Position numbers and translations under genes: made by a program. A DNA stretch of 64,000 bases from Chryseobacterium koreense CCUG 49689 (lineage in GTDB: Bacteria; Bacteroidota; Bacteroidia; Flavobacteriales; Weeksellaceae): the NCBI RefSeq assembly GCF_001045435.1, contig NZ_LFNG01000004.1, positions 1-64,000 on the forward strand. Reading direction: 5' to 3'. Below the pieces are notes generated by a model, which was not told the DNA's origin, did no database searches, and saw only the letters and a list, made by a program, of their open reading frames with translations. Numbering within the stretch: the stretch's first letter is position 1; each line of letters opens with the position of its first letter. This document shows, one piece after another, positions 1 to 64,000 of this stretch.

Positions 1-20
1 GTAATGAATATGATTTGAGG

Positions 21-83
21 CATGTTTTGTTTCTAACAAAAAAAACTTCTCCATTTCTGAAGAAGTTTCTATGATATTTGTCG
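21..83. repeat. Direct repeat, copy A (terminator-bearing)
   Basis: This stretch is nearly identical to 889-950. A 25-bp core with the hairpin is exact, and the following 13 bp (atgatatttgtcg) are exact after a single mismatch. Similarity continues weakly upstream to about position 10. Copy A lies at the 3' end of a truncated minus-strand gene and supplies its last four codons and stop. Copy B lies directly behind secA. The two copies bracket about 800 bp with two genes. Confidence 0.85.
44..68 (-). terminator. Rho-independent terminator in repeat copy A
   Basis: The arms aacttct (44-50) and agaagtt (61-67) pair around a 10-nt loop. Read on the minus strand the stem is followed by a run of eight T. 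It would end the transcript of the lipoprotein/truncated-gene pair. Confidence 0.75.
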
Positions 84-263
84 TTTACTATTGTAATTAG
101 AAAATACCCGGTCATACAATATTGGAGTCACCATCTGGCTTTTGTCAAGATATACAAGCAAACTGTCCATTGATTGCGTATATGTTTTTGTCTGCGACAC
201 AACAAATACTACCGAAAAATTACAGAAAATAATCTGTAGGAGTCGTGTGTAAAATTTTTTCAT
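69..263 (-). pseudogene. Truncated secreted protein, N-terminal fragment
   Basis: This 64-aa frame starts with a Sec signal peptide (basic MKK start, hydrophobic stretch, then FVVSQ). It continues with MDSLLVYLDKSQM and TPILYDRVFS, which I recall as typical of the mature N-terminus of much longer secreted Bacteroidota proteins of unknown role. The frame then enters repeat copy A, which contributes the last residues RQIS and the stop. It is probably a gene cut at the repeat junction. It lies 4 bp behind the lipoprotein gene and could be cotranscribed with it. The family assignment is from memory; the truncation is an inference from length and the repeat. Confidence 0.55.
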
Positions 264-267
264 GATT

Positions 268-822
268 TTAATGGTTTAGGGTGGTGTAATTAATGTCAAA
301 TCTACCTTCTTTAATTTCGATAATTTCTCCGGTGTTACTATTCTTTAATGATGAAGAAAATTGACCGGAATAAATACCTAATAAATAATCAAATCGGGTT
401 ATTTTTACTATACCGGAATTGTTAGAAGAAGTAAAATAATTACCACTTCCATCCTTATATGCTATCGTGTTTGATGAATTTAATTGATATTCTCCTATGC
501 CTTGAGATAAATTCTCTAAATTAATTGATAATGAATTTTTAGTGGAATGGTTAGTTATCAATAAATCCCATGTGTCATTGCCTACTGGCGGAAAATTGAA
601 ATTTGGCCCAACACTCGAGAGTAGTCCGTAGAGCGGTTGCCCCCCAATACTTTGACTGCCATTCTTTGGAATTAAAACTTTTCCGTTTACCAGGCAACCG
701 GCGGTGTTTGCCCCCGAAGTGGTTGCAGCCGGTAATACATCTTGCGGCGTAGCATCATTGGAAGAATTTCTACCACATGAGAGCACGACAAAAAGAAAGA
801 GTAAAAGAAAGACTGTTTTCAT
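268..822 (-). CDS. DUF6252-like lipoprotein
   Basis: The 184-aa protein has a lipoprotein signal peptide with lipobox VLSC (Cys16), so it should be anchored in a membrane facing the periplasm or surface. After a Ser/Thr/Asn-rich linker comes GANTAGCLVNGKVLIPK, the N-terminal hallmark of the DUF6252 group, in which a small beta-rich domain follows. The C-terminal IIEIKEGRFDI fits the same group. Function is unknown. It sits between the two copies of the terminator repeat, downstream of secA, and so may be an insertion at that site. Confidence 0.7.
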   Translation of the reverse strand: MKTVFLLLFLFVVLSCGRNSSNDATPQDVLPAATTSGANTAGCLVNGKVLIPKNGSQSIGGQPLYGLLSSVGPNFNFPPVGNDTWDLLITNHSTKNSLSINLENLSQGIGEYQLNSSNTIAYKDGSGNYFTSSNNSGIVKITRFDYLLGIYSGQFSSSLKNSNTGEIIEIKEGRFDINYTTLNH

Positions 823-888
823 AAGATTTTATAATTTGTGGTTGTTGAAAATTTACAATATTCTTCATACAATGGTTATTATGTGAAG

Positions 889-950
889 CATGTTTTTTTC
901 AATAACAAAAAACTTCTCCATTTCTGAAGAAGTTTTTATGATATTTGTCG
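889..950. repeat. Direct repeat, copy B (terminator-bearing)
   Basis: Partner of 21-83. It sits 8 bp from the secA stop codon and contains the secA terminator, so this is probably the original location and copy A the duplicate. Confidence 0.85.
911..934 (-). terminator. secA terminator
   Basis: The arms aacttct (911-917) and agaagtt (928-934) form a hairpin. On the minus strand it is followed by a T-rich tract. It lies just behind the secA stop codon. Confidence 0.8.
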
Positions 951-957
951 CTGTTTC

Positions 958-3900
958 TTACGCCGGAATTTCTCCTTTGAATAAGAACGAAACAATTTCC
1001 TTGTTTACTTTTTCCACCATTTCGCTGAAAAGGTAGTAGGATTCCTGTTTGTAAATCACAAGCGGATCTTTCTGCTCATAAACCGCACCTTGTGAAGAAC
1101 GTCTCAAATCATCCATTTCTCTCAAGTGAAGTTTCCAGTTTTCATCGATGATGGCGAGTGAAATGTTCTTTTCGAAGTCGTTTACCAATGAGTCACAATG
1201 TGTTTCGTAAGCTTCTTTCAAATCCGTTACAATGGTCATGGTTTTAATTCCATCTGTAAACGGAACCTGGATCATCTTAAACATCGAACCTTGGTTTTGA
1301 TAAACGTTTTCAATGATTGGGAACGATTTTTCTTTCAACAGATTTAGCTTCATCTGGTAATCTTCGGAAGCCGCTTTGAACACGATATTCGTCAATTCTT
1401 GAACCTGTTTGGTCTTGAAGTCATTTTCAGAAACTGGTGCTTCCATGGTGAAATTTTTGATGATTTCATATTCGAAATCTTTGTAATCACCTTCTATTTT
1501 CGTTTTGGTAACGATGGATTGCGCCACATCAAAAATCATGTTGGAAATATCATATTTCAAGTGGTCGCCGAACAATGCGTTTTTTCTTCGTTTGTAGATC
1601 ACGTCACGCTGTTTGTTCATCACGTCGTCATATTCCAACAATCTTTTTCGGATACCAAAGTTGTTTTCTTCTACTTTTTTCTGTGCTCTTTCAATGGACT
1701 TGGAAATCATGGAATGTTGAATCACTTCACCTTCTTTATGGCCCATTCTGTCCATCATTTTCGCGATTCTTTCTGAACCGAAAAGTCGCATCAAGTTATC
1801 CTCCAAAGAAACATAGAATTGTGAACTTCCCGGATCTCCCTGTCTTCCGGCACGACCTCTCAACTGTCTGTCAACACGTCTGGAATCGTGTCTTTCAGTT
1901 CCGATGATTGCCAAACCGCCGTTCTTCTTAACGTCACCCTGCAATTTGATGTCGGTACCACGACCTGCCATATTCGTTGCTATGGTAACCACTCCGGGTC
2001 CTCCTGCTAAAGCAACAATTTCAGCTTCTTTTGCGTGGAGTTTCGCATTCAGTACATTGTGTTGGATTTTTCTTAATTGAAGCGCTCTGGACAATAATTG
2101 GGAGATTTCTACCGAAGTTGTTCCCACCAGAACAGGTCTTCCCTGTGCAGTGAGTCTTTCGATTTCTTCGATGACCGCGTTGTATTTTTCACGGTTGGTT
2201 TTGTAAACCAAATCTTGTCTGTCATCTCGCTGAATTGGTCGGTTGGTTGGAATTACTACCACGTCAAGTTTGTAGATTTCCCAAAGCTCACCGGCTTCTG
2301 TTTCCGCAGTACCGGTCATTCCCGCCAATTTGTTATACATACGGAAGTAATTCTGAAGCGTAATGGTAGCAAAAGTTTGTGTTGCTGCTTCGATTTTCAC
2401 GTTTTCTTTCGCTTCAATCGCTTGGTGAAGTCCATCGGAATAACGTCTTCCTTCCATGATCCGTCCGGTTTGTTCGTCCACGATTTTCACTTCGCCATCA
2501 ATCACCACGTATTCATCATCTTTTTCAAATAAAGTGTAGGCTTTCAATAATTGGTTTAAAGTGTGAACCCTTTCAGATTTTACCGCGAAATCACCAAACA
2601 ATTTCTCTTTGGCTTCAAATTCTTCTTCCTTGCTGAGGCCTTTAGATTCCAGTTCTGCAATTTCGGTAGCGATATCTTGAAGGACGAAGAAATCTTTGTC
2701 CTCATTTCCTGCGGACATATATTCAACACCTTTGTCGGTCAAATCGATTTGGTTGTTTTTCTCATCGATGACGAAGTAAAGGTCTTTGTCAACAATCGGC
2801 ATATCACGGTTGTTGTCCTGCATGTATTGTCCTTCCACTTTTTGAAGAAGTGCTTTGTTTCCACTTTCTGAAAGGAATTTAATCAGCTGTCGGTTTTTCG
2901 GCAAACCTCTGTAAGCCTGCAAAAGTTTGAATCCACCTTCTTTGGTATTTCCGGCAGCGATCAATTTTTTGGCTTCGTTGAAGATGTGGGAAACGGTTTT
3001 TTTCTGAACTTCCACGATTCGGTCTACCGATGGTTTCAAAGTATCAAATTCCTGCCGGTCTCCCTGCGGAACGGGTCCGGAAATAATCAACGGCGTTCTG
3101 GCATCATCTACCAAAACGGAATCCACCTCATCCACGATGGCGAAATTTAATTCTCCCTGAACCAATTCGTCTGGTGAAGTCACCATGTTGTCTCTCAAAT
3201 AATCGAAACCGAATTCGTTATTGGTACCGTAAGTAATATCGGATTGATATGCTTTTCGCCTTGCATCAGAATTCGGCTGGTGATTGTCAATACAATCGAT
3301 GGACAAACCGTGGAACTGATAAATTGGGCCCATCCAGGCGCAGTCACGTTTTGCCAAATAATCGTTTACGGTAACCACGTGAACTCCTCTCCCAGGAAGT
3401 GCATTCAAATAAATAGGCAGGGTTCCTACCAAGGTTTTACCTTCGCCGGTCGCCATTTCCGCAATTTTACCGCTGTGTAAAACGACTCCACCAATGAACT
3501 GAACATCATAATGGACCATGTCCCAAGTCACTGCAGTTCCTGCCGCATCCCATTTATTTTTCCAGATTGCGGTTTCTCCCTGCACTTCAACGAAATCTTT
3601 AGTTGAAGCAAGTTCTTTATCCATTTCGGTAGCGGTTACTTTGATTTCACCGTTTACTGCAAGCCTTTTTGCGGTTTCTTTGACGAGTGCAAATGCTTCC
3701 GGAAGAATATCATTCAGCACTTTTTCCTCGATTTCGTAAGAATCTTTCTTTAAACTTTCAATTTTTGCGAAGAGCGCTTCTTTTTCGTCCACATTGCTGG
3801 ATTTTTTGATTTGCTCTTTCAGATCGTTGATTTGCGAACTGATATTAGCGGTTGCCGCTTTAATTTTTTCTTTGAATTCGGTAGTTTTCGCCCTTAAACC

Positions 3901-4029
3901 ATCATCAGTAAGTTCCTGGATTTTTGGTTCTGCGGCTTTTATTTTTGTTAAAACTTTTTTTACTTCCTTAAGGTCGGCGGCATTTTTGTCACCTAGGAAA
4001 CCTCTCAGAACTTTGTCTAATAAACCCAT
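958..4029 (-). CDS. secA: Preprotein translocase ATPase SecA
   Basis: SecA is the cytosolic motor that drives unfolded preproteins through SecYEG. The protein is 1023 aa, longer than the about 900 aa of E. coli SecA, as is usual in Bacteroidota. The extra length includes an N-terminal coiled-coil-like segment (about 50-105) and an insertion after the first ATPase motifs. Visible motifs are [11 protein letters not shown] (Walker A, about 192-202), [20 protein letters not shown] (Walker B and following), [12 protein letters not shown] and [10 protein letters not shown] (motifs V and VI). The C-terminus ends FKGEIPA and lacks the zinc-binding Cys cluster found in proteobacterial SecA. The DUF2795 gene lies 88 bp upstream. 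Confidence 0.98.
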
Positions 4030-4117
4030 ATTTGCTTTTGGCTTTTAGCGTTTGGCTAATCGCATTGTTTGTTATATAAAAATGGCTAAAGGCAAGTCGC
4101 CAGAAGCCATATGCTAA

Positions 4118-4339
4118 TTAATATTCGTCTTCGTTCCAGAGGAAATCCTCGTCGGTTGGATAGTCGCTCCAGACCTCTTCAATTGATTCGTAGATTTCAC
4201 CTTCGTCTTCGATTGCCTGCAGGTTTTCAACCACCTCCATCGGTGCACCCGTTCTGATTGCGTAATCAATAAGTTCTGCCTTTGTCATTGGCCAAGGTGC
4301 GTCACTTAGATAAGATGCTAATTCTAATGTCCAGTACAT
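4118..4339 (-). CDS. DUF2795 family small acidic protein
   Basis: This 73-aa, very acidic protein (about a quarter Asp/Glu) contains LASYLSDAPWPMTKAELIDYA, the core of the DUF2795 family, a small helical domain of unknown function found in many bacteria. It has no signal peptide or membrane segment, so it is cytosolic. It lies just upstream of secA on the same strand, and a promoter-like pair of boxes precedes it. A link with secretion is only suggested by position. Confidence 0.8.
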   Translation of the reverse strand: MYWTLELASYLSDAPWPMTKAELIDYAIRTGAPMEVVENLQAIEDEGEIYESIEEVWSDYPTDEDFLWNEDEY

Positions 4340-4353
4340 AAATTAAATTTTTG

Positions 4354-4382
4354 CAAAAGTAAAAAATTAGGTGAGAAATCAA
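4354..4382 (-). promoter_or_regulatory. Candidate promoter for DUF2795-secA
   Basis: On the minus strand TACTTTTG (4354-4361) matches the Bacteroidota -7 consensus TAnnTTTG. A TTG (4380-4382) lies 18 nt upstream, within the usual 17-23 nt spacing. The -7 box is 14 bp from the start codon. Confidence 0.55.
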
Positions 4383-4469
4383 AGCGTTTCACCGCTGATT
4401 TTTAGCGTTTTGCTGATTTCTCCCGGCAAATTGCCTGATTGTTTGAAAATAATTGCAAATTACCATTTG

Positions 4470-5498
4470 CTAATCGGCATTTCTCAAAAACCATTCCACA
4501 AATTTTTTTGTGCCATTTTGGAATTTTGTGCTCGGGTTGTAGCCCAATAAAGTTTTGGCTTTTGTAATGTCTGCATTGGTTTTTGGCACATCTCCGGGCT
4601 GGACCGGCAGGATTTTTTTTGCAGATTTTTTTTCCAAATGACTTTCCAGGATAGAAACCATCTCTTCCAGCTCAATTACTTCATTTTCGCCAAGGTTCAC
4701 AATTTCATAAACATCGTCATGGGTTTCCAGGTAATGGATCGATTTCATGATTCCATCAATGATATCGTCGATATAAGTGTAATCTCTGGAAGTAGAACCA
4801 TCGCCGTAGAAAGGGATTTTCTTATTTTCAAAAATCAGTTTGGTAAATTTATGGATCGCTAAATCAGGTCTTTGTCTCGGTCCGTAAACCGTAAAAAACC
4901 TTAACTGAATGATGTCTATTTTGTAAAGATGATGATAGACGTGACCTAAAATTTCCACACATTTTTTGGTAGCGGCATATGGTGAAATAGGGTGGTCCAC
5001 TGAATCGGTTTCTGCAAAAGGAATGGTTTTTCTTTCGCCATAAACGCTTGAACTAGAGGCGCAAATAAATTTATTAATCTTAAATTCCCTGCATAGTTCC
5101 CACAAATTCATTGTTCCTTTCACGTTCACTTCCTCATATTCGAGCGGTCTTTCAATGGAAGGGCGCACTCCGGCCAACGCCGCCAAATGGATGACCTGGT
5201 CTATTTTATGTTTTTGAAAGATTTTCTCTAAACCATTTTTATCTCTAATGTCTTGATAATAAAGTTGATATTTTTTGCGTGAAGTTTCGAAAATCAGCTT
5301 CTGGATGTCATGGCTTTTATTTGAAAATTTAAATTCTTGACCAATACCCACTGATTCCAAGGTGTTTTTCACTTTGATTTTGTAGTCATAGAAATCATCA
5401 AAATTGTCAATATTAATGACAGAATGTCCGTTTTTCAGAAGATGCTCTACGAGGTGCGAACCGATAAATCCGCTTCCGCCGGTGACGAGGTAATGCAT
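4470..5498 (-). CDS. NAD-dependent epimerase (UDP-glucuronate 4-epimerase-like)
   Basis: The 342-aa protein is an extended short-chain dehydrogenase/reductase. It begins with the Rossmann motif GGSGFIGSHL (about 7-16) and has a catalytic YAATK (YxxxK) preceded by the SSSSVYG strand. The sequence RFFTVYGPRQRPDLAIHKF is typical of the UDP-glucuronate 4-epimerase/CapI subgroup. It would convert a nucleotide sugar for surface polysaccharide. The polysaccharide flippase, glycosyltransferase and lipid-linked sugar transferase lie elsewhere in the window rather than next to it. Exact substrate is uncertain; UDP-galactose or dTDP-sugar epimerases are alternatives. Confidence 0.85.
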   Translation of the reverse strand: MHYLVTGGSGFIGSHLVEHLLKNGHSVINIDNFDDFYDYKIKVKNTLESVGIGQEFKFSNKSHDIQKLIFETSRKKYQLYYQDIRDKNGLEKIFQKHKIDQVIHLAALAGVRPSIERPLEYEEVNVKGTMNLWELCREFKINKFICASSSSVYGERKTIPFAETDSVDHPISPYAATKKCVEILGHVYHHLYKIDIIQLRFFTVYGPRQRPDLAIHKFTKLIFENKKIPFYGDGSTSRDYTYIDDIIDGIMKSIHYLETHDDVYEIVNLGENEVIELEEMVSILESHLEKKSAKKILPVQPGDVPKTNADITKAKTLLGYNPSTKFQNGTKKFVEWFLRNAD

Positions 5499-5942
5499 GG
5501 TGTATGGGTTGTGGATTTTATTTGTCTGAGTAATGGCCTAAAATGGAAAGAACCAAAACAATGACTCCGTTTCTTTAATTAGATAATCAAGTTGATCTTT
5601 CGATTTGTTATTCTGCTCATCCTGATGAATAGCGTTATTTCAAATTCGGATCTACCTTTTCGCTTACACTCACATTATACTTTCCGATATTTTATTCTAA
5701 ACAAATGTTTCGAACTTCTTCTTAAAATATTCAGGATTAGTTTGTTTTCTTCTATTTCCCTCAATAATTTTAAAATTTAAGGATTCGGAATCTACTTACA
5801 TCCCAACTTTGAAACCCCTCAGTATCCTTTTGTAAGTGAAACGTCGCATTTCTTTTTGTAATGTTTCCATCACATTTATTTTATACAAAAATACAAATTA
5901 AAACTTCAAATTTTATTCCTTAAATTTACTCAAAATTCTCAC
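5499..5942. other. Intergenic region between divergent genes
   Basis: This 444-bp region holds no complete gene. On the minus strand a short open stretch (5538-5633, 31 codons, polar and Gln/Asn/Lys-rich, no start codon) could be a decayed gene end, but I cannot assign it. The last 40 bp before 5943 are AT-rich and contain TAAATTTA, a weak -7-like box for the plus-strand gene. Confidence 0.5.
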
Positions 5943-6734
5943 ATGCACTTTCACGGACAAATCCTAAAAATGACCACCCAAAACGGGAAACCCATCCAAT
6001 ATTTTCTTAATCTTTCAAACGACTTAATCAGCATGAATCAGTTGATTGGAAGGAAAATTAAAATAAAACACGTTGGTTATCAATGTGTAAACTGCGGTAG
6101 AGACGAAAAAATCTTCAGAATGGGTTTTTGTAAAAAATGTTTTTTTGAAAGTCCATATGCAAGCGATACCATTATTCGCCCGGAACTTTCCACGGCACAT
6201 CTCGGAATTGAGGAAAGGGATTTGGAAGTGGAAAAGGAAATCCAGCTTCAGCCACACGTGGTTTACCTCGCCTACACCGGAGATGTAAAAGTGGGGGTGA
6301 CGCGGGAATCCCAGATTCCAACCCGTTGGATTGATCAGGGCGCCACCTTTGCATTGCCGATTGCAAGAACCCAAAACCGATATGAAGCGGGAATGATTGA
6401 AGTCGCGCTGAAAGAACATCTTCCCGACAAAACCAACTGGCGAAAAATGTTGGAGGATGATTTTGAGGATGAATTGGATTTGGCGGATTTTCGGGAGAAG
6501 GTCGCCCAATATTTTCCGGAGGGTTTCAAAAATTTCTATTCTGAGCAAGGTGAAATCATGAAATTTGATTATCCCTATGAAAAACCTGAAAAAATCAGCG
6601 CATTCACCCTGGACAAAAACCCCGAATTCGAGGCGGTATTAAATGGAATTAAAGGTCAATATCTTTCCTTCGATGGCGGAAACTTCATGAACGTGAGAAA
6701 CCACGAAGGTTATGTAATTGAACTGGAGGTGTAA
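5943..6734 (+). CDS. DUF2797 protein with zinc knuckle and GIY-YIG-like domain
   Basis: The 263-aa protein belongs to DUF2797. An N-terminal beta domain is followed by a four-Cys zinc knuckle (CVNC at 48-51, CKKC at 63-66). The segment from VYLAYTGDVKVGVT (about 107-120) to TRW resembles the first strands of a GIY-YIG nuclease fold. The usual GIY and YIG triads are not intact, so nuclease activity is doubtful. No signal peptide is seen; it is probably a cytosolic nucleic-acid-binding protein. The minus-strand gene that follows converges on it with a 6-bp gap. Confidence 0.8.
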   Translation: MHFHGQILKMTTQNGKPIQYFLNLSNDLISMNQLIGRKIKIKHVGYQCVNCGRDEKIFRMGFCKKCFFESPYASDTIIRPELSTAHLGIEERDLEVEKEIQLQPHVVYLAYTGDVKVGVTRESQIPTRWIDQGATFALPIARTQNRYEAGMIEVALKEHLPDKTNWRKMLEDDFEDELDLADFREKVAQYFPEGFKNFYSEQGEIMKFDYPYEKPEKISAFTLDKNPEFEAVLNGIKGQYLSFDGGNFMNVRNHEGYVIELEV

Positions 6735-6740
6735 ACAGAG

Positions 6741-7088
6741 CTAGTCGATATTATACTCCTCCTTTTCCTCAAAAGGGATTTGACGCAGGAAATTTCCAAA
6801 TTCCGGACCTTCGTAATTGCTTTCCGAACCATAGGAATCGAGGATTGTTGCTTTGATGCCGTCTTTATCCTCTAAAATATAAAGAACCGCATTGTCATCG
6901 GCGCTGCTCATGCCTTCGAAACGGTAAGATTTCACGATGCAAAGATCATTTGGCGAGCTATATATTTTTTCATTTTCGCCCAGAACCATTTGGTGGCGGT
7001 CATTCATCCGGATTTCTTTGGTAATTCCTCTATTGCGCAAAGTATTGTAAACCTCGGAAAGTGGTTTTAAGTGATGATTATTTTCCAT
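6741..7088 (-). CDS. Conserved hypothetical protein (RFEGM-DD family)
   Basis: This 115-aa soluble protein contains SYRFEGMSSADDNAVLYIL and KATILDSYGS. I recall these from a short Bacteroidota family that is often labelled phosphoribosylpyrophosphate synthetase in databases. It has none of the PRPP-synthetase motifs, so that label is not supported. It is acidic with no signal peptide. Function is unknown. Confidence 0.7.
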   Translation of the reverse strand: MENNHHLKPLSEVYNTLRNRGITKEIRMNDRHQMVLGENEKIYSSPNDLCIVKSYRFEGMSSADDNAVLYILEDKDGIKATILDSYGSESNYEGPEFGNFLRQIPFEEKEEYNID

Positions 7089-7154
7089 GATATTTTTGAT
7101 TTTGGTGCAAGTAAAATTACGAAAATATGAACTTGAAAAAGAATAAAACGATCA

Positions 7155-8399
7155 TTAAATAAAAAAATGAGCCACGGTATAGATCAGCAAACCGACCAAT
7201 CCGCCCACTAAAGTGCCGTTGACACGGATGAATTGCAGGTCTTTTCCCACTTCCAGTTCCAGTTTTTCAGAGAGTTCTTTTCCCTGCCAGTTTCCAATCG
7301 TGTTGCTGATTAATTCGCCAAACTGATGGGTGTTTTTCAGGATATATTTGTAAGCCGTGACACGGATCCAGTGGTCTATTTTCTGCTGAAGATCTTCGTC
7401 AGATTTCAGGCTTTGTGAAAGTTCGGCCAAATTTTTCTTGACGTAATTTTTCAGCGCCGAGTCTTCTTCAGCCAACTCATTTGAGAGCGTTTTCTTAATC
7501 GATTGCCAAATGTCTTTCGAATATTGTTGCAGTTTTTCCTCTTTCAGAAAATCATTTTTAATGCCTTGGAATTCATTTTCCCATTTTTGCTCAGTTTGAA
7601 CTTCTTGAGCAAAAGCATACAATTTTTTTGTGATTTCGGCCCTTAATTGGTGATTTTCATCGTTTTCGACCTCGTCAAAATATTTCGTGAGACCGGAAGT
7701 TATTTTCTCTGCAATGGCATCATCCACAAATTTTGGAACCAAAAAATAACTTTCTTTTTTCACTCTTTCCTGCACCATTTCGCGGTTTTGGATCACATAA
7801 TCCTTTATTTGTTTGGAGAGATTGGTGATTAACCGCTGATGGTCGTTCTTGATTAAGACATATTCTATTCCATTCCCAACAATTTTATTGATTTTCAGAT
7901 CATTGGACATCTCTTTTGCTTTTTTACCAATGAAATTCACAACCGCTGAATCATCAAGTTTGGCTAAAATATCCAAAACCACATTTGAAAGTTCACGAAC
8001 CAGATTTTGCTGGTTCCTCTCCTTTGAAAGCCATTCGCCAACGAAACCCGAAACCTTTAATTTTAAGATATATGGACGAATATTTTGTGGTGAAAGAAAA
8101 TTGTTCACCACGAAACTTCCCAGGTTGTCACCGATTCTTTCTTTGCTGTTCTCGATGAGGTTGGTGTGCGGAATTTTCAGTCCCAGCGGATAATTAAAAA
8201 GTGCGGTCACTGCAAACCAATCCGCCAAAGCTCCGACCATGGCCGCTTCTGAAAAAGCACGAATATAGCCGATCCAATGCGAATCATTTGTTTTCTGAAG
8301 TATGGTGGTAATGATGAAGATCACCGCCATCAGAAGAAAAAGTCCGGTGGCGAATGCCTTGAATTTGCGGAGCGAAATGCGTTTCTGTTGATCGTTCAT
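7155..8399 (-). CDS. DUF445 family inner-membrane protein
   Basis: The 414-aa protein has a hydrophobic helix near the N-terminus (about 15-35), the characteristic AFSEAAMVGALADWFAVTALF with a following PLGLKIPHTNLI, a long charged helical middle and a last membrane helix at the C-terminus (GLVGLLIYTVAHFF). This is the DUF445 layout (YjiN in E. coli), a membrane family of unknown function. It is divergent from msrB with only 29 bp between start codons, and a -7-like box (caaattta on the plus strand, 8406-8413) lies 7 bp from its start. Confidence 0.9.
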   Translation of the reverse strand: MNDQQKRISLRKFKAFATGLFLLMAVIFIITTILQKTNDSHWIGYIRAFSEAAMVGALADWFAVTALFNYPLGLKIPHTNLIENSKERIGDNLGSFVVNNFLSPQNIRPYILKLKVSGFVGEWLSKERNQQNLVRELSNVVLDILAKLDDSAVVNFIGKKAKEMSNDLKINKIVGNGIEYVLIKNDHQRLITNLSKQIKDYVIQNREMVQERVKKESYFLVPKFVDDAIAEKITSGLTKYFDEVENDENHQLRAEITKKLYAFAQEVQTEQKWENEFQGIKNDFLKEEKLQQYSKDIWQSIKKTLSNELAEEDSALKNYVKKNLAELSQSLKSDEDLQQKIDHWIRVTAYKYILKNTHQFGELISNTIGNWQGKELSEKLELEVGKDLQFIRVNGTLVGGLVGLLIYTVAHFFI

Positions 8400-8422
8400 T
8401 TAATTCAAATTTAGTAAATTTG
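8388..8422 (+). promoter_or_regulatory. Candidate promoter for msrB, facing that of DUF445
   Basis: TAAATTTG (8415-8422) fits TAnnTTTG, and a TTG (8388-8390) lies 24 nt upstream, one more than usual. The box ends only 6 bp before the msrB ATG at 8429, so the transcript would be almost leaderless. A mirror-image box for DUF445 sits at 8406-8413. Confidence 0.5.
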
Positions 8423-8428
8423 GGGGTA

Positions 8429-8959
8429 ATGAAATTTTTAGTTTCTATAATGCTACTTTTTTGTTTGCAAGCTTGTTCGCAAACACAGCAACCTATTAAA
8501 TCAACTTCAATGGAAAATTCTACCGCAAAAACCAATCCATATTACTCAAGAACAGATAGAACTTTGCTCACCGTGTCAAATGACGAGTGGAAAAAAATCC
8601 TTTCACCCGATCTGTATGCCGTTTCCAGAGAGGCGGCTACCGAAAGACCGCACACCGGAAAATACAACCAGTTTGACGAGAAAGGGGAATACTACTGCGC
8701 GGTTTGCGGAAATCACCTTTTCCGCTCGGATGCCAAATTCTCATCAACCTGCGGATGGCCGAGCTTTTTCGAGGCTGATAAAGAGGGCGTGATCTATAAA
8801 CGCGACACCTCCCATGGAATGGAGCGGATCGAGGTGCTGTGCAAAAGATGCGCATCACACCTCGGACACGTCTTCAATGACGGTCCAGAACCAACCGGAG
8901 TGCGGTTTTGCATGAATTCTATTAGTTTAGATTTTGTGGGAGATTCTGAGAAAAAATAA
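8429..8959 (+). CDS. msrB: Peptide-methionine (R)-S-oxide reductase MsrB, lipoprotein form
   Basis: MsrB reduces methionine-R-sulfoxide in damaged proteins. From the ATG at 8429 the protein is 176 aa and starts with a lipoprotein signal peptide (lipobox LQAC), so it is exported. The MsrB domain shows CAVCG and CKRCASHLGHVF (zinc ligands), CGWPSFF, and the catalytic Cys in RFCMNS near the C-terminus. A TTG nine bases upstream is a possible but less likely start because it overlaps the -7 promoter box. A periplasmic anchored MsrB fits defence of envelope proteins against oxidants. Confidence 0.95.
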   Translation: MKFLVSIMLLFCLQACSQTQQPIKSTSMENSTAKTNPYYSRTDRTLLTVSNDEWKKILSPDLYAVSREAATERPHTGKYNQFDEKGEYYCAVCGNHLFRSDAKFSSTCGWPSFFEADKEGVIYKRDTSHGMERIEVLCKRCASHLGHVFNDGPEPTGVRFCMNSISLDFVGDSEKK

Positions 8960-8965
8960 TTTTGC

Positions 8966-9661
8966 TTAGAGAATCTGCCGCAATTCTTCCAGTTTTTTGA
9001 TGACCAAAATATCTTCGCCGGAAAAATTATCGCTGAATACATCAAAGAAAACCACTTTCAGTCCGAAAGATTTTGCACCTTCCACATCGGCAATCCAATC
9101 GTCGCCGATCATCATGGATTCCTCTTTTTGAGCGCCGGATTTTTTTAGGGCGTATTCGTAGATTTCGGGTTGTGGTTTCCGGATGTTGATTTCATCAGCA
9201 GAAGTGATGGTTTCAAAATAGTTTTTGATTCCCGAAAGTTCACATTTTCGGTAGGTGACTTCTTTGAAACCATTGGAGAGGATATGGAGCTGATATTTTT
9301 TTGCAGATAAGTATTCCAGAATTTCAAACGCGCCTTCGACCAGATCGTTATATTTCAGAATGGTATCTAGAAAATTGTTTTCAAAGGTCTGTGCAAGCTC
9401 GAAATCATCAATCCCAAAAAACAGGAAAGAATCATAAAAACGGTGTTTTCTCAGGTATTCCTTGTCTATTTCGCCATCTCGGATTTGTTCCCAAAGTCTT
9501 TCGTTGATCGTGAAATATTCCCGATGGAAGTCCTCGAAATCTAGGTTGTGATTTTCTTTAACCCGTTCTGCCCGGTAAATTTCTTTTAAAGTGTGGTACG
9601 CATTTTTGCGGTGATCCCATAAGGTGTTGTCGAGGTCAAAAAATATGTGCTGAATTTTCAT
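8966..9661 (-). CDS. HAD hydrolase, YjjG-type nucleotidase
   Basis: From the Met at 9661 the protein is 231 aa and begins KIQHIFFDLDNTLWDH, which holds HAD motif I (DxDxT). LHILSNGF is motif II, the RKPQPEIYEYAL region gives the motif III Lys, and MIGDDWIADVEGA is motif IV. The helical cap of the YjjG/pyrimidine 5'-nucleotidase type lies between motifs I and II. It probably dephosphorylates nucleotides or a small phosphometabolite. A TAAATTTG box (9668-9675, minus strand) lies 6 bp upstream of the chosen start. Confidence 0.85.
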   Translation of the reverse strand: MKIQHIFFDLDNTLWDHRKNAYHTLKEIYRAERVKENHNLDFEDFHREYFTINERLWEQIRDGEIDKEYLRKHRFYDSFLFFGIDDFELAQTFENNFLDTILKYNDLVEGAFEILEYLSAKKYQLHILSNGFKEVTYRKCELSGIKNYFETITSADEINIRKPQPEIYEYALKKSGAQKEESMMIGDDWIADVEGAKSFGLKVVFFDVFSDNFSGEDILVIKKLEELRQIL

Positions 9662-9687
9662 ACAGCACAAATTTAGATAATTTAAGA

Positions 9688-9822
9688 TTAGTTCTTGGAA
9701 ACAATGTGGATTTTACTTTTGGTTTTCACCACTTCGATGTTTCGTGAATAACTTAGTAAAAAGTCAATGGTTTGCTTTTTTGGTTTCAAAAGTTTTTCAT
9801 TTAAAATGTCAAATTTTTTCAT
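9688..9822 (-). CDS. Conserved small basic protein, 44 aa
   Basis: A clean 44-codon frame (MKKFDILNEKLL..., ending KIHIVSKN) lies between the sigma factor and HAD genes. It is rich in Lys and has no signal peptide or Cys. I recall similar tiny proteins with the PKKxTIDFLLxYS pattern in other flavobacteria, so it is likely a real gene. It is 48 bp downstream of the sigma-factor gene and may be cotranscribed with it. Function is unknown. Confidence 0.6.
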   Translation of the reverse strand: MKKFDILNEKLLKPKKQTIDFLLSYSRNIEVVKTKSKIHIVSKN

Positions 9823-9870
9823 AGGCAGTCCTAATTTGACTTAAAAACGAAAGTATTTTGAAAATATTAT

Positions 9871-10461
9871 TTATCGGGTTAAAATAATGTTGTGCTCATC
9901 CATGATTTTTCTCAGGTTAATTAGCGCGTACCGAACTCTACCGAGCGTGGTATTGATGCTGGTGTCTGTGTGGTCGGCAATTTCTTTGAAACTCAAACCG
10001 TCAAAGAAGCGGAGTTTGATGACTTCCTGTTGGTTTTCTGGTAAAAATTTCAACATTCTCATCAAATCATCCTTGATCTGCCTGCTGACGAGCTGTTCCT
10101 CAATGTTTTCATCCTGTGAGGAAATGAGGTCGAAAATCGAGAATTCATCATTATCATAAGAAGATTCGGAGACTTTGTTGTGTTTGGTCTTCAATCTGTA
10201 ATGGTCAATAATCAGGTTATGTGCAATTCTTTTTGCCCAAAGTATGAATTTTCCTTCCTCATTGTAACGCCCTTCTTTTAGCGTGACAATGATTTTCATG
10301 AAAGTATCCTGGAAAATGTCATTGGCAAGGTCCTCATCCATTACTTTATAGTAGATGAATGTAAAAAGGTCGCTTTGATGCCGCTCAATTAAGATGGCAA
10401 GTGCTTTTTCGTCGCCGTTCTTGAAGTTTGTAATCAGCCAACTATCGGTTTTTGTGTTCAT
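9871..10461 (-). CDS. RNA polymerase sigma-70 factor, ECF-like
   Basis: From the Met at 10461 (MNTKTDSW) the protein is 196 aa. Region 2 is visible as ALAILIERHQSDLFTFIYY and DLANDIFQDTFMKI, followed by WAKRIAHNLIIDHYR. Region 4 is FLPENQQEVIKLRFFDGLSFKEIADH with its helix-turn-helix. It directs RNA polymerase to a specific promoter set. No anti-sigma gene is adjacent, which is often the case for this flavobacterial sigma type. The longer frame starting at 10530 adds 23 residues outside the domain and is less likely. Confidence 0.9.
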   Translation of the reverse strand: MNTKTDSWLITNFKNGDEKALAILIERHQSDLFTFIYYKVMDEDLANDIFQDTFMKIIVTLKEGRYNEEGKFILWAKRIAHNLIIDHYRLKTKHNKVSESSYDNDEFSIFDLISSQDENIEEQLVSRQIKDDLMRMLKFLPENQQEVIKLRFFDGLSFKEIADHTDTSINTTLGRVRYALINLRKIMDEHNIILTR

Positions 10462-10643
10462 AGCTCTTTTCTCTATTTTTAAGTCCACGAAATCTAGTAC
10501 CAAATTTTTTTGGGCCCGTCTTTCGGTCATTTTAGAAATAGGTAGATTTATGTAATCGATAGGTGTTGTTTTGTTGAGTGGGCTAAATTAATAAAAAAGT
10601 TAATACTTTGTTAATATAATATCAAAAAATTAAAAAATTCTTT

Positions 10644-11132
10644 TTATTTTAACATATCGTTCAAAAAGGGAATCGGCAGATTGACGGTGAAATTCAAATT
10701 TAATCCATTCAGTTTTTTGCCGTTGATTCCTTTCTGGTCAAGCGAAAAAGCGTAACCTCCCGTTAAATCTATAATTCCAAACAGCGTGAAGCCGACTTTG
10801 GGAGCGATAAATTTGGTGGTCACTTCGGCACCCGCCAAAAAATACCAGGAATGGTAGAAATCCACATTTCGCTCGAAATTCAGCAATACATCTCCCTGCA
10901 CTTTCGGTATGACCGCAAATTTGGAGTCCACCGATCCCACTAACGCGGATGCTCCGATTCGGTAAACCATATCATCATTATTCAGAAAAAGTAATTTAGC
11001 CCCCACTTCGCCGAAACTCTGGTTTTGGTATTCATAACCTACCGTCACCATTTTATGCATCGTCATTTGAGCCTTCAAGCCAATTCCCGAATACCATAAG
11101 AATATGAAAAAAATCAAGGATTTTCTGTTCAT
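10644..11132 (-). CDS. Secreted hypothetical protein, probable outer-membrane beta protein
   Basis: From the Met at 11132 the protein is 162 aa with a Sec signal peptide (MNRKSLIFF, hydrophobic core, GLKAQ cleavage region). The mature part has alternating hydrophobic residues, Gly-rich turns and an aromatic-rich end, as in small outer-membrane barrels. No family recognised. The longer frame runs into the metK terminator, which supports the shorter start. Confidence 0.65.
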   Translation of the reverse strand: MNRKSLIFFIFLWYSGIGLKAQMTMHKMVTVGYEYQNQSFGEVGAKLLFLNNDDMVYRIGASALVGSVDSKFAVIPKVQGDVLLNFERNVDFYHSWYFLAGAEVTTKFIAPKVGFTLFGIIDLTGGYAFSLDQKGINGKKLNGLNLNFTVNLPIPFLNDMLK

Positions 11133-11169
11133 TGTTAATGAAAAATTTCTGGTCTTAAAGTTAAATAAA

Positions 11170-11199
11170 AACTGCTTAATCATTTCTGAAAAAGCAGTT
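11170..11199 (-). terminator. metK terminator
   Basis: Perfect 8-bp arms aactgctt (11170-11177) and aagcagtt (11192-11199) are followed on the minus strand by a T-rich run. It lies 20 bp behind the metK stop. Confidence 0.8.
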
Positions 11200-11219
11200 C
11201 AATTTTTTATGTGGTGGGA

Positions 11220-12500
11220 TTAGATTCCGAATTCTTTCTTGATCTCGTCCACTTTATCCAGTTTTTCCCAGGTGAAGAATTCCAAATCCTTAATGGTTTT
11301 TTCTTCTCCGTTTGCTGCCCTGAATGTTTTATCGGCAACATAATAATCTCTTCCCATGTGTCCATAAGAAGCGGTTTCCTGATAAATCGGATTTCTAAGC
11401 TTCAGGTTTTTCTCTATTGCATAAGGTCGCAGATCGAAAATTTTCTGCACTTTTTTGGCAATTTCTCCATCGGTCAGGTTCACTTTGGCAGTCCCGTAAG
11501 TATTGATATAAAGTCCGCATGGTTCAGCAACACCAATCGCGTAAGAAACCTGAACTAAAATTTCATCTGCAACTCCTGCTGCAACAAGGTTTTTTGCGAT
11601 ATGGCGCACTGCATAAGCTGCACTTCTATCCACCTTTGAAGGATCTTTTCCGGAGAACGCTCCACCTCCGTGAGCTCCTTTTCCACCGTAGGTATCCACG
11701 ATAATTTTTCTTCCGGTCAATCCGGTGTCCCCGTGTGGGCCTCCAATCACGAACTTTCCGGTAGGATTTACGTGGTATTTGATTTGGTCGTTGAAAAGGT
11801 CTTGAATTTCTCTTTTCTGCTTCGCCTTTACTTTCGGGATTAAGATTTCTATAATGTCCTTTCTGATTTTGGCCAGCATTGCCTCTTCACTTCCGAAATC
11901 GTCATGCTGCGTAGAAACCACTATGGAATCTATTCTAATTGGTTTGTGGTCATCTGAATATTCGATCGTTACCTGGGATTTTGCATCCGGACGAAGATAG
12001 TTGATGGCTCCGTTTTCTTTTCTCAGCTCAGAGAGTTCTTTCAGAATGGCGTGAGCCAAATCCAAAGCAAGTGGCATGTAGTTTTCAGTTTCATTGGTGG
12101 CATAACCGAACATCATTCCCTGATCTCCCGCTCCTTGGCTGTTTGCTCTGGTTTCGAAGTCTGCATCTTCTCCCACGCGGTCAACTCCCTGGTTGATATC
12201 CGGTGATTGTTCGTGGATTGCAGAAATCACGCCACATGAATCCCCGTTGAACATATATTCGCCTTTGGTGTAGCCAATTCCGTTGATTACTCTTCTTGCA
12301 ATATCCTGTACATCAAGGTAAGCGTTGGATTTCACTTCACCGGCCAAAACAACTTGCCCGGTGGTTACCAAAGTTTCGCAAGCCACTTTGGAATTCGGGT
12401 CGAATGCTAAAAAATTATCGATAAGCGCATCTGAAATTTGATCCGCAACTTTGTCTGGATGTCCTTCTGAAACGGATTCAGAAGTAAATAGATAAGACAT
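11220..12500 (-). CDS. metK: S-adenosylmethionine synthetase
   Basis: MetK makes S-adenosylmethionine from methionine and ATP in the cytosol. The 426-aa protein starts [19 protein letters not shown] (the N-terminal ATP/methionine motif), has [12 protein letters not shown], the P-loop-like GGAFSGKD, and [14 protein letters not shown]. Length fits Bacteroidota MetK (about 420-430 aa). A SAM-II riboswitch lies in its 5' leader, so product feedback on its own synthesis is expected. The leader is long (about 130 nt) and also holds a short upstream frame that overlaps the metK start. Confidence 0.98.
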
Positions 12501-12585
12501 ATTTCTTTTGTTTTAAGTTAAAATTTTTAAGAAAAACCGGGGAGATTACAAAAGAAACTAAAAGAGAGAAAATCTGTTTTAGCAT
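12478..12585 (-). CDS. Possible 35-codon upstream ORF in the metK leader
   Basis: The frame opens at the AUG embedded in the conserved AAAUGCUAAA of the SAM-II aptamer and reads [20 protein letters not shown], then a Lys/Asn-rich tail. It stops at a TGA 23 nt inside metK, in a different frame. The peptide is hydrophobic. No ribosome-binding site is evident, and the AUG is part of the aptamer consensus, so the frame may be fortuitous. If translated it would couple ligand binding to metK initiation. Confidence 0.25.
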
Positions 12586-12624
12586 TTTTTTGTGAGGTTG
12601 CAATCAGCTCAAATTTTTCCTCGT
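12571..12624 (-). ncRNA. SAM-II riboswitch upstream of metK
   Basis: On the minus strand the leader matches the SAM-II aptamer order. P1 is GAGG (12622-12619) pairing with CCUC (12597-12594). The loop holds GCUGAUUGCAA, where the structurally known SAM-II RNA has CCGUAUUGCAA. After P1 comes the A-rich ACAAAAAAAUGCUAAAACAG. The loop CUG (12607-12605) can pair with the CAG (12576-12574) to close the pseudoknot. Context (metK) is the expected one. SAM-II normally acts by hiding the ribosome-binding site; here the start codon is about 70 nt downstream, so the output mechanism is unclear. Confidence 0.85.
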
Positions 12625-12638
12625 AAATGATTCGGGTG

Positions 12639-12668
12639 CAAATTTATATACAATTTCCTGAACCACAA
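12639..12668 (-). promoter_or_regulatory. metK promoter
   Basis: TAAATTTG (12639-12646, minus strand) matches the -7 consensus, with TTG (12666-12668) 19 nt upstream. Transcription from here would begin just ahead of the SAM-II aptamer, which is where it should start. Confidence 0.7.
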
Positions 12669-12680
12669 AATAATTGTGGT
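12662..12680. promoter_or_regulatory. Palindrome over the metK -33 box
   Basis: Perfect 7-bp arms accacaa (12662-12668) and ttgtggt (12674-12680) flank 5 bp. The left arm contains the metK -33 TTG. A further copy of attgtggt at 12692-12699 overlaps the end of oxyR. It could be an operator; it lacks a T-run, so it is a poor terminator for oxyR. Confidence 0.4.
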
Positions 12681-12689
12681 CAATAAAAA

Positions 12690-13643
12690 TCATTGTGGTT
12701 TGACCGCCACATAATCTTCTGGATTTTTTGAAAAATTCAGTTTCATTTTCATGGAATCAGAAATAAAGGCGATCAGTTCATCCAGGATTTTCTGTTTATA
12801 GGTAGGTTTGTAGTAAATAAGGGAGATTTCACGGTATGGAAACGGTGCCCGGAATCTTTTCACTTTGTGTTTTTGCTCATCGGAGAGCTGATTTACCGCT
12901 AGTTCCGGCAAAATACTGATGCCGCCCACTCTATCAACCATCTGAACTAAAGTCGAAATATTAGAGGCGAGATATTCCAAATTTTTCGGTTTCATGGAGT
13001 TTTCCTTCAGCTCGCAAATGTTTTCAAACTGAGTTCTGAGGCAATTTCCTTCTTCCAGCAGCCAAACCTTCTGCACGTCAACTTCTTCCGGTACCACAAA
13101 AGTGTCGTCTTTTCCTTTTGATGCGTTTTCAGTGGTATACAGCATCAATTCTTCGTTGAAAAGGAAATCTTGATAAAATTCATTTGCCGCAGTGTATGGC
13201 GTCGAGATAATTCCCGCATCAAGTTCGCCAGATTTCAGTGCCTTGATAATGTTATCTGTCGTCATCTCCTTAACGTTGAATTCAATCTTAGCATGTTCCT
13301 TCAAAAAATCGAATATTTCAGAAGGTAAAATAAAAGCGGCCACAGTGGGAATAATTCCAAGATTAAGTTTTCCTGCCAAGACATTGTTCAGTAAATCTGC
13401 CTTGTTTTTCAGCTCATTTATAGCGTCTATTACCCTTTTTGCTTCTGCAACGATTTGGGTTCCCACATCAGTAGTTCGGATCGGATGCGTGGTCCGGTCA
13501 AAAATCTTCACATCTAATTCATCTTCAAACTTTTGAATCATCGCGCTTAATGTGGGCTGCGTAATGAAACATGCTTGAGCCGCATTTCCGAAGTGTTTGT
13601 ATTTATCAACCGCGATCAGGTACTCCAATTGCTGAATATTCAT
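12690..13643 (-). CDS. oxyR: LysR-family peroxide regulator OxyR
   Basis: OxyR senses hydrogen peroxide through a disulfide and activates defence genes. From the Met at 13643 the protein is 317 aa: an N-terminal LysR helix-turn-helix (QLEYLIAVDKYKHFGNAAQA, about 5-24) and a substrate-binding-like domain. The two redox Cys are present as GNCLRTQFENIC (Cys201 and Cys210), with the same nine-residue spacing as Cys199/Cys208 of E. coli OxyR. It is divergent from katA, its expected target. The longer frame from 13694 adds 17 residues not seen in LysR proteins. Confidence 0.93.
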   Translation of the reverse strand: MNIQQLEYLIAVDKYKHFGNAAQACFITQPTLSAMIQKFEDELDVKIFDRTTHPIRTTDVGTQIVAEAKRVIDAINELKNKADLLNNVLAGKLNLGIIPTVAAFILPSEIFDFLKEHAKIEFNVKEMTTDNIIKALKSGELDAGIISTPYTAANEFYQDFLFNEELMLYTTENASKGKDDTFVVPEEVDVQKVWLLEEGNCLRTQFENICELKENSMKPKNLEYLASNISTLVQMVDRVGGISILPELAVNQLSDEQKHKVKRFRAPFPYREISLIYYKPTYKQKILDELIAFISDSMKMKLNFSKNPEDYVAVKPQ

Positions 13644-13652
13644 ATCATGAAT

Positions 13653-13671
13653 TTTGTCTATGACAAAGGTA
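13653..13671 (-). promoter_or_regulatory. oxyR -7 box overlapping an inverted repeat
   Basis: On the minus strand TACCTTTG (13664-13671) matches TAnnTTTG for oxyR. The perfect inverted repeat TTTGTC-TAT-GACAAA (13653-13667) overlaps it. This is the kind of position at which a LysR protein represses its own gene. No matching -33 TTG was found. Confidence 0.4.
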
Positions 13672-13679
13672 ACTACTAT

Positions 13680-13712
13680 TTGCGGGATTTCCATTATTTT
13701 TAAATAAATTTG
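13680..13712 (+). promoter_or_regulatory. katA promoter
   Basis: TTG (13680-13682) and TAAATTTG (13705-13712) are 22 nt apart and lie 20 bp before the katA ATG. They fit the flavobacterial consensus in a 90-bp divergent region shared with oxyR. Confidence 0.65.
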
Positions 13713-13732
13713 GAGTTCATAAATTCATCATA

Positions 13733-15223
13733 ATGGAAGGTAAAAAACTCACCACTTCGGCTGGAAATCCGTATCGAAATCATCAGGATTCCCAAACGGT
13801 CGGTCCGCGTGGTCCGGTTCTGTTGCAGGATTTTGTGCTGCAGGAAAATCTGGCCCATTTTGTTCGGGAAAGGATACCGGAAAGAATCGTGCATGCAAAA
13901 GGAACAGGAGCATATGGCAAGTTCACGGTGACCCATTATATTTCAAATTATACACAAGCAAAGATTTTTTCAAATATTGGAAACTCCTGCAAAATATTTA
14001 TCCGTTTTTCCACGGTGGGTGGAGAAAAGGGAAGTGCCGACACTGAAAGAGATCCCAGAGGTTTTGCGGTAAAATTCTATACCGAAGACGGAAACTGGGA
14101 TTTGGTGGGAAATAATACACCCGTTTTTTTCATCAAGGACGCTAAGAAATTTCCAGATTTTATCCACACCCAGAAACGTCTGCCGAAAACCAACTTGAAA
14201 AGTGCGACCGCAATGTGGGACTTTTGGAGCTTAAATCCTGAATCACTGCACCAGGTCCTGATTCTGATGTCGGATCGTGGAACTCCTTTTGGATACCGCT
14301 TCATGCATGGTTTCGGGTCGCATACCTTTTCAATGATTAATGCTAAAAATGAACGTGTTTGGGTGAAATTCCACATGAAATCAAAACAGGGAATCAAAAA
14401 TTTCACCCATGAAGGAGCCATCAGGATGAAAGGTGAAAATCCGGATTTCGGCCAGGAAGATTTAGTGAATGCGATTGAGAACGGTGACTTCCCTAAATGG
14501 ACCATGTTCATCCAGGTCATGACCGAGGAGCAAGCCCAGGAATTCCGCTGGAATCCGTTTGATGTGACGAAAGTGTGGTTCCACGACGAGTTCCCTTTGA
14601 TCGAAGTCGGCGAACTGGAATTGAATGAAATTCCTGTGAATTATTTCGCACATGTGGAACAAGCTACTTTTTCGCCTTCAAATTTAGTTCATGGCATCAG
14701 TTTTTCTCCAGACAAAATGCTGCAAGGGAGATTGTTTTCCTATCCTGATGCGCACCGCTACAGAGTGGGCGTGAACTCGCATTTGTTGGAAGTGAACCGC
14801 TGTCCTTACCAAACCCATAATTACCAAAGAGATGGTTTCATGGCGGATTCATCGCGTTATCAGGATGCTCCGAATTATTTCCCGAACAGTTTTGACGGAA
14901 TTAAACAAGATGAATCGTACCAGGATTTTGAATATGATTTGGACAGTACCCGGGTCGCAAATTTTAACCGCAATGAAAATGATGATGACCATTTCACCCA
15001 ACCCGGATTGCTTTATACAAAAGCAATGAGCCAGGAAGACCGCGAACATTTGGTCCATAATATCGTGCAGTCCATGCAGGGAATTTCGGGTCCGAAACGC
15101 GACGAAATTATCAATCGTCAACTGTGTCATTTTTTCCGGGCAAATATTGAGTTGGGAATGAAAATCGCCATGCAGCTGCAAGTGAACATTGACGCGAATA
15201 TGATTAACCACGCGAAATCTTAA
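13733..15223 (+). CDS. katA: Catalase, small-subunit haem type
   Basis: The enzyme splits hydrogen peroxide to water and oxygen. The 496-aa length fits clade 3 catalases. The distal haem motif RIVHAKGTGAYG (His about residue 54) is followed by FSTVGGEKGSADTERDPRGFAVKFYTEDG and DLVGNNTPVFFIKDA. The proximal motif RLFSYPDAHRYRVG contains the haem-ligand Tyr. No signal peptide is present, so it is cytosolic. It is controlled from the shared oxyR intergenic region. Confidence 0.97.
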   Translation: MEGKKLTTSAGNPYRNHQDSQTVGPRGPVLLQDFVLQENLAHFVRERIPERIVHAKGTGAYGKFTVTHYISNYTQAKIFSNIGNSCKIFIRFSTVGGEKGSADTERDPRGFAVKFYTEDGNWDLVGNNTPVFFIKDAKKFPDFIHTQKRLPKTNLKSATAMWDFWSLNPESLHQVLILMSDRGTPFGYRFMHGFGSHTFSMINAKNERVWVKFHMKSKQGIKNFTHEGAIRMKGENPDFGQEDLVNAIENGDFPKWTMFIQVMTEEQAQEFRWNPFDVTKVWFHDEFPLIEVGELELNEIPVNYFAHVEQATFSPSNLVHGISFSPDKMLQGRLFSYPDAHRYRVGVNSHLLEVNRCPYQTHNYQRDGFMADSSRYQDAPNYFPNSFDGIKQDESYQDFEYDLDSTRVANFNRNENDDDHFTQPGLLYTKAMSQEDREHLVHNIVQSMQGISGPKRDEIINRQLCHFFRANIELGMKIAMQLQVNIDANMINHAKS

Positions 15224-15231
15224 ATCATAAA

Positions 15232-15558
15232 AAAGTCAAATTTCCTGATGAATTGGGATCTTTTTTGAGTCAAGTGAAAGCCAATCAAATGGAAAAATGA
15301 AGATTAAAGTCGCTGTCTGGGTTTTTGGGGGATCAAAATGTTTAACATGAATTTTGCCAATCCCTAAAGTTTCGGAGACCAATCCTATAAATAGTAGGGA
15401 AACATGATTTTGGGGAACATATCGACCATAAGACCATTCCAATCAATGATTGCAGCAACGATTTGCCGGATGGCGATAAAAATTTGACCCGCAAGGATAA
15501 GCAGATGGTGGTTACGGCCGATTTTTTTTTGCAAAATTGGTTTTTCTTTTCGGCATGA
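15232..15558 (+). pseudogene. Possible gene remnant behind katA
   Basis: The 387-bp gap between katA and the histone-like gene has no intact gene but two open stretches that look protein-like: 15232-15300 (22 codons, PDELGSFLSQVKANQMEK) and, in another frame, 15391-15558 (55 codons, with IDHKTIPINDCSNDLPDGDK and LTRKDKQMVVTADFF). Neither has a credible start. They may be parts of one decayed gene joined across frameshifts and stops. I do not recognise the family, and chance open frames cannot be excluded. Confidence 0.3.
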
Positions 15559-15610
15559 TAATGATTTTATCGCTATTTTTGGGGCCTAACAAAAATAAGT
15601 TAATTTACAC

Positions 15611-15784
15611 ATGAAAGAACTAATCGAAAAAATCACTGCAGAATTTGAAAATTTCAAAACTGAAGCAGACGCTCAAGCAGAAAAAGGAAATAAAGCTGCA
15701 GGAACAAGAGCTAGAAAATCTACTTTGGCTTTGGAGAAAATGCTGAAGGAATTCAGAAAAACTTCACTAGAAGCTACCAAGTAA
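15611..15784 (+). CDS. Histone H1-like small basic protein
   Basis: The 57-aa protein begins MKELIEKITAEFENFKTEADAQ and continues with GNKAAGTRARKSTLALEKML. An acidic helical N-terminus is followed by the conserved NKAAGTRARK basic core of Bacteroidota histone H1-like proteins, which are thought to bind DNA. It is a single gene with its own terminator directly behind. Position next to katA probably has no functional meaning. Confidence 0.8.
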   Translation: MKELIEKITAEFENFKTEADAQAEKGNKAAGTRARKSTLALEKMLKEFRKTSLEATK

Positions 15785-15791
15785 TCAAACA

Positions 15792-15821
15792 AACCCTCCC
15801 GAAATTCCGAGAGGGTTTTTA
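15792..15821 (+). terminator. Terminator of the histone-like gene
   Basis: The arms aaccctc and gagggtt form a perfect stem and the downstream strand is T-rich. It starts 8 bp behind the stop codon. Confidence 0.85.
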
Positions 15822-15935
15822 TTTTGTAAGAGAATAGGACTAAGGGAATAGATTTTCGATTTCTTTGCTAAAGTGTTTTCGCCTGGAGCAATACTCCAAA
15901 TAACCCCTGATTTCTATTTCTGATTAGAATATTCC

Positions 15936-17201
15936 TTAAATCATATCAAACCTTGCATATTCTGCAATTTTCGCCGGAATTTTAATGCCGTTTTCGGTTT
16001 GGTTATTTTCCAAAAGTGCCGCCATAATTCTTGGCAAAGCCATTGCGGAACCGTTCAACGTGTGAACCAATTGGGTTTTTCCTTCGCCTTTAAACCTGCA
16101 TTTCAATCGGTTTGCCTGGAAAGTCTCGAAATTGGAAACGGAAGAAACTTCAAGCCATTTTTCCTGAGCCGCACTCCAAACCTCGAAATCATAAGTCATT
16201 GCCGAAGTGAATCCCATATCACCACCACATAATCTCAAAATTCTGAATGGCAGTTCCAAATCGGTTAGGATTCCTTTCACGTGCTCCACCATTTCTTCCA
16301 AAGCAGCATAAGAATTTTCCGGTTTTTCAATCCGCACGATTTCCACCTTTTCAAATTGGTGAAGACGGTTCAATCCACGAACATGCGCTCCGTAACTTCC
16401 GGCCTCTCTTCGGTAACATTGCGAAAAAGCTGTATTTTTAATGGGCAAATCTTTTTCTTCCAACAAAACATCGCGGTAAATATTGGTCACCGGAACTTCT
16501 GCGGTCGGGATCAAATAGAGATTATCTTCATTGATGAAATACATTTGTCCCTCTTTATCCGGAAGTTGGCCGGTTCCGTAACCGGATGCTTCATTGACCA
16601 CATGTGGGGGATTAACTTCCAGGTAACCTGCATCAGTATTGGTATCTAGGAAAAATTGAACCAACGCTCTCTGCAAGCGCGCTCCTTTTCCCAAATAAAC
16701 AGGGAAACCGGCACCAGCGATTTTCACGCCGAGTTCAAAATCTATCAAATTGTATTTTTTCGCCAATTCCCAATGCGGAATTGCGCCTTCTCCAAGACCT
16801 TTCACATCGTGGGATTGGTAAATGATTTCGTTGTCTTCTGCAGAAGTTCCCGCAATTACTTTTTCGTATGGAATGTTTGGGATCAGGTAAAGAATTTCCT
16901 GCAGTTTACTTTCGGAATCCCGTAATTTTTGTTGAAGAACCTGCGAATTTTCTTTGTATTCCGCGGTTTTTGCTTTGGCAGCTTCAGCTTCTTCTTTTTT
17001 TCCTTCTTTCATCAAAATCCCGATTTCTTTCGAGATTTTATTCATCTCCGCCAAATTTTGGTCGAGTTCAAATTGGTATTTTTTTCGTTCGTCATCAGTA
17101 GAAATCGCTTCGTCAACCAATTCCAGCTGCTTGAAATTTCTCTTATTTAAACCTTGGATAACGCGTTCCTTATTTTCGCGTAAAAAATTAACCTGTAACA
17201 T
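15936..17201 (-). CDS. serS: Seryl-tRNA synthetase
   Basis: SerRS charges tRNA-Ser. From the Met at 17201 (MLQVNFLRENKERVIQGL) the protein is 421 aa. The N-terminal part is the long antiparallel coiled coil that grips the tRNA variable arm (about 25-105). The class II catalytic core shows YRREAGSYGAHVRGLNRLHQF (motif 2) and HTLNGSAMALPRIMAALLE (motif 3). Length and motifs are complete. The 48-bp longer frame adds hydrophobic residues foreign to the family. Confidence 0.98.
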   Translation of the reverse strand: MLQVNFLRENKERVIQGLNKRNFKQLELVDEAISTDDERKKYQFELDQNLAEMNKISKEIGILMKEGKKEEAEAAKAKTAEYKENSQVLQQKLRDSESKLQEILYLIPNIPYEKVIAGTSAEDNEIIYQSHDVKGLGEGAIPHWELAKKYNLIDFELGVKIAGAGFPVYLGKGARLQRALVQFFLDTNTDAGYLEVNPPHVVNEASGYGTGQLPDKEGQMYFINEDNLYLIPTAEVPVTNIYRDVLLEEKDLPIKNTAFSQCYRREAGSYGAHVRGLNRLHQFEKVEIVRIEKPENSYAALEEMVEHVKGILTDLELPFRILRLCGGDMGFTSAMTYDFEVWSAAQEKWLEVSSVSNFETFQANRLKCRFKGEGKTQLVHTLNGSAMALPRIMAALLENNQTENGIKIPAKIAEYARFDMI

Positions 17202-17271
17202 CTTGTTGGGTAATAAGTAATGGATTAGGAGCAATAAAATATTGCACAAAAATGAAGTGCAAATTTAAGGA

Positions 17272-17766
17272 TTATTTGGTGATTTTCACGATGTTTGGCT
17301 CGCCGTCCACTTTTGAAAATTTCAGGATGCCATTGTACCATATTTTTGAAACCTGAAAGAGTGTCGGAGAAAAGGAGTAATTGATGGTCATGGTGTCATT
17401 GGAAATCCGGTTGGTATCATTGACTTTTTTGGTGAGAATCAGTGCGATTTTAGACTGATAAGTTTTGTTGTTTCCGGTGGAATCTATTAGTTTCCTTTTT
17501 GCACCAGCCACATATTCAATGAAATTGATGGTGTCCGCATCTTTTTTTGGATTAAAGGAAACCGGCGCATTGTCGGTAATTCCGTACACATCATTCATTC
17601 TGATGTTGGTGTACGAACCGGCGATTTTGGGGTTCAGCATATCCTGGTTTGCAGAATCGATGTAAAGATGGATAATCTGGTCAATTTGCTGCATTCCGGA
17701 TTCGTCATTTCTGCAGGAAAGAAACGCAAAAAAAACAACCACTAAGACAGCCATTAGATTTTTCAT
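17272..17766 (-). CDS. Hypothetical lipoprotein
   Basis: The 164-aa protein has a lipoprotein signal with lipobox FLSC (Cys18). The mature part is polar and rich in Asn, Asp and Thr with beta-type patterning. No known domain recognised. It lies 14 bp behind the flippase gene on the same strand, so it may share that transcript. Confidence 0.65.
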   Translation of the reverse strand: MKNLMAVLVVVFFAFLSCRNDESGMQQIDQIIHLYIDSANQDMLNPKIAGSYTNIRMNDVYGITDNAPVSFNPKKDADTINFIEYVAGAKRKLIDSTGNNKTYQSKIALILTKKVNDTNRISNDTMTINYSFSPTLFQVSKIWYNGILKFSKVDGEPNIVKITK

Positions 17767-17780
17767 GATGGCAAAGATAA

Positions 17781-19034
17781 TTATTTTCTACGTTGAAGAC
17801 TTTTTAGCAAAAGTGAAATTTCACCTTTAGACAAAAGAAAATCCCGGATATCGAAATCGGTAATCTGGTAGAATTTCCAAAACAGTATTGCAGATGAAAC
17901 GCAATAAGATACCGTGGTCACGATACACGCTCCCGCAATTCCCCATTTTGGAATGAGATACCATGAACCGGCAATCGTAAACAGAACTCCTACAATCGAT
18001 TTCACGTTTAAAATCCGAAGCTTATTCATACCGGCAAAATAATTTCCCAAGATATTACTCGCTGCAATCGCCAAAATTCCCGGAGATAAAAGGAAGATCA
18101 CTTCTTTGCTTTGGCCGAAATCTTTGCCGAAAATCAGCACATAAATTTGTGCCGGAATTGCAAAAAGAATGAGGATGAAAATGAGGGTTGCCAAAGTGCT
18201 GATTTTTAGGGAGATCTTGGTCTTGACAATCGCTGCATTCTGATCCGAGGTATTGACTACATCCGAATAAAGGACCAAAGATAAACTTCTGCTCACCGTC
18301 CAAATTGCTTCGGAAAGAGCAACTCCGATCGAATAGATTCCCACGCTGGATAATCCTTTGAAGAACTCTATGAAATAAAAGGACAGCCGGTAATTCAGAA
18401 ACTGCAGAAATGAACTGAGCTGGGTTTTGTAGCCGTAATCGAATAATTTTGTGATAATGTCTTTTGAAAAGGAAACCGCTGAAAAGTCACAGTGTTTCAA
18501 AATCTGATAGGTACTAACGGCGACCAAAAGAAGCAAGCACAGGATCTGTCCCACAAAATACGTTTGAACTTCAGTTTCATTGAAAAGATAAACCAATCCC
18601 AAAATAAACAGAATCTGCAATCCCTGCTGCAAAATCGTGTAGATATTGAAGTTTTTGATGTTCCGCCGTCCCACGAAGAGATTGATATTTGCCGAAAGCA
18701 AAGAAGTGAGGACCGAAAGAATAATCAAGTAGGATAAAAATTCCTGTTGATGGGTAAATCCGATAAGGAAAGGAACCGAAACACCCGAAAGAACCGCCCA
18801 AAGATAGGCATAAGGCAAAATCTGTTCGGTCTTCAATTTTGATGCGAAATAAGTCACGCTTGATCCCACGAAAATATTCCCCACAAAACCCACGATCGCC
18901 AAATCCGCAATCACGATGGAAATGATGCCTTTACCCGAACTTCCCCAATAATTGGTTGTGAAAATAACCAGCCCGAAATTTAAGATCAAGATCAAAAACC
19001 TGGAAACGAAAGTCTGTATGGCGGTTTGTTTCAT
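17781..19034 (-). CDS. Polysaccharide flippase, Wzx/MATE-like
   Basis: The 417-aa protein is strongly hydrophobic with about 12 membrane segments and starts with the usual flippase N-terminus (TFVSRFLILILNFGLVIFTTNYWG). It would move lipid-linked glycans across the inner membrane. The ATG is 1 bp from the stop of the upstream glycosyltransferase, so the two genes are translated from one message. The glycan and exact class (O-antigen, capsule) cannot be told from the sequence. Confidence 0.85.
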   Translation of the reverse strand: MKQTAIQTFVSRFLILILNFGLVIFTTNYWGSSGKGIISIVIADLAIVGFVGNIFVGSSVTYFASKLKTEQILPYAYLWAVLSGVSVPFLIGFTHQQEFLSYLIILSVLTSLLSANINLFVGRRNIKNFNIYTILQQGLQILFILGLVYLFNETEVQTYFVGQILCLLLLVAVSTYQILKHCDFSAVSFSKDIITKLFDYGYKTQLSSFLQFLNYRLSFYFIEFFKGLSSVGIYSIGVALSEAIWTVSRSLSLVLYSDVVNTSDQNAAIVKTKISLKISTLATLIFILILFAIPAQIYVLIFGKDFGQSKEVIFLLSPGILAIAASNILGNYFAGMNKLRILNVKSIVGVLFTIAGSWYLIPKWGIAGACIVTTVSYCVSSAILFWKFYQITDFDIRDFLLSKGEISLLLKSLQRRK

Positions 19035-19035
19035 C

Positions 19036-20166
19036 TTATTTCAAGGCAAAATTCACGAAATCAACAAACGATTTGCTGATGAGTTTCCAGTTGTATTTTT
19101 GTTCGAAAAGTTGTCGCGCATTTGTGGCGTGTTGGCGATAAAGATCCGGATTTTCAATGTATTTTAAAATCAAATCCGAAATCAGACCGGAATCTTTCGG
19201 GTTGACCAAATATCCAAATTTTGATGTGTCCACATCATTTCTGGTTGCCTTCAAATCGGTATAAATCACCGGTTTTCCCGAACCGGCATAATAATAAATT
19301 TTGATCGGACTGCAGTGGTGGTTTTCGAAATTCACTTCCCTTAAATCAAAACAAATATCCGCATCGGAGTAAGTTTCGGTGAATCTTTCAAATGAAGTGG
19401 ATTTCCTTATTTCAAGATTTTCGAAACGGTATTTTTCCAAGAGATTTTCGAAAAAAATTTGGTCTTTGTCTTTTCTGGTTCCACCGATTAAGAGGATGGA
19501 TACCTTCAAATCCGGATTTTTTTCTTTCACTTTTGAGACGGCTTCAAAAAAATTTCCGATCCCTTTTTCTTCGGAAAATTGTCCGGTATAGCAAAGCTTG
19601 ATTTCGTTTGTTGCTAAAGTTTTGATGTTTTCATGAATATATTCTTCATTCGGAAAATAGGGCAGAAATAGCTTTTTCTTAAACGGGAAAAAATAAGCCA
19701 GTGGAAATTTTTTTGTTTTTTCACCGAAAATAAAATGCGTGCTTAGAAATCCCGCATATACTTGAATTAAAAAAAACTTGACCGCATGAATGATATTTAA
19801 AGGAAATTTAAAATTTGCGACCATCCTCATGGAAGGATACCATTCGGTGATGTCATAGATCAGGCTGACTTTTTCTGATTTGGAATATTTTTTTGCTGCG
19901 ATAATTGCTAAAGGTTCTGAGCAAATCAAGCAATCCGGCTGAAAGGAGTTGATAACTTTTTGGAATGCAGCAACTTTCTCCTCTGAAGACTTTTCTAGTA
20001 TTGAATAGGATTCAATTTCAATTCCGGCCAAATCACCCCGAAAATCAGCACAAAGACTGCAGATTTTCACCTCATTTCCCTGTTTCAAAAGTTCTTTCGC
20101 CTGATGGTGAAAAATCCTGTCATCATCATATCGGTGGGAAGTGGTAAGGAAGAGGATTTTGGACAT
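19036..20166 (-). CDS. Glycosyltransferase, family 4-like
   Basis: The 376-aa protein has a GT-B layout. The N-terminal Rossmann half begins KILFLTTSHRYDDDRIFHHQAKEL, and the C-terminal half shows LCYTGQFSEEKGIGNFFEAV and PIKIYYYAGSGKPVIYTDLKATRND, the nucleotide-sugar-binding region of GT4-type enzymes. It probably adds a sugar in surface-polysaccharide assembly with the flippase encoded next to it. Donor and acceptor are unknown. Confidence 0.85.
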   Translation of the reverse strand: MSKILFLTTSHRYDDDRIFHHQAKELLKQGNEVKICSLCADFRGDLAGIEIESYSILEKSSEEKVAAFQKVINSFQPDCLICSEPLAIIAAKKYSKSEKVSLIYDITEWYPSMRMVANFKFPLNIIHAVKFFLIQVYAGFLSTHFIFGEKTKKFPLAYFFPFKKKLFLPYFPNEEYIHENIKTLATNEIKLCYTGQFSEEKGIGNFFEAVSKVKEKNPDLKVSILLIGGTRKDKDQIFFENLLEKYRFENLEIRKSTSFERFTETYSDADICFDLREVNFENHHCSPIKIYYYAGSGKPVIYTDLKATRNDVDTSKFGYLVNPKDSGLISDLILKYIENPDLYRQHATNARQLFEQKYNWKLISKSFVDFVNFALK

Positions 20167-20214
20167 GGTTTTGATTGCTTTACAAAAATACCTTTTTAAT
20201 TTCCATCAACAAAA

Positions 20215-20249
20215 AAACCTTTTCAACTTTTGCTCTGTTGAAAAGGTTT
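20215..20249 (-). terminator. Strong terminator behind the 20268-20759 gene
   Basis: Perfect 13-bp arms (20215-20227 and 20237-20249) enclose a 9-nt loop, and on the minus strand the stem is followed by seven T. It separates the Hdr/MCE group from the glycosyltransferase transcript. Confidence 0.9.
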
Positions 20250-20267
20250 CCAATATTTTCAGGGCAT

Positions 20268-20759
20268 TTAATCCAGATAAATTCCTGCCCAACTTCTGTT
20301 CAAAGGCAGCAGGAAATCACTTAAAAATGCGACATAAGTATCTTTAGAAAAGTCAAAGACCTGGATGTCTTTCGAAATGGAACCTTCCTTCAACCCTTTT
20401 TTGAAATCCTGCAGTTTCATGGTCTTGATTTCGCCATTTTCCACAAAACTTGCTTTCATTCTGTCGAAAAGTCCCAGTTCAAATTCCTGGTCGATTTTTT
20501 TCATAAATCTGCCCAAAGTATCGATGGAACATCCTGAAGCTTCTTCTTTTTCCTCGTCCACACAAATGATGATGAATTGGTTTTTCTCGATTTTAAAGGA
20601 AGAGGAAAGCGCTTTTTCATGAGCGGCCCAATCTGAAAGGAAATCGTATAATTTCTCAGAAATAATTTTGGCTTCCTTGGTGGTGAATGGTCTGGATGCG
20701 GGAAAAATAATCACCCGGTAATCGTTGGTTTCTACTATGGTGGATTCTTCTATTTTCAT
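20268..20759 (-). CDS. Conserved hypothetical cytosolic protein
   Basis: From the Met at 20759 the protein is 163 aa, acidic and without signal peptide. It contains RVIIFPASRPFT, FIIICVDEEKEEASGCSIDTLGRFM and a final RSWAGIYLD. I recall this as a short flavobacterial family found with the Hdr-like genes and sometimes labelled ABC transporter ATPase, for which no Walker motif is present here. It is the last gene of the MCE/Hdr block on this strand. Function unknown. Confidence 0.7.
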   Translation of the reverse strand: MKIEESTIVETNDYRVIIFPASRPFTTKEAKIISEKLYDFLSDWAAHEKALSSSFKIEKNQFIIICVDEEKEEASGCSIDTLGRFMKKIDQEFELGLFDRMKASFVENGEIKTMKLQDFKKGLKEGSISKDIQVFDFSKDTYVAFLSDFLLPLNRSWAGIYLD

Positions 20760-20777
20760 TTCGTTGATTCTAAGGCA

Positions 20778-20805
20778 CAAATTTAGGCAATTTTTTTAGT
20801 TTCAA
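20778..20805 (-). promoter_or_regulatory. Candidate promoter for the 20268-20759 gene
   Basis: TAAATTTG (20778-20785, minus strand) with TTG (20803-20805) 17 nt upstream. It gives this gene its own promoter in addition to any readthrough. Confidence 0.5.
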
Positions 20806-20945
20806 CCGGTGTGATTGCATAGAGAACATGATGAATAAAAGCAGCAAGTCGAGAACCCAAAGCTTTACAACAGCAGTTTTCGAAAGTGCCAGAACTTGTG
20901 GATCTAAATTCAGAAAAGAAATCCTCTATTGTTTTTCAGGTCAAA

Positions 20946-21731
20946 TCAAAGATCCTCCGCTTCCGCCAAAAGTTCTGCAATATCTTTCACCGCCACATTG
21001 TCGGTTCGGTTGAAGTGTTTCACTCCGTCGGTCATCATGGTCATGCAGAATGGACAACCGGTTGCGATAATGTCTGGTTTTTCTTCCAAAGCTTCCTCGG
21101 TTCTTTCCACATTGATGTCTTTATTTCCTTTTTCCGGTTCCTTAAACATTTGTGCACCTCCTGCACCGCAGCAAAGTGCATTGGATTTGCATCGTTTCAT
21201 TTCGACCAGTTCTGCATCCAGTTTTTTGAGAAGGTCTCTCGGTGCTTCATATTCTCCGTTTCCTCTTCCCAAGTAACATGGATCGTGGAATGTGATTTTT
21301 TTGCCACTGAAACTGCCGCCTTCAATTTTCAGACGGCCTTCTTCCATTAATTTTTTCAGGAACTGGGTGTGGTGCATCACCTCGTAATTTCCGCCTAATT
21401 CCGGATATTCATTTCCGATGATATTAAAACAGTGCGGACAAGCCGTGACGATTTTTTTGATTCCATAACCATTCATGATTTCAATGTTGGTGAAAGCCAT
21501 CATTTGGTAAATGAATTCGTTTCCGGCACGTTTTGCGGGATCACCGTTGCACGATTCTTCCTGACCCAACACAGCGAATTCTACGCCGACTTTATGCAAG
21601 ATTTTGCACAAAGCTTTGGTGATTTTTTTCGCGCGGTCGTCAAAACTTCCTGCACAGCCCACGAAAAATAAAACTTCGGGCATTTTTCCTTCGGCAGCAT
21701 ATTCTGCCATCGTCTTTATTTGGAATTCCAT
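20946..21731 (-). CDS. HdrB-like CCG-domain (Fe-S)-binding protein
   Basis: The 261-aa protein carries two cysteine-rich CCG-type domains: FVGCAGSFDDRA, TACPHCFNIIGNEYPELGG, then FHDPCYLGRGNGEY, LCCGAGGA and ATGCPFCMTMM. In heterodisulfide reductases this domain binds an unusual [4Fe-4S] centre and performs two-electron chemistry on disulfides or quinones. No membrane segment is present. It lies 63 bp behind the HdrC-like membrane protein, and the two probably form one redox complex. Substrate is unknown. Confidence 0.88.
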   Translation of the reverse strand: MEFQIKTMAEYAAEGKMPEVLFFVGCAGSFDDRAKKITKALCKILHKVGVEFAVLGQEESCNGDPAKRAGNEFIYQMMAFTNIEIMNGYGIKKIVTACPHCFNIIGNEYPELGGNYEVMHHTQFLKKLMEEGRLKIEGGSFSGKKITFHDPCYLGRGNGEYEAPRDLLKKLDAELVEMKRCKSNALCCGAGGAQMFKEPEKGNKDINVERTEEALEEKPDIIATGCPFCMTMMTDGVKHFNRTDNVAVKDIAELLAEAEDL

Positions 21732-21794
21732 TTTCTTATAAGAATTAGTAGTCAGCGATAAAAATTGGCTTAAAATTCAGGATAATTTTTCAAG

Positions 21795-23123
21795 TTATTC
21801 GGTTACCCAGTTCAAGCGATCTGCCTGATTATATTGCCATGGAGCAGCGTTGTTTTCTATATTGTTATTCATCAGCTGCCATTCGTGCGGCATTGAGGAT
21901 TCTTCCATCACCATAAATCTGCGTAATTCCACGATGATTGAAAGCGGATCAATCAATACTGGGCAAGCTTCTACACAGGCATTGCAGGTGGTACACGCTA
22001 AAACTTCTTCTCTGGAAATATGGTCGTCCAGGAGTTTTTTGCCGTCATCCACGAATTTTCCGTTTTTGTTGATGTTTCTTCCCACTTCCTCGATTCTGTC
22101 ACGAGTATCCATCATGATTTTTCGCGGTGAAAGTTTCTTGCCGGTCATGTTCGCCGGACAAACCGCAGTGCACCTTCCACATTCGGTACAGGAATAGGCA
22201 TTGAGCAGCTGAACTTGATTTAGATCAAAAACATCGCTCGCCCCGAATTTTTCTGGGACAGCATTTGGGTCTGCTTCCGGAGCGGCTGCATACGGATCTG
22301 CATTAGGATCCATCATGAGCTTAATTTCCTGGGTCACGGAAGCCAGATTATTGAACTGGCCTTTCGGTTTCAGGTTTGAAAACCACGTGTTCGGAAACGC
22401 CAAAATAATATGTAAATGCTTGGACCAATAGAGGTAGTTCATGAAAAACAGTATCCCGATGATATGAAACCACCACGCCCCACGTTCTGTGAAATGTAGC
22501 ATTCCATCGCTGAAATTCTGAAATAGTAGTCCCAAAGTGTTTGAAGAAATCGGAAAACTTCCGTGTGGAGGCAAAATATTTCTTTGCTGAAGTACCCAAT
22601 CTGCCGCATTCATTTTGTAGAAAGCCATCATCAATGCGAATTCGATGATCAGAATCCAGTTTGCATCCTGTTTTGGCCAACCGAAAAGTTCCTTCATCGT
22701 CAATCTTTTCACGCCATAGAAATTTCTTCGGATGAAGAAAATCACCACTGCGATGATTACCAGTAAAGCAAGAACTTCTAAGGTCGCAGTGAACGCGCGA
22801 TACACGGAGGCTCCAAAAACGCCCGCCAGAAAACGGTGCGTCCCGAAAATTCCATCCACTAAAATCTCCAACAATTCCAGATTGATGATGACGAATCCCA
22901 CATACACGAAGATATGCAGAATCCCCGCAATTGGCCGCTTTGTCATTTTGCTTTGTCCGAGTGCCACTTTTCCCATGACCTTCCATCGGACTGATGCCTG
23001 GTCGCTTCGGTTGATTTCTTTGCCGAGTTTGATGTTTCGGTAAATTTCTTTTAAGCTTTTAAAGAAAAGCCCGAAACCTACTGCGATTGCGATTACGAAA
23101 ATAAGGTTGTCAATATATTGCAT
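21795..23123 (-). CDS. HdrC-like membrane protein with two [4Fe-4S] clusters
   Basis: The 442-aa protein has a membrane part with about five helices (roughly 5-270), including a His-containing NarI/DsrM-like region that could bind haem. The C-terminal ferredoxin domain has CTECGRCTAVCP (about 312-323) and CTTCNACVEACP (about 376-387), two complete CxxCxxCxxxCP motifs. It would pass electrons between the quinone pool and the HdrB-like partner downstream. The MCE gene is 12 bp upstream. Confidence 0.88.
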   Translation of the reverse strand: MQYIDNLIFVIAIAVGFGLFFKSLKEIYRNIKLGKEINRSDQASVRWKVMGKVALGQSKMTKRPIAGILHIFVYVGFVIINLELLEILVDGIFGTHRFLAGVFGASVYRAFTATLEVLALLVIIAVVIFFIRRNFYGVKRLTMKELFGWPKQDANWILIIEFALMMAFYKMNAADWVLQQRNILPPHGSFPISSNTLGLLFQNFSDGMLHFTERGAWWFHIIGILFFMNYLYWSKHLHIILAFPNTWFSNLKPKGQFNNLASVTQEIKLMMDPNADPYAAAPEADPNAVPEKFGASDVFDLNQVQLLNAYSCTECGRCTAVCPANMTGKKLSPRKIMMDTRDRIEEVGRNINKNGKFVDDGKKLLDDHISREEVLACTTCNACVEACPVLIDPLSIIVELRRFMVMEESSMPHEWQLMNNNIENNAAPWQYNQADRLNWVTE

Positions 23124-23135
23124 ATTGAAAGGGTT

Positions 23136-24086
23136 TTAGTCTTTGCTGTTTTTCCCAAAAACCGAAAAATTAATGTAGCGTTTCGGATTCGCCTTCATAT
23201 CCTCGATTAATTTATTCAGATTTTCGGTAGCGGTGGTTAAATTATTGTAAAGTAATTCATCTTTAGTCAATTTACCAAGTGAACCTTCGCCATTCTGTAT
23301 GCCGGTAATAACATTGTTTAGTTTGTCCGAGGTCTGGCTCAGTTTGGTTATGGCATTGTTAAGGTTTTTCACATCCACTTCATCGGCCACCTTACCGTAT
23401 TTGTCGATGGTGGTTTTCGCGCTTATGGTGGCGAGATTCGCATTGTCAAGTACTTTTTGGATTCGTGGGTCATTGTTGGCGAGAAGCTCGTTGGTTTGTC
23501 TGGAAGTCCTTTCAAATGCGGAAACTGTTTTGTTCAGGTTGATGAGTATCGCCCGTATTTCCGCTTTGTTTTCATCGTTCAACAGCTGATTTGCATTATT
23601 GGTCAAGGAATCGATTCTTTTCAGAACCACTTGCACCTGATCTTTTACCGGACCGATTTGCGACGAAATATTATTCATCAGTGAAAGTTTGAATGCGCCT
23701 TCCAATGTGTCGCCGTCTTTTGCCATCGGTTGTCCATAAGCTAGATTAATCCTCATTTCTTTTCCGGACATCAATCCCGGTTCGAAAATTTCTAAGGTTG
23801 ATTTTTTTGAAAACTCAAAATTATCATCAACCATTACTTTCACCACAAAGTGGATTTTCCCGTCTTTTTCGGTAATCGGAATAATTCTGTCAACCTGACC
23901 AACTTTCAACCCGTTGATAGAGACCGGATTGGAGGCTGCTAAACCTTCTACATTGTCAAATTTCGCGTAAAAAATATTGTCTGTTGTAAAGAGACTTTTG
24001 CCTTTCATGAACTGAAACAAAAACACGAAACCAATGATGGCAAAAAGTGCTATGAGACCAGCTTTTATTTCTTTTGTGAATTTCAC
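23136..24086 (-). CDS. MCE-domain lipid-transport protein (MlaD-like)
   Basis: The protein has one N-terminal membrane helix (AGLIALFAIIGFVFLFQF) followed by an MCE domain (FYAKFDNVEGLAASNPVSINGLKVGQV) and a long helical tail. It is the periplasmic substrate carrier of an Mla-type lipid ABC system. I choose a GTG start at 24086 because it yields KFTKEIKAGLIALFAI, the form seen in relatives; the longer frame starts at a TTG that lies inside the -7 box. The matching permease and ATPase are 15 kb away (38708-40278). Confidence 0.88.
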   Translation of the reverse strand: MKFTKEIKAGLIALFAIIGFVFLFQFMKGKSLFTTDNIFYAKFDNVEGLAASNPVSINGLKVGQVDRIIPITEKDGKIHFVVKVMVDDNFEFSKKSTLEIFEPGLMSGKEMRINLAYGQPMAKDGDTLEGAFKLSLMNNISSQIGPVKDQVQVVLKRIDSLTNNANQLLNDENKAEIRAILINLNKTVSAFERTSRQTNELLANNDPRIQKVLDNANLATISAKTTIDKYGKVADEVDVKNLNNAITKLSQTSDKLNNVITGIQNGEGSLGKLTKDELLYNNLTTATENLNKLIEDMKANPKRYINFSVFGKNSKD

Positions 24087-24107
24087 TATTTTCGGGATTT
24101 TAATGAA

Positions 24108-24135
24108 CAAATATAGTACATTTTAAATAAACCAA
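24108..24135 (-). promoter_or_regulatory. Promoter of the MCE-Hdr block
   Basis: TATATTTG (24108-24115, minus strand) and TTG (24133-24135) are 17 nt apart. This supports transcription of the MCE gene separately from ppiD and argues for the GTG start at 24086. Confidence 0.6.
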
Positions 24136-24165
24136 TTAGCGTTTAGCTTGCATAATTGCGCAAAA

Positions 24166-24190
24166 AAAGCGACTTTTTGAAAGTCGCTTT
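24166..24190 (-). terminator. ppiD terminator
   Basis: The arms aaagcgactt and aagtcgcttt enclose 5 nt, and on the minus strand the stem is followed by a T-run. It lies 23 bp behind the ppiD stop. Confidence 0.85.
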
Positions 24191-24212
24191 GATGTTGATT
24201 ATGATCAAGATT

Positions 24213-26360
24213 TTACTGTGCAGCTTGCTGGTTGTAAATCTCGATGCGGTAGTCTTTGATTTTCGCGTTATCTTGAAGGCTCTTCAGAAACAGTTGCCCA
24301 AATTGTTGTGCATTCTGCCCTTGAATTCCTTCTTGAATTTGTTTCAGATCTCCAGGTTGTTTGTTGATCGTTTCGGATTTTTTCACCAATACATAAACGC
24401 CGGTCATTCCTTCCACAGGGTTCGAAATTTTTCCTTTTGCCACTCCAAATGCGGCACCGGCAACTTTTGGTTCCATTGAGCCAGCAACTTGTGGGTTAAG
24501 TAAATTGACCTGTGCAGATTGTTTGGTTGCGCTGAATTGTTTTGCGATTTGATCCAAATTAGCCGCTTTCGCAGAATTTATTTTAGCGATGATCTGTTTT
24601 GCAATAATTTGGTTTCTTACAATCGGTTCAATTTGGTTTCTAACCGCTTCCGGATCAGCTGTTCCTGCATCCTGGATTCCGTTCAGGTAAGCTACGATTC
24701 TGTCACCCGTTCCTTCCACTGTGAAGATATCGGTGTCGCCTTTATTTCTTTTTTTGTTGAAAGCCCAAGCGATTACTTCTTCGTCTTTATCGGTTCCCAA
24801 ACCTGGAATTTGTCCTTGGAATCTTCCTACTTCCGTTGGATTCAGGAATTGGTAATTGTTTTTCTTGGCCACATTGGCAAATTCGTTGAAGGATTTCCCC
24901 TGAATTTGCTGGATGAATTTAGTTGCTTTGGTGTAAACATCATTTTCAGTTTTATCTGAAGCCTTGATTTGTTTTACCAGATTCGCAACCTTATAGCCCA
25001 TTGATCCGGACTTTTTATCCTGGATATTGATGATGTGGTAACCGAACTGTGTTTCCACCACTCCGGTTGAGCCTTTCCCGTTTGTAGCGAGGAAATGAAG
25101 AAATTCCGGAACAAAAGGAGTTGCAGGAGTTGTCCAACCCACACTTCCACCTTGTGCGGCAGAACCCGGGTCTGAGGAATATTTCAAAAATTCAGTAAAT
25201 TTTGCAGGGTCAGCTTTCACTACTGCGCCTATAGAGTCTGCCAATTTCTTGGCTTCTTCTTTGGTTCTGGTAACATCTGCTCCGGCTTGATTTCCTTTGT
25301 AAGAAATTAAGATATGTCTGGAAAGCGTGGAATCCGAAGGTTTTTTGTCAACCAATTTGGAAACTACATAGAATTCTCCCTCTTTGTAAGGTCCGAATGT
25401 AGTGCCAATTGCCGCTGAAGCGACTTTGTCCTTGATCTCAGCAGGAAGTTGGTTTGCCGAGAAATACTGTGGATTAAATGGAATATCGGAATTCAACGCC
25501 ACATACATGGAATCATGAGTAGTGTTTTGGAAGTTTTCTTTCCCTTCACTCAGGTCGCTTCCTTCTGTAAACAGTTTGTTGATTTCTTTTAAAGTGGCAG
25601 CATCGTCAGCAGCACTTGGAACAGCAGGAAAATGTACGATTCCCAAATTTCTGCTCGCATCTCTCTTGAACATGATCGGGTGTTTTTTCACATAAGCCGC
25701 CAAGTCATCTCTGGTCACTTTCACGGGATTTTTTTGAGCATAGGCATCGTAATCCACTTTCACGAAATCGATTTCGGCCATATTATCACGCTGTCTCATG
25801 ATTTCTTCGGCTTCCTTTTTACTCACAGTCACCCCTGCAGAAACATTTGCGAAAACTTGTCTAGCCATCATTCTATATTCAATGGCTTGTCTGGTTTTCA
25901 GCCAGTTGTTATACATTTCCGCGTTGGTTGCTTTTAATTCTTCAACCTGTTTTTTGATTTCCTGGATTTTAAAGTTGCCTTTGGCGTCAAAGTTTTCTTT
26001 GTTTTGGGCAAACATCGGGTCAAACTGAAGTTGGTTCCAGAACATTTCGTCAGTCAGTTTCAATCCCATTTTTTCAAACTGCTGTTTGATTAATTTGGAT
26101 TGCACTGTGAGTTGCCATGCCTGTTCTTCCAAACCTTTTGTTGGTCTGCCTTGTTGCTGTGCCTGTTGCTGAAGGATGAAAAGCTGGTTGTCGAAATCTT
26201 CTTTGGTGATTTCTTCGCCATTTACTTTTCCGAAAATACCTGGTTTTGCCCCAAATAATTTTTCTAAACTGTCTGGATTTACCACGAATGCCAACATTGC
26301 CACCGCGATAATCCCCATCAAAAGCCAGGGTCTGTTTCTAATCTCGCCTAAAACTGCCAT
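24213..26360 (-). CDS. ppiD: Peptidyl-prolyl isomerase PpiD/SurA-like chaperone
   Basis: From the Met at 26360 (MAVLGEIRNRPW) the protein is 715 aa. One membrane helix follows (LLMGIIAVAMLAFVV), then a SurA-type N-terminal domain and a parvulin domain in the middle (SRHILISYKG to GYHIINIQDK). The layout is that of PpiD, an inner-membrane-anchored periplasmic folding factor acting on proteins leaving SecYEG. It is divergent from lon across 236 bp. Confidence 0.93.
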   Translation of the reverse strand: MAVLGEIRNRPWLLMGIIAVAMLAFVVNPDSLEKLFGAKPGIFGKVNGEEITKEDFDNQLFILQQQAQQQGRPTKGLEEQAWQLTVQSKLIKQQFEKMGLKLTDEMFWNQLQFDPMFAQNKENFDAKGNFKIQEIKKQVEELKATNAEMYNNWLKTRQAIEYRMMARQVFANVSAGVTVSKKEAEEIMRQRDNMAEIDFVKVDYDAYAQKNPVKVTRDDLAAYVKKHPIMFKRDASRNLGIVHFPAVPSAADDAATLKEINKLFTEGSDLSEGKENFQNTTHDSMYVALNSDIPFNPQYFSANQLPAEIKDKVASAAIGTTFGPYKEGEFYVVSKLVDKKPSDSTLSRHILISYKGNQAGADVTRTKEEAKKLADSIGAVVKADPAKFTEFLKYSSDPGSAAQGGSVGWTTPATPFVPEFLHFLATNGKGSTGVVETQFGYHIINIQDKKSGSMGYKVANLVKQIKASDKTENDVYTKATKFIQQIQGKSFNEFANVAKKNNYQFLNPTEVGRFQGQIPGLGTDKDEEVIAWAFNKKRNKGDTDIFTVEGTGDRIVAYLNGIQDAGTADPEAVRNQIEPIVRNQIIAKQIIAKINSAKAANLDQIAKQFSATKQSAQVNLLNPQVAGSMEPKVAGAAFGVAKGKISNPVEGMTGVYVLVKKSETINKQPGDLKQIQEGIQGQNAQQFGQLFLKSLQDNAKIKDYRIEIYNQQAAQ

Positions 26361-26596
26361 CTTTTTGTATAATTTTATCAGTCTGCGAAAATACACATTT
26401 TTAACAGATTAGAAAAAAAATTAAAAATTAATTTCTGAAGGGGTTTTTAAGAATATGGAAATTTTGTCTAAATTTTCATGTGGCACAAAGGTTGTCCATT
26501 TATTGGTGCCTTTTTACAGAAAGTAATTTGATGGAAATGGCGGAAAAGGTTTAATTAATACTCCAATTAAAGTGACAATATGTCATTAGAATAATT

Positions 26597-29002
26597 ATGA
26601 CAGAATTTGAAGATATCAATTTTGAAGAAATGATGGGCGATAGTTTCAGCATAGTAGCAGAGGAAATCAACCTGAATGATTTTGTGGAGACTCCCGAAAA
26701 TAAAGATCAGAAAGTATTTCCTATTCTTCCGGTTAGAAATATGGTGATGTTTCCAAAAGTGGTGATTCCGATCACTGCAGGTAGAGAAATGTCCATCAAA
26801 CTTCTGGAGGAAGCGCAGCGTAAAAATGAGTTCATCGGGATTTTGAGCCAAAACAATTCCCAGGTTGACAATCCCACGTTCAGCGATATGTACCAAGTGG
26901 GAACCTTGGCGAAGATTGTGAAAATCATCAAACTTCCGGATGGAAATACCACCGCGATTACCAAAGGCTTCCAAAGGTTTAAAGTAAAAGGCTTCACCGC
27001 TTCAACCCCTTTTTTTAAAGCTGAAATCACCAAGCTCAAAGATGTTGCACCAAAGCAACCCGAAGAATACGATGCACTTTTGGAAAACATTAAAGATCTG
27101 GCTCTGAAAATCATCCAACTTGATCCTAATATCCCAAATGCCGCCAATTTTGCGATCAATAATATGAGCGACAATGAGGATTTACTGAACTTCATTTGCA
27201 CCAATGCCAATTTTCCTACTGCAGATAAGCAAAAACTTTTGGAAGAGAAAAGTTTGACCCTCCGTGCCGAGAAATTATACCAATTGATGCACGACGATTT
27301 CCGCAAATTGGAACTCAGGAACCAAATCCACCTGAAAACCAACAAAGAACTCGATAAAAGCCAGCGGGAATATTTCCTGAACCAACAGATGAGAACGATC
27401 CAGGAAGAATTAGGTGGTGGTCCGGAATCTGATGTGAATGAACTTTTGGAGAAAGCAAAAAAAATCAAATGGAATGAGGAGGTAGATGCTCATTTCAAAA
27501 AAGAAATCAACCGCCTCCAAAGACAAAACCCCAATTCCCCTGATTATAATGTTCAGAGGAATTATCTTGATTTTTTCACAGATTTGCCTTGGGAAACTTA
27601 TTCGAAAGATATTTTTGATATCAAGAAAGCGGAAAGGGTTTTGGATAAAGCACATTTCGGACTGGAAGATATTAAGAAAAGGATTTTGGAACACATGGCG
27701 GTTCTCAAACTTAAAAACAACATGAAATCCCCGATTCTTTGTTTGGTCGGTCCTCCAGGAGTGGGTAAAACCTCCCTCGGAAAATCAATTGCGGATTCTT
27801 TGGGAAGAAAATATGTAAGAGTTTCACTCGGTGGACTTCACGATGAATCCGAAATCCGCGGACACCGAAAAACCTACATTGGAGCAATGGCGGGAAGAAT
27901 TTTGCAATCCATCAAAAAAACCGGCACCTCTAATCCGGTGATTGTTTTAGACGAAATCGACAAAATTGGTCAGGGTGTTCATGGAGACCCGAGTTCCGCA
28001 CTGCTGGAAGTTTTGGATCCCGAACAGAATAATTCCTTTTACGACAATTTCCTTGAATTGGGTTACGACCTGTCGAAAGTATTGTTTATTGCAACTGCAA
28101 ACTCCCTTTCCACCATTCAGCGACCGCTTTTGGACCGGATGGAAATCATTGAAATCGCAGGGTACACTTTAGAAGAAAAAGTGGAAATCGCAAAAAGGCA
28201 CCTGATTAAAAAACAAATGGAGGAAAATGGCTTGGACCCAAAATCTTTCAAACTCGGAAACCCTGAACTGAAGCATATCATCGAGGCACATACTTCCGAA
28301 AGCGGCGTTCGTGGACTGGAAAAACAGATTGCCTCCGTTGCAAGGTGGGTGGCTTTGCAAACCGCGATGGAATCGCAATATGATCCAAAAATTTCAATCG
28401 ATAAAGTGGATGAGATTTTGGGGGTTCCACGTCCGAAAAGTATTTCGGAAATTACCGGAACTCCAGGTGTGGTAACCGGTTTGGCGTGGACACAAGTGGG
28501 AGGCGATATTCTCTTCATCGAAAGTATTTTGAGCGAGGGAAAAGGGAACCTCACGATGACGGGAAATCTCGGAACCGTGATGAAGGAATCTGCAACGATC
28601 GCACTGGAATACATTAAGGCGAAACATGATGAACTGGGAATTTCCAGCGAAGAAATGCAGGAAAAAAACATTCACATCCACGTTCCGGAAGGAGCTACTC
28701 CGAAAGACGGACCGTCTGCAGGAATTGCGATGCTGACTTCCATGGTTTCAAGTTTTAGAAATAAGAAAGTGAAACCGCATTTGGCAATGACCGGTGAAAT
28801 TACGCTTCGCGGAAAAGTACTTCCGGTAGGCGGAATCAAGGAAAAATTACTTGCAGCAGCTAGAGCTGGAATCAAGGAAATCATTCTCTCTGACGCGAAT
28901 CAAAAAGATGTGGAAGAAATCAAGAAAGAATACTTGAAAGATTTGAAAATCAATTATGTAAAGCGAATGCGGGAAGTGATTGATTTGGCGATTGAGGAAT
29001 AA
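26597..29002 (+). CDS. lon: ATP-dependent protease Lon
   Basis: The 801-aa protein has the full Lon layout: N-terminal substrate domain (FPILPVRNMVMFPKVVIPI), coiled-coil linker, AAA+ module with GPPGVGKT (385-392) and VLDEIDK, and protease domain with DGPSAGIAM. The catalytic pair is Ser707 and Lys750 (GGIKEK), 43 residues apart as in E. coli Lon. It degrades misfolded and regulatory proteins in the cytosol. An acidic extension of about 35 residues precedes the N-domain, as in other Bacteroidota. It can be expected to degrade labile antitoxins such as the one encoded just downstream. Confidence 0.98.
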   Translation: MTEFEDINFEEMMGDSFSIVAEEINLNDFVETPENKDQKVFPILPVRNMVMFPKVVIPITAGREMSIKLLEEAQRKNEFIGILSQNNSQVDNPTFSDMYQVGTLAKIVKIIKLPDGNTTAITKGFQRFKVKGFTASTPFFKAEITKLKDVAPKQPEEYDALLENIKDLALKIIQLDPNIPNAANFAINNMSDNEDLLNFICTNANFPTADKQKLLEEKSLTLRAEKLYQLMHDDFRKLELRNQIHLKTNKELDKSQREYFLNQQMRTIQEELGGGPESDVNELLEKAKKIKWNEEVDAHFKKEINRLQRQNPNSPDYNVQRNYLDFFTDLPWETYSKDIFDIKKAERVLDKAHFGLEDIKKRILEHMAVLKLKNNMKSPILCLVGPPGVGKTSLGKSIADSLGRKYVRVSLGGLHDESEIRGHRKTYIGAMAGRILQSIKKTGTSNPVIVLDEIDKIGQGVHGDPSSALLEVLDPEQNNSFYDNFLELGYDLSKVLFIATANSLSTIQRPLLDRMEIIEIAGYTLEEKVEIAKRHLIKKQMEENGLDPKSFKLGNPELKHIIEAHTSESGVRGLEKQIASVARWVALQTAMESQYDPKISIDKVDEILGVPRPKSISEITGTPGVVTGLAWTQVGGDILFIESILSEGKGNLTMTGNLGTVMKESATIALEYIKAKHDELGISSEEMQEKNIHIHVPEGATPKDGPSAGIAMLTSMVSSFRNKKVKPHLAMTGEITLRGKVLPVGGIKEKLLAAARAGIKEIILSDANQKDVEEIKKEYLKDLKINYVKRMREVIDLAIEE

Positions 29003-29022
29003 CTTTTCGAAAATGAAAATTT

Positions 29023-29067
29023 GCCGCGAATGCAAGAAAAAATTAAACTGCATTCGTGGTATTTTTT
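29023..29067 (+). terminator. lon terminator
   Basis: Twelve-bp arms gccgcgaatgca (29023-29034) and tgcattcgtggt (29049-29060), with one G-T pair and one mismatch at the base, are followed by seven T. Confidence 0.85.
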
Positions 29068-29094
29068 TATCTTTGATTACGCAAAATATTTAAA

Positions 29095-29340
29095 ATGAAC
29101 GCAATACGCCAATACTATAAAATAGACGAAACCCGAGAAATCAAGATTTCTATTCCGGATGACTTTCTTGCGGATGAAGTTGAAGTAATCGTTCTACCCA
29201 CGAAACTGCAGTATGAAATTTCTGAAGAAACCAAGAAAATGGTGATGGAAAGATGGGATGAGTACTGTAGAAATCCAGATGGTGTTCAGGGTTTTGACGA
29301 AACAATTGAAAACGTTAGAAAGCGGATTAATGATTTATGA
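29095..29340 (+). CDS. Antitoxin-like protein of a ParE-type pair
   Basis: The 81-aa protein starts with a beta-type segment (REIKISIPDDFLADEVEVIVLP) resembling small antitoxin DNA-binding N-termini, followed by a charged helical tail (KKMVMERWDEYCRNPDGVQGFDETIENVRKRI). It overlaps the toxin gene by 11 bp, and the order antitoxin-toxin is standard for such pairs. Assignment to a named antitoxin family is not possible from sequence alone. Confidence 0.7.
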   Translation: MNAIRQYYKIDETREIKISIPDDFLADEVEVIVLPTKLQYEISEETKKMVMERWDEYCRNPDGVQGFDETIENVRKRINDL

Positions 29341-29635
29341 GGTCATAAATAAGGAGTTAGTCGATGAAGATTTGTTTGAAGGTGCTTATTATTATGCTCA
29401 AATATCAATCGAACTTTCAAACCGTTTTTTGGATGAGTTTCATATTGCGAGAGAATTCATTTCCAAATTTCCTTATGCAAACGACGAGATTTACGGTGAA
29501 AACATCCGGCTTCATCTTCTGTTAAAGTTCCCTTATCACATTCATTATGTTATAGATGAAGAAAGAAAGCAGGTGATTGTTCTTGCAGTGATTTTCGGAA
29601 AAATGGGGAATATCGACTTTTCTAGACGAAAATAA
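29330..29635 (+). CDS. RelE/ParE-superfamily toxin
   Basis: From the ATG at 29330 the protein is 101 aa. DEDLFEGAYYYAQISIELSNRFLDEF is the N-terminal helical hairpin of the ParE group. The strands FPYHIHYVIDEERKQVIVLAVIF form the rest of the RelE/ParE fold. ParE members poison gyrase and RelE members cut mRNA; the family alone does not decide which. The start overlapping the antitoxin end implies coupled translation. Confidence 0.8.
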   Translation: MIYEVINKELVDEDLFEGAYYYAQISIELSNRFLDEFHIAREFISKFPYANDEIYGENIRLHLLLKFPYHIHYVIDEERKQVIVLAVIFGKMGNIDFSRRK

Positions 29636-29720
29636 TCAAAAATCAAGATTTCATAAAAAAAAATAATTCCCGAGAAAATTTTTGTCGTTTCTTTGTTTAG
29701 AGAAATTCAAACCTAATTCC

Positions 29721-30830
29721 ATGAAAGAAATCAAACTCCCTTTTCTGGTCAGATTAACCTTTGTCTTGATTAGCATTTTGGCAGTGGGTTATTTGGCGGT
29801 GATCGGGAAAACCATTTTGGCGCCTTTGTTTTTTTCTTTTTTAATGGCGCTTTTGCTCCTTCCTTTTGCCAAGTTTTTGGAAACAAGGCTGAAGTTCAGG
29901 CGGGCTCTTTCCACATTTTCTTCAGTATTGGTTATGGGAGTGGTTCTCACGGCGATTCTCTACTTTTTTGCGTCGCAGCTAAGCGATTTCACAAAAGATT
30001 TCCCCGTTTTGCAGAAACAGGTCACCAAATCACTGCTTGAACTGCAGGTTTGGATATCGAAAACCTTTCATCTCAATATCAGCAACCAGTGGAAATACAT
30101 CAACCAGGGATTGGAAAAACTGCTTTCCTCCACGGGAATAATTTTGGGTTTCACGGTTGCCATGTTCTCATCTTCATTGGCGTTCGTGATTTTCAGCATT
30201 TTGTTTTTCATTTTCATTTTAAATTACAGAAGGCTGCTCTACCATTTCATAGTTGCCGTATTTACCGAAAAACATACCATGAAAGTTCATGAGGTGATGG
30301 CAGAGATTCAAAGAATCATCAAATCCTATATTTCCGGACTTTTTATTCAGATTCTGATTGTCAGTGTTTTAACAATTGGTTTGCTCACGTTGCTTGATGT
30401 GAAATACGCGATTTTGATCGGTGTTTTGACCGGATTGATGAATCTGATTCCCTATATCGGAATTTTCGTTTCTTGTTTGCTTGCTTGCTTGATTTCGTTC
30501 GCAACCGGAGGAACCGCAACGCTTTTTGTGCTGATCGGCTATGTGGGAATTCACGTGATCGATGGGAATATCATTTTGCCTTTGGTGGTAGGATCCAAAG
30601 TGAAAATCAATGCGTTATTCACTTTCATCGGATTATTGGTTGGTGAGGCGATTTGGGGAATTTCGGGAATGTTTTTGAGTATTCCATTCTTGGCAATCTT
30701 AAAAATTATTTTTGAAAGGGTAGAAGGTCTTCAACCTTGGGGAAAAGTGCTCGGTGAAGAAACCCGAATCAGAAAACCACGCCGAAAATACAAGATTACC
30801 AAGAACATCACCCTGCACGAAAAAGAGTGA
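29721..30830 (+). CDS. AI-2E family transporter
   Basis: From the ATG at 29721 the protein is 369 aa with about eight membrane helices and the AI-2E family pattern (YILSGLF-type SYISGLFIQILIVSVLTIGLLTLL, LIGVLTGLMNLIPYIGIFV, HVIDGNIILPLVVGSKV). Members export small solutes, sodium/protons or, in E. coli TqsA, the signal AI-2. Substrate here is unknown. The C-terminal 30 residues are basic and cytosolic. Confidence 0.85.
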   Translation: MKEIKLPFLVRLTFVLISILAVGYLAVIGKTILAPLFFSFLMALLLLPFAKFLETRLKFRRALSTFSSVLVMGVVLTAILYFFASQLSDFTKDFPVLQKQVTKSLLELQVWISKTFHLNISNQWKYINQGLEKLLSSTGIILGFTVAMFSSSLAFVIFSILFFIFILNYRRLLYHFIVAVFTEKHTMKVHEVMAEIQRIIKSYISGLFIQILIVSVLTIGLLTLLDVKYAILIGVLTGLMNLIPYIGIFVSCLLACLISFATGGTATLFVLIGYVGIHVIDGNIILPLVVGSKVKINALFTFIGLLVGEAIWGISGMFLSIPFLAILKIIFERVEGLQPWGKVLGEETRIRKPRRKYKITKNITLHEKE

Positions 30831-30964
30831 TAATTTACAAAGCTCATCTAATCAAGCCCTTAAAATTGTAGGATCACTTTACAATTGGTTTAAAATCTGT
30901 TTACAAAGATCTTCCCAATTTCATACGGAAATTTGGTTTTAACAAATCAGAAAATATTTCCATT

Positions 30965-31870
30965 ATGAAAAATTCAGCATCCAAAATCGTCCTGGCTTCG
31001 CTTATCCTTGCAGCCATTTTTTCGTGTAACAAAAATGAAACTTCCGGCGGATATGCGGCAGAAAGTGCGGTTCCGCTTGCAAAAGATTATGCCGAAGCAG
31101 TTTCAGATTCCGTTTCTTCCGTTGCCACATTGCAGGTGAAAGACAAGCAGTTCGTCAAATCTGCCGAGGTAAACATGGAGGTGAAAGATGTTTATGAAGC
31201 CACCATTTCCATTGAAAAAAGCCTGGAAGATTTGGGAGGTTTCGTGACTTCGAGCAATTTAAATTCAAGGATTTTGTCTGAGGAAACCTTCAATACTTCC
31301 GATGAAAATGCCACTCTGGTAAGAAAATTCCAAACTGAAAATTCCATGCAGGTTCGTGTTCCCACTGAGAAACTGGGAGTTTTTCTCACTTTTATCAATG
31401 ACAAAAAAGTATTTCTGAATTCCCGGGTAATCCTTGCAGAAGATGTCACTTCCAATATCAAACTTGCTGAACTGGAAGCCAAAAGAATTTCGAAAACCGG
31501 CGAAAATATTGAAAAACTGAAAACCGACAAAGACAAGGTGAAATTGAGCGATGAAAACATGGGCGAAGGAAATCAGCAAAAAGTGGCCAGTTTTGAAATG
31601 ACCGATCAGCTGAAATATTCCACGGTGGATATCTACATCAAAGAACCGAAAATCAGCATTGCGGCAATTCCGGTCACCAACTCGAAAAATATGGACAATA
31701 AATACAAGTTCAACTTTTTCTATGACCTGAAAAATGCTTTTGTGGAAGGATTTTATCTGATTCAAAAACTAACGGTAGGTTTGGTTTCAATCTGGCCATT
31801 AATTCTGATCGGAGGCGTTGTTTTCTGGATTTTCAGAAAGAGAAAGTCTTTGGTAAAACTTGCAAAATAG
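30965..31870 (+). CDS. DUF4349 lipoprotein
   Basis: The 301-aa protein has a lipoprotein signal with lipobox IFSC (Cys21), a DUF4349 domain (KSAEVNMEVKDVYEATISIEKSLEDLGGFV, MQVRVPTEKLGVFLTFI, a coiled-coil section, then STVDIYIKEP) and a C-terminal membrane helix with a basic end. The domain is common in envelope proteins of unknown role. A terminator follows directly. Confidence 0.85.
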   Translation: MKNSASKIVLASLILAAIFSCNKNETSGGYAAESAVPLAKDYAEAVSDSVSSVATLQVKDKQFVKSAEVNMEVKDVYEATISIEKSLEDLGGFVTSSNLNSRILSEETFNTSDENATLVRKFQTENSMQVRVPTEKLGVFLTFINDKKVFLNSRVILAEDVTSNIKLAELEAKRISKTGENIEKLKTDKDKVKLSDENMGEGNQQKVASFEMTDQLKYSTVDIYIKEPKISIAAIPVTNSKNMDNKYKFNFFYDLKNAFVEGFYLIQKLTVGLVSIWPLILIGGVVFWIFRKRKSLVKLAK

Positions 31871-31904
31871 GCTATCTGCTGATTTTTTAAAATCTAAAAC
31901 CTTT

Positions 31905-31936
31905 AACTTCCGGAAGTTTCCCGGAAGTTTTTTTGG
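31905..31936 (+). terminator. Terminator behind the DUF4349 gene
   Basis: Arms aacttccgg (31905-31913) and ccggaagtt (31921-31929) are followed by seven T. It lies 6 bp before the end of the convergent gene. Confidence 0.88.
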
Positions 31937-31941
31937 ATTCC

Positions 31942-33768
31942 TCAGTTTTTTCTGATGACGGCCGGTTTTGAAATCGCCTCATTCACTTTGTTCATAAATA
32001 CTTGATATTCTGCTATTTCGTTCGTATTAAAAACGACTTTATTAATCAAAAGTGTCCACGTGAAAACATTTTGCTCGTCAACTTTTTCACTTCCCTGTAC
32101 AAATTGCAGATTACCCCCGAACGCCGAAACCTTTTGTTCAAAGCCGTCCGTTTTCGCAGAAAAATTGGTCGGAAGTTTTGTTTTCAACTGAACGGTTGCC
32201 TGAAAAGGGTAATCCAGCATGATCGGATAATCTCGGTCTTTTTCTATGGATAACTCGCGCATGGTTTTTGAAAAAGGGTTTTCTATCATTAAAAACGAAT
32301 CGGTGGATTTTTCAAACGTGACCGTGGACTCACTGATTTTCCAGTCGTTTTGAAGGACCTCTTTTGAATCGCGGTTTTTAGCTCCTTTAAAAACATAGAA
32401 ATGTTCAGGTTTAAATTTGGGAGTATCCAGGTAGCCATTCACACGATCCTGAATGGATAATTTTCCCTGTTCACTATTCAGTTCAAGCTCCTGAACCGAA
32501 ATAAACTGTGAAAGATTGGGAGAAATTGACAAGAATGATTCCACGGGACTTTCCAATTCCAAAACAATATTGTTAAAGAAATTTAGAGATGGATATTTCA
32601 GGTTTTTAGGGTCAGAAGTTGCACCGTCAATCAGTAGTTTTTCACCTTGGTCAATTTCCACAATATTATTTATAGTCTGCAACCGAGAAAAGATGGGATA
32701 TGCGGTAATAATTTGTCCGGTGCTTCGTAAACTGTTGATGACCAGTTCTGAACGGATTCCTTTTGTCTTCAAAATCCCTTGAAGCAGAATATTGAAATCT
32801 GCGGAATTTCCTTTTTTTGTCTTCAGAAAATCATCCTGCAGATTGCCGGTTCTAAATGCGACATATCGATCCCACTCAAAATTTCCACGAAGGTATTCCA
32901 CGGTGTTTTTCAAAGTTTCGAACTTGGTCGCTCCATTGGGTATCTTCATTGAAATCGTGGCAAAATCAACATTTTTCATGCTTTTTGACAAATCGGTCGC
33001 CACTACTCTTTTAAATCCGTTCCATGAGTTTTCGGAATAATAAGTACCATGAAACCTTTGCTCTGCTGTAAACTGAAAGAATAATTTTTCCCGAAAATCC
33101 TCGGGATTATAGATGTGGGTAAAAACTTGGGAACTCGGAAGATTGAATAGTTCCCATTCTCTCACGTTTTTTTTGCCGCCGTACTTCTTGGTTAATTTTG
33201 CACCGTTTAAAATCATGCGATATGCGAAATTCGACGCCAATTGCAGACTGAGTTTGGAGGATAAAGTCGGAATATCGTTTTGAAATCTCCAAGGTGATGC
33301 AAATAAATCATAAGGTCTGGAAATCTCCACTTTATATTCGATGACTGAACCAACTCCCACATTCGGAAAAGCGATCGCAATTTCTTGAATTCCATTCACA
33401 TTGCTCACGATAATGTCTTTTTTTTCAACTGGCGAAATCACCGTTTTCCCATCCACGATATTGATGGTTTGCGCACCTTTTAGAACTACATTGTCATTTA
33501 TCCTTTTTGTCCTAAAGCTCCATTTTCGCTCCGCTTTGCCAAATCCGGAAGGCGCAAGGATTTTCGTGCGGCCATACTCTTCCAATTCGTAACCGTAATC
33601 AGTAATTTTAAGTTTGCCCACTTCTGAAAGTATTACCGCATCTGCAGTGGGCTCATAAGACACTTCCGTGAGTGCAATCTCTTCTGGGGACAATTTTCCC
33701 CATTTCGTGTCCTGCGAAGCTGCGGTAAACATTACGAAACACAGCGCAAAACGTAAAGTCTGTTTCAT
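31942..33768 (-). CDS. DUF3857 / transglutaminase-like secreted protein
   Basis: The 608-aa protein has a Sec signal peptide (LRFALCFVMFTAASQ), an N-terminal DUF3857 beta domain (about 25-250) and a transglutaminase-like region around residue 330. Where active transglutaminases have GxCxD, this protein has KKGNSADFNILLQGIL, with Ser in place of the catalytic Cys. It is therefore probably not an active transglutaminase. It is likely periplasmic. Role unknown. Confidence 0.85.
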   Translation of the reverse strand: MKQTLRFALCFVMFTAASQDTKWGKLSPEEIALTEVSYEPTADAVILSEVGKLKITDYGYELEEYGRTKILAPSGFGKAERKWSFRTKRINDNVVLKGAQTINIVDGKTVISPVEKKDIIVSNVNGIQEIAIAFPNVGVGSVIEYKVEISRPYDLFASPWRFQNDIPTLSSKLSLQLASNFAYRMILNGAKLTKKYGGKKNVREWELFNLPSSQVFTHIYNPEDFREKLFFQFTAEQRFHGTYYSENSWNGFKRVVATDLSKSMKNVDFATISMKIPNGATKFETLKNTVEYLRGNFEWDRYVAFRTGNLQDDFLKTKKGNSADFNILLQGILKTKGIRSELVINSLRSTGQIITAYPIFSRLQTINNIVEIDQGEKLLIDGATSDPKNLKYPSLNFFNNIVLELESPVESFLSISPNLSQFISVQELELNSEQGKLSIQDRVNGYLDTPKFKPEHFYVFKGAKNRDSKEVLQNDWKISESTVTFEKSTDSFLMIENPFSKTMRELSIEKDRDYPIMLDYPFQATVQLKTKLPTNFSAKTDGFEQKVSAFGGNLQFVQGSEKVDEQNVFTWTLLINKVVFNTNEIAEYQVFMNKVNEAISKPAVIRKN

Positions 33769-33791
33769 GTCCGTTCAAAGTATAATTTTTT

Positions 33792-33824
33792 CAAATTTAA
33801 TAATAAATCATATTCGGTAATCAA
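33792..33824 (-). promoter_or_regulatory. Promoter of the DUF3857 gene
   Basis: TAAATTTG (33792-33799, minus strand) and TTG (33822-33824) are 22 nt apart and lie 23 bp before the start codon. A plus-strand TAATTTTG (33845-33852) could serve pgi. Confidence 0.6.
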
Positions 33825-33970
33825 ATACAGTCATCTGAAATCCTTAATTTTGCATTTCTAAAGTTGAAAGCAGTACCGCAAAAACTTTGGAACAAGAAAG
33901 TGATTAAAAAAAGCCTTAAAATCTGAGTTGTCAGAAAAATGAAGGCCATGTCAACCGAAACCAGAAAAAA

Positions 33971-35611
33971 ATGTTTCCAAAAATAAATCCCACCCAAACC
34001 AAAGCATGGCAAGATCTCAACGATTATTTTGCCCAAAATGATTTCGAACTGCGATCCCTTTTTCAGAATAATCCAAAAAGGTTTGACCAGTTTTCTGTGA
34101 AAAGGGAAAATTATCTTTTTGATTTTTCTAAAAACCTGATCGACGAAAAAACTTTTGAGCTGCTTCAAAACTTAGCGGTGGAATGTAAAGTGAAAGAAGC
34201 GATCTCCGCAATGTTCTCAGGCGAAAAAATCAATGAAACCGAAGGAAGGGCGGTTCTTCACACAGCTTTGCGGGATTTTTCAAATCAGCCGATTTTGGTG
34301 GATGGCGAAAACATAAAACCAAAAATCAGGAAAGTTCTGGATCAGATGAAATCTTTTTCCGAAAGCATCATTTCCGGCGAACATACCGGTTTTACAGGAA
34401 AAGTAATCACCGATGTGGTGAATATCGGAATTGGTGGATCAGATTTGGGTCCGGTGATGGTGGTTTCTGCACTGAAGCATTTTAAAACCAGATTAAATGT
34501 GCATTTCGTTTCAAACGTAGATGGAAACCATATCGCGGAAACCTTAAAAACGCTGAACCCCGAAACTACCCTTTTCATCATCGCCTCCAAAACATTTACC
34601 ACCCAGGAAACGATGACCAATGCGGAATCTGCGAAATCATGGTTTTTGAAGCGGGGAAAACGGGAGGATGTTGCAAAACATTTTGTGGCTTTATCCACTA
34701 ATATTCAATCGGTTAAATCGTTCGGAATTGCGGAAGCGAATATTTTTGAATTTTGGGATTGGGTCGGTGGAAGATACTCGCTTTGGAGTGCAATTGGTTT
34801 AAGCATTTCGCTCGCTGTAGGTTTCGAGAATTTCGAACAATTGCTTAAAGGTGCCCATGAAACCGATAATCATTTTCAGAATGCGGATTTCAAAGAAAAT
34901 GTCCCGGTTCTGATGGCGCTTTTGGGGATTTGGTACCGAAACTTTTTTGATGCACCTACTTATGCAATTCTGCCTTATTCACAATATTTGGATCGTTTCG
35001 CAGCTTATCTTCAGCAGGGAGACATGGAAAGCAACGGAAAATGCGTGGATAGAAATGGCGAGTTTGTGCAATATGAAACCGGGCCGATTATTTGGGGTGA
35101 ACCAGGAACAAACGGTCAACACGCATTTTATCAGCTGATTCATCAGGGAACCGAATTGATTCCCGCGGATTTTATCGCCTATGTGAAATCCCCAAATCAG
35201 GTTTCCGACCATCAGGAAAAATTATTGGCCAATTTCTTCGCACAAACTGAAGCCTTGGCTTTTGGAAAAACCGAAGAAGAAGCAAGAGAAGAATTGCTCC
35301 AATCAGGGCAACCAGAGGAGGAAGTGGAACGTTTGGTGAACTTCAAAGTCTTCCATGGAAATACGCCGACGAACTCACTTTTAATCAATGAATTAACTCC
35401 TTTTTCATTAGGTCAACTCATTGCGCTTTATGAGCATAAAATTTTTGTGCAGGGAGTAATCTGGAATATTTTCAGTTTTGACCAATTTGGGGTGGAACTG
35501 GGAAAAGTTTTGGCAGGAAAAATCCTGAAAGAACTGGAAATTAGTGAAAAAGTGAGCGCCCATGATTCGTCAACAAACGGTTTGATGAATTACTTTCTGC
35601 AAAAAAAGTAA
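33971..35611 (+). CDS. pgi: Glucose-6-phosphate isomerase
   Basis: PGI interconverts glucose-6-phosphate and fructose-6-phosphate in glycolysis and gluconeogenesis. The 546-aa length fits the long (E. coli-like) form. Motifs: [32 protein letters not shown] (phosphate-binding loop), [19 protein letters not shown], the catalytic Glu in [20 protein letters not shown] and the His in [12 protein letters not shown]. It precedes folD by 28 bp. Confidence 0.98.
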
Positions 35612-35639
35612 AGTTGAAATAAATCTAAAAAAGTTAAAA

Positions 35640-36524
35640 ATGGCACAAATTCTTGACGGACTGAAAGTTTCAAAAGAGATCAAGGAAGAGATCAAAAACG
35701 ATGTACAGAAGATCCTGGCATCGGGAAAAAGGGCGCCTCATTTGGTGGCAATTTTGGTGGGAAATAACGGCGCGAGTGAAACCTATGTCCGAAGCAAAAT
35801 CAATGACTGCGCTGAAGTGGGCTTCAAATCTTCATTGGTCCGTTTTCCGAGCACTGCTTCCGAGGCGGAGCTTTTAGAGAAAATCCAAGAACTCAACATG
35901 GATCCCGAAGTGGACGGTTTCATTGTGCAGCTTCCGCTCCCGAAACAGATGGATCAGGAAAAGGTCATTATGGCAATCAATTCGCACAAAGATGTAGATG
36001 GCTTCCATCCTGAAAATTTCGGAAGGATGGCTTTGGAAATGAGCACGTTCCTCCCGGCAACACCATTTGGAATTCTGACGCTTTTGGAAAGGTATAATAT
36101 TGAAACGAAAGGTAAAAACTGTGTGATTATCGGAAGGAGTAAAATCGTGGGAAGACCGATGAGCATCTTGATGGGAAGAAAAGATTTCCCAGGGAACGCC
36201 ACCGTTACGGTAACCCATTCCTACACGCCGCATATTGAAGATTTTACCAGAAATGCAGATATTGTGATTACCGCTTTGGGCGATCCGCTATTCCTAAAAG
36301 CTGATATGATCAAGGAAGGTGCCGTGGTTGTGGATGTGGGGATTTCCAGAGTGGAAGATGACTCCAAAAAAGGGTATCATTTGGAAGGGGATGTGGATTT
36401 TGAAAGTTGCGCGCCAAAAGCAAGCTGGATCACGCCGGTTCCCGGAGGAGTGGGACCTATGACCAGAGCAATGCTGCTGAAAAACACTATTTTAGCATAT
36501 AAGCATACTATTTATAAAGATTAA
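35640..36524 (+). CDS. folD: Methylenetetrahydrofolate dehydrogenase/cyclohydrolase FolD
   Basis: The bifunctional enzyme interconverts methylene-, methenyl- and formyl-tetrahydrofolate. The 294-aa protein shows the catalytic ETYVRSKINDCAEVG (Tyr/Lys pair), DGFIVQLPLPKQMD, CVIIGRSKIVGRPMSILM (NAD(P) binding) and ITPVPGGVGPMTRAMLL. Length and motifs are complete. It is likely cotranscribed with pgi. Confidence 0.98.
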   Translation: MAQILDGLKVSKEIKEEIKNDVQKILASGKRAPHLVAILVGNNGASETYVRSKINDCAEVGFKSSLVRFPSTASEAELLEKIQELNMDPEVDGFIVQLPLPKQMDQEKVIMAINSHKDVDGFHPENFGRMALEMSTFLPATPFGILTLLERYNIETKGKNCVIIGRSKIVGRPMSILMGRKDFPGNATVTVTHSYTPHIEDFTRNADIVITALGDPLFLKADMIKEGAVVVDVGISRVEDDSKKGYHLEGDVDFESCAPKASWITPVPGGVGPMTRAMLLKNTILAYKHTIYKD

Positions 36525-36627
36525 ATTCGGCTGGAAAACAGCGATCGAAGAAAGAATAGTTGACAAATCTCAAAATGTGGAAAGCGAGCTTTAACGCTCC
36601 ATCAGAAAAGATTTTAAGGTGAGAATT

Positions 36628-37257
36628 ATGACGAACGAAGAAGAAATATTATTGAACCAAGGCAGAATGCTTCCAGTGATGGAGCATTTTTATACCTTGC
36701 AAGGAGAAGGTGCACATACCGGAAAAGCCGCCTATTTCATCAGATTGGGTGGTTGCGATGTAGGCTGCCATTGGTGTGATGTGAAAGAAAGCTGGAATCC
36801 GGAATTGCATCCTTTGATGGATGCGGAAGAAGTGGCGAAAACCGCCGCGAAATATTGCAAAACCATTGTGTTGACCGGTGGCGAACCTTTGATGTATAAC
36901 CTGGATGTTTTGACCCAAAAATTAAAGGAACTCGGCTGCGAAATCCATATAGAGACTTCCGGAGCGTATGAAATGAGCGGGATTCTGGACTGGATCACGC
37001 TTTCGCCCAAAAAAACCAAGTTGCCTACAGAAGAAATATATGCCGAAGCTAATGAACTGAAAATGATCGTCTATAACCAGAGCGATTTCAAATTTGCGGA
37101 GGAACAGGCGGCAAAAGTTTCAGAAGATTGTGTACTTTACCTGCAAAGCGAATGGAGCAAGCGGAATGAAATGTACCCGAAAATCACCGATTTCATTTTG
37201 GCCCACCCGAAGTGGAAAGCATCCGTTCAGACCCACAAATATTTGAATATTCCGTGA
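36628..37257 (+). CDS. queE: 7-carboxy-7-deazaguanine synthase QueE
   Basis: QueE is the radical-SAM enzyme that makes 7-carboxy-7-deazaguanine for queuosine. The protein is 209 aa from the ATG at 36628; a GTG nine bases upstream is an alternative. CDVGCHWCDVKESW holds the CxxxCxxC cluster motif, and TLQGEGAHTGKAAYFIRLGGC precedes it. VLTGGEPLMY is the SAM-binding GGEP motif. No other queuosine genes lie in the window. Confidence 0.95.
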   Translation: MTNEEEILLNQGRMLPVMEHFYTLQGEGAHTGKAAYFIRLGGCDVGCHWCDVKESWNPELHPLMDAEEVAKTAAKYCKTIVLTGGEPLMYNLDVLTQKLKELGCEIHIETSGAYEMSGILDWITLSPKKTKLPTEEIYAEANELKMIVYNQSDFKFAEEQAAKVSEDCVLYLQSEWSKRNEMYPKITDFILAHPKWKASVQTHKYLNIP

Positions 37258-37293
37258 TTATTGGTACATTTACATTCTTGTAAATAAGGCTTT

Positions 37294-38670
37294 ATGCAAA
37301 AAATTCGATTTTCTCGATATTTCAAGGTCATTTTTATTTTGCTGGATGTATTGGTCATTGCGGGAGTTTTTCTGTATTTTTTCTTGCGCAATAATGAGTT
37401 CAAGTATGATCGCGAAATTTGGGAGCAAAACCTGCTTTCATTAATTCTTCTCACATTGTTCTGGATTTTGCTCAGCGGTAGAACCAGACTGTATTCCATC
37501 GCGCGAAACCTTACCTACACAATTTATTTGGAGCGGCTGATCACCCATATTTTTATTTTTATTTTCGGAGTGATTTTGTTGGCAAAGGTCAGTAACAATG
37601 ATTTTCTCAAGCAAGATCGCTTTCTCATCGCAATCAGTCTGTTTATTTTTCTTTACCTCATTAAGTCTTTGGTATTTTTTGCATTAAAGTATTTCAGAAC
37701 CTTGGGAATCAACCACAGAAACGTAATGTTTTTGACCGAAGATGCCTCCGCAAAAATATTGAGGAACATCCTGGAGGAAAGAAAGGATTATGGTTTCAAA
37801 ATTTTTGATTATCCCCAAACGGACCGAAACGATTTTGACAAACTAACGCATTTCTGGGAGGAAAATGGAATCCACACCATGTACCTTTCCAATGAGCCCA
37901 AAAATGGTTCCAGAGAATTCGAGCGGGAAATATTCAGACTCGCAGATTTGCACAAAATACGGATATCGCTGATTCCTAGCATTATTGAAAACAATTTTTT
38001 TCAATATGATTTGGGATATATTGAAACGCAGCCCATCTTGGTGCGGGCGAAATTTCCTTTGGAATATTTAACCAATTCCATCGTGAAAAGAAGTATTGAT
38101 ATCCTTTTCTCCATATTGGTTCTCGTTGGAATTTGCTCCTGGCTATTCCCAATAATTGCGATTTTAATCAAAATCGGAAGCAAGGGGCCGGTGTTTTTTA
38201 TTCAGAAAAGATATGGCTTTCATGACCATGTTTTTAACTGTATCAAGTTCAGAACCATGTATGTGAACGGAAACTCCGCTACCAAAACCACGGAGGAAAA
38301 CGACACGAGAATCACCAAAATCGGCAGATTTCTGCGAAAGACAAGCCTGGATGAAATGCCGCAGTTTCTGAATGTTTTGAAAGGCGACATGTCGGTTGTG
38401 GGACCCAGACCGCATATGCTTTTGGTGGATGATTTCTATAAATTGAAAATTGGTAGATATTCCATTCGAAGCCTTGTGAGACCAGGAGTAACCGGACTTG
38501 CACAAGTGAACGGACTTCGTGGAGATACGGCGAAAGACATGGAAATTGAAATGCAGAAAAGGATTTTGGCTGATGCCTTTTATGTGAAAAACTGGAGTTT
38601 GAGCCTGGATTTCGTCATTATCCTGAAAACCATTTTTCTGGTGATTGCCGGAGACAAAAATGCCAATTAA
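37294..38670 (+). CDS. Polyprenyl-phosphate sugar-1-phosphate transferase (WbaP/WcaJ-like)
   Basis: The 458-aa protein has four N-terminal membrane helices, a soluble middle domain and, after a further membrane segment (SILVLVGICSWLFPIIAIL), the catalytic domain of bacterial sugar transferases: GPVFFIQKRYGFHDHVFNCIKFRTM, TSLDEMPQFLNVLKGDMSVVGPRPH and RPGVTGLAQVNGLRG. It attaches the first sugar phosphate to undecaprenyl phosphate, starting surface polysaccharide synthesis. Sugar identity is unknown. Other polysaccharide genes in the window are not adjacent. Confidence 0.93.
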   Translation: MQKIRFSRYFKVIFILLDVLVIAGVFLYFFLRNNEFKYDREIWEQNLLSLILLTLFWILLSGRTRLYSIARNLTYTIYLERLITHIFIFIFGVILLAKVSNNDFLKQDRFLIAISLFIFLYLIKSLVFFALKYFRTLGINHRNVMFLTEDASAKILRNILEERKDYGFKIFDYPQTDRNDFDKLTHFWEENGIHTMYLSNEPKNGSREFEREIFRLADLHKIRISLIPSIIENNFFQYDLGYIETQPILVRAKFPLEYLTNSIVKRSIDILFSILVLVGICSWLFPIIAILIKIGSKGPVFFIQKRYGFHDHVFNCIKFRTMYVNGNSATKTTEENDTRITKIGRFLRKTSLDEMPQFLNVLKGDMSVVGPRPHMLLVDDFYKLKIGRYSIRSLVRPGVTGLAQVNGLRGDTAKDMEIEMQKRILADAFYVKNWSLSLDFVIILKTIFLVIAGDKNAN

Positions 38671-38707
38671 AATCTGCTCAAAAAAATAAAAACACTAATT
38701 TAGCGGA

Positions 38708-39460
38708 ATGTTAAAAAGATTTTTGAGTGAAGTTGGCGCTTATTTTCTTCTTTTGTCGAAATCGATCAAAAGACCACAAAAAATGTCGGTTTTTGGCAAA
38801 TTATTGATGCGTGAGATCAACGATTTGGGAGTGAATTCCTTTGGTTTGGTTTTATTTACCTCAATCTTTGTAGGAGCGGTAGTAGCGATTCAGATGTTCA
38901 ACAATTTCAGCGCATCATCCATCCCGATTCCGAAAGCTTTTATCGGTTATGCCACCAAAGCGGTACTGATTCTGGAATTTGCACCCACCATCATCTCTGT
39001 GATTTTGGCAGGGAAAGTCGGTTCATATATTGCGTCAAGTATCGGAACGATGAGGGTTACAGAGCAGATCGATGCATTGGACATTATGGGCGTGAACTCG
39101 CCAAACTTCCTGATTATGCCTAAGATTTTGGCGAGCGTAATTTTTAATCCGCTGTTAATTGCCATCAGTATTTTTATTGGATTGTGGGGCGGTTATTTGG
39201 CGGGACTCGCCACCGGGAACTGGAGCAAAGCAGATTATATCACGGGTGTTCAGATTTATATGCCTCAACATTTTATCTGGTACGCATTTTTTAAAACTGT
39301 GGTCTTCGCATTTTTGATTGCAACCATCCCGGCTTATTTCGGATATAATGTGAAGGGCGGTTCGCTGGAAGTTGGTCGTGCAAGTACACAAGCTGTTGTT
39401 TGGACCATTGTGGCCATCATCATCATGAATTTAATTTTAACCCAAATGTTCCTCAGCTGA
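38708..39460 (+). CDS. mlaE: MlaE-family lipid ABC permease
   Basis: The 250-aa protein has five or six membrane helices and the MlaE family pattern (GLVLFTSIFVGAVVAIQ, EFAPTIISVILAGKVGSYIASSIGTMRVTEQIDALDIMGVN). It forms the inner-membrane core of a lipid-transport ABC system. Its TGA overlaps the ATG of the ATPase gene. The MCE partner (23136-24086) is unlinked. Confidence 0.93.
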   Translation: MLKRFLSEVGAYFLLLSKSIKRPQKMSVFGKLLMREINDLGVNSFGLVLFTSIFVGAVVAIQMFNNFSASSIPIPKAFIGYATKAVLILEFAPTIISVILAGKVGSYIASSIGTMRVTEQIDALDIMGVNSPNFLIMPKILASVIFNPLLIAISIFIGLWGGYLAGLATGNWSKADYITGVQIYMPQHFIWYAFFKTVVFAFLIATIPAYFGYNVKGGSLEVGRASTQAVVWTIVAIIIMNLILTQMFLS

Positions 39461-40278
39461 TGATTGAAGTAAAAAATTTAGAGAAAAACTTCGACGGAGT
39501 AGAGGTACTGAAAGGAATCAGCACTACTTTTGAGACGGGAAAAGTAAACCTGATCATCGGGCAGAGCGGATCCGGGAAAACCGTGTTCCTCAAAAGTCTG
39601 TTGAATGTTTACCAACCCACCTCGGGCGAAATTCTTTTTGACGGGAGAGATATCAATAAAATGTCGCGGGACGAAAAAATGTCGCTGCGTTCGGAGATTG
39701 GAACGGTTTTTCAGGGAAGTGCGCTGTTTGACTCCATGACGGTGGAAGAAAACATCATGTTTCCACTGGATATGTTTACAAATCTTTCTTTCCGCGAAAA
39801 AAAACGCCGGGTTTTTGATGTGGTGGGAAGGGTTCATCTCAATAAAGCCAACAGAAAATACCCGTCTGAAATTTCCGGTGGAATGCAGAAAAGAGTCGCC
39901 ATCGCAAGAGCAATAGTAAATAATCCGAAATACCTATTTTGTGACGAGCCTAATTCCGGCCTCGATCCTTATACTTCAAATATTATTGACGACCTGCTTC
40001 TGGAAATTACCAAGGAATATAATACTACCACCATCATCAATTCCCACGATATGAATTCTGTGATGACGATTGGCGAAAAGATTGTTTATCTTCGTCACGG
40101 AATTAAAGAATGGGAAGGAAACAAAGAAATTTTGATCAACGCGGGAAATAAAAACCTGATTGATTTCGTTTATTCATCAGAGTTATTCAAAGAATTGCGT
40201 GAGTATTTCTTAGAAACAAATAAGACATCCATAGAAAATATAATCACTAAACCAAATCCTAATGAAACAGATTTTTAG
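39460..40278 (+). CDS. mlaF: MlaF-family lipid ABC ATPase
   Basis: From the ATG at 39460 (MIEVKNLEKNFDGVEVL) the protein is 272 aa. It has Walker A GQSGSGKT, signature SGGMQKRVAIARA, Walker B YLFCDEPNSGLDP and the switch His in INSHDM. The start overlaps the mlaE stop (TGATG), so translation is coupled. It powers the MlaE permease. Confidence 0.95.
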   Translation: MIEVKNLEKNFDGVEVLKGISTTFETGKVNLIIGQSGSGKTVFLKSLLNVYQPTSGEILFDGRDINKMSRDEKMSLRSEIGTVFQGSALFDSMTVEENIMFPLDMFTNLSFREKKRRVFDVVGRVHLNKANRKYPSEISGGMQKRVAIARAIVNNPKYLFCDEPNSGLDPYTSNIIDDLLLEITKEYNTTTIINSHDMNSVMTIGEKIVYLRHGIKEWEGNKEILINAGNKNLIDFVYSSELFKELREYFLETNKTSIENIITKPNPNETDF

Positions 40279-40888
40279 CCTAATTTTAATTACAGCCACT
40301 ACATTTGCCAGCGCTCAAATTAAATTAGCTGCCAAAGGGAACTTATTGTTTAAGACCGACAAACCGACGTGGGAAGCAATCTCTAATACGGCAACTGCGG
40401 CCTACAAAGAATCCGGAAAGAACAATATCGGGTTTAATTTTGGTGTATCGGCCAAAATTGAATTACCCGCAACTTCTTTTTTCCTTATGCCCGAAATCTA
40501 CTACACCACTTTCAAATCTGAATTTGATGTTCCTGATGAAAACGTAACACTGGAGATCAAAAGTAATCGTATTGACATTCCGGTATTGTTAGGATATGAT
40601 CTTTTCGGTGATACTTTAGGGGTTTTCGCAGGTCCGGTCGCGTCTTATAATTTTGACAAAAACGACCAGTTCAAAGATTTCACTGAAGATACTAAGAATA
40701 AATTTCGAATGGGATATCAGTTTGGTGCACAGGTTCAAATTTCAAAAATGATTCTGAATGCTAGATATGAAGGTGCATTCAGCGAGGATCAGCGGGATTT
40801 CATCAACAAAACAAATCCTTCCGATTACGTGGTGAGATATGACAGCAGACCAAGTATGTTGATATTCGGGGTAGGTTATCAGTTCTAA
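40262..40888 (+). CDS. Outer-membrane beta-barrel protein (PorT-like)
   Basis: The 208-aa protein has a Sec signal peptide (MKQIFSLILITATTFASAQ) and a mature part with amphipathic strands ending in an aromatic residue (FGVGYQF), which is the usual barrel-assembly signal. It begins 17 bp inside the end of mlaF, so it is part of the same operon. An outer-membrane partner for the lipid transporter is possible but unproven. Confidence 0.75.
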   Translation: MKQIFSLILITATTFASAQIKLAAKGNLLFKTDKPTWEAISNTATAAYKESGKNNIGFNFGVSAKIELPATSFFLMPEIYYTTFKSEFDVPDENVTLEIKSNRIDIPVLLGYDLFGDTLGVFAGPVASYNFDKNDQFKDFTEDTKNKFRMGYQFGAQVQISKMILNARYEGAFSEDQRDFINKTNPSDYVVRYDSRPSMLIFGVGYQF

Positions 40889-40910
40889 ATACTAACTTAC
40901 ACTACAAGAA

Positions 40911-40944
40911 AAAAATCCGCAGATTAGTAATTCTGCGGATTTTT
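40911..40944. terminator. Bidirectional terminator
   Basis: Perfect 13-bp arms (40911-40923 and 40932-40944) with A/T-rich flanks can stop transcripts from both sides. It overlaps the last codons of the convergent gene at 40924. Confidence 0.85.
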
Positions 40945-41250
40945 ATTTTCTATCGGTGTCACGGGAGTTTGCGGCTGTTGATTGGCCAGTTCTGCGGCCT
41001 GTTTTTCCAGTTCCTCTTTTTCTTTTCTAAGTTGCTTCAGCTCTTTTCTCTTCTGCTCCTCTTTCAGGGCGGTTCCCTTGCTCACATATCCCACGATTCC
41101 TCCGATGATTAAACCAATTCCGATTCCGGCGAGGATTCCCATCAAACTGATAGGTTCGAACAGTTTCACCATTGAAAACTCGGGCAGCATATAATAAAGC
41201 AGAAAAGCCAGGCCCAAAAGCAGAAACCCAATAAAGTGCAAATTTTTCAT
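40924..41250 (-). CDS. Small membrane protein with coiled-coil tail
   Basis: The 108-aa protein has two membrane helices (FIGFLLLGLAFLLYYML and ISLMGILAGIGIGLIIGGIVGYV) followed by a Lys/Glu-rich helix (about 65-90) and a Gln/Pro-rich end. No family recognised. Its last codons form one arm of the terminator. Confidence 0.65.
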   Translation of the reverse strand: MKNLHFIGFLLLGLAFLLYYMLPEFSMVKLFEPISLMGILAGIGIGLIIGGIVGYVSKGTALKEEQKRKELKQLRKEKEELEKQAAELANQQPQTPVTPIENKNPQNY

Positions 41251-41265
41251 AGTTTAGAAATTAAA

Positions 41266-41300
41266 AACCTTCCCAAATTTAATGATTTTTAGGGAAGGTT
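41266..41300 (-). terminator. Terminator of the M48 protease gene
   Basis: Arms aaccttccc (41266-41274) and gggaaggtt (41292-41300) are followed on the minus strand by a T-rich tract. Confidence 0.75.
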
Positions 41301-41319
41301 AGATTAAATGTTTTGCTTT

Positions 41320-42129
41320 TTAGATTTTCCCTCCTGCAGTTTGATAGTACTGAAGTGCCTTTGCCATGTGTTTCTCAAGGTCTGCGCGTCTTGTCTCCGG
41401 ATTCGGGTGCGTTGAAAGGAATTCCGGTGTTCGGTTTCCGGTTGCGGCAGCTTCCATCCTTTGCCAAAAAGGATAAGCTTCTCTTGGGTCATATCCAGCC
41501 ATAGCCATTAGATAAAGACCCATTTCGTCGGCTTCCAACTCTTGACTTCTGCCATATTTCAGCAAGGCCACTTGTGCACCGATTGGATACGCTTGTTGGA
41601 AGATCTGTGCCAACTGAGCGTTAGAGATGGTGCTTCCCAGTATCGCTCCACCGTATTGTGCCACCATCGCTTGGGAAATTCTTTCATTTCCGTGGCCAGC
41701 AAGTGCGTGGGAAATCTCGTGACCCAAAACTACCGCCATTCCGGTATCGGTTTTGGTAATTGGTAAAATTCCAGTGTAAACCGCCACTTTTCCACCCGGC
41801 ATACACCATGCGTTGATTTGCTTATCGTCCAAAAGATTGAACTCCCATTGATAATCCGCAATGTCGGCTTCTCTACCAATACCTCTGTAATAATTATTCG
41901 CAGCATTCTTCAGCCGCAATCCCACATTCTGAACACTTTTGGAAGCGGTGGTTCCTGAAATCACTTTTGCTGCTGAAATCGCCTGGTGGTATTGCTGTAA
42001 AGCTGCCGCGGCAATTTCTTGATTATTCGCTAGCTGCAAAGTTTTTCTACCGGTAATGGGATTGGTTGTGCAGGCAATCAATGCAAGGGACAAAATACCG
42101 GCGGACAAAAATTTATTTACTTTTTTCAT
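41320..42129 (-). CDS. M48 family metalloprotease lipoprotein
   Basis: The 269-aa protein has a lipobox (LALIAC, Cys20) and the zinc motif VVLGHEISHALAGHGNER (HExxH), with the third ligand in ELEADEMGLYLMAMAGYDP. It is a periplasmic or outer-membrane-anchored Zn protease of the LoiP/BepA kind, which act in envelope quality control. The short length lacks the TPR domain of BepA, so it is closer to LoiP. Confidence 0.92.
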   Translation of the reverse strand: MKKVNKFLSAGILSLALIACTTNPITGRKTLQLANNQEIAAAALQQYHQAISAAKVISGTTASKSVQNVGLRLKNAANNYYRGIGREADIADYQWEFNLLDDKQINAWCMPGGKVAVYTGILPITKTDTGMAVVLGHEISHALAGHGNERISQAMVAQYGGAILGSTISNAQLAQIFQQAYPIGAQVALLKYGRSQELEADEMGLYLMAMAGYDPREAYPFWQRMEAAATGNRTPEFLSTHPNPETRRADLEKHMAKALQYYQTAGGKI

Positions 42130-42234
42130 AGCGTTGAATTTGAATTTCCTTTCTTAAAACAATTTTTATTCCAAATAAAAATTTTAACTTTAACCATCGT
42201 CTATTTCCCGAATCAAAAATGCAAAATTAAAGTT

Positions 42235-42774
42235 ATGAAAAATCTAGCGAAAATCATGGTATTAATTTTTCCCATGTTTCTGTTTTCATGTGCATCAAAC
42301 TCCAGTGCGTCAAGTGCAATGTCTGCGGAGAAATTGGCGGCGATTCTTCAATCGCAGGAATTCACTTTTATGGCAAAACGGGCCAATCCGGTCGGTGGAG
42401 ATGTGAACAATATTTTGAACTCATTTCCGAATTCTTCCGCCAGCAGAATCCTGGATTTGGATTACGGATATACCGTGGTTATTAAAAAAAATGAGTTGAA
42501 TGTGAACCTTCCCTATTTTGGCAGGCTCTATAATCCAAGTTACGATTCCACCAAGAATGGCTATCGTTTCGTTTCAAAAGATTATAAGATTATGGAAACT
42601 CCGGGTAGAAAAGGAAGCACCCTTTATCAAATCAGTACCAATGACCAGCAATTTTTGAAAAAAATGATTCTGGAAGTTTTCAAAAACGGAAAGGCCTATC
42701 TTTCTATTGATTCTAATGACAGGCAACCGATTTCTTATGATGGCTATATCTTGGAAAATTCTAAAAAAAAGTAA
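42235..42774 (+). CDS. DUF4251 lipoprotein
   Basis: The 179-aa protein has a lipobox (FLFSC, Cys19) and the DUF4251 pattern: QEFTFMAKRANPVGGDVNN, LDYGYTVVIKKNELNVNLPYFGRLY and YQISTNDQQF. The family is a beta-rich envelope protein of unknown role, common in Bacteroidota. Confidence 0.82.
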   Translation: MKNLAKIMVLIFPMFLFSCASNSSASSAMSAEKLAAILQSQEFTFMAKRANPVGGDVNNILNSFPNSSASRILDLDYGYTVVIKKNELNVNLPYFGRLYNPSYDSTKNGYRFVSKDYKIMETPGRKGSTLYQISTNDQQFLKKMILEVFKNGKAYLSIDSNDRQPISYDGYILENSKKK

Positions 42775-42792
42775 TCCCTGAGGTTTTTGGGA

Positions 42793-43119
42793 TTAAATCA
42801 TTCCCAACTCAAAACGGGCTTCTTCACTCATCATATCGCGATTCCAAGTGGGTTCGAAGGTGAGTTCCAGTTCCACTTCGGAAACATGTTCCACCAGTGC
42901 AATTTTTTCTTTCACTTCTGCGGGCAGACTTTCCGCGACAGGACAGTTCGGTGAAGTAAGTGTCATGATGACTTTCACGGCGGCTTCGTCGGAAATCTGC
43001 ACATCATAAATGAGTCCCAGTTCGTAAATGTCAACTGGAATCTCCGGATCATAAATGGTCTTAAGTACTCTGATTATATTTTCACCGATATCGGCTATTT
43101 GTTCGTCAGTATATTTCAT
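42793..43119 (-). CDS. sufT: DUF59 (MIP18-like) iron-sulfur assembly factor
   Basis: From the Met at 43119 the protein is 108 aa. IIRVLKTIYDPEIPVDIYELGLIYDV and MTLTSPNCPVAESLP are the DUF59/MIP18 core with its conserved Cys. Such proteins help insert Fe-S clusters. The gene symbol is tentative because the rest of the suf operon is not in the window. The longer frame to 43140 lacks family support. Confidence 0.85.
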   Translation of the reverse strand: MKYTDEQIADIGENIIRVLKTIYDPEIPVDIYELGLIYDVQISDEAAVKVIMTLTSPNCPVAESLPAEVKEKIALVEHVSEVELELTFEPTWNRDMMSEEARFELGMI

Positions 43120-43160
43120 GTGGCAATCAGCTTTCAGCACAATGCATCCAGCGTTTTTTT

Positions 43161-43856
43161 TTATTCTAATTTTTGTAATAAATCTTCCTGCCTCATCCGG
43201 CGGAAAATGTTTGCCAAAGTTAAGACATCTTTTTCACAATATTGAACTATTCTAAATAAGTCTTTTTCTATCCAGTAAATTGACGCGACCATTGAACCGT
43301 CTATATCGTCCTTTGGAGTGGGAATTCCGAAGACGTGTGCCAGTAATTCCAATGAAACGTAGGATTTGTAATCCCCGAATTTCCAAAGTTCCATCGTATC
43401 AAGATGTGGAATTTCCCAAGGTTTTTTTCCGAATAATTGAAAAGGTTTCGGCGGTTCAATGCCATTGATCAGAAACCTTCTCGCAATCCACGGAAAATCG
43501 AACTCCTTCCCGTTGTGTGCACATAAGATTGCGTCACGAAGTTTGGTATGGTTGAAAATCTCCCCGAATTCCTCCAACAGCTTTTTCTCGTCATCATCCG
43601 CAAAACTTTTGATATTCAGCTTATTGCTTTTATCAAGTAGTCCTACGGAAATACAGATGATTTTTCCGAACTCTGCCATGATTCCGCCACGTTCCTTATA
43701 AAATTCTTCTGCGGTGAAATCATCTTTTCTCTGATGCAGCGTTTTTTTATCCCATAATTTTTGTTCAGATTCTTCCATTTCCTCCCAGTTTCCGAATTGC
43801 GGAACGGTTTCTATATCCAGGAAGAGTACTCTTTCTAAGGGAATATTTTTAAGCAT
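43161..43856 (-). CDS. Predicted 3'-5' exonuclease, PolB-like DEDD fold
   Basis: The 231-aa protein has LFLDIETVP (Exo I Asp/Glu), CAHNGKEFDFPWIARRF (Exo II Asp) and IVQYCEKDVLTL (Exo III Asp with preceding Tyr, DEDDy type). It is a stand-alone exonuclease domain of DNA polymerase B type, as found across Bacteroidota. Substrate and pathway are unknown. Confidence 0.88.
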   Translation of the reverse strand: MLKNIPLERVLFLDIETVPQFGNWEEMEESEQKLWDKKTLHQRKDDFTAEEFYKERGGIMAEFGKIICISVGLLDKSNKLNIKSFADDDEKKLLEEFGEIFNHTKLRDAILCAHNGKEFDFPWIARRFLINGIEPPKPFQLFGKKPWEIPHLDTMELWKFGDYKSYVSLELLAHVFGIPTPKDDIDGSMVASIYWIEKDLFRIVQYCEKDVLTLANIFRRMRQEDLLQKLE

Positions 43857-43907
43857 GACTTGTGGTTTTATGGAAAGTGAATTTAGGGATTTTTTTTCAG
43901 GACAGAA

Positions 43908-44252
43908 TTACCCAACCTGAAAACCGTTCCCCACTTCGAGTGATGGTGACAAAATCGTAACCGCTCTGTTTTCACCATAAACTCCCAAAACCAGACATTC
44001 ACTAAAAAAGTTGGCAATCTGTTTCCTGGGAAAATTTACCACCGCAATGATCTGTTTTCCAATGAGCTCTTCCTTGGAATACCGTTTTGTGATCTGGGCG
44101 GCAGATTTCAGGATTCCCAGTTCGCCGAAATCAACCTCCAAAATATAGGATGGATTCATGGCTTTCGGAAAATCGGAAACGGAAACCACCGTTCCGCTCC
44201 GCATATCGATTTTCTCAAAATCTGACCATGATATTTCAGGTTTTCGTTCCAT
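43908..44252 (-). CDS. csaA: tRNA-binding domain protein CsaA
   Basis: The 114-aa protein shows ISWSDFEKIDMRSGTVVSV, ILEVDFGELGILKSAAQIT, QIIAVVNFPRKQIANFFSECLVLG, the OB-fold EMAP domain of CsaA. CsaA dimers bind tRNA and have been described as secretion chaperones in Bacillus. The upstream cytochrome-like gene ends 7 bp before it. Confidence 0.92.
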   Translation of the reverse strand: MERKPEISWSDFEKIDMRSGTVVSVSDFPKAMNPSYILEVDFGELGILKSAAQITKRYSKEELIGKQIIAVVNFPRKQIANFFSECLVLGVYGENRAVTILSPSLEVGNGFQVG

Positions 44253-44259
44253 GAAATCC

Positions 44260-44541
44260 TTATTTTACCGAAACAATATAGTCATAGACCATTTGATGTT
44301 GCCCCTCATTGAGTTTTGCTTTCGGTGCCATAGAATTCATGATTCCCACCCAAGCTGTTGCGGAGTGATCGGTAGGATTTGGCAAATCGTGGCATTTTTT
44401 GCAGGAATTTTCGAAGATGTTTTTTCCTTGCGCAAGATGTTCGGCATTAATGGTTTGGGTTCCTGTGACAGCGGGAGTTTTTGGAGTACAGGAAACAATG
44501 AATGCGCTTCCCAAAATAGCGGCGAGAGCTAAAAATTTCAT
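44260..44541 (-). CDS. Cytochrome c-like lipoprotein
   Basis: The 93-aa protein has a lipobox (FIVSC, Cys18) and a single haem c motif CKKCH with a likely distal Met in MAPKAKL. It is a small membrane-anchored periplasmic electron carrier. A TATTTTTG box (44564-44571, minus strand) lies 22 bp upstream; no good -33 was seen. It is divergent from the dipeptide epimerase gene. Confidence 0.85.
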   Translation of the reverse strand: MKFLALAAILGSAFIVSCTPKTPAVTGTQTINAEHLAQGKNIFENSCKKCHDLPNPTDHSATAWVGIMNSMAPKAKLNEGQHQMVYDYIVSVK

Positions 44542-44617
44542 AATTCTTAATATTTAATGTTCTCAAAAATAAAGAATTTTCTGCTTATTTTTGTTTGATT
44601 CCATAAAATTAGACGTA

Positions 44618-45613
44618 ATGAAGCTCAGTTGGCAGAAAACCCGATTAAATCTGAAAGAAACATTTTCCATTGCTTATGGGAATTACGATTTTCGGGACGC
44701 GCTGTTGATTTCGCTTTCACATCAAAACAAAACCGGTTTCGGTGAATGTGTCGCCATCAATTATTATGGAATTGATCTTGATGATTTCATTTTAAAATTA
44801 AGGGAAATTCAGTTAGTTGTTGAAAATCAAAAAATCGCACCACCGAAAAATTTCTACCGGTTTTTATCTGGTTTGGACCTTCACGCTTTCCTGGCTTCTG
44901 CTTTAGACTGTGCCTATTGGGATTTATACGGAAAACTTGAAGGCAAAACTTTTTCTGAGTTAAACGGTTTTCATGATCAAAAACTTCCCGAATCTTCGTA
45001 CACGATCAGCATCGCGCCAATTGACGAACAAATCAGGAAAATCAAAAATTCGGACTGGAATTGTTTTAAAGTAAAATGCAATGGTCTGGACCCGGAAAAC
45101 ATCTTCAAAATTTTAGCGACCGGAAAGAAAATTGCGTTGGATTCCAACACCAGTTTTTCAGATCCGGACTGCGATTTCCTCCAAAGTAATCCATTATCCC
45201 AAAATTTTCTCTATATCGAACAACCGCGACCAATTGGCGAATACCAAATTTTAGATAAAAATAAAAACGCAGTCTGGATGGCGGATGAAGATTGCCAAAA
45301 CATAACCTACCTAGAGAAATTGCTTCCCCATTATTCGGCAATCAATATCAAGTTGATGAAATGCGGTGGAATCACTCCGGCTTTGGAGCTGATTTGCGAG
45401 GCGAAAAAACTCGGATACAAAGTGATGATCGGATGCATGACGGAATCCTCGGTCGGGATTTCCGCCGGAATTGCAGTGTCTCAATTATGTGATTTCGCAG
45501 ATTTGGACGGGGCGAACCTGATTTCGAATGATTTTGCGAAAGGGAGTTTTGTGGAAAGAGGAAAACTCTTCCTATCTGAAAAACCGGGTTTGGGAATTGA
45601 ACTGATTTCCTAA
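44618..45613 (+). CDS. Dipeptide epimerase, enolase superfamily
   Basis: From the ATG at 44618 the protein is 331 aa. It has the N-terminal capping domain and a barrel with FKVKCNG (first catalytic Lys), ALDSNTSFS, YIEQPRPIGE, WMADEDCQ, and INIKLMKCGGITPAL (second Lys). GCMTESSVGISAGIA follows. This fits L-Ala-D/L-Glu epimerase (YcjG/YkfB-like) used in murein peptide recycling. A TATTTTTG box lies at 44586-44593. Confidence 0.9.
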   Translation: MKLSWQKTRLNLKETFSIAYGNYDFRDALLISLSHQNKTGFGECVAINYYGIDLDDFILKLREIQLVVENQKIAPPKNFYRFLSGLDLHAFLASALDCAYWDLYGKLEGKTFSELNGFHDQKLPESSYTISIAPIDEQIRKIKNSDWNCFKVKCNGLDPENIFKILATGKKIALDSNTSFSDPDCDFLQSNPLSQNFLYIEQPRPIGEYQILDKNKNAVWMADEDCQNITYLEKLLPHYSAINIKLMKCGGITPALELICEAKKLGYKVMIGCMTESSVGISAGIAVSQLCDFADLDGANLISNDFAKGSFVERGKLFLSEKPGLGIELIS

Positions 45614-45630
45614 AAGAATTTGTATTTTTG
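45597..45630 (+). promoter_or_regulatory. Candidate meaB promoter
   Basis: TTG (45597-45599, inside the end of the preceding gene) and TATTTTTG (45623-45630) are 23 nt apart; the ATG follows 5 bp later, giving an almost leaderless message. Confidence 0.45.
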
Positions 45631-45635
45631 ATTCA

Positions 45636-46616
45636 ATGAATTTTTCCATCAAAGAACTTACAGAAGGAATAAAATCCGGCGACAAACGCATCCTCGGTAA
45701 AGCCATCACTTTGGTGGAAAGCAAAAAGCCGGAACACCGAATTCAAGCGGAAGAATTGCTGAAAGCGATTTTGCCATTCACGGGAAACTCCATCCGGATT
45801 GGGATTACGGGAACTCCGGGTGCCGGAAAATCCACCTTCATTGAAAATTTCGGGCGGCTTGCGGTTTCCAAAGGGAAAAAAGTAGCGGTTCTGGCCATTG
45901 ATCCGAGTTCGTCATTAAACAAAGGTTCCATTTTAGGCGATAAGACCAGAATGGAAGAATTGGCAAAAGAGCAAAACGCCTTCATTCGGCCAAGTCCGAG
46001 TTCCGGATTTTTGGGCGGTGTGGCGAATACCACTTTTGAGACCATGCTGATTTGCGAAGCGGCAGGTTACGATTTTATTTTGATAGAAACTGTGGGAGTG
46101 GGACAAAGCGAGGTTTTGGTTTCGGATATTACAGATGTTTTTCTTTTTCTGAAAATAATTGGCGGTGGTGACGAGTTGCAGGCAATCAAACGGGGAATCA
46201 TGGAAATGGTGGATGTGATTTTCATCAATAAGGTGGATGAGGAAAATTTGACCAAGGCGAAAAATACCAAAATCGAACTGATGCGTGCGCTGCATTTTAT
46301 GCCATCAAAAGAAAAAGACTGGAAAGTTCCGGTTTTGCTGGGTTCTGCGCTAAATAACAAAGGATTGGATGATGTTTTTGGTGAAATTCAAGCGTTTATT
46401 TCTTTAAAAATCAAAAATAATTCCTTTACTAAAACTCGTGAAATTCAGGCGAGGAAACGATTTGATTACTGGGTTCAGGAATACATTCTTCAAAAGACGA
46501 AACAGGAAAAAAACATTGAAAATGCTTATGAACTCCACAAAAAAAATGCTTCCGAACTGAAATCCAATCCAAGTTCGGAAGCGAAAATATTTGTCGAAAA
46601 ATTATTTAAAAAGTAG
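45636..46616 (+). CDS. meaB: Methylmalonyl-CoA mutase-associated GTPase MeaB
   Basis: MeaB protects and reloads the B12 cofactor of methylmalonyl-CoA mutase. The 326-aa protein shows RIGITGTPGAGKSTFIE (P-loop), VLAIDPSSSLNKGSILGDKTRM, FIRPSPSSGFLGGVA, ILIETVGVGQSE and FINKVDEEN. The mutase itself is not in the window. Confidence 0.96.
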   Translation: MNFSIKELTEGIKSGDKRILGKAITLVESKKPEHRIQAEELLKAILPFTGNSIRIGITGTPGAGKSTFIENFGRLAVSKGKKVAVLAIDPSSSLNKGSILGDKTRMEELAKEQNAFIRPSPSSGFLGGVANTTFETMLICEAAGYDFILIETVGVGQSEVLVSDITDVFLFLKIIGGGDELQAIKRGIMEMVDVIFINKVDEENLTKAKNTKIELMRALHFMPSKEKDWKVPVLLGSALNNKGLDDVFGEIQAFISLKIKNNSFTKTREIQARKRFDYWVQEYILQKTKQEKNIENAYELHKKNASELKSNPSSEAKIFVEKLFKK

Positions 46617-46623
46617 GCGGGAA

Positions 46624-47028
46624 TTAATCCGGATACTCGAAGATTACGGTTTTCTGCACATTTGGATGAATCGACAATGCAACCGGACAGTTCAACGCAG
46701 TGTGCTCGATGAACTGTTTATCATCATCAGAATAATTTTTTGGGAAACGAACGATGCAGAAAATGGTTCCAATTCTTTTCGGATCCGGATGCGTGGATTT
46801 TTTCAGCTCGCATGTAGCACCGGTGATATCGATTCCTCTAGGTTTTCCCAAAACAGCAACCGCCATTAGCATCGATTGTCCATAGGAAATCCCAAAAATA
46901 TCGGAGGGTGAGAAATATTCGGAAGTGCCCCCTTCCCGTAATGGTGCACAGGTAATGATTTCCGCTTTTGATTTTTCATGTTGGGAGACAATTTTGAAGT
47001 CTCCCAAGTAAGTAATTGTTGAAGTCAT
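46624..47028 (-). CDS. OsmC-family protein, one Cys replaced
   Basis: The 134-aa protein is an OsmC/Ohr-fold peroxide-detoxification relative. The second family Cys is present in ALNCPVALSI (Cys114), but the first position is Ser52 (GQSML) where the neighbouring paralogue has Cys52 (AQCML). The classical two-Cys peroxidase mechanism is therefore unlikely. It converges on meaB with a 7-bp gap. Confidence 0.88.
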   Translation of the reverse strand: MTSTITYLGDFKIVSQHEKSKAEIITCAPLREGGTSEYFSPSDIFGISYGQSMLMAVAVLGKPRGIDITGATCELKKSTHPDPKRIGTIFCIVRFPKNYSDDDKQFIEHTALNCPVALSIHPNVQKTVIFEYPD

Positions 47029-47136
47029 AGTTTGAGTTTATGGAGTGATAAAGATAGAGATTATTGCCAAATATTCAAATAAATGCGATATGATTTTAAT
47101 CAAAAATTAACATTTACTCGTTTTTTTGGATAATCC

Positions 47137-47541
47137 CTAATTTCCGTAATGGAAACGGACCGTTTTTTTCAAGTCAGCATTCAATGACAACGCAACGGGA
47201 CAGTTCATCGCGGTTTCCTCTATAAACGCTTTCTGCTCATCGGAATAATGTCCCTGGAAATAGAGGTCACAAACAATTTCTGCGATTTTTCTCGGTTTCG
47301 GGTTCATCACCTTCTGGATTTCCGCATAGGAATTTTCGATTTCCACACCATTGTTTTTTCCCAGTATCGCAATCGTGGTCAGCATGCATTGAGCCAAAGA
47401 AGTTGCACACAAATCGGTGGGCGAAAAGGCGGCACCTTTTCCGTGATTGTCAGTTGGAGCGTCAGTGATAATTTTTGTTCCGGATTGCAGATGTTCGGAT
47501 TCGCATCTCAAATCGCCGGTGTAGATTACTTTTGAAGTCAT
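47137..47541 (-). CDS. OsmC-family peroxiredoxin-like protein
   Basis: The 134-aa protein has both OsmC cysteines, Cys52 (LAQCMLTTIAIL) and Cys114 (AMNCPVALSL). It would reduce organic hydroperoxides in the cytosol. It is the same length as the adjacent paralogue, with aligned motifs throughout, so the pair arose by tandem duplication. Confidence 0.92.
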   Translation of the reverse strand: MTSKVIYTGDLRCESEHLQSGTKIITDAPTDNHGKGAAFSPTDLCATSLAQCMLTTIAILGKNNGVEIENSYAEIQKVMNPKPRKIAEIVCDLYFQGHYSDEQKAFIEETAMNCPVALSLNADLKKTVRFHYGN

Positions 47542-47583
47542 ATATGGGGAAATTCTTAATATTAGGAAAATTTGCGCATTCTT

Positions 47584-48432
47584 TTAAAAATGAAATATGT
47601 CTTTCGCCTTATTATAGGCACTTTCGAAGTTGAGCAAATTCAGGGAATGTTCTATTTTTTCCATGGCCATGAAGTTGATGACCTGTTCTGTCGGCATATT
47701 TCCAACCAGGTCATCTTTCGCCATCGGACAACCGCCAATTCCCTTGATCGCAGAATCAAATCTTCGGCAGCCATTGTCATAAGCAGCTTTTAGTTTTGGA
47801 TAAGAGTCTTCATACCGGTTATGGAAATGTGCGCCGAAATCAATTTCCGGATATTTACCCGGTATTTTTTCAAACAAAAGTGCTATTTGTTCCGGAGTTC
47901 CGGTTCCGGTGGTGTCGGAAAGCAGGATGTTTTTAATGCCTATTTCATGGAAGCGGTTCGCCCAGAAATCCACATCTTCCCATTTCCACATCTCGCCATA
48001 AGGATTTCCGAAAGCCATGGAGAAGTATAAATTTAAGCTCCTTCCGTCAGATTTCAAAAGCGATGTGATTTTCACGATGTCTTCAAAAGCCTCTTCCTGG
48101 CTTTTATTCGTATTTCGATGTTGGAATGTTTCGGAAATGGAGAATGGGAACCCTAAAATATCCACCTGTTGATGTTCCAAAGCGTTCTCCGCACCGCGAT
48201 AATTGGCAACGATCACGGAAAGTTTGGTGTTGGAAATTCCCTTGTCAATCTCATCAATCACCGTTCCGGAATCTGCCATTTGTGGAATCGCTTTCGGCGA
48301 AACAAAACTGCCGCAATCCAAAACATCAAAACCAACGTCCATCAACGAGTTAATGTATTCAATCTTTTTTTGGGTTGGGATGAATTCACCCCAACCTTGC
48401 ATCGCATCTCTTGGACATTCGGTAAGAAACAT
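47584..48432 (-). CDS. Hydroxymethylglutaryl-CoA lyase
   Basis: The 282-aa TIM-barrel protein begins LTECPRDAMQGWGEFIPT and has VLDCGSFVSPKAIPQM, LSDTTGTGTPEQIA, DFGAHFHNRYED and the Cys motif GGCPMAKDDLVGN. It cleaves HMG-CoA to acetoacetate and acetyl-CoA in leucine breakdown. With meaB nearby it hints at branched-chain amino acid catabolism, but the rest of that pathway is outside the window. Confidence 0.93.
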   Translation of the reverse strand: MFLTECPRDAMQGWGEFIPTQKKIEYINSLMDVGFDVLDCGSFVSPKAIPQMADSGTVIDEIDKGISNTKLSVIVANYRGAENALEHQQVDILGFPFSISETFQHRNTNKSQEEAFEDIVKITSLLKSDGRSLNLYFSMAFGNPYGEMWKWEDVDFWANRFHEIGIKNILLSDTTGTGTPEQIALLFEKIPGKYPEIDFGAHFHNRYEDSYPKLKAAYDNGCRRFDSAIKGIGGCPMAKDDLVGNMPTEQVINFMAMEKIEHSLNLLNFESAYNKAKDIFHF

Positions 48433-48592
48433 TTTTTCCGTTTAAGATTTTCGTAAAGATAATCATTTTGAGGGAAGCTGGAAATGCAGGACCGAAGTTT
48501 TCCAAAACGAAGCAATATCATGGAATTTGGTGCCTGAAACCTGAACCGAATTCACTACAAAATCCTTAACTTTGTTCAAAATAATAGAGTTT

Positions 48593-49852
48593 ATGACGAC
48601 GATTGAATTTAACCTCGAGTGGAAGCTGAAACTTCAGAACAGATTCATTAATTATGCTAAAATTTATTCTACAAGTGATCCGGAAAGCGAAACCACGCCT
48701 TCTACCGAAAGACAGTGGAATATCGCCAAATATATTTTTGAGGAACTGAAAGATCTTGGATTGGAGGACGTTTCTTTGGATGAGAACGGGTACATTTATG
48801 CTTATGTCCCATCCAATTTGGAAAATGACGACGAACCGGTGATTGGTTTCATTGCACATTACGATACTTCGCCCGATTTTTCCGGTGAAAATGTGAATCC
48901 GCAAATCTGGGATGATTATGATGGCGGAGATTTGGTTTTAAACAAGGAAACCGGATTTACTTTGTCCCCTTCAAAATTTGAAAGTTTAAAGGATTATGTC
49001 GGAAAAACCCTGATTACTACAGATGGAACCACACTTCTCGGTGCAGACGACAAAGCGGGAGTTGCAGAAATTGTAACTGCAGCGGAATACCTGCTTGCGC
49101 ATCCCGACATCAAGCATGGCAGAATTGCGATCGGTTTCACGCCGGATGAAGAAATCGGAAGAGGCGCACATAAATTTGATGTAAAAAAATTCGGTGCAGA
49201 GTGGGCATATACCATGGATGGCGGTGAAGTAGGCGAATTGGAATATGAGAATTTCAACGCAGCCGGAGCAGTGGTGAAAATCCATGGATTAAGCGTACAT
49301 CCTGGTTATGCGTTTGGAAAAATGGTGAATGCTTCTTTACTAGCTGCCGAATTTATCAAGATGTTGCCAGAAAATGAAACTCCTTCCACCACGAAAGGTT
49401 TTGAAGGATTTTATCATTTGACGGACTTGAAATCTGACGTATCCGAAGCGAAAATTCAGTACATCATCCGTGACCACGATGCAGATAAATTCGAAGCAAG
49501 AAAAAAATTCATCACCGGAAAGGTGGAAGAATTCAATAAGAAATTTGGCGAGGGAACTGCGGAAATTGAAATCAAGGAACAGTACAGAAACATGAAGCAG
49601 CAGTTTGAAGGGAAAATGCACATCATCGATATCGCCGAACAGGCGATGAAAGATGCGAACATTGTCCCAAAAATCAAGGCGATTCGCGGCGGAACTGATG
49701 GTGCGCAACTTTCTTACATGGGATTACCTTGTCCGAATATTTTTGCAGGCGGAATCAATTTCCACGGTCCTTACGAATATGTCGCTCTGGAATCTATGGA
49801 AAAAGCGGTGAAAGTGATTGTGAATATTGCGAAAGCGGTGAAAAAGAAGTAA
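48593..49852 (+). CDS. pepT: Peptidase T
   Basis: From the ATG at 48593 the protein is 419 aa. It is an M20 dizinc aminotripeptidase: GFIAHYDTSPDFSG, LLGADDKAGVAEI, TPDEEIGRGAHKF, DGGEVGELEYENFNAA and IRGGTDGAQLSYMGLPCPN carry the metal ligands and catalytic residues. It releases N-terminal residues from tripeptides. A TAACTTTG box (48567-48574) lies 18 bp upstream; no good -33 was seen. Confidence 0.97.
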   Translation: MTTIEFNLEWKLKLQNRFINYAKIYSTSDPESETTPSTERQWNIAKYIFEELKDLGLEDVSLDENGYIYAYVPSNLENDDEPVIGFIAHYDTSPDFSGENVNPQIWDDYDGGDLVLNKETGFTLSPSKFESLKDYVGKTLITTDGTTLLGADDKAGVAEIVTAAEYLLAHPDIKHGRIAIGFTPDEEIGRGAHKFDVKKFGAEWAYTMDGGEVGELEYENFNAAGAVVKIHGLSVHPGYAFGKMVNASLLAAEFIKMLPENETPSTTKGFEGFYHLTDLKSDVSEAKIQYIIRDHDADKFEARKKFITGKVEEFNKKFGEGTAEIEIKEQYRNMKQQFEGKMHIIDIAEQAMKDANIVPKIKAIRGGTDGAQLSYMGLPCPNIFAGGINFHGPYEYVALESMEKAVKVIVNIAKAVKKK

Positions 49853-49869
49853 TTCAGAAAGTAAATAGG

Positions 49870-49897
49870 GAAGCCATCAGAATAATCTGATGGCTTC
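49870..49897 (+). terminator. pepT terminator
   Basis: Perfect 12-bp arms (49870-49881 and 49886-49897) enclose ataa, followed by a T-rich tract. Confidence 0.9.
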
Positions 49898-49927
49898 TTC
49901 ATTTTTAGTCCATGATTTTGCCGAGCT

Positions 49928-50419
49928 TTAGGTGTCTCCATTCTCCGTCATGAAATTCACTTTGATCCTGATCTTGGAATCCACAGGAGTTCCGTCACAT
50001 TTTGATGGGGTCCAATTCTTTTTTACGCGGCTAAAGGCGTAAGACAAATCCTTCAGGAACATTTCGCTGTTTTCCACTTTGGGAGTGATGTCTAAATGTG
50101 TAACTTTTCCCTGGGCATCAATATCCACATGAAGGAAAAAATTGCCGTTGACCACATAAATCTGCTTGTCCACATAAGCGGAAATATACTTGAAAAGTTC
50201 TCGGGTGAAAGCTGCGTCACCACCTTCAAATTGAGCACGGATGAAATTCTGACTTTCACCGCATTTTGCGTTTTTGTAGTAATCAAAAGGTTTCTTGATA
50301 TCTACCCTGAAAAAGCTATTGCTTCCTTCCGCATAAAAATAACCTTCCTGCATTTCCTCGATTTCCTGTGCATGAAAAAACGAAAATGCAAACACTAATA
50401 AAAATAATAATTTCCTCAT
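49928..50419 (-). CDS. TonB C-terminal-like secreted protein
   Basis: The 163-aa protein has a Sec signal peptide (LLFLLVFAFSFFHAQ). The C-terminal half (FFLHVDIDAQGKVTHLDITP, AFSRVKKNWTPSKCDGTPVDSKIRIKVNF) resembles the TonB C-terminal fold seen in Bacteroidota energy-transducer-like proteins. It lacks the TonB membrane anchor and Pro-rich linker, so it is probably a soluble relative. Confidence 0.65.
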   Translation of the reverse strand: MRKLLFLLVFAFSFFHAQEIEEMQEGYFYAEGSNSFFRVDIKKPFDYYKNAKCGESQNFIRAQFEGGDAAFTRELFKYISAYVDKQIYVVNGNFFLHVDIDAQGKVTHLDITPKVENSEMFLKDLSYAFSRVKKNWTPSKCDGTPVDSKIRIKVNFMTENGDT

Positions 50420-50459
50420 TGCTAAAAAATTGGAAAGTAAAGTTACGAAAATCCCACAA

Positions 50460-50488
50460 AAAAGCGGTTCATTTCTGGACCACTTTTG
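50460..50488 (-). terminator. Possible lysA terminator
   Basis: On the minus strand AAAAGTGGT pairs with ACCGCTTTT (one G-U) and a T-run follows. It starts 10 bp behind the lysA stop. Confidence 0.6.
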
Positions 50489-50497
50489 TCTTCTATT

Positions 50498-51697
50498 TTA
50501 AAGGACCTCGATCTGATTCTTCAGCAAGTCCTCAAACTCGTCTCTTTTTCTGATGAGGTGCGCTTTTTTATCAAGGTATAAAACCTCTGCAGGCTTCAAT
50601 CTTGAGTTAAAGTTGGAACTCATTTCAAAACCGTAAGCTCCTGCGTTTCTAAACACCAAAATGTCACCTTCGTGGATTTCGGGGATTTTTCTATCCCATG
50701 CAAAAGTATCGGTTTCGCAGATGTTTCCGACCACGGTGTAGATTCTTTCAGATCCTTTCGGATTGGAGATGTTTTCAATAATGTGATAGGAATCATAAAA
50801 CATCGGACGGATCAAATGGTTAAAACCGGAATCCACTCCCGCAAAAGTAGTCGCCGTGGTATGCTTGATGACATTGGTTTTCACCAAAAGATGACCACAT
50901 TTGCTGACCAGAAATTTTCCGGGTTCAAACCAGAGCTGGAATTTTTTGCCAGACTCTTTCTCATAATCGGAAATGGCTTTTTCTACCTTTTTGCCTAAAG
51001 TTTTTACATCGGTTTCCATATCGCTCTCCTGATACGGAACTTTGAAGCCGCTTCCCATATCCAGGTATTTCAAATCCGGAAAATGATCGGCGAGTTCAAA
51101 CATGATTTCCAAGCCCTGCAGAAAAACGTCCGGGTCTTTGATTTCGCTTCCGGTGTGCATGTGAAGCCCTTCAACTAAAAGCTTAGTTGATTTCATGATT
51201 CTTTCAATATGCCTCAATTGGTGAATGGAAATCCCAAACTTGGAATCAATGTGTCCCGTTGAAATTTTGTGGTTTCCACCAGCGTAAATGTGCGGATTGA
51301 TTCTCACAAAAATCGGATAAGAACCTCCGAACTTATTTCCAAACTGTTCCAGAATCGAAATATTGTCAATATTGATATGTACCTTGAAAGACATGGCTTC
51401 CTCAATCTCGGATAAATCCACGCAATTTGGGGTAAATAAAATCTTGTCCTTAGGGAATCCCGCCTTCAATCCGAGCTTCACTTCATTGATCGAAACGCAA
51501 TCCAAACCAGCTCCCAATTGCTGCACATATTTCAAAATATTGATGTTGGAAAGCGCTTTGCATGCATAGAAAAACCTGGTCGTCTTGTGGAAAGATGAGG
51601 TGAGTTTCTCATATTGTGTCTTGATGGAATCGGCGTCATAAACATAAGTCGGCGTTCCAAATTGCTCGGCGATTTTTAATAATTCTTTGTTGGTCAC
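50498..51697 (-). CDS. lysA: Diaminopimelate decarboxylase
   Basis: LysA makes lysine from meso-diaminopimelate using PLP. The protein shows FYACKALSNINIL (PLP Lys), EGLHMHTGSEIKDPDVF, LDMGSGFKVPY, EPGKFLVSKCG and GNICETDTFAWDR. I choose a GTG start at 51697 (TNKELLKIAEQFGTPTYVYDADS), giving 399 aa. The longer frame from 51778 reads through TAAATTTG (51755-51762), a -7 promoter box, so its first 27 residues are probably untranslated. Confidence 0.93.
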   Translation of the reverse strand: MTNKELLKIAEQFGTPTYVYDADSIKTQYEKLTSSFHKTTRFFYACKALSNINILKYVQQLGAGLDCVSINEVKLGLKAGFPKDKILFTPNCVDLSEIEEAMSFKVHINIDNISILEQFGNKFGGSYPIFVRINPHIYAGGNHKISTGHIDSKFGISIHQLRHIERIMKSTKLLVEGLHMHTGSEIKDPDVFLQGLEIMFELADHFPDLKYLDMGSGFKVPYQESDMETDVKTLGKKVEKAISDYEKESGKKFQLWFEPGKFLVSKCGHLLVKTNVIKHTTATTFAGVDSGFNHLIRPMFYDSYHIIENISNPKGSERIYTVVGNICETDTFAWDRKIPEIHEGDILVFRNAGAYGFEMSSNFNSRLKPAEVLYLDKKAHLIRKRDEFEDLLKNQIEVL

Positions 51698-51870
51698 TTT
51701 ATTTATTTGATGTTTAAAGTTTAAAGTCGGGAAATCGACCTCTTTAATAAGATGCAAATTTAGATAATTTCCAAACAACAGATTCTAAAATTATGGAAAT
51801 GATAAACGGAGTGGTTCAAACTGGAGCAGAATCAGCCAAAAGCGTAATGGGGTTCCTCCAAAAACAGCTG

Positions 51871-53094
51871 CTATTTCGGAAGCGACACAACCTCGAAATC
51901 TCCACGTAAAAGTCCCAGTTTCAAATCATTTTGTAAATCGTGACTGCTGGTTTTGATTTCTATTTTCAATTGGTTGATTTGCTTTCTTGACTTAATCTGG
52001 GTATGAAACTCATAAAATCCATAAGCGGTTAATTTGCCGTTTTCGAGCACCAAAAATGATTTTTCTCCTAACGTCCTTCCGGAGGAAAGCCAAAGTTCAT
52101 TGCGCTTTTTCAGGTCGATAAATTTCAGCAATTCCTGCACATCATTGAAGTTTTCGTTGGATTTCAAATGAGTGACCGCCTTTAATCCCTGGGTAAAAGA
52201 ACTGAATCTTAAGATGGGTTTTTCATCTTTTCGTTGGGATATTTTATCCGCAAAATATTTTCCATTTTGATGATAAAGTCCAAAAGGCAGACTTTCCCTT
52301 TTTTGCAATCCTTTGGTTTTCATCATCAGTTTGCCGAGGATTTGATTTCCGGTAAGTTCGTAATGGATTTTTTCGGTTTCCGTTTGGATGGTTTCCCAGC
52401 GTTTTAATTTTGACGCGAAAATCTTTTTGGCCGATTTGCTTAAATCATCCACGAAATCGAAGAAAATAATCTTTCCATCCAGATTTTGAAAATAGAGGAT
52501 TCCCCTTTCCGAAGGCAAATCCTGGGTGAGATTTCGAACCTTGTTGAAATAGGAATCGGAGTTTTTATCTTCAAACTGTTGTTGAATAATCTCCGAATCT
52601 GCATCTTTGATGATTAATAATTTCAATAAATCCAAAGTTGCACGCGCATCTCCTCCGGCTCTGTGTTGCTCGCTGAGAGGGATTCCCAGTGATTTCACCA
52701 ATTTTCCCAACGAGTAACTTTCCGCTTCGGGAATTAATTTTTTCGCTAATGGAATCGTGTCTAAAGTATTGATGGTGAATTCATAACCAAGTCTTTTAAA
52801 CTCCTGTCGGAGCATCCGGTAATCAAAATCAATATTGTGACCGACCAAAGTTGTTCCTTCGGTGATTTCGATCACTCTTTTTGCGATTTCATGGAATTTT
52901 GGTGCGGTTTTCACCATTTTTGGGGTGATTTTGGTCAATTTTTGCACAAAAGGAGTGATTTCACTTTGCGGGTTAACCAAAGAAATAAACTGGTCCACAA
53001 TTTCGTGACCATCATATTTGTATATCGCGACCTCAATAATGTTTTCATTCCTGAAACCCGCTCCGTTACTTTCTATGTCTATTATTGAATACAT
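51871..53094 (-). CDS. DnaQ-like exonuclease with degenerate GIY-YIG domain
   Basis: The 407-aa protein has an N-terminal DEDDh exonuclease (IDIESNG: Asp6, Glu8; HNIDFD: Asp91; EQHRAGGDA: His144, Asp149) like DNA polymerase III epsilon. Around 196-225, ERGILYFQNLDGKIIFFDFVDDL aligns with the start of UvrC-type GIY-YIG domains but lacks the YIG and Arg residues. The last 170 residues are unassigned. Related flavobacterial proteins join epsilon-like and UvrC-like domains; here the second nuclease looks inactive. Confidence 0.82.
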   Translation of the reverse strand: MYSIIDIESNGAGFRNENIIEVAIYKYDGHEIVDQFISLVNPQSEITPFVQKLTKITPKMVKTAPKFHEIAKRVIEITEGTTLVGHNIDFDYRMLRQEFKRLGYEFTINTLDTIPLAKKLIPEAESYSLGKLVKSLGIPLSEQHRAGGDARATLDLLKLLIIKDADSEIIQQQFEDKNSDSYFNKVRNLTQDLPSERGILYFQNLDGKIIFFDFVDDLSKSAKKIFASKLKRWETIQTETEKIHYELTGNQILGKLMMKTKGLQKRESLPFGLYHQNGKYFADKISQRKDEKPILRFSSFTQGLKAVTHLKSNENFNDVQELLKFIDLKKRNELWLSSGRTLGEKSFLVLENGKLTAYGFYEFHTQIKSRKQINQLKIEIKTSSHDLQNDLKLGLLRGDFEVVSLPK

Positions 53095-53148
53095 GCAATT
53101 AGCTTATGACGCTTGGCAATTAGCATTTAGCCAAAAGCCATTCGCAAT

Positions 53149-54669
53149 TTATCTCCTTCTTTTTAAACCGATCATCCCCAAGAATGCGTTGGTAGCTTCA
53201 CGAACTATAATGTTGGTCACGGTTCTTCCGGCGCTGGATTTCATGACCTGTTCAAACATTCCTGGTTCTTGTTTCGCTGGTTTTACCGCCGGTTGTGCTG
53301 GATTTGCCGCCGCAGCATCCATTCTTGCGCTCAATATTTCATACGCAGATTCTTTGTTGACCGGTGTTTCGTATTTTGCAACCAAGGCGGACTGGTTCGT
53401 AAGGTCAAGAACTTCCCCGGGAGTTAGAACATCCATTCTGGATTCCGGAGAAATCAGATAAGTTTGAACCAAGGGTGTCGGAATCCCTTTTTCGTCTAAA
53501 GCGGTTACAAAAGCTTCGCCGATTCCCAGATTTTGGATCAGTTGTCCTGCATTGTAATACTCCGTAATCGGGTAGTTTTCAACGGCTTTGTCGATTTCTT
53601 TTCGGTCTTTCGCCGTAAATCCGCGGAGCGCGTGCTGAATCTTTAAACCTAATTGGGAAAGTACATTTTCAGGAACATCGCCCGGAATCTGAGTGATGAA
53701 ATAAATCCCGACTCCTTTCGAACGAATGAGTTTCACCATCGTTTCAATTTGGTTTAAAAGGGCTTTAGATGCTTCATTAAAAATTAAATGCGCCTCATCG
53801 ATAAACAAAACGAGTTTTGGTTTTCCGGAATCGCCTTCTTCCGGGAAAGTCATGTAGATTTCCGCAAAAAGGGAAAGCATAAAAGTGGAAAACAATTCTG
53901 GTTTATTCTGAATGTCGCCTACTCGCAGAATGTTCACAACTCCTTTTTCACCTTCTTTGGCGAGTAAATCATACACATCAAAACTGGGTTCACCAAAAAA
54001 CTGTGCCGCTCCCTGCTGTTCAAGTGCGACAATCGATCGAAGAATTGCGCCAAACGAAGCAGGAGCAATATTTCCATAATTCTGCGCCAATTCAGCTTTT
54101 CCGCCATCGGCATCGGTGACATATTGCAACACCTTCTTCAAATCATCCAAGTCGATCAAAGGCAACCCTTTGTCATCACAATATTTAAAGACAATCGAAA
54201 GGATACTTTGCTGGGTCTCATTCAGCTGTAAAATTTTCCCCAATAAAACCGGTCCGAATTCAGTAACGGTGGAACGAAGTTTAACACCCTTTTCAGCTGA
54301 AATAGACATCAGTTCCACCGGAAAACGCTGTGGCGTAAAGCTGAAACCGGTTTTCGAGTAACGCTCCTGAATAATCGTATTTTCAACTCCCGGTTCCGCA
54401 ATCCCGGAGAAATCTCCCTTGATATCGAGAACCAAGGACGGAACACCGGCTTTGGAGAGTTGTTCCACAAAAACCTGCAGCGTTTTGGTTTTCCCGGTTC
54501 CGGTTGCACCCGCAATTAATCCGTGTCTATTGACCGTTTTCAGGGGAATCGTAACATCCACTTCTGTAACCACTTCACCATCGAGCATTCCTTTTCCTAG
54601 GGTGATGAATTCGCCTTTTGGAGTATATCTGGTGGAAAGTTCCTGAATAAATTTTGCCTTATCTGCCAT
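53149..54669 (-). CDS. HerA-like helicase/ATPase (DUF853)
   Basis: The 506-aa protein has Walker A GLIAGATGTGKTKTL (about 50-64), VLDIKGDFSGIAEPG, and KLVLFIDEAHLIF as Walker B. The family (YjgR in E. coli) belongs to the HerA/FtsK ATPases. An Ala/Pro-rich linker near 460 precedes a basic end. It may act on DNA, but the natural substrate is unknown. The exonuclease gene follows 54 bp downstream on the same strand. Confidence 0.9.
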   Translation of the reverse strand: MADKAKFIQELSTRYTPKGEFITLGKGMLDGEVVTEVDVTIPLKTVNRHGLIAGATGTGKTKTLQVFVEQLSKAGVPSLVLDIKGDFSGIAEPGVENTIIQERYSKTGFSFTPQRFPVELMSISAEKGVKLRSTVTEFGPVLLGKILQLNETQQSILSIVFKYCDDKGLPLIDLDDLKKVLQYVTDADGGKAELAQNYGNIAPASFGAILRSIVALEQQGAAQFFGEPSFDVYDLLAKEGEKGVVNILRVGDIQNKPELFSTFMLSLFAEIYMTFPEEGDSGKPKLVLFIDEAHLIFNEASKALLNQIETMVKLIRSKGVGIYFITQIPGDVPENVLSQLGLKIQHALRGFTAKDRKEIDKAVENYPITEYYNAGQLIQNLGIGEAFVTALDEKGIPTPLVQTYLISPESRMDVLTPGEVLDLTNQSALVAKYETPVNKESAYEILSARMDAAAANPAQPAVKPAKQEPGMFEQVMKSSAGRTVTNIIVREATNAFLGMIGLKRRR

Positions 54670-55020
54670 TTTCTTGATTGGTTTGAAAGGATAAAGATAA
54701 AAAATAATATGAAGAATTGGGATTTTGAATTGAGGTGGTTTGTAAAAATTTGTCGTGTCGTAATCTGAAAAAACAATGCATAGAAAAAGTCAGGTGACCT
54801 TAGTCTTCATGAGTTTTTGGATTCTTCAGTAAGTTTTTAAAATATCTCGAAATACTTTTGGGTTTTAGCGCATTATTGAGAATTTTAGGATTTCAAAATT
54901 GTCCAGGGAAGAAGTTTTGATCGAAATTTTTACCATATATCATTTTTTTTGTCGAAATTAGCAAGTGACAAGTAGCTGATTTTGAATATTTCAAGTGATT
55001 TCTGAACACTTTCCCAAAGA
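54670..55020. other. Intergenic region upstream of the copper cluster
   Basis: About 350 bp without a gene, AT-rich. I see no tRNA, convincing hairpin or repeat. It ends at a minus-strand gene remnant. Confidence 0.5.
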
Positions 55021-55149
55021 TTAAAACTTCGGCAAAGTCTGCACATAATTTGTTATTTCATTATCTTTGAATTCGTCGGTTTTTAAGGCGGAATATAATC
55101 CGTGAAATCCCGGGAAATCAAACTGACCAAAATCATCTTCATATTCGGA
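55021..55149 (-). pseudogene. C-terminal gene remnant
   Basis: On the minus strand 43 codons read EYEDDFGQFDFPGFHGLYSA...VQTLPKF and stop, with an in-frame TAG just upstream and no start codon. The composition (acidic, aromatic, balanced) is protein-like and unlike shadow frames nearby. It may be the tail of a gene that was cut when the copper cluster arrived. Family not recognised. Confidence 0.4.
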
Positions 55150-55160
55150 CTAAAAAGTCT

Positions 55161-55168
55161 TAAATTTG
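55161..55168 (+). promoter_or_regulatory. -7 box of the copper cluster
   Basis: TAAATTTG lies 10 bp before the ATG of the first gene, implying a very short leader. No good -33 TTG was seen at the right distance, so an activator may be needed. Confidence 0.4.
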
Positions 55169-55178
55169 AAGCATCAAA

Positions 55179-55541
55179 ATGAAAAGCTTTTTCGTTTCCA
55201 TATTATCCGCAATTATTTTTTTGGCAAGCTTCCAAAACTCATTGCTTTTGGTGGATTATCAAATCAACAGGGATTTCTATGAGCTGCATTGCGTGAACAA
55301 GGACAAACCAGCCATGGCTTGTCACGGAAAATGTGAGATGAAAAAGGAAAGCGAAAAGGGAAACTCGCCTTTCAAAATCTTGAAAAGCAGTTTCGAGTTC
55401 AATATTCTGCCGACAAAACCTTTGGAAATAAATGTCGAGAAGTTGATGGTTTTTAAAGAATCGAAGCCGGCAAGCGATTATGCACCATTTTTCGTAAATA
55501 AAGGTTACTTAAACATTCTTCCACACCCGCCACAAATTTAA
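55179..55541 (+). CDS. Small Cys-rich protein of a putative copper cluster
   Basis: The 120-aa protein starts with a hydrophobic segment (FFVSILSAIIFLASFQNSLLLV) that is a signal peptide or anchor. It carries Cys38 (YELHCVN) and the cluster AMACHGKCEM (Cys48, His49, Cys52, Met54), a plausible copper site. It has no known family that I can name. It heads a cluster with a Met/His-rich lipoprotein and an OprC-like receptor, which suggests periplasmic metal handling. Confidence 0.65.
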   Translation: MKSFFVSILSAIIFLASFQNSLLLVDYQINRDFYELHCVNKDKPAMACHGKCEMKKESEKGNSPFKILKSSFEFNILPTKPLEINVEKLMVFKESKPASDYAPFFVNKGYLNILPHPPQI

Positions 55542-55650
55542 ATTTTTGATTTGCTCGTTCTGTTCAATTCCTTGGACGGAATGAATCCTGTTTTTTTAAA
55601 GACCAAAACTCTTTAAAGTACAACTCCTTTAATATCAAAAATTTAATAAA

Positions 55651-56508
55651 ATGAAATTTTCTATCAAAATATTCATTGCATTTTTTGCAATGGCACTTTT
55701 CCTTTCTTCATGCAGAACATCTTCTGACGATCCGGTAACTCCGCCCATAAACGAATTGGATGGTTTGACCAAGATCAAGGAAGTCTCCAACGATACCCAC
55801 ATCATTGAACTGTATTCCGCATCCGGAACCACGAAGCAAGGCTACAACAGCCTGAAATTCAGAATCAAAAACAAATCCACCAACCAATACGAGAAAAACG
55901 CCACCGCGACTTGGAATCCTTTGATGCACATGGCTACAATGAATCATTCCTGTCCAAAATCCGACATTAAAAAAGTTTCCGCAGACGGAACTTTGTATGA
56001 AGGTTATATCGTTTTTCAAATGGCGGAAAACGCAACGGAATACTGGGATCTAAAAATTGACTATACGATCAACGGGACCGCTTATTCCGTAACCACGGGA
56101 GTTTCGGTTCCGCAAGAATCAAAACAGACAGTGAGTTCATTTTTAGGATCAGACAACAGCAGGTATATTGTGGCTTACATAGAACCGAAAAGCCCGAAAG
56201 TCGCCGTAAACGATTGGACGGTAGGTGTTTGGAAAATGCAGGACATGATGAATTTTCCTGTGGCAGATGGACTTACTGTAAAACTTGACCCAAGAATGCC
56301 GGGAATGGGAAATCACTCCTCGCCAAATAATGTGGACGCCAGACAAACTCAAGCCGGTGGTCTTTATTACGGAAAACTTTCCCTGACCATGACAGGTTAC
56401 TGGAAACTGAATCTGCAACTGGCAAAAGCTGATGGTACTGTTTTGAAGGGAGAACCCGTCACAGACACCAATCCAGGAAGTACGCTTTACTTTGAAATCG
56501 AATTCTAA
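55651..56508 (+). CDS. Met/His-rich tandem-domain lipoprotein (YtkA/FixH-like)
   Basis: The 285-aa protein has a lipobox (FLSSC, Cys21). Two similar beta domains follow. The first (about 40-150) has LMHMATMNHSCP (Met92, His93, Met94, Met97, His99, Cys101). The second (about 165-285) has DPRMPGMGNHSSP (Met216, Met219, His222), followed by YYGKLSLTMTGYWKLNLQL. This matches YtkA/FixH-type domains, which occur in copper proteins. The Met/His spacing suggests Cu(I)/Cu(II) binding. It could hand copper to, or receive it from, the receptor encoded next. Confidence 0.7.
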   Translation: MKFSIKIFIAFFAMALFLSSCRTSSDDPVTPPINELDGLTKIKEVSNDTHIIELYSASGTTKQGYNSLKFRIKNKSTNQYEKNATATWNPLMHMATMNHSCPKSDIKKVSADGTLYEGYIVFQMAENATEYWDLKIDYTINGTAYSVTTGVSVPQESKQTVSSFLGSDNSRYIVAYIEPKSPKVAVNDWTVGVWKMQDMMNFPVADGLTVKLDPRMPGMGNHSSPNNVDARQTQAGGLYYGKLSLTMTGYWKLNLQLAKADGTVLKGEPVTDTNPGSTLYFEIEF

Positions 56509-56519
56509 AAATCTTGGTT

Positions 56520-56557
56520 AAAAGCAATGTCTGCAAATCAAGGTGGACATTGCTTTT
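56520..56557 (+). terminator. Hairpin between lipoprotein and receptor genes
   Basis: Arms aaagcaatgtc (56521-56531) and gacattgcttt (56546-56556), followed by a T-run, form a terminator-like hairpin. It lies 12 bp behind one gene and 18 bp before the next, so it would lower receptor expression relative to the lipoprotein unless read through. Confidence 0.75.
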
Positions 56558-56574
56558 TCATTTAATTCTGAAAA

Positions 56575-58566
56575 ATGAAAAAAACAATAACGCTGTTTTT
56601 TCTGATCGTTTCTTGCCTGAACTTTTCTGCTCAGGAAACACAGCACGATTCCCTGAAACACAGCAATATTCAAGAAGTAATCGTCATCGGCACCAAAGAG
56701 ATCTCACAGAAACAGGCAAAACCGCTAAGTTCCGTGGACGAATATCTGGAGCAATCTTCGAACATCAATATGCTGAAACGCGGAGCTTATGCATGGGAAC
56801 CGCTCATCAACAATATGCCGACCGAAAGAACTTTGGTCACCATTGACGGGATGCGGATTTTCGGGGCATGCACCGATAAAATGGACCCGGTGACTTCTTA
56901 CGTCGAAGTTTCCAATCTTTCCAAGGCGGAAATTTCCTCAGGACAAGGTGGTTCGGCTCACGGAAGCACGATCGGAGGTTCAATCGATTTGGTCCGTGAA
57001 AAAAGCAGTTGGGGTGACGAAAGATTTCGTGTGGGGATTAATTCCGGTTTTGAAAGCGTGAACAACCAAAAGATTTTTGGGGCAGCGACAAGTTATCGGA
57101 ATTCCAAATATTATGTGGATTTGAATTTCATGAACCGCGATGCAGATAATTATAAGGCAGGAAACGGTCAGGAAATTCCTTTTTCGCAATTTCGAAAATT
57201 TAATATTTCCGGAATTTCCGGAGTGAAAATCGGTGAAAACAAGCTGATTGAAGCTTCTGTGATTTATGATAAAGCCAGCGACGTGGGTTATCCCGCTTTG
57301 CCCATGGATGTTTCTCTGGCGGAAGCTCTCATCGGTTCATTGAAATTCCAGATCCTTACCAATGATTTTTTCATCAAAGACTGGGAAACAAAACTTTACT
57401 TTAACAATATCACGCACCGAATGGATGATACGAAACGTCCCGAAGTTCCAATCCACATGGATATGCCGGGTTGGAGCAAAACCGCCGGATATTATTCCAA
57501 ATTCAGAAGTGATTTTGAAAGACACCATCTGAGTTTGAACCTGAACGGATATTACAACCAATCCATTGCAGAAATGACGATGTATCCCACAAATCCCGCT
57601 GAATCCCCCATGTTCATGTACACGTGGCCCGATGTGAAAACGCTTTATCAGGGAATTTTCTTCGAAGACCATTTTCAAATGGATGATTTCATGGAGATGA
57701 AGTTTACGGCATCTGCAGGATATCATTCCAACAGAATTGACAATGAGTTTGCGCTGAACAGCATGCGGATATTTTATCCCGATATGGACCAGCAAAAAAG
57801 CAGGGTGCTGAAAAATTTTTCCGCCAATTTCAGCAGAAATCAATTTGGATTTGAATATGGAATCGGGGTGGGTTACGGAGACAGAGCGCCTTCTGTATCT
57901 GAAGGTTACGGATTTTATTTGTTCAACAGTTTTGAAAACTATGACTACATCGGTAATCCATGTCTGAAAAATGAAAACTCATTGGAAGGAAACGCATATA
58001 TCAGTTTAAAGAAAACCGATTTTTTTGCGAAAATATCTTCCTCCTATTTCCATATTTCGAATTATATCGTGGGAAAAATTCACCCGGATTTTATCCCGAT
58101 GACCATTGGCGCAAAAGGGGTGAAAGTTTATTCCGCACTAGATTATGCCACGATTTTTAATGTGAGTCTGGATGCAGAAATTAGGATTTTGCCGGAATTG
58201 AAATGGAATTCCCAGGTTGTTTACAGCCGCGGAAGGGATTTTGAAGAAGTGAATCTTCCATTTATCAGTCCGTTTTCTTATTTCTCGAAACTTCGTTTTG
58301 AAAAAAGCAGGTTCAATGCGGAAGTTTCCGTGAAAGGTAATTTAAAGCATAGCGATTACAGTGAGGTTTATGGGGAAAAACCTGTAGCGGATTTCATTCT
58401 GTTCAATGCTAATTTGGGATATCGGTTTGATTTTGGACGCAGCAAAATTTTTACGAAAGTGGGTGCTGAAAATCTGCTGAACCGGAACTACACCACTTAT
58501 GCCGACTGGAACAATATTCCACGACCAGGAAGGAATTTCTTCGTGAATGTGAATTATAGTTTTTAA
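56575..58566 (+). CDS. TonB-dependent receptor, OprC/NosA-like copper receptor
   Basis: The 663-aa protein has a signal peptide (FFLIVSCLNFSAQ), a plug domain (about 25-140) and a barrel ending in a terminal Phe (FFVNVNYSF). The plug contains GACTDKMDP: Cys99 and Met103, the CxxxM half of the copper site described for Pseudomonas OprC. The barrel has THRMDD: His281 and Met283, the HxM half. Together they support uptake of copper ions across the outer membrane with TonB. No carboxypeptidase-like N-terminal extension is present. Haem or siderophore transport is less likely given these motifs. Confidence 0.88.
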   Translation: MKKTITLFFLIVSCLNFSAQETQHDSLKHSNIQEVIVIGTKEISQKQAKPLSSVDEYLEQSSNINMLKRGAYAWEPLINNMPTERTLVTIDGMRIFGACTDKMDPVTSYVEVSNLSKAEISSGQGGSAHGSTIGGSIDLVREKSSWGDERFRVGINSGFESVNNQKIFGAATSYRNSKYYVDLNFMNRDADNYKAGNGQEIPFSQFRKFNISGISGVKIGENKLIEASVIYDKASDVGYPALPMDVSLAEALIGSLKFQILTNDFFIKDWETKLYFNNITHRMDDTKRPEVPIHMDMPGWSKTAGYYSKFRSDFERHHLSLNLNGYYNQSIAEMTMYPTNPAESPMFMYTWPDVKTLYQGIFFEDHFQMDDFMEMKFTASAGYHSNRIDNEFALNSMRIFYPDMDQQKSRVLKNFSANFSRNQFGFEYGIGVGYGDRAPSVSEGYGFYLFNSFENYDYIGNPCLKNENSLEGNAYISLKKTDFFAKISSSYFHISNYIVGKIHPDFIPMTIGAKGVKVYSALDYATIFNVSLDAEIRILPELKWNSQVVYSRGRDFEEVNLPFISPFSYFSKLRFEKSRFNAEVSVKGNLKHSDYSEVYGEKPVADFILFNANLGYRFDFGRSKIFTKVGAENLLNRNYTTYADWNNIPRPGRNFFVNVNYSF

Positions 58567-58727
58567 CTTAGGTATGACTTTTCGCATGACGGGCATGAAA
58601 TGTTCCAAAAATATTTTTCATTAAATTTGTTAGGTAACAAAATCTTCAGTGCCGGAATTGGATTTTTCGCAAATAGAATGTATTTTGCTGTGTTGGAAAA
58701 ATTTGTAGGACAAAAAAATCAACTGAA

Positions 58728-59171
58728 ATGAAAAGGAAAGAAATCATAGAACGCATCATTGCCGAACAAAAAAAGACGATTCTGGGTTTGCAGGAAACTA
58801 CTGAAAATTATCGGGCTGCAGCTGATATGGATGAAGAAAGCACACACGATACCGAAGATTATTCCCACATCAGTCAGGCAAAAGACATGCAGCTCCGCTA
58901 TGAGCAAATGCTGGCAGAAGCACAGCGAAATCTTGCATTTTTACAGGATGAACATGAAGCCGTTCATGACGAGATTGAATTCGGAACCATTATAGAAACA
59001 GATAAAAATTACCTGTTTGTAGGAATTCCGGTTCCCGTTTTCAAGGTGGATGGCAAAGATGTGGTTTCTTTTTCTGACGAGGCACCGATTTTCAAAAAAA
59101 TTCGGGACAAAAAAGTAGGAGATCATGTGGAAATCGGAAGCAATTCCTATAAGATCATTTCGATTTCCTAA
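58728..59171 (+). CDS. GreA/GreB-like C-domain protein
   Basis: The 147-aa protein has an N-terminal helical hairpin (about 1-75; ERIIAEQKKTILGLQETTENYRAA, QAKDMQLRYEQMLAEAQRNLAFL) and a C-terminal FKBP-like fold (IEFGTIIETDKNYLFVGIPV, KVGDHVEIGSNSYKIISI) as in GreA. The acidic tip of true Gre factors is not clearly kept, so RNA-cleavage stimulation is uncertain. It stands alone upstream of the sulfur cluster. Confidence 0.7.
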   Translation: MKRKEIIERIIAEQKKTILGLQETTENYRAAADMDEESTHDTEDYSHISQAKDMQLRYEQMLAEAQRNLAFLQDEHEAVHDEIEFGTIIETDKNYLFVGIPVPVFKVDGKDVVSFSDEAPIFKKIRDKKVGDHVEIGSNSYKIISIS

Positions 59172-59198
59172 TACCCATGCTATTTGTTATTTCTTCTG

Positions 59199-59241
59199 TA
59201 ACTTTGGTCACGGTCTTTTTGAGTAATCAAAAGTAACTTTG
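59199..59241 (+). promoter_or_regulatory. Two TAACTTTG boxes before the sulfur cluster
   Basis: TAACTTTG occurs at 59199-59206 and again at 59234-59241; both fit TAnnTTTG. The second is 13 bp before the start of the TauE/SafE gene. No -33 TTG lies at standard spacing from either, so these are candidate boxes only. Confidence 0.4.
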
Positions 59242-59254
59242 CCAAAAATATTTC

Positions 59255-60046
59255 ATGGAAATCATAGGTTATCTTTCCGCAATCATCATCGGTCTCGTTA
59301 TGGGACTTATCGGCGGTGGCGGAAGTATTTTAAGCGTTCCTATTTTCGTGTATGTTTTTGGATTTGATGCGGTTACGGCAACCGCACTTTCGCTTTTTGT
59401 GGTGGGAGTTACCAGTATGGTGGGAAGTGTGGGTTTCATCAGGCAGCAATTGGTGGATTTCAGAACGGCGTTTATTTTCGGGATTCCGTCGATTTTGGGA
59501 GTGCTTTTTTCCAGGCGGTTGGTCTTGCCGCATTTGCCGCATTATATCATTCACCGATGGGGAATTACGCTGACCAAAGACATGTTCCTGCTGCTTTTGT
59601 TTTCCATTTTGATGCTGATTGCCTCTTTCAGAATGATTCGCAAAATTGAGCGGCCAAAAGTCGGGAAAGATGATGACATCAATTACACGATTCTCATCTC
59701 ACAAGGACTTTTGGTAGGAATCGTCACCGGATTGATCGGAGCAGGAGGTGGATTTTTAATTGTCCCAGCTTTGGTGATGCTGCTTGGTTTGGAGATGAAA
59801 AAAGCTGTTGCCACCTCGCTTTTCATTATCGCAATGAATTCTTCGCTGGGTTTTTTGAGCACAATGGGAATGGTGAAGCAGGATTGGAATTTTCTACTGA
59901 TTTTTAGTGGATTAGCCATAGTGGGAATATTTGTCGGGATCGCCATTTCAAAACGGATGGATGGAACAAAGCTGAAACCCCTTTTCGGATGGATTGTCCT
60001 GGGAATGGGAATCTTCATTATCATTAAAGAAATATTTCTTCAATAA
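59255..60046 (+). CDS. TauE/SafE-type sulfur-compound exporter
   Basis: The 263-aa membrane protein has about seven or eight helices in two halves, each with a Gly-rich GLIGGGGSI-like start (LVMGLIGGGGSILSVPIF and GLIGAGGGFLIVPALVML). This is the TauE/SafE pattern. Members export sulfite, sulfoacetate or similar ions. Here the neighbours (persulfide dioxygenase, rhodaneses) point to sulfite or thiosulfate export. Confidence 0.88.
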   Translation: MEIIGYLSAIIIGLVMGLIGGGGSILSVPIFVYVFGFDAVTATALSLFVVGVTSMVGSVGFIRQQLVDFRTAFIFGIPSILGVLFSRRLVLPHLPHYIIHRWGITLTKDMFLLLLFSILMLIASFRMIRKIERPKVGKDDDINYTILISQGLLVGIVTGLIGAGGGFLIVPALVMLLGLEMKKAVATSLFIIAMNSSLGFLSTMGMVKQDWNFLLIFSGLAIVGIFVGIAISKRMDGTKLKPLFGWIVLGMGIFIIIKEIFLQ

Positions 60047-60058
60047 AAATTATTAAAT

Positions 60059-60415
60059 ATGAAAAAGCTGACATTGCTTTTAGCCGCTTTATTTTTTCTG
60101 AATGCCTGTAAAAAAGAGAGTGAAACGAATTCAATTTCCGACCCTAATTCCAAAGAAGTGAGTTTGGTACAGGAAGTCACCAAACTGAAAAATGATAAAG
60201 GTGAGGAGGTTTCGGTCACTTATTTTGCGGAAGGCGGCGTGGTAGCTGTAAAAATTCAAAAAACAGGCGACAAGGAACAGAAACTTTCTGCCAAAACGAC
60301 CAATGCGAAAGGAAATCCAATCTTCACCAATGAAGAGGTGATGTGGGAAATGACGCAGGACGGAAAAGCGGGAAAACTGACCGACAAAGCAGGGAATTCC
60401 TCAGAATACAAATAA
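60059..60415 (+). CDS. Small lipoprotein
   Basis: The 118-aa protein has a lipobox (FLNAC, Cys16) followed by a Lys/Glu/Thr-rich beta-type domain (VTYFAEGGVVAVKIQKTGDKEQKLSA). No family recognised. It starts 12 bp behind the exporter gene, so it is in the same transcript. Confidence 0.65.
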   Translation: MKKLTLLLAALFFLNACKKESETNSISDPNSKEVSLVQEVTKLKNDKGEEVSVTYFAEGGVVAVKIQKTGDKEQKLSAKTTNAKGNPIFTNEEVMWEMTQDGKAGKLTDKAGNSSEYK

Positions 60416-60515
60416 ATCGTTTTTAAAACCTATGCCATTAATTGACTTTTTGGCTTCATATTCAGTTTTGGTATGCTTAATGCCAAAATTTATAATATTC
60501 TAAAACCTTATCAAA

Positions 60516-61919
60516 ATGAAAATCGAACAAATATATACCGGCTGTCTCGCTCAGGGAGCATATTATGTAGTTTCAGAAAACGAGGCGTTCATCATCGATC
60601 CATTGCGTGAAACCCAACCCTATCTTGATCGGCTTGCCAAAGACGGCGTGAAATTGAAATATATCTTCGAAACCCATTTTCATGCGGATTTTGTTTCCGG
60701 ACACGTGGATTTGTCAAAGAAAACCGGCGCTCCGATTGTGTACGGACCAACCGCGAATCCGGCGTTTGAAGCCATGATTGCAGAAGACAACCAAATCTTC
60801 GAAATCGGAAAAATTAAGCTAAAGGTTTTGCATACTCCTGGACATACCATGGAAAGTTCCACTTATCTCTTAATTGATGAAAATGGAAAAGAAACTGCGA
60901 TTTTTAGTGGTGACACTTTGTTTTTGGGCGATGTCGGAAGACCGGATCTGGCTCAGAAGGCAACCAATATGACCTCCGAGCAACTTGCGGGAATTTTATA
61001 CGAAAGCCTTCAGAACAAAATCATGCCGCTTTCCGATGAAATCATGGTGTATCCGGCACATGGAGCGGGTTCCGCCTGTGGAAAGAATATGCAGAAGGAA
61101 ACCATGGATACTTTGGGAAACCAGAAAAAAACCAATTATGCATTGAACCAACCGGACAAAGAATCCTTTGTAAGAGAGGTTTTGGATGGACTTGCCGCAC
61201 CGATGGAATATTTCGGGATGAACGTGGCGATGAACAAAGGCGGTTACGAAAGTTTTGAAAACGTGCTGAAAAAAGGGAGCCAGCCCATTTCCCCGGATGA
61301 TTTTGAAAACGTGGCAGAACAAAGCGGTGCGCTGATTTTAGATACCAGAAATGCCGCAGATTTTTACCGGGGATATATTCCAAACTCGATCAATATTGGG
61401 TTGAAGGGGGATTTTGCACCTTGGGTGGGCGCAATGATTGTGGACGTGAAACACCCTATAATTCTGGTTACAGATTTGGGAACCGAGCAAGAGGCCATCA
61501 CACGATTGGCGAGAGTTGGTTTTGATAATGTGGTGGGCTATTTAGACGGCGGTTTTGAATCCTGGAAAAACTCGGGCAAAGAAATCGATACGGTGAACAG
61601 GATTCCTGCAGATGAATTTGCAAAATCATTTAATGAAAATACCAAAGTCATCGACGTGAGAAAAGAATCCGAATTTGCTGCCGAACATGTGAATAATGCG
61701 TCTTTCAACACACTCTCCGAAATCAACAACTGGGCGAAAAGTTTGGATAAAAAAGAACATTTCTACATCCATTGTGCAGGAGGGTACAGAAGTATGATTG
61801 CGGCAAGTATCTTGAATTCGAGAGGAATAAGAAATTTTTCCGAGATTGAAGGTGGTTTCAAAAAAATTAAGGAAACCGCGGTTCCGAGAACTAATTTTGT
61901 CTGTCAAAGTAAATCCTAA
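60516..61919 (+). CDS. Persulfide dioxygenase-rhodanese fusion (CstB-like)
   Basis: The 467-aa protein has a metallo-beta-lactamase domain (about 1-235) with THFHADFVSGH (His54, His56, Asp58, His63), HTPGH (His110), GDTL (Asp133) and PAHG (His182). A first rhodanese domain (about 260-355) has no catalytic Cys (LVTDLGTEQEA). A second (about 365-455) has Cys420 (HCAGGYRS). This order and pattern resemble Staphylococcus CstB, which oxidises persulfides to sulfite and thiosulfate. A glyoxalase II role is unlikely given the rhodanese domains. Confidence 0.92.
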   Translation: MKIEQIYTGCLAQGAYYVVSENEAFIIDPLRETQPYLDRLAKDGVKLKYIFETHFHADFVSGHVDLSKKTGAPIVYGPTANPAFEAMIAEDNQIFEIGKIKLKVLHTPGHTMESSTYLLIDENGKETAIFSGDTLFLGDVGRPDLAQKATNMTSEQLAGILYESLQNKIMPLSDEIMVYPAHGAGSACGKNMQKETMDTLGNQKKTNYALNQPDKESFVREVLDGLAAPMEYFGMNVAMNKGGYESFENVLKKGSQPISPDDFENVAEQSGALILDTRNAADFYRGYIPNSINIGLKGDFAPWVGAMIVDVKHPIILVTDLGTEQEAITRLARVGFDNVVGYLDGGFESWKNSGKEIDTVNRIPADEFAKSFNENTKVIDVRKESEFAAEHVNNASFNTLSEINNWAKSLDKKEHFYIHCAGGYRSMIAASILNSRGIRNFSEIEGGFKKIKETAVPRTNFVCQSKS

Positions 61920-61924
61920 AAAAA

Positions 61925-62296
61925 ATGAAAATGAAATTCCTAATATGTATCATGATTGCTGGATTTGTGGCCATTTCCTGTAAAACTGCCGTGAATACCG
62001 CAGAAACACCAAGACCAAACATGGTGGAACTGGTCAATAATCCTGAAACCACTTTGGTTGATGTGAGAATACCATCAGAATTTGAAGAGAAAACTGCCAA
62101 AAATGCAGTGAATATTCCATTGGCAGAAATAGAAAACAACCTGGATTTTTTCAGGAAACAAAAACAGGTCGTATTGTTTTGCAATCGCGGAAAGCAGGCA
62201 CAATCCGCTTTGGATATTTTAAAGAAAAATGGAATTGAAAACGTGGTTTCTGCGAAGACTTTGGATAATGTTTCCGCCATTCAAAATAGTAAATAA
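61925..62296 (+). CDS. Rhodanese-domain lipoprotein
   Basis: The 123-aa protein has a lipobox (AISC, Cys19) and a rhodanese domain with VDVRIPSEFEEK and active Cys86 (LFCNRGKQAQ). It would carry sulfane sulfur on the periplasmic side. It begins 5 bp behind the CstB-like gene; its last base is shared with the next ATG. Confidence 0.88.
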   Translation: MKMKFLICIMIAGFVAISCKTAVNTAETPRPNMVELVNNPETTLVDVRIPSEFEEKTAKNAVNIPLAEIENNLDFFRKQKQVVLFCNRGKQAQSALDILKKNGIENVVSAKTLDNVSAIQNSK

Positions 62297-62592
62297 TGAA
62301 TATTCTAGAAAACATCACCTTCAGTACTGAAAAACCAAATGTGCTCTACCTAAGAAAAAACGAAAAGGTGAAATATTTCGCCATTGCATTGGGAAAAAAT
62401 GCAGTGTTGAAAAAACATACCGCACCGGTTGTTTCCACCTTAGTCGTTTTGAAGGGCGAAATCAACTTTATCCTTGACGGAAAAGTTCATCACCTGAAAC
62501 CATTTGATGTTTTTGAAATTCCTTTGGACATTGAGCATGAAGTACACGGACTTTTTGACGAGAATCTTTTTACGGTAAATCAAGAATTTTAA
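62296..62592 (+). CDS. Cupin-domain protein
   Basis: The 98-aa protein is a single small cupin barrel (VVSTLVVLKGEINFILDGKVHHLKPFDVFEIPLDIEHEVHG). The two His of HEVHG and those in HH could bind a metal, but the set is less complete than in cysteine dioxygenase. Its role may be sensing or thiol oxidation. It overlaps the rhodanese lipoprotein by one base. Confidence 0.75.
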   Translation: MNILENITFSTEKPNVLYLRKNEKVKYFAIALGKNAVLKKHTAPVVSTLVVLKGEINFILDGKVHHLKPFDVFEIPLDIEHEVHGLFDENLFTVNQEF

Positions 62593-62594
62593 TA

Positions 62595-62807
62595 ATGAAA
62601 AATTTGATCTTAAAATATAAACTTGGAATCATTGGTATTTTTGTCGGTGGAGTTTTGGGGTACGCATATTACCATTTTATCGGTTGCAACTCCGGAAGCT
62701 GCGCGATCACTTCAAAACCGGTTAACTCCTCTGTTTATGGAATGTTGATGGGATTTCTAATGTTTTCTATGTTTGACAAATCCTCAAAATCAAAGAAAGA
62801 TGTTTGA
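62595..62807 (+). CDS. DUF6132-type small membrane protein with GCxSGxC motif
   Basis: The 70-aa protein has two membrane segments (IIGIFVGGVLGYAYYHF and SVYGMLMGFLMFSMF) around GCNSGSCAI. The two Cys four residues apart could pass sulfane sulfur or bind metal. It overlaps the following rhodanese gene by 8 bp. Confidence 0.7.
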   Translation: MKNLILKYKLGIIGIFVGGVLGYAYYHFIGCNSGSCAITSKPVNSSVYGMLMGFLMFSMFDKSSKSKKDV

Positions 62808-63111
62808 TTTCATCAAAAAACTATTTACCGGAAACACCGTTGATTATAAAGAGTTGGTGAAAAACGGAGCGCAAATCATCGATGTGCGTACCGAGGTGGA
62901 ATTTGCAAACGGACATATTAAAAATGCAAAGAATATCCCGCTGCAAAAATTAGCTGCAGAAATGAAAAAATTAGATCTGAAGAAACCGATCATCACCTGC
63001 TGTGCAAGTGGAATGAGAAGTGCTTCAGCAAAAGGAATTCTGAAACAAAACGGTTTCGAGGCATATAACGGAGGTGGCTGGAATACCCTTCAAAATAAAT
63101 TGAACAGATGA
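62800..63111 (+). CDS. Cytosolic rhodanese
   Basis: The 103-aa protein (MFDFIKKLF start) is a single rhodanese with VDYKELVKNGAQIIDVRTEVEF and the active loop CCASGMRS (Cys67/Cys68). It has no signal. The ATG lies inside the end of the preceding gene, and its stop overlaps the next ATG by 4 bp, so translation is coupled both ways. It resembles the rhodanese half of E. coli YgaP. Confidence 0.9.
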   Translation: MFDFIKKLFTGNTVDYKELVKNGAQIIDVRTEVEFANGHIKNAKNIPLQKLAAEMKKLDLKKPIITCCASGMRSASAKGILKQNGFEAYNGGGWNTLQNKLNR

Positions 63112-63317
63112 AAAATGTATTGACAAATTGGGATTTGAGAAGGATCCTCTATTTGGTGGGCGGAATTTTCTTCACGATCGTTGCAATCAAAGACCAAACG
63201 TGGTGGATGATTCCTTTTGGGCTGTATTTTGTGGCAATGGCGATCTTTCGGTTTGGTTGTGCGTCGGGAAACTGTGAAATTCCTGCTTCCAAAAAAGAAT
63301 CAGAAGGTCAAAACTAA
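63108..63317 (+). CDS. YgaP-like membrane segment protein with GCxSGxC motif
   Basis: The 69-aa protein has two membrane segments (LYLVGGIFFTIVAIK and WMIPFGLYFVAMAIF) and then GCASGNCEI near the C-terminus. It resembles the membrane half of YgaP, where rhodanese and membrane parts are fused; here they are separate, overlapping genes. It shares the Gly-Cys-x-Ser-Gly-x-Cys motif with the gene two places upstream. Confidence 0.78.
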   Translation: MKNVLTNWDLRRILYLVGGIFFTIVAIKDQTWWMIPFGLYFVAMAIFRFGCASGNCEIPASKKESEGQN

Positions 63318-63366
63318 AACTTTAGTTTAAAACCTGAACATTAATCTATAAAAACATATCTAAAAG

Positions 63367-63669
63367 ATGAACGATAAATTCAATGAACTGATCCATTCAG
63401 AAAGACCTGTCCTCATCGATTTTTTTGCGACTTGGTGCGGTCCGTGCAAAGTGCAGTCTTCCGTTTTAAACACGGTGAAGGACAATGTAGGCGAATTGGC
63501 GAGAATCGTAAAAGTGGATGTGGACCAATTCCCGTCGATTGCCGCTCAATACGGAGTTCGGGGAGTCCCGACTTTGGCAGTTTTCAAAAACGGCGATATG
63601 CTTTGGAAAGAAAGCGGCGTGCATGATGTGAATACTTTGACGGAACTTTTGAAAAGATTTGCAAACTAG
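63367..63669 (+). CDS. Thioredoxin
   Basis: The 100-aa protein has LIDFFATWCGPCKVQS (WCGPC, Cys24 and Cys27) and the cis-Pro region GVRGVPTLAVF. No signal peptide is seen, so it is cytosolic. It would reduce rhodanese-bound persulfides. Its TAG shares the palindrome CTAG with the stop of the convergent nitrilase gene. Confidence 0.95.
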   Translation: MNDKFNELIHSERPVLIDFFATWCGPCKVQSSVLNTVKDNVGELARIVKVDVDQFPSIAAQYGVRGVPTLAVFKNGDMLWKESGVHDVNTLTELLKRFAN

Positions 63670-64000
63670 TATTTGATTTCAAATTCATCCCGGTCATCCA
63701 AAAACCGGAACCGTTTCCTGAATTCAGATAATTTTTCGCGGTCAAATTCCGCGGAAACGATATTGCCGTCAACTTCGGAAACCATGCTTCCATCGGCAAA
63801 AAAGCAATACGAGCTTTCCGGATAGTGAAGATTGTTTCCGTCTGTCCCGATTCTGTTGACCCCGAAAACATAGCACTGGTTTTCAATCGCCCTGGCTTTC
63901 AATAAAGTCTTCCATGCATCGATTCTTGTTTCCGGCCAATTCGCAACATAAAAAATAGCGTCGTAATCCCCATTGTTTCGAACAAAAACCGGAAATCTTA
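63666..64000 (-). CDS. Carbon-nitrogen hydrolase (nitrilase family), C-terminal part
   Basis: The gene runs off the window at 64000; 111 codons are visible. RFPVFVRNNGDYDAIFYVANWPETRIDAWKTLLKARAIEN and VFGVNRIG match the nitrilase family, close to YafV/omega-amidase. The catalytic Cys normally lies a few residues before RFP and would be just outside the window. The stop overlaps the thioredoxin stop by 3 bases. Confidence 0.85.
   Translation of the reverse strand, partial: RFPVFVRNNGDYDAIFYVANWPETRIDAWKTLLKARAIENQCYVFGVNRIGTDGNNLHYPESSYCFFADGSMVSEVDGNIVSAEFDREKLSEFRKRFRFLDDRDEFEIKY

Follow-up and report, generated by a model that had tools for sequence, protein, structure and literature searches.

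The window analysed here is a stretch of 64,000 nucleotides from Chryseobacterium koreense CCUG 49689 (GCF_001045435.1, contig NZ_LFNG01000004.1, positions 1 to 64,000). Positions 55179-58566 hold three open reading frames, all on the + strand. A sequence-only reading had proposed that they form a copper-acquisition cluster composed of an exported CHGKC protein, a tandem YtkA-like lipoprotein and an OprC-like receptor. The genes lie at this span, the motifs AMACHGKCEM, MHMATMNHSCP and MPGMGNH all occur in the translations, and the numbering of Cys99-x3-Met103 and His281-x-Met283 is correct in the receptor translation. The features of the locus, with their predicted roles, are as follows.

55179..55541, + strand: leader gene (CHGKC protein), 120 aa, with a signal-peptide-like start, C48-HGK-C52 and a C-terminal HPPQI; predicted nascent-chain copper sensor
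55320..55334, + strand: codons of CHGKC, C48 to C52, where copper is predicted to be sensed
55527..55532, + strand: P117-P118 codons, predicted arrest point
55542..55650, + strand: folded RNA separating the leader gene from the lipoprotein gene, with an outer helix of 55542-55550 with 55634-55642
55555-55567 with 55572-55584, + strand: hairpin inside this RNA, called as a terminator-like site
55594-55602 with 55610-55618, + strand: further hairpin inside this RNA
55651..56508, + strand: lipoprotein gene, 285 aa, with Cys21, two YtkA-like Met/His domains and the acidic start CRTSSDDP; predicted to capture copper at the surface as partner of the receptor
56520..56557, + strand: terminator-like hairpin in the gap from the lipoprotein gene to the receptor gene, from a consensus scan only
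56575..58566, + strand: OprC-like TonB-dependent receptor gene, 663 aa, with C99, M103, H281 and M283

By its ligands and fold, the product of the third gene is an OprC-like copper receptor, with copper binding and import predicted. In a phmmer alignment, C99, M103, H281 and M283 all fall opposite the copper ligands of OprC, given as C143, M147, H323 and M325 in PMC8610252, which also describes the mutants M147H and M325H; Met103 and Met283 face residues that are His in OprC chains 6z8r and 6z8s. Both halves of the OprC site are present as had been proposed, and homology to OprC predicts that the four residues meet. Among 80 aligned receptors, that of the window included, all retain H281 and M283, and 79 retain C99 and M103, the one exception lying on a cut contig; 79 receptors carry all four (L010, which has no complete receptor ORF, is left out; L024, with a receptor ORF of just 437 aa, is counted as is). 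In the window's genome, C...M or H.M occurs at just 1 of 23 plug-domain places, each read over about 1.5 kb on either side, and that place is the receptor under study. Together, the conservation and this count put the motifs beyond chance.

The structural comparison points the same way. The best match of the receptor model is OprC, with a Z of 37.6 over 597 residues; OprC fills the 13 best VIA rows (Z 36.2-37.6) and is followed by ZnuD, so that it ranks above zinc, heme and B12 receptors, albeit by a small gap to ZnuD (37.6 vs 35.8). The BtuB-lipoprotein complexes 8bmx, 8blw and 8p98 are also among the matches. Like OprC of Pseudomonas aeruginosa (PDB 6fok, 6z8q; PMC8610252), the receptor combines the four ligands and a plug/barrel fold with many methionines: it has 20, nine of which besides M103 and M283 are invariant in the receptor alignment and may belong to a methionine track leading from the surface to the site. 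Unlike OprC, with which it shares 18-19% identity over the structural alignment, it belongs to a Bacteroidota operon with a paired lipoprotein. Since it scores 91.2 bits against the TIGR01778 equivalog cut-off of 472.45, we call it OprC-like and do not file it as an OprC ortholog. An OprC-like receptor of the same CxxxM-HxM type is noted for Bizionia argentinensis (UniProt G2EC70; PMC11213822), and the accessible part of that source mentions neither lipoprotein nor leader. Locus L016 comes from this organism.

The lipoprotein is probably the surface copper-capture partner of this receptor, as its conserved residues and constant pairing suggest. Domain 2 (residues 172-255) passes the gathering cut-off of the Pfam YtkA-like family PF13115 (29 vs 25.9 bits); domain 1 owes the name YtkA-like to its similarity to domain 2 (hhalign probability 84.6, P 6.8e-6), domain 2 alone being over the Pfam cut-off. 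The earlier description as a tandem YtkA-like lipoprotein holds on these grounds. M92, M94, H99 and M124 are kept in 78 of 78 readable lipoproteins, and M216, M219, H222 and M247 in 80 of 80. Lipoprotein and receptor are neighbors in 80 of 81 loci (the sequence of L069 begins within the receptor and includes no lipoprotein). In a separate 118-genome sample, with at most 20 and at most 10 candidates scored per genome, 11 of 11 receptors have the lipoprotein beside them. At least two acidic residues follow the lipid Cys in all 70 lipoproteins where the rule located it; among the remaining 10 of 80, three are cut by contig ends and seven were missed by the rule. Acidic signals for surface export in this position have been described (PMC5080379), and we count the acidic start as one because it resembles them. 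Its model consists of two Ig-like sandwiches, for which Foldseek returned generic Ig-like matches only and VIA a best Z of just 9.2; the fold therefore names no function. The BtuB-BtuG and SusC-SusD pairs of Bacteroidota likewise join a surface lipoprotein to a TonB-dependent receptor, the surface position being predicted in the present case. Unlike those pairs, this one would act on copper, and its two Ig-like domains bear Met/His sites; no SusD or BtuG entry is among the matches listed for the model.

The first gene is of a different kind. C38, C48, G50 and C52, as well as P117 and P118, are invariant in an alignment of 27 leaders. The Pro-Pro starts 3-11 residues before the C-terminal end in 71 of 72 leaders, and lies near the end in 54 of 56 leaders of the 118-genome sample, where tails were judged by eye and 56 of 59 places were read, the three unread belonging to triads (window, G068, G025:C23). 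The control, ORFs of at least 250 aa with distinct tails on both strands, gave 2 of 434. L157 and L161, which are without a late Pro-Pro, have one some 20 residues from the C-terminus. CxGKC and Pro-Pro are 64-70 residues apart in 71 leaders. Between them, residues 63-112 show a pairwise identity of 0.12, compared with 0.51 at CxGKC and 0.40 at the tail; this drifting linker makes up about two fifths of the leader, and its length is constant within a few residues. The leader as a whole is under purifying selection (dN 0.10, dS 0.82 vs L002), and none of the 27 members finds a Pfam or NCBIfam family at E 0.01.

This anatomy recalls two described copper-responsive leaders. CutF of Rhodobacter capsulatus and the CutF-like proteins (PMC9973294) share with it a CxxxC, a signal peptide and a C-terminal PP; a stem-loop before the next gene, which they also have, is a candidate feature of the CxGKC leaders. 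We drew this likeness from the rules of PMC9973294. Those rules call for fewer than 150 aa, an export signal, a PP no more than 15 residues from the end and a same-strand gene within 1000 nt, besides a Cys metal motif CxxxC. The CxGKC leaders agree with them in length (120-155 aa by first start codon), in an export signal judged by eye, in the late PP and in the gene that follows on the same strand after 6-400 nt (again by first start codon), and C48 and C52, invariant in the 27, supply the motif. CutF acts by raising a copper oxidase: copper raises CutO through it. Its Pro-rich tail caused no stalling by itself in a LepB assay (PMC9973294). The second counterpart is CruR (DUF2946; PMC9426467, PMC12992588), which is also the first gene before a TonB-dependent copper transporter, in the bfrG/crtA operon of Bordetella pertussis. 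It has in common with the CxGKC leader an export signal, a Cys pair, a C-terminal Pro-Pro and a near-constant spacing. It differs in its motif (CxxC vs CxGKC), its tail (RAPP vs HPP, RPP or PPP) and the distance between the two (47-49 residues in DUF2946 sequences vs 64-70), and there is no detectable homology: 0 of 27 leaders match PF11162, and a profile comparison gave an hhalign probability of 0.2, with only 7 DUF2946-type sequences. Membership in the DUF2946/CruR family was rejected on this basis. RAPP was rejected as the arrest motif, the leader tails being HPP, RPP, PPP and similar; RAPP or RGPP with CxxC about 45 residues upstream is absent from them. DUF2946 itself occurs in 4 of the 118 Bacteroidota genomes at E up to 0.001, one over the cut-off and none at a leader place, and tblastn of a Bacteroidota DUF2946 protein found no match in plasmids.

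The gene-neighbourhood search suggested by the sequence-only reading found the three families together in 64 loci ordered leader-lipoprotein-receptor and 7 ordered leader-receptor-lipoprotein; the leader is first in both. The pair stands without a leader in three Prevotella-type loci and in G002. Two genomes have a different Cys/His-rich protein in place of the leader, again ending in Pro-Pro, and this substitution suggests that such a design arose or diverged more than once. Leaders also precede other genes. In the 118-genome sample, 19 of the 26 long proteins behind leaders carry the four OprC-type ligands (CxxxM-HxM), 8 of these 19 coming from the single genome family f15, and 7 of the 26 are without copper ligands; 14 other downstream proteins form an MbnP cluster, and SCO1 and several receptors are found behind leaders as well. 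An MbnP search in the window's genome gave no match, nor did it in control genomes.

The RNA between leader and lipoprotein genes (55542..55650) folds at -24.5 kcal/mol with a z of -4.8, none of 200 shuffles being as good, and a counterpart is present in L002. Across 68 of 72 leaders (those with intergenic stretches of 30-260 nt, start codons having been moved by a simple rule), the RNA after the leader falls below z -2 in 37 loci, compared with 30 of 68 for the stretch downstream of the operon. RNAalifold found no consensus fold in an alignment of post-leader RNAs. Structure counts over 24 of these RNAs lean towards L049, since the structure was taken from L049, itself one of the 24, and the shuffles keep kinship. 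A search with the RNA model R1 yielded 31 matches (E up to 0.1) in 75 sources, the window's own RNA not being among them; 30 start at or just around the leader stop codon, and the remaining one is on the opposite strand in L044. Outside the training set, R1 matched six loci (L035, L038, L062, L063, L074, L076), some of them near relatives of members.

We consider it probable that this Bacteroidota locus is an operon for copper import, equipped with a copper switch of its own and made up of a surface lipoprotein, an OprC-like receptor and a CHGKC regulatory leader. Ligands, pairing, gene order, motifs, spacing and RNA folding are read directly from the sequence; that the system is specific for copper and transports it, that the lipoprotein is exposed at the surface, that translation arrests and in which direction the response goes are what we infer. 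The surface-exposed lipoprotein would capture copper via its two Met/His sites and pass it to the receptor for uptake via the CxxxM-HxM site. The CHGKC gene would be a cis-acting regulatory leader whose N-terminus is exported during translation. With Pro-Pro at the peptidyl-transferase center, CxGKC, 64-70 residues back, would be at or just beyond the membrane. When copper is lacking, the ribosome would pause at Pro-Pro and cover the RNA just past the leader, and the operon would stay open; with copper on CxGKC, the pause would be lost, the RNA would fold (or Rho would act) and expression would fall. This sign is a guess, since copper raises expression through CutF and lowers it through CruR. 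Counted against this explanation are the lack of DUF2946 homology and of RAPP, the CutF tail that does not stall alone, the missing RNAalifold consensus, the folding of the downstream control, the pairs without leader, the downstream proteins without ligands, the share of f15 and the TIGR01778 score.

Copper acquisition as proposed by the sequence-only reading thus stands for receptor and lipoprotein, on the strength of OprC-type ligands, fold and constant pairing, and probably fails where it counts the CHGKC protein as a third part that handles copper, since this protein has the anatomy of a leader. All three could conceivably be importer parts, the CHGKC protein serving as an exported periplasmic chaperone fed by the receptor or the lipoprotein. 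The signal-peptide-like N-terminus, the conserved CxGKC, purifying selection and linkage to copper genes would all fit a chaperone, yet residues 63-112 drift at nearly constant length while the extreme C-terminus keeps Pro-Pro, and the leader precedes the pair whichever partner comes next and also stands before genes of unlike function (MbnP, SCO1, several receptors). We regard the chaperone as unlikely, and a plain copper carrier was rejected for the drifting linker, the fixed Pro-Pro end and the unlike genes behind it. Its position in either gene order, CxGKC, the Pro-Pro end, the fixed spacing over a drifting linker and the folded RNA make it most likely that the CHGKC protein senses copper as a nascent chain and acts in cis, in the manner of CutF and CruR.

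That the receptor takes up something other than free copper (chelated copper, heme or a different metal complex), its four residues not binding free copper, is improbable. The receptor's score under the TIGR01778 cut-off and the 62 bits scored by a heme receptor model leave room for this, as does the import of chelated copper by CrtA (PMC12914433), but 79 of 80 receptors retain all four OprC ligands and OprC tops the zinc, heme and B12 receptors structurally, however narrowly over ZnuD. Slightly more remote still is a role in copper defense, in which receptor and lipoprotein sequester surface copper and the leader induces both at high copper. CutF and CutO would be the precedent (PMC9973294), and many CutF-like proteins precede efflux genes. 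Against defense, the receptor is OprC-like in site and fold, copper lowers expression both of oprC (PMC8610252) and, via CruR, of the bfrG/crtA operon (PMC9426467), and there is no efflux-type gene in the triad and none recognized by eye in the surrounding ORF list.

Beyond this locus, we give about even odds to a broader proposal: that copper sensing by nascent chains has, in Bacteroidota, a protein family of its own whose sequences are not related to DUF2946, with an exported CxGKC leader and an [H/R/T]-Pro-Pro(-Pro) arrest as CxGKC emerges in the periplasm. Periplasmic copper would then decide the making of the import pair or, behind other members, of other receptors and MbnP. Gram-negative copper intake is little known, and we found almost nothing described for Bacteroidota. 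Bacteroidota build many importers as receptor-lipoprotein pairs. If the reading is right, the locus adds a copper version of this pair together with a metal switch that is read by the ribosome; CxGKC, Pro-Pro and the helix after the stop codon become exact residues for mutation, and the CxGKC leader becomes a sequence marker for further copper genes in the phylum.

The earlier statement that no such system had been described survives in part. The literature searched held no account of the triad or its lipoprotein, and no paper on YtkA and copper in Bacteroidetes. CutF-like proteins of Bacteroidota have already been counted in bulk, at 40% of the total after normalizing and 19% otherwise (PMC9973294), and PMC11213822 notes the Bizionia receptor. 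Operons of a leader and a TonB-dependent transporter, OprC-type included, are known in Proteobacteria (PMC9426467). For beta-proteobacterial relatives of the receptor, 5 stretches were read from 6 records, and all 5 have a CGYC...RAPP leader upstream.

The candidate copper triad of C. koreense consists of three forward-strand open reading frames, found where the sequence-only reading had placed them: a leader gene encoding a CHGKC protein (55179–55541), a lipoprotein gene (55651–56508) and a receptor gene (56575–58566), with intergenic gaps of 109 and 66 bases. Against the nearest named locus, L002 of Chryseobacterium sp. R2A-55, whose receptor is 90% identical, dN/dS is 0.10/0.82 for the leader, 0.03/0.82 for the lipoprotein and 0.05/0.72 for the receptor; all three genes are under purifying selection. 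A strong terminator-like hairpin of 15 pairs lies between the lipoprotein and receptor genes (56520–56557), and could raise lipoprotein levels above those of the receptor. Further downstream (59255–63111) stands an apparent sulfide/persulfide-type gene group, named by eye: a TauE-like permease, a protein with beta-lactamase fold and rhodanese domain, more rhodanese-like proteins, and a cupin.

The receptor is very probably a copper importer. A phmmer search of the PDB (E ≤ 0.001) returned OprC chains only, comprising six distinct sequences with a best E of 1.2e-13, and it aligned C99, M103, H281 and M283 opposite the copper ligands of OprC (named in PMC8610252), as had been proposed from the sequence. 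Across an alignment of 80 receptors, which includes the window and leaves out L010, H281 and M283 are kept in all 80 and C99 and M103 in 79, the single miss being a receptor truncated by the start of its contig. The best structural matches of an AlphaFold2 model (mean pLDDT 81.7, but 59 at residues 101–110) were 13 OprC entries, with Z from 37.6 to 36.2, ahead of ZnuD (35.8) and of receptors for heme and B12. Of the 23 plug-domain places in the window's genome, each read over about 620–760 residues, this receptor alone shows C...M or H.M. Orthology to OprC is not assigned by the NCBIfam rule, under which the receptor scores 91 bits against a cut-off of 472. An OprC-like receptor has already been noted in Bizionia argentinensis (PMC11213822). 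The three COX1-family genes of the window's genome are possible users of imported copper.

The lipoprotein is the receptor's constant neighbor. A gene-neighborhood search that the sequence-only reading had called for found it beside the receptor in 80 of 81 loci, the remaining one (L069) being cut by the contig. A second sample, of 118 Bacteroidota genomes, gave 11 receptor places in 10 genomes (E ≤ 1e-100) and 16 lipoprotein places in 13 (E ≤ 1e-10); by their coordinates, all 11 receptors adjoin a lipoprotein. Its model has two beta-sandwich domains (pLDDT 92.3). The suggestion of a tandem YtkA-like protein held up: domain 2 is YtkA-like by Pfam, and the domains match each other, including their motifs MHM..M.HSCP and RMP.M.NHSSP. 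M92, M94, H99, P102 and M124 are invariant among the 78 readable rows, as are M216, M219, H222 and M247 in all 80. The residues past the lipid cysteine resemble S-[T/S]-D-D-D, with at least two acidic residues in all 70 sequences read and adjacent ones in 66. This acidic start agrees with signals for export to the cell surface described in B. fragilis and F. johnsoniae, SDDDD and SDDFE (PMC5080379), so the lipoprotein would be surface-exposed; we consider it a probable copper-capturing partner of the receptor, much as BtuG partners BtuB.

Upstream of this pair, a profile search found the CxGKC leader in 72 of the 81 loci. Six of the nine exceptions are contig-end cuts (L006, L011, L012, L040, L066, L069), leaving three real absences, all Prevotella-type (L070, L071, L073). 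The order is leader-lipoprotein-receptor in 64 loci and leader-receptor-lipoprotein in seven; the leader comes first in both, and likewise in L010, where the receptor frame is cut. Of 72 leaders, 71 have a Pro-Pro that begins 3–11 residues from the C-terminal end; in the exception (L067) the frame continues beyond a Pro-Pro. The distance from CxGKC to Pro-Pro is 64–70 residues in all 71. By comparison, only 2 of 434 large frames from the same loci carry PP in their last 12 residues. Among 27 leaders, pairwise identity is 0.12 in the linker, compared with 0.51 near CxGKC and 0.40 in the tail. None of 27 members matched a Pfam or NCBIfam model at E ≤ 0.01. The 118-genome sample holds 59 leader places in 45 genomes, with tails of HPP, RPP, PPP or similar in 54 of the 56 read. 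A CxGKC leader precedes 8 of the 11 sampled receptor-lipoprotein pairs, and one genome (G002) has a pair lacking any such leader. In two others (G092, G108) a different Cys/His-rich protein, ending LLRPPRR or LLKPPRA, precedes the lipoprotein by 93 and 116 bases:

L165, 831–1298, forward strand: alternative leader-like protein, signal-peptide-like and Cys/His-rich, directly upstream of the lipoprotein
L166, minus strand: second such protein, directly upstream of the lipoprotein

Loosely aligned with three CxGKC leaders, these share little beyond one cysteine and the Pro-Pro. Together, a metal-motif leader ending in Pro-Pro thus stands before 10 of the 11 sampled pairs. Action in cis is a likely role for the CxGKC leader.

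The RNA that follows the leader is consistent with such a role. The 109 bases before the lipoprotein have a folding energy of −24.5 kcal/mol (shuffles: −11.9 ± 2.6). An outer helix pairs the bases directly past the leader stop codon with a stretch that stops 8 bases short of the lipoprotein ATG, and it encloses two hairpins, the first scored terminator-like. By eye, L002 has an identical outer helix and keeps both hairpins with changes. Folding z after the leader has a median of −2.29 (37 of 68 loci below −2), compared with −0.12 upstream of the leader (6 of 67) and −1.65 after the operon (30 of 68), where terminators are expected. A structure derived from L049 was applied to 24 intergenic stretches of Flavobacteriaceae. 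It gave 53 cells with both sides changed, where shuffles gave 29.5 ± 4.5 and sliding it gave 13–24, but RNAalifold found no structure. A hairpin between the leader and lipoprotein genes is likely, and it may serve as an attenuator, a start-site mask or both. From the usual ribosome footprint, a ribosome with P117 in its P site would have its front edge near base 55542, where the outer helix starts, and so a paused ribosome would keep the helix from closing or protect the RNA against Rho. The observed spacing of 64–70 residues roughly matches the chain length required to cross the tunnel and translocon, so that CxGKC would sample the periplasm, as proposed for CutF. Copper would then relieve the pause and expression would fall, as for CruR and copper-repressed oprC, though the opposite sign is possible. 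We give copper sensing by arrest, with copper lowering expression, an even chance.

Strong and largely independent sequence evidence that the CxGKC family belongs to copper comes from the genes behind leaders elsewhere. Of 56 next genes, 26 encode at least 600 residues, and 25 of these group together by similarity. In this cluster Pfam identifies the scanned member L112 as a TonB-dependent receptor, and L138, also scanned, falls just under the plug-model cut-off. Added to the receptor alignment, 19 of the 26 have all four ligand residues in place (C, M, H, M), counted as sequences rather than events (eight come from one genome family, f15), and none overlaps the 11 sampled receptor places. The pattern is missing in seven (L112, L120, L122, L124, L127, L129, L135). 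Five of these (L112, L124, L127, L129, L135) share F/Y-N-H-N-A at the aligned place, and are perhaps a second receptor type for another form of copper. The other next genes encode an MbnP cluster (14; two scanned, both PF20243), this triad's lipoprotein (5), small beta-barrel-like proteins (4; two scanned), SCO1-like proteins (2; one scanned) and single cases (5, including AraC and DJ-1 types). Three of the small barrel-like proteins (L115, L139, L145) form one cluster, and L115 and L142 match Phenol_MetA_deg weakly; all four may be unrecognised copper proteins.

A similar arrangement occurs outside Bacteroidota. Distant receptor relatives lie in six plasmid records, among them a second C. metallidurans record (H2). 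In all five stretches read, from the other records (L172–L176), a small CGYC and RAPP protein stands directly upstream, annotated DUF2946 in the one stretch with a gene table. A Cys-pair leader with a Pro-Pro end, followed by an OprC-like receptor, therefore recurs in two phyla. The DUF2946 leaders end in RAPP and have 47–49 residues between Cys motif and Pro-Pro, whereas those of Bacteroidota have other Pro-Pro endings and a gap of 64–70; profile comparison of the two found no similarity (probability 0.2, with only seven sequences on the DUF2946 side). CruR arrests in vitro, and the same report describes RAPP/RGPP leaders of TonB-related genes from Gram-negative bacteria generally, those of copper-related genes being unseen in some groups such as Bacteroidota (PMC12992588). 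A screen for exported proteins that are short and carry PP close to the C-terminus yielded 5,334 CutF-like proteins, 40% of them from Bacteroidota when normalised and 19% otherwise (PMC9973294); these may well include the CxGKC family. With these and CruR-type leaders in print, the kind of system is not new; for the triad itself and its details our literature search, with most subscription papers outside its scope, found no earlier account. Bacteroidota also have other Pro-ended candidate arrest peptides, upstream of secretion genes (PMC10987492). Proteins of the DUF2946 type that end in RGPP or RAPP occur in 4 of the 118 Bacteroidota genomes (L168–L171), and in three (L169, L170, L171) an exported-looking protein follows.
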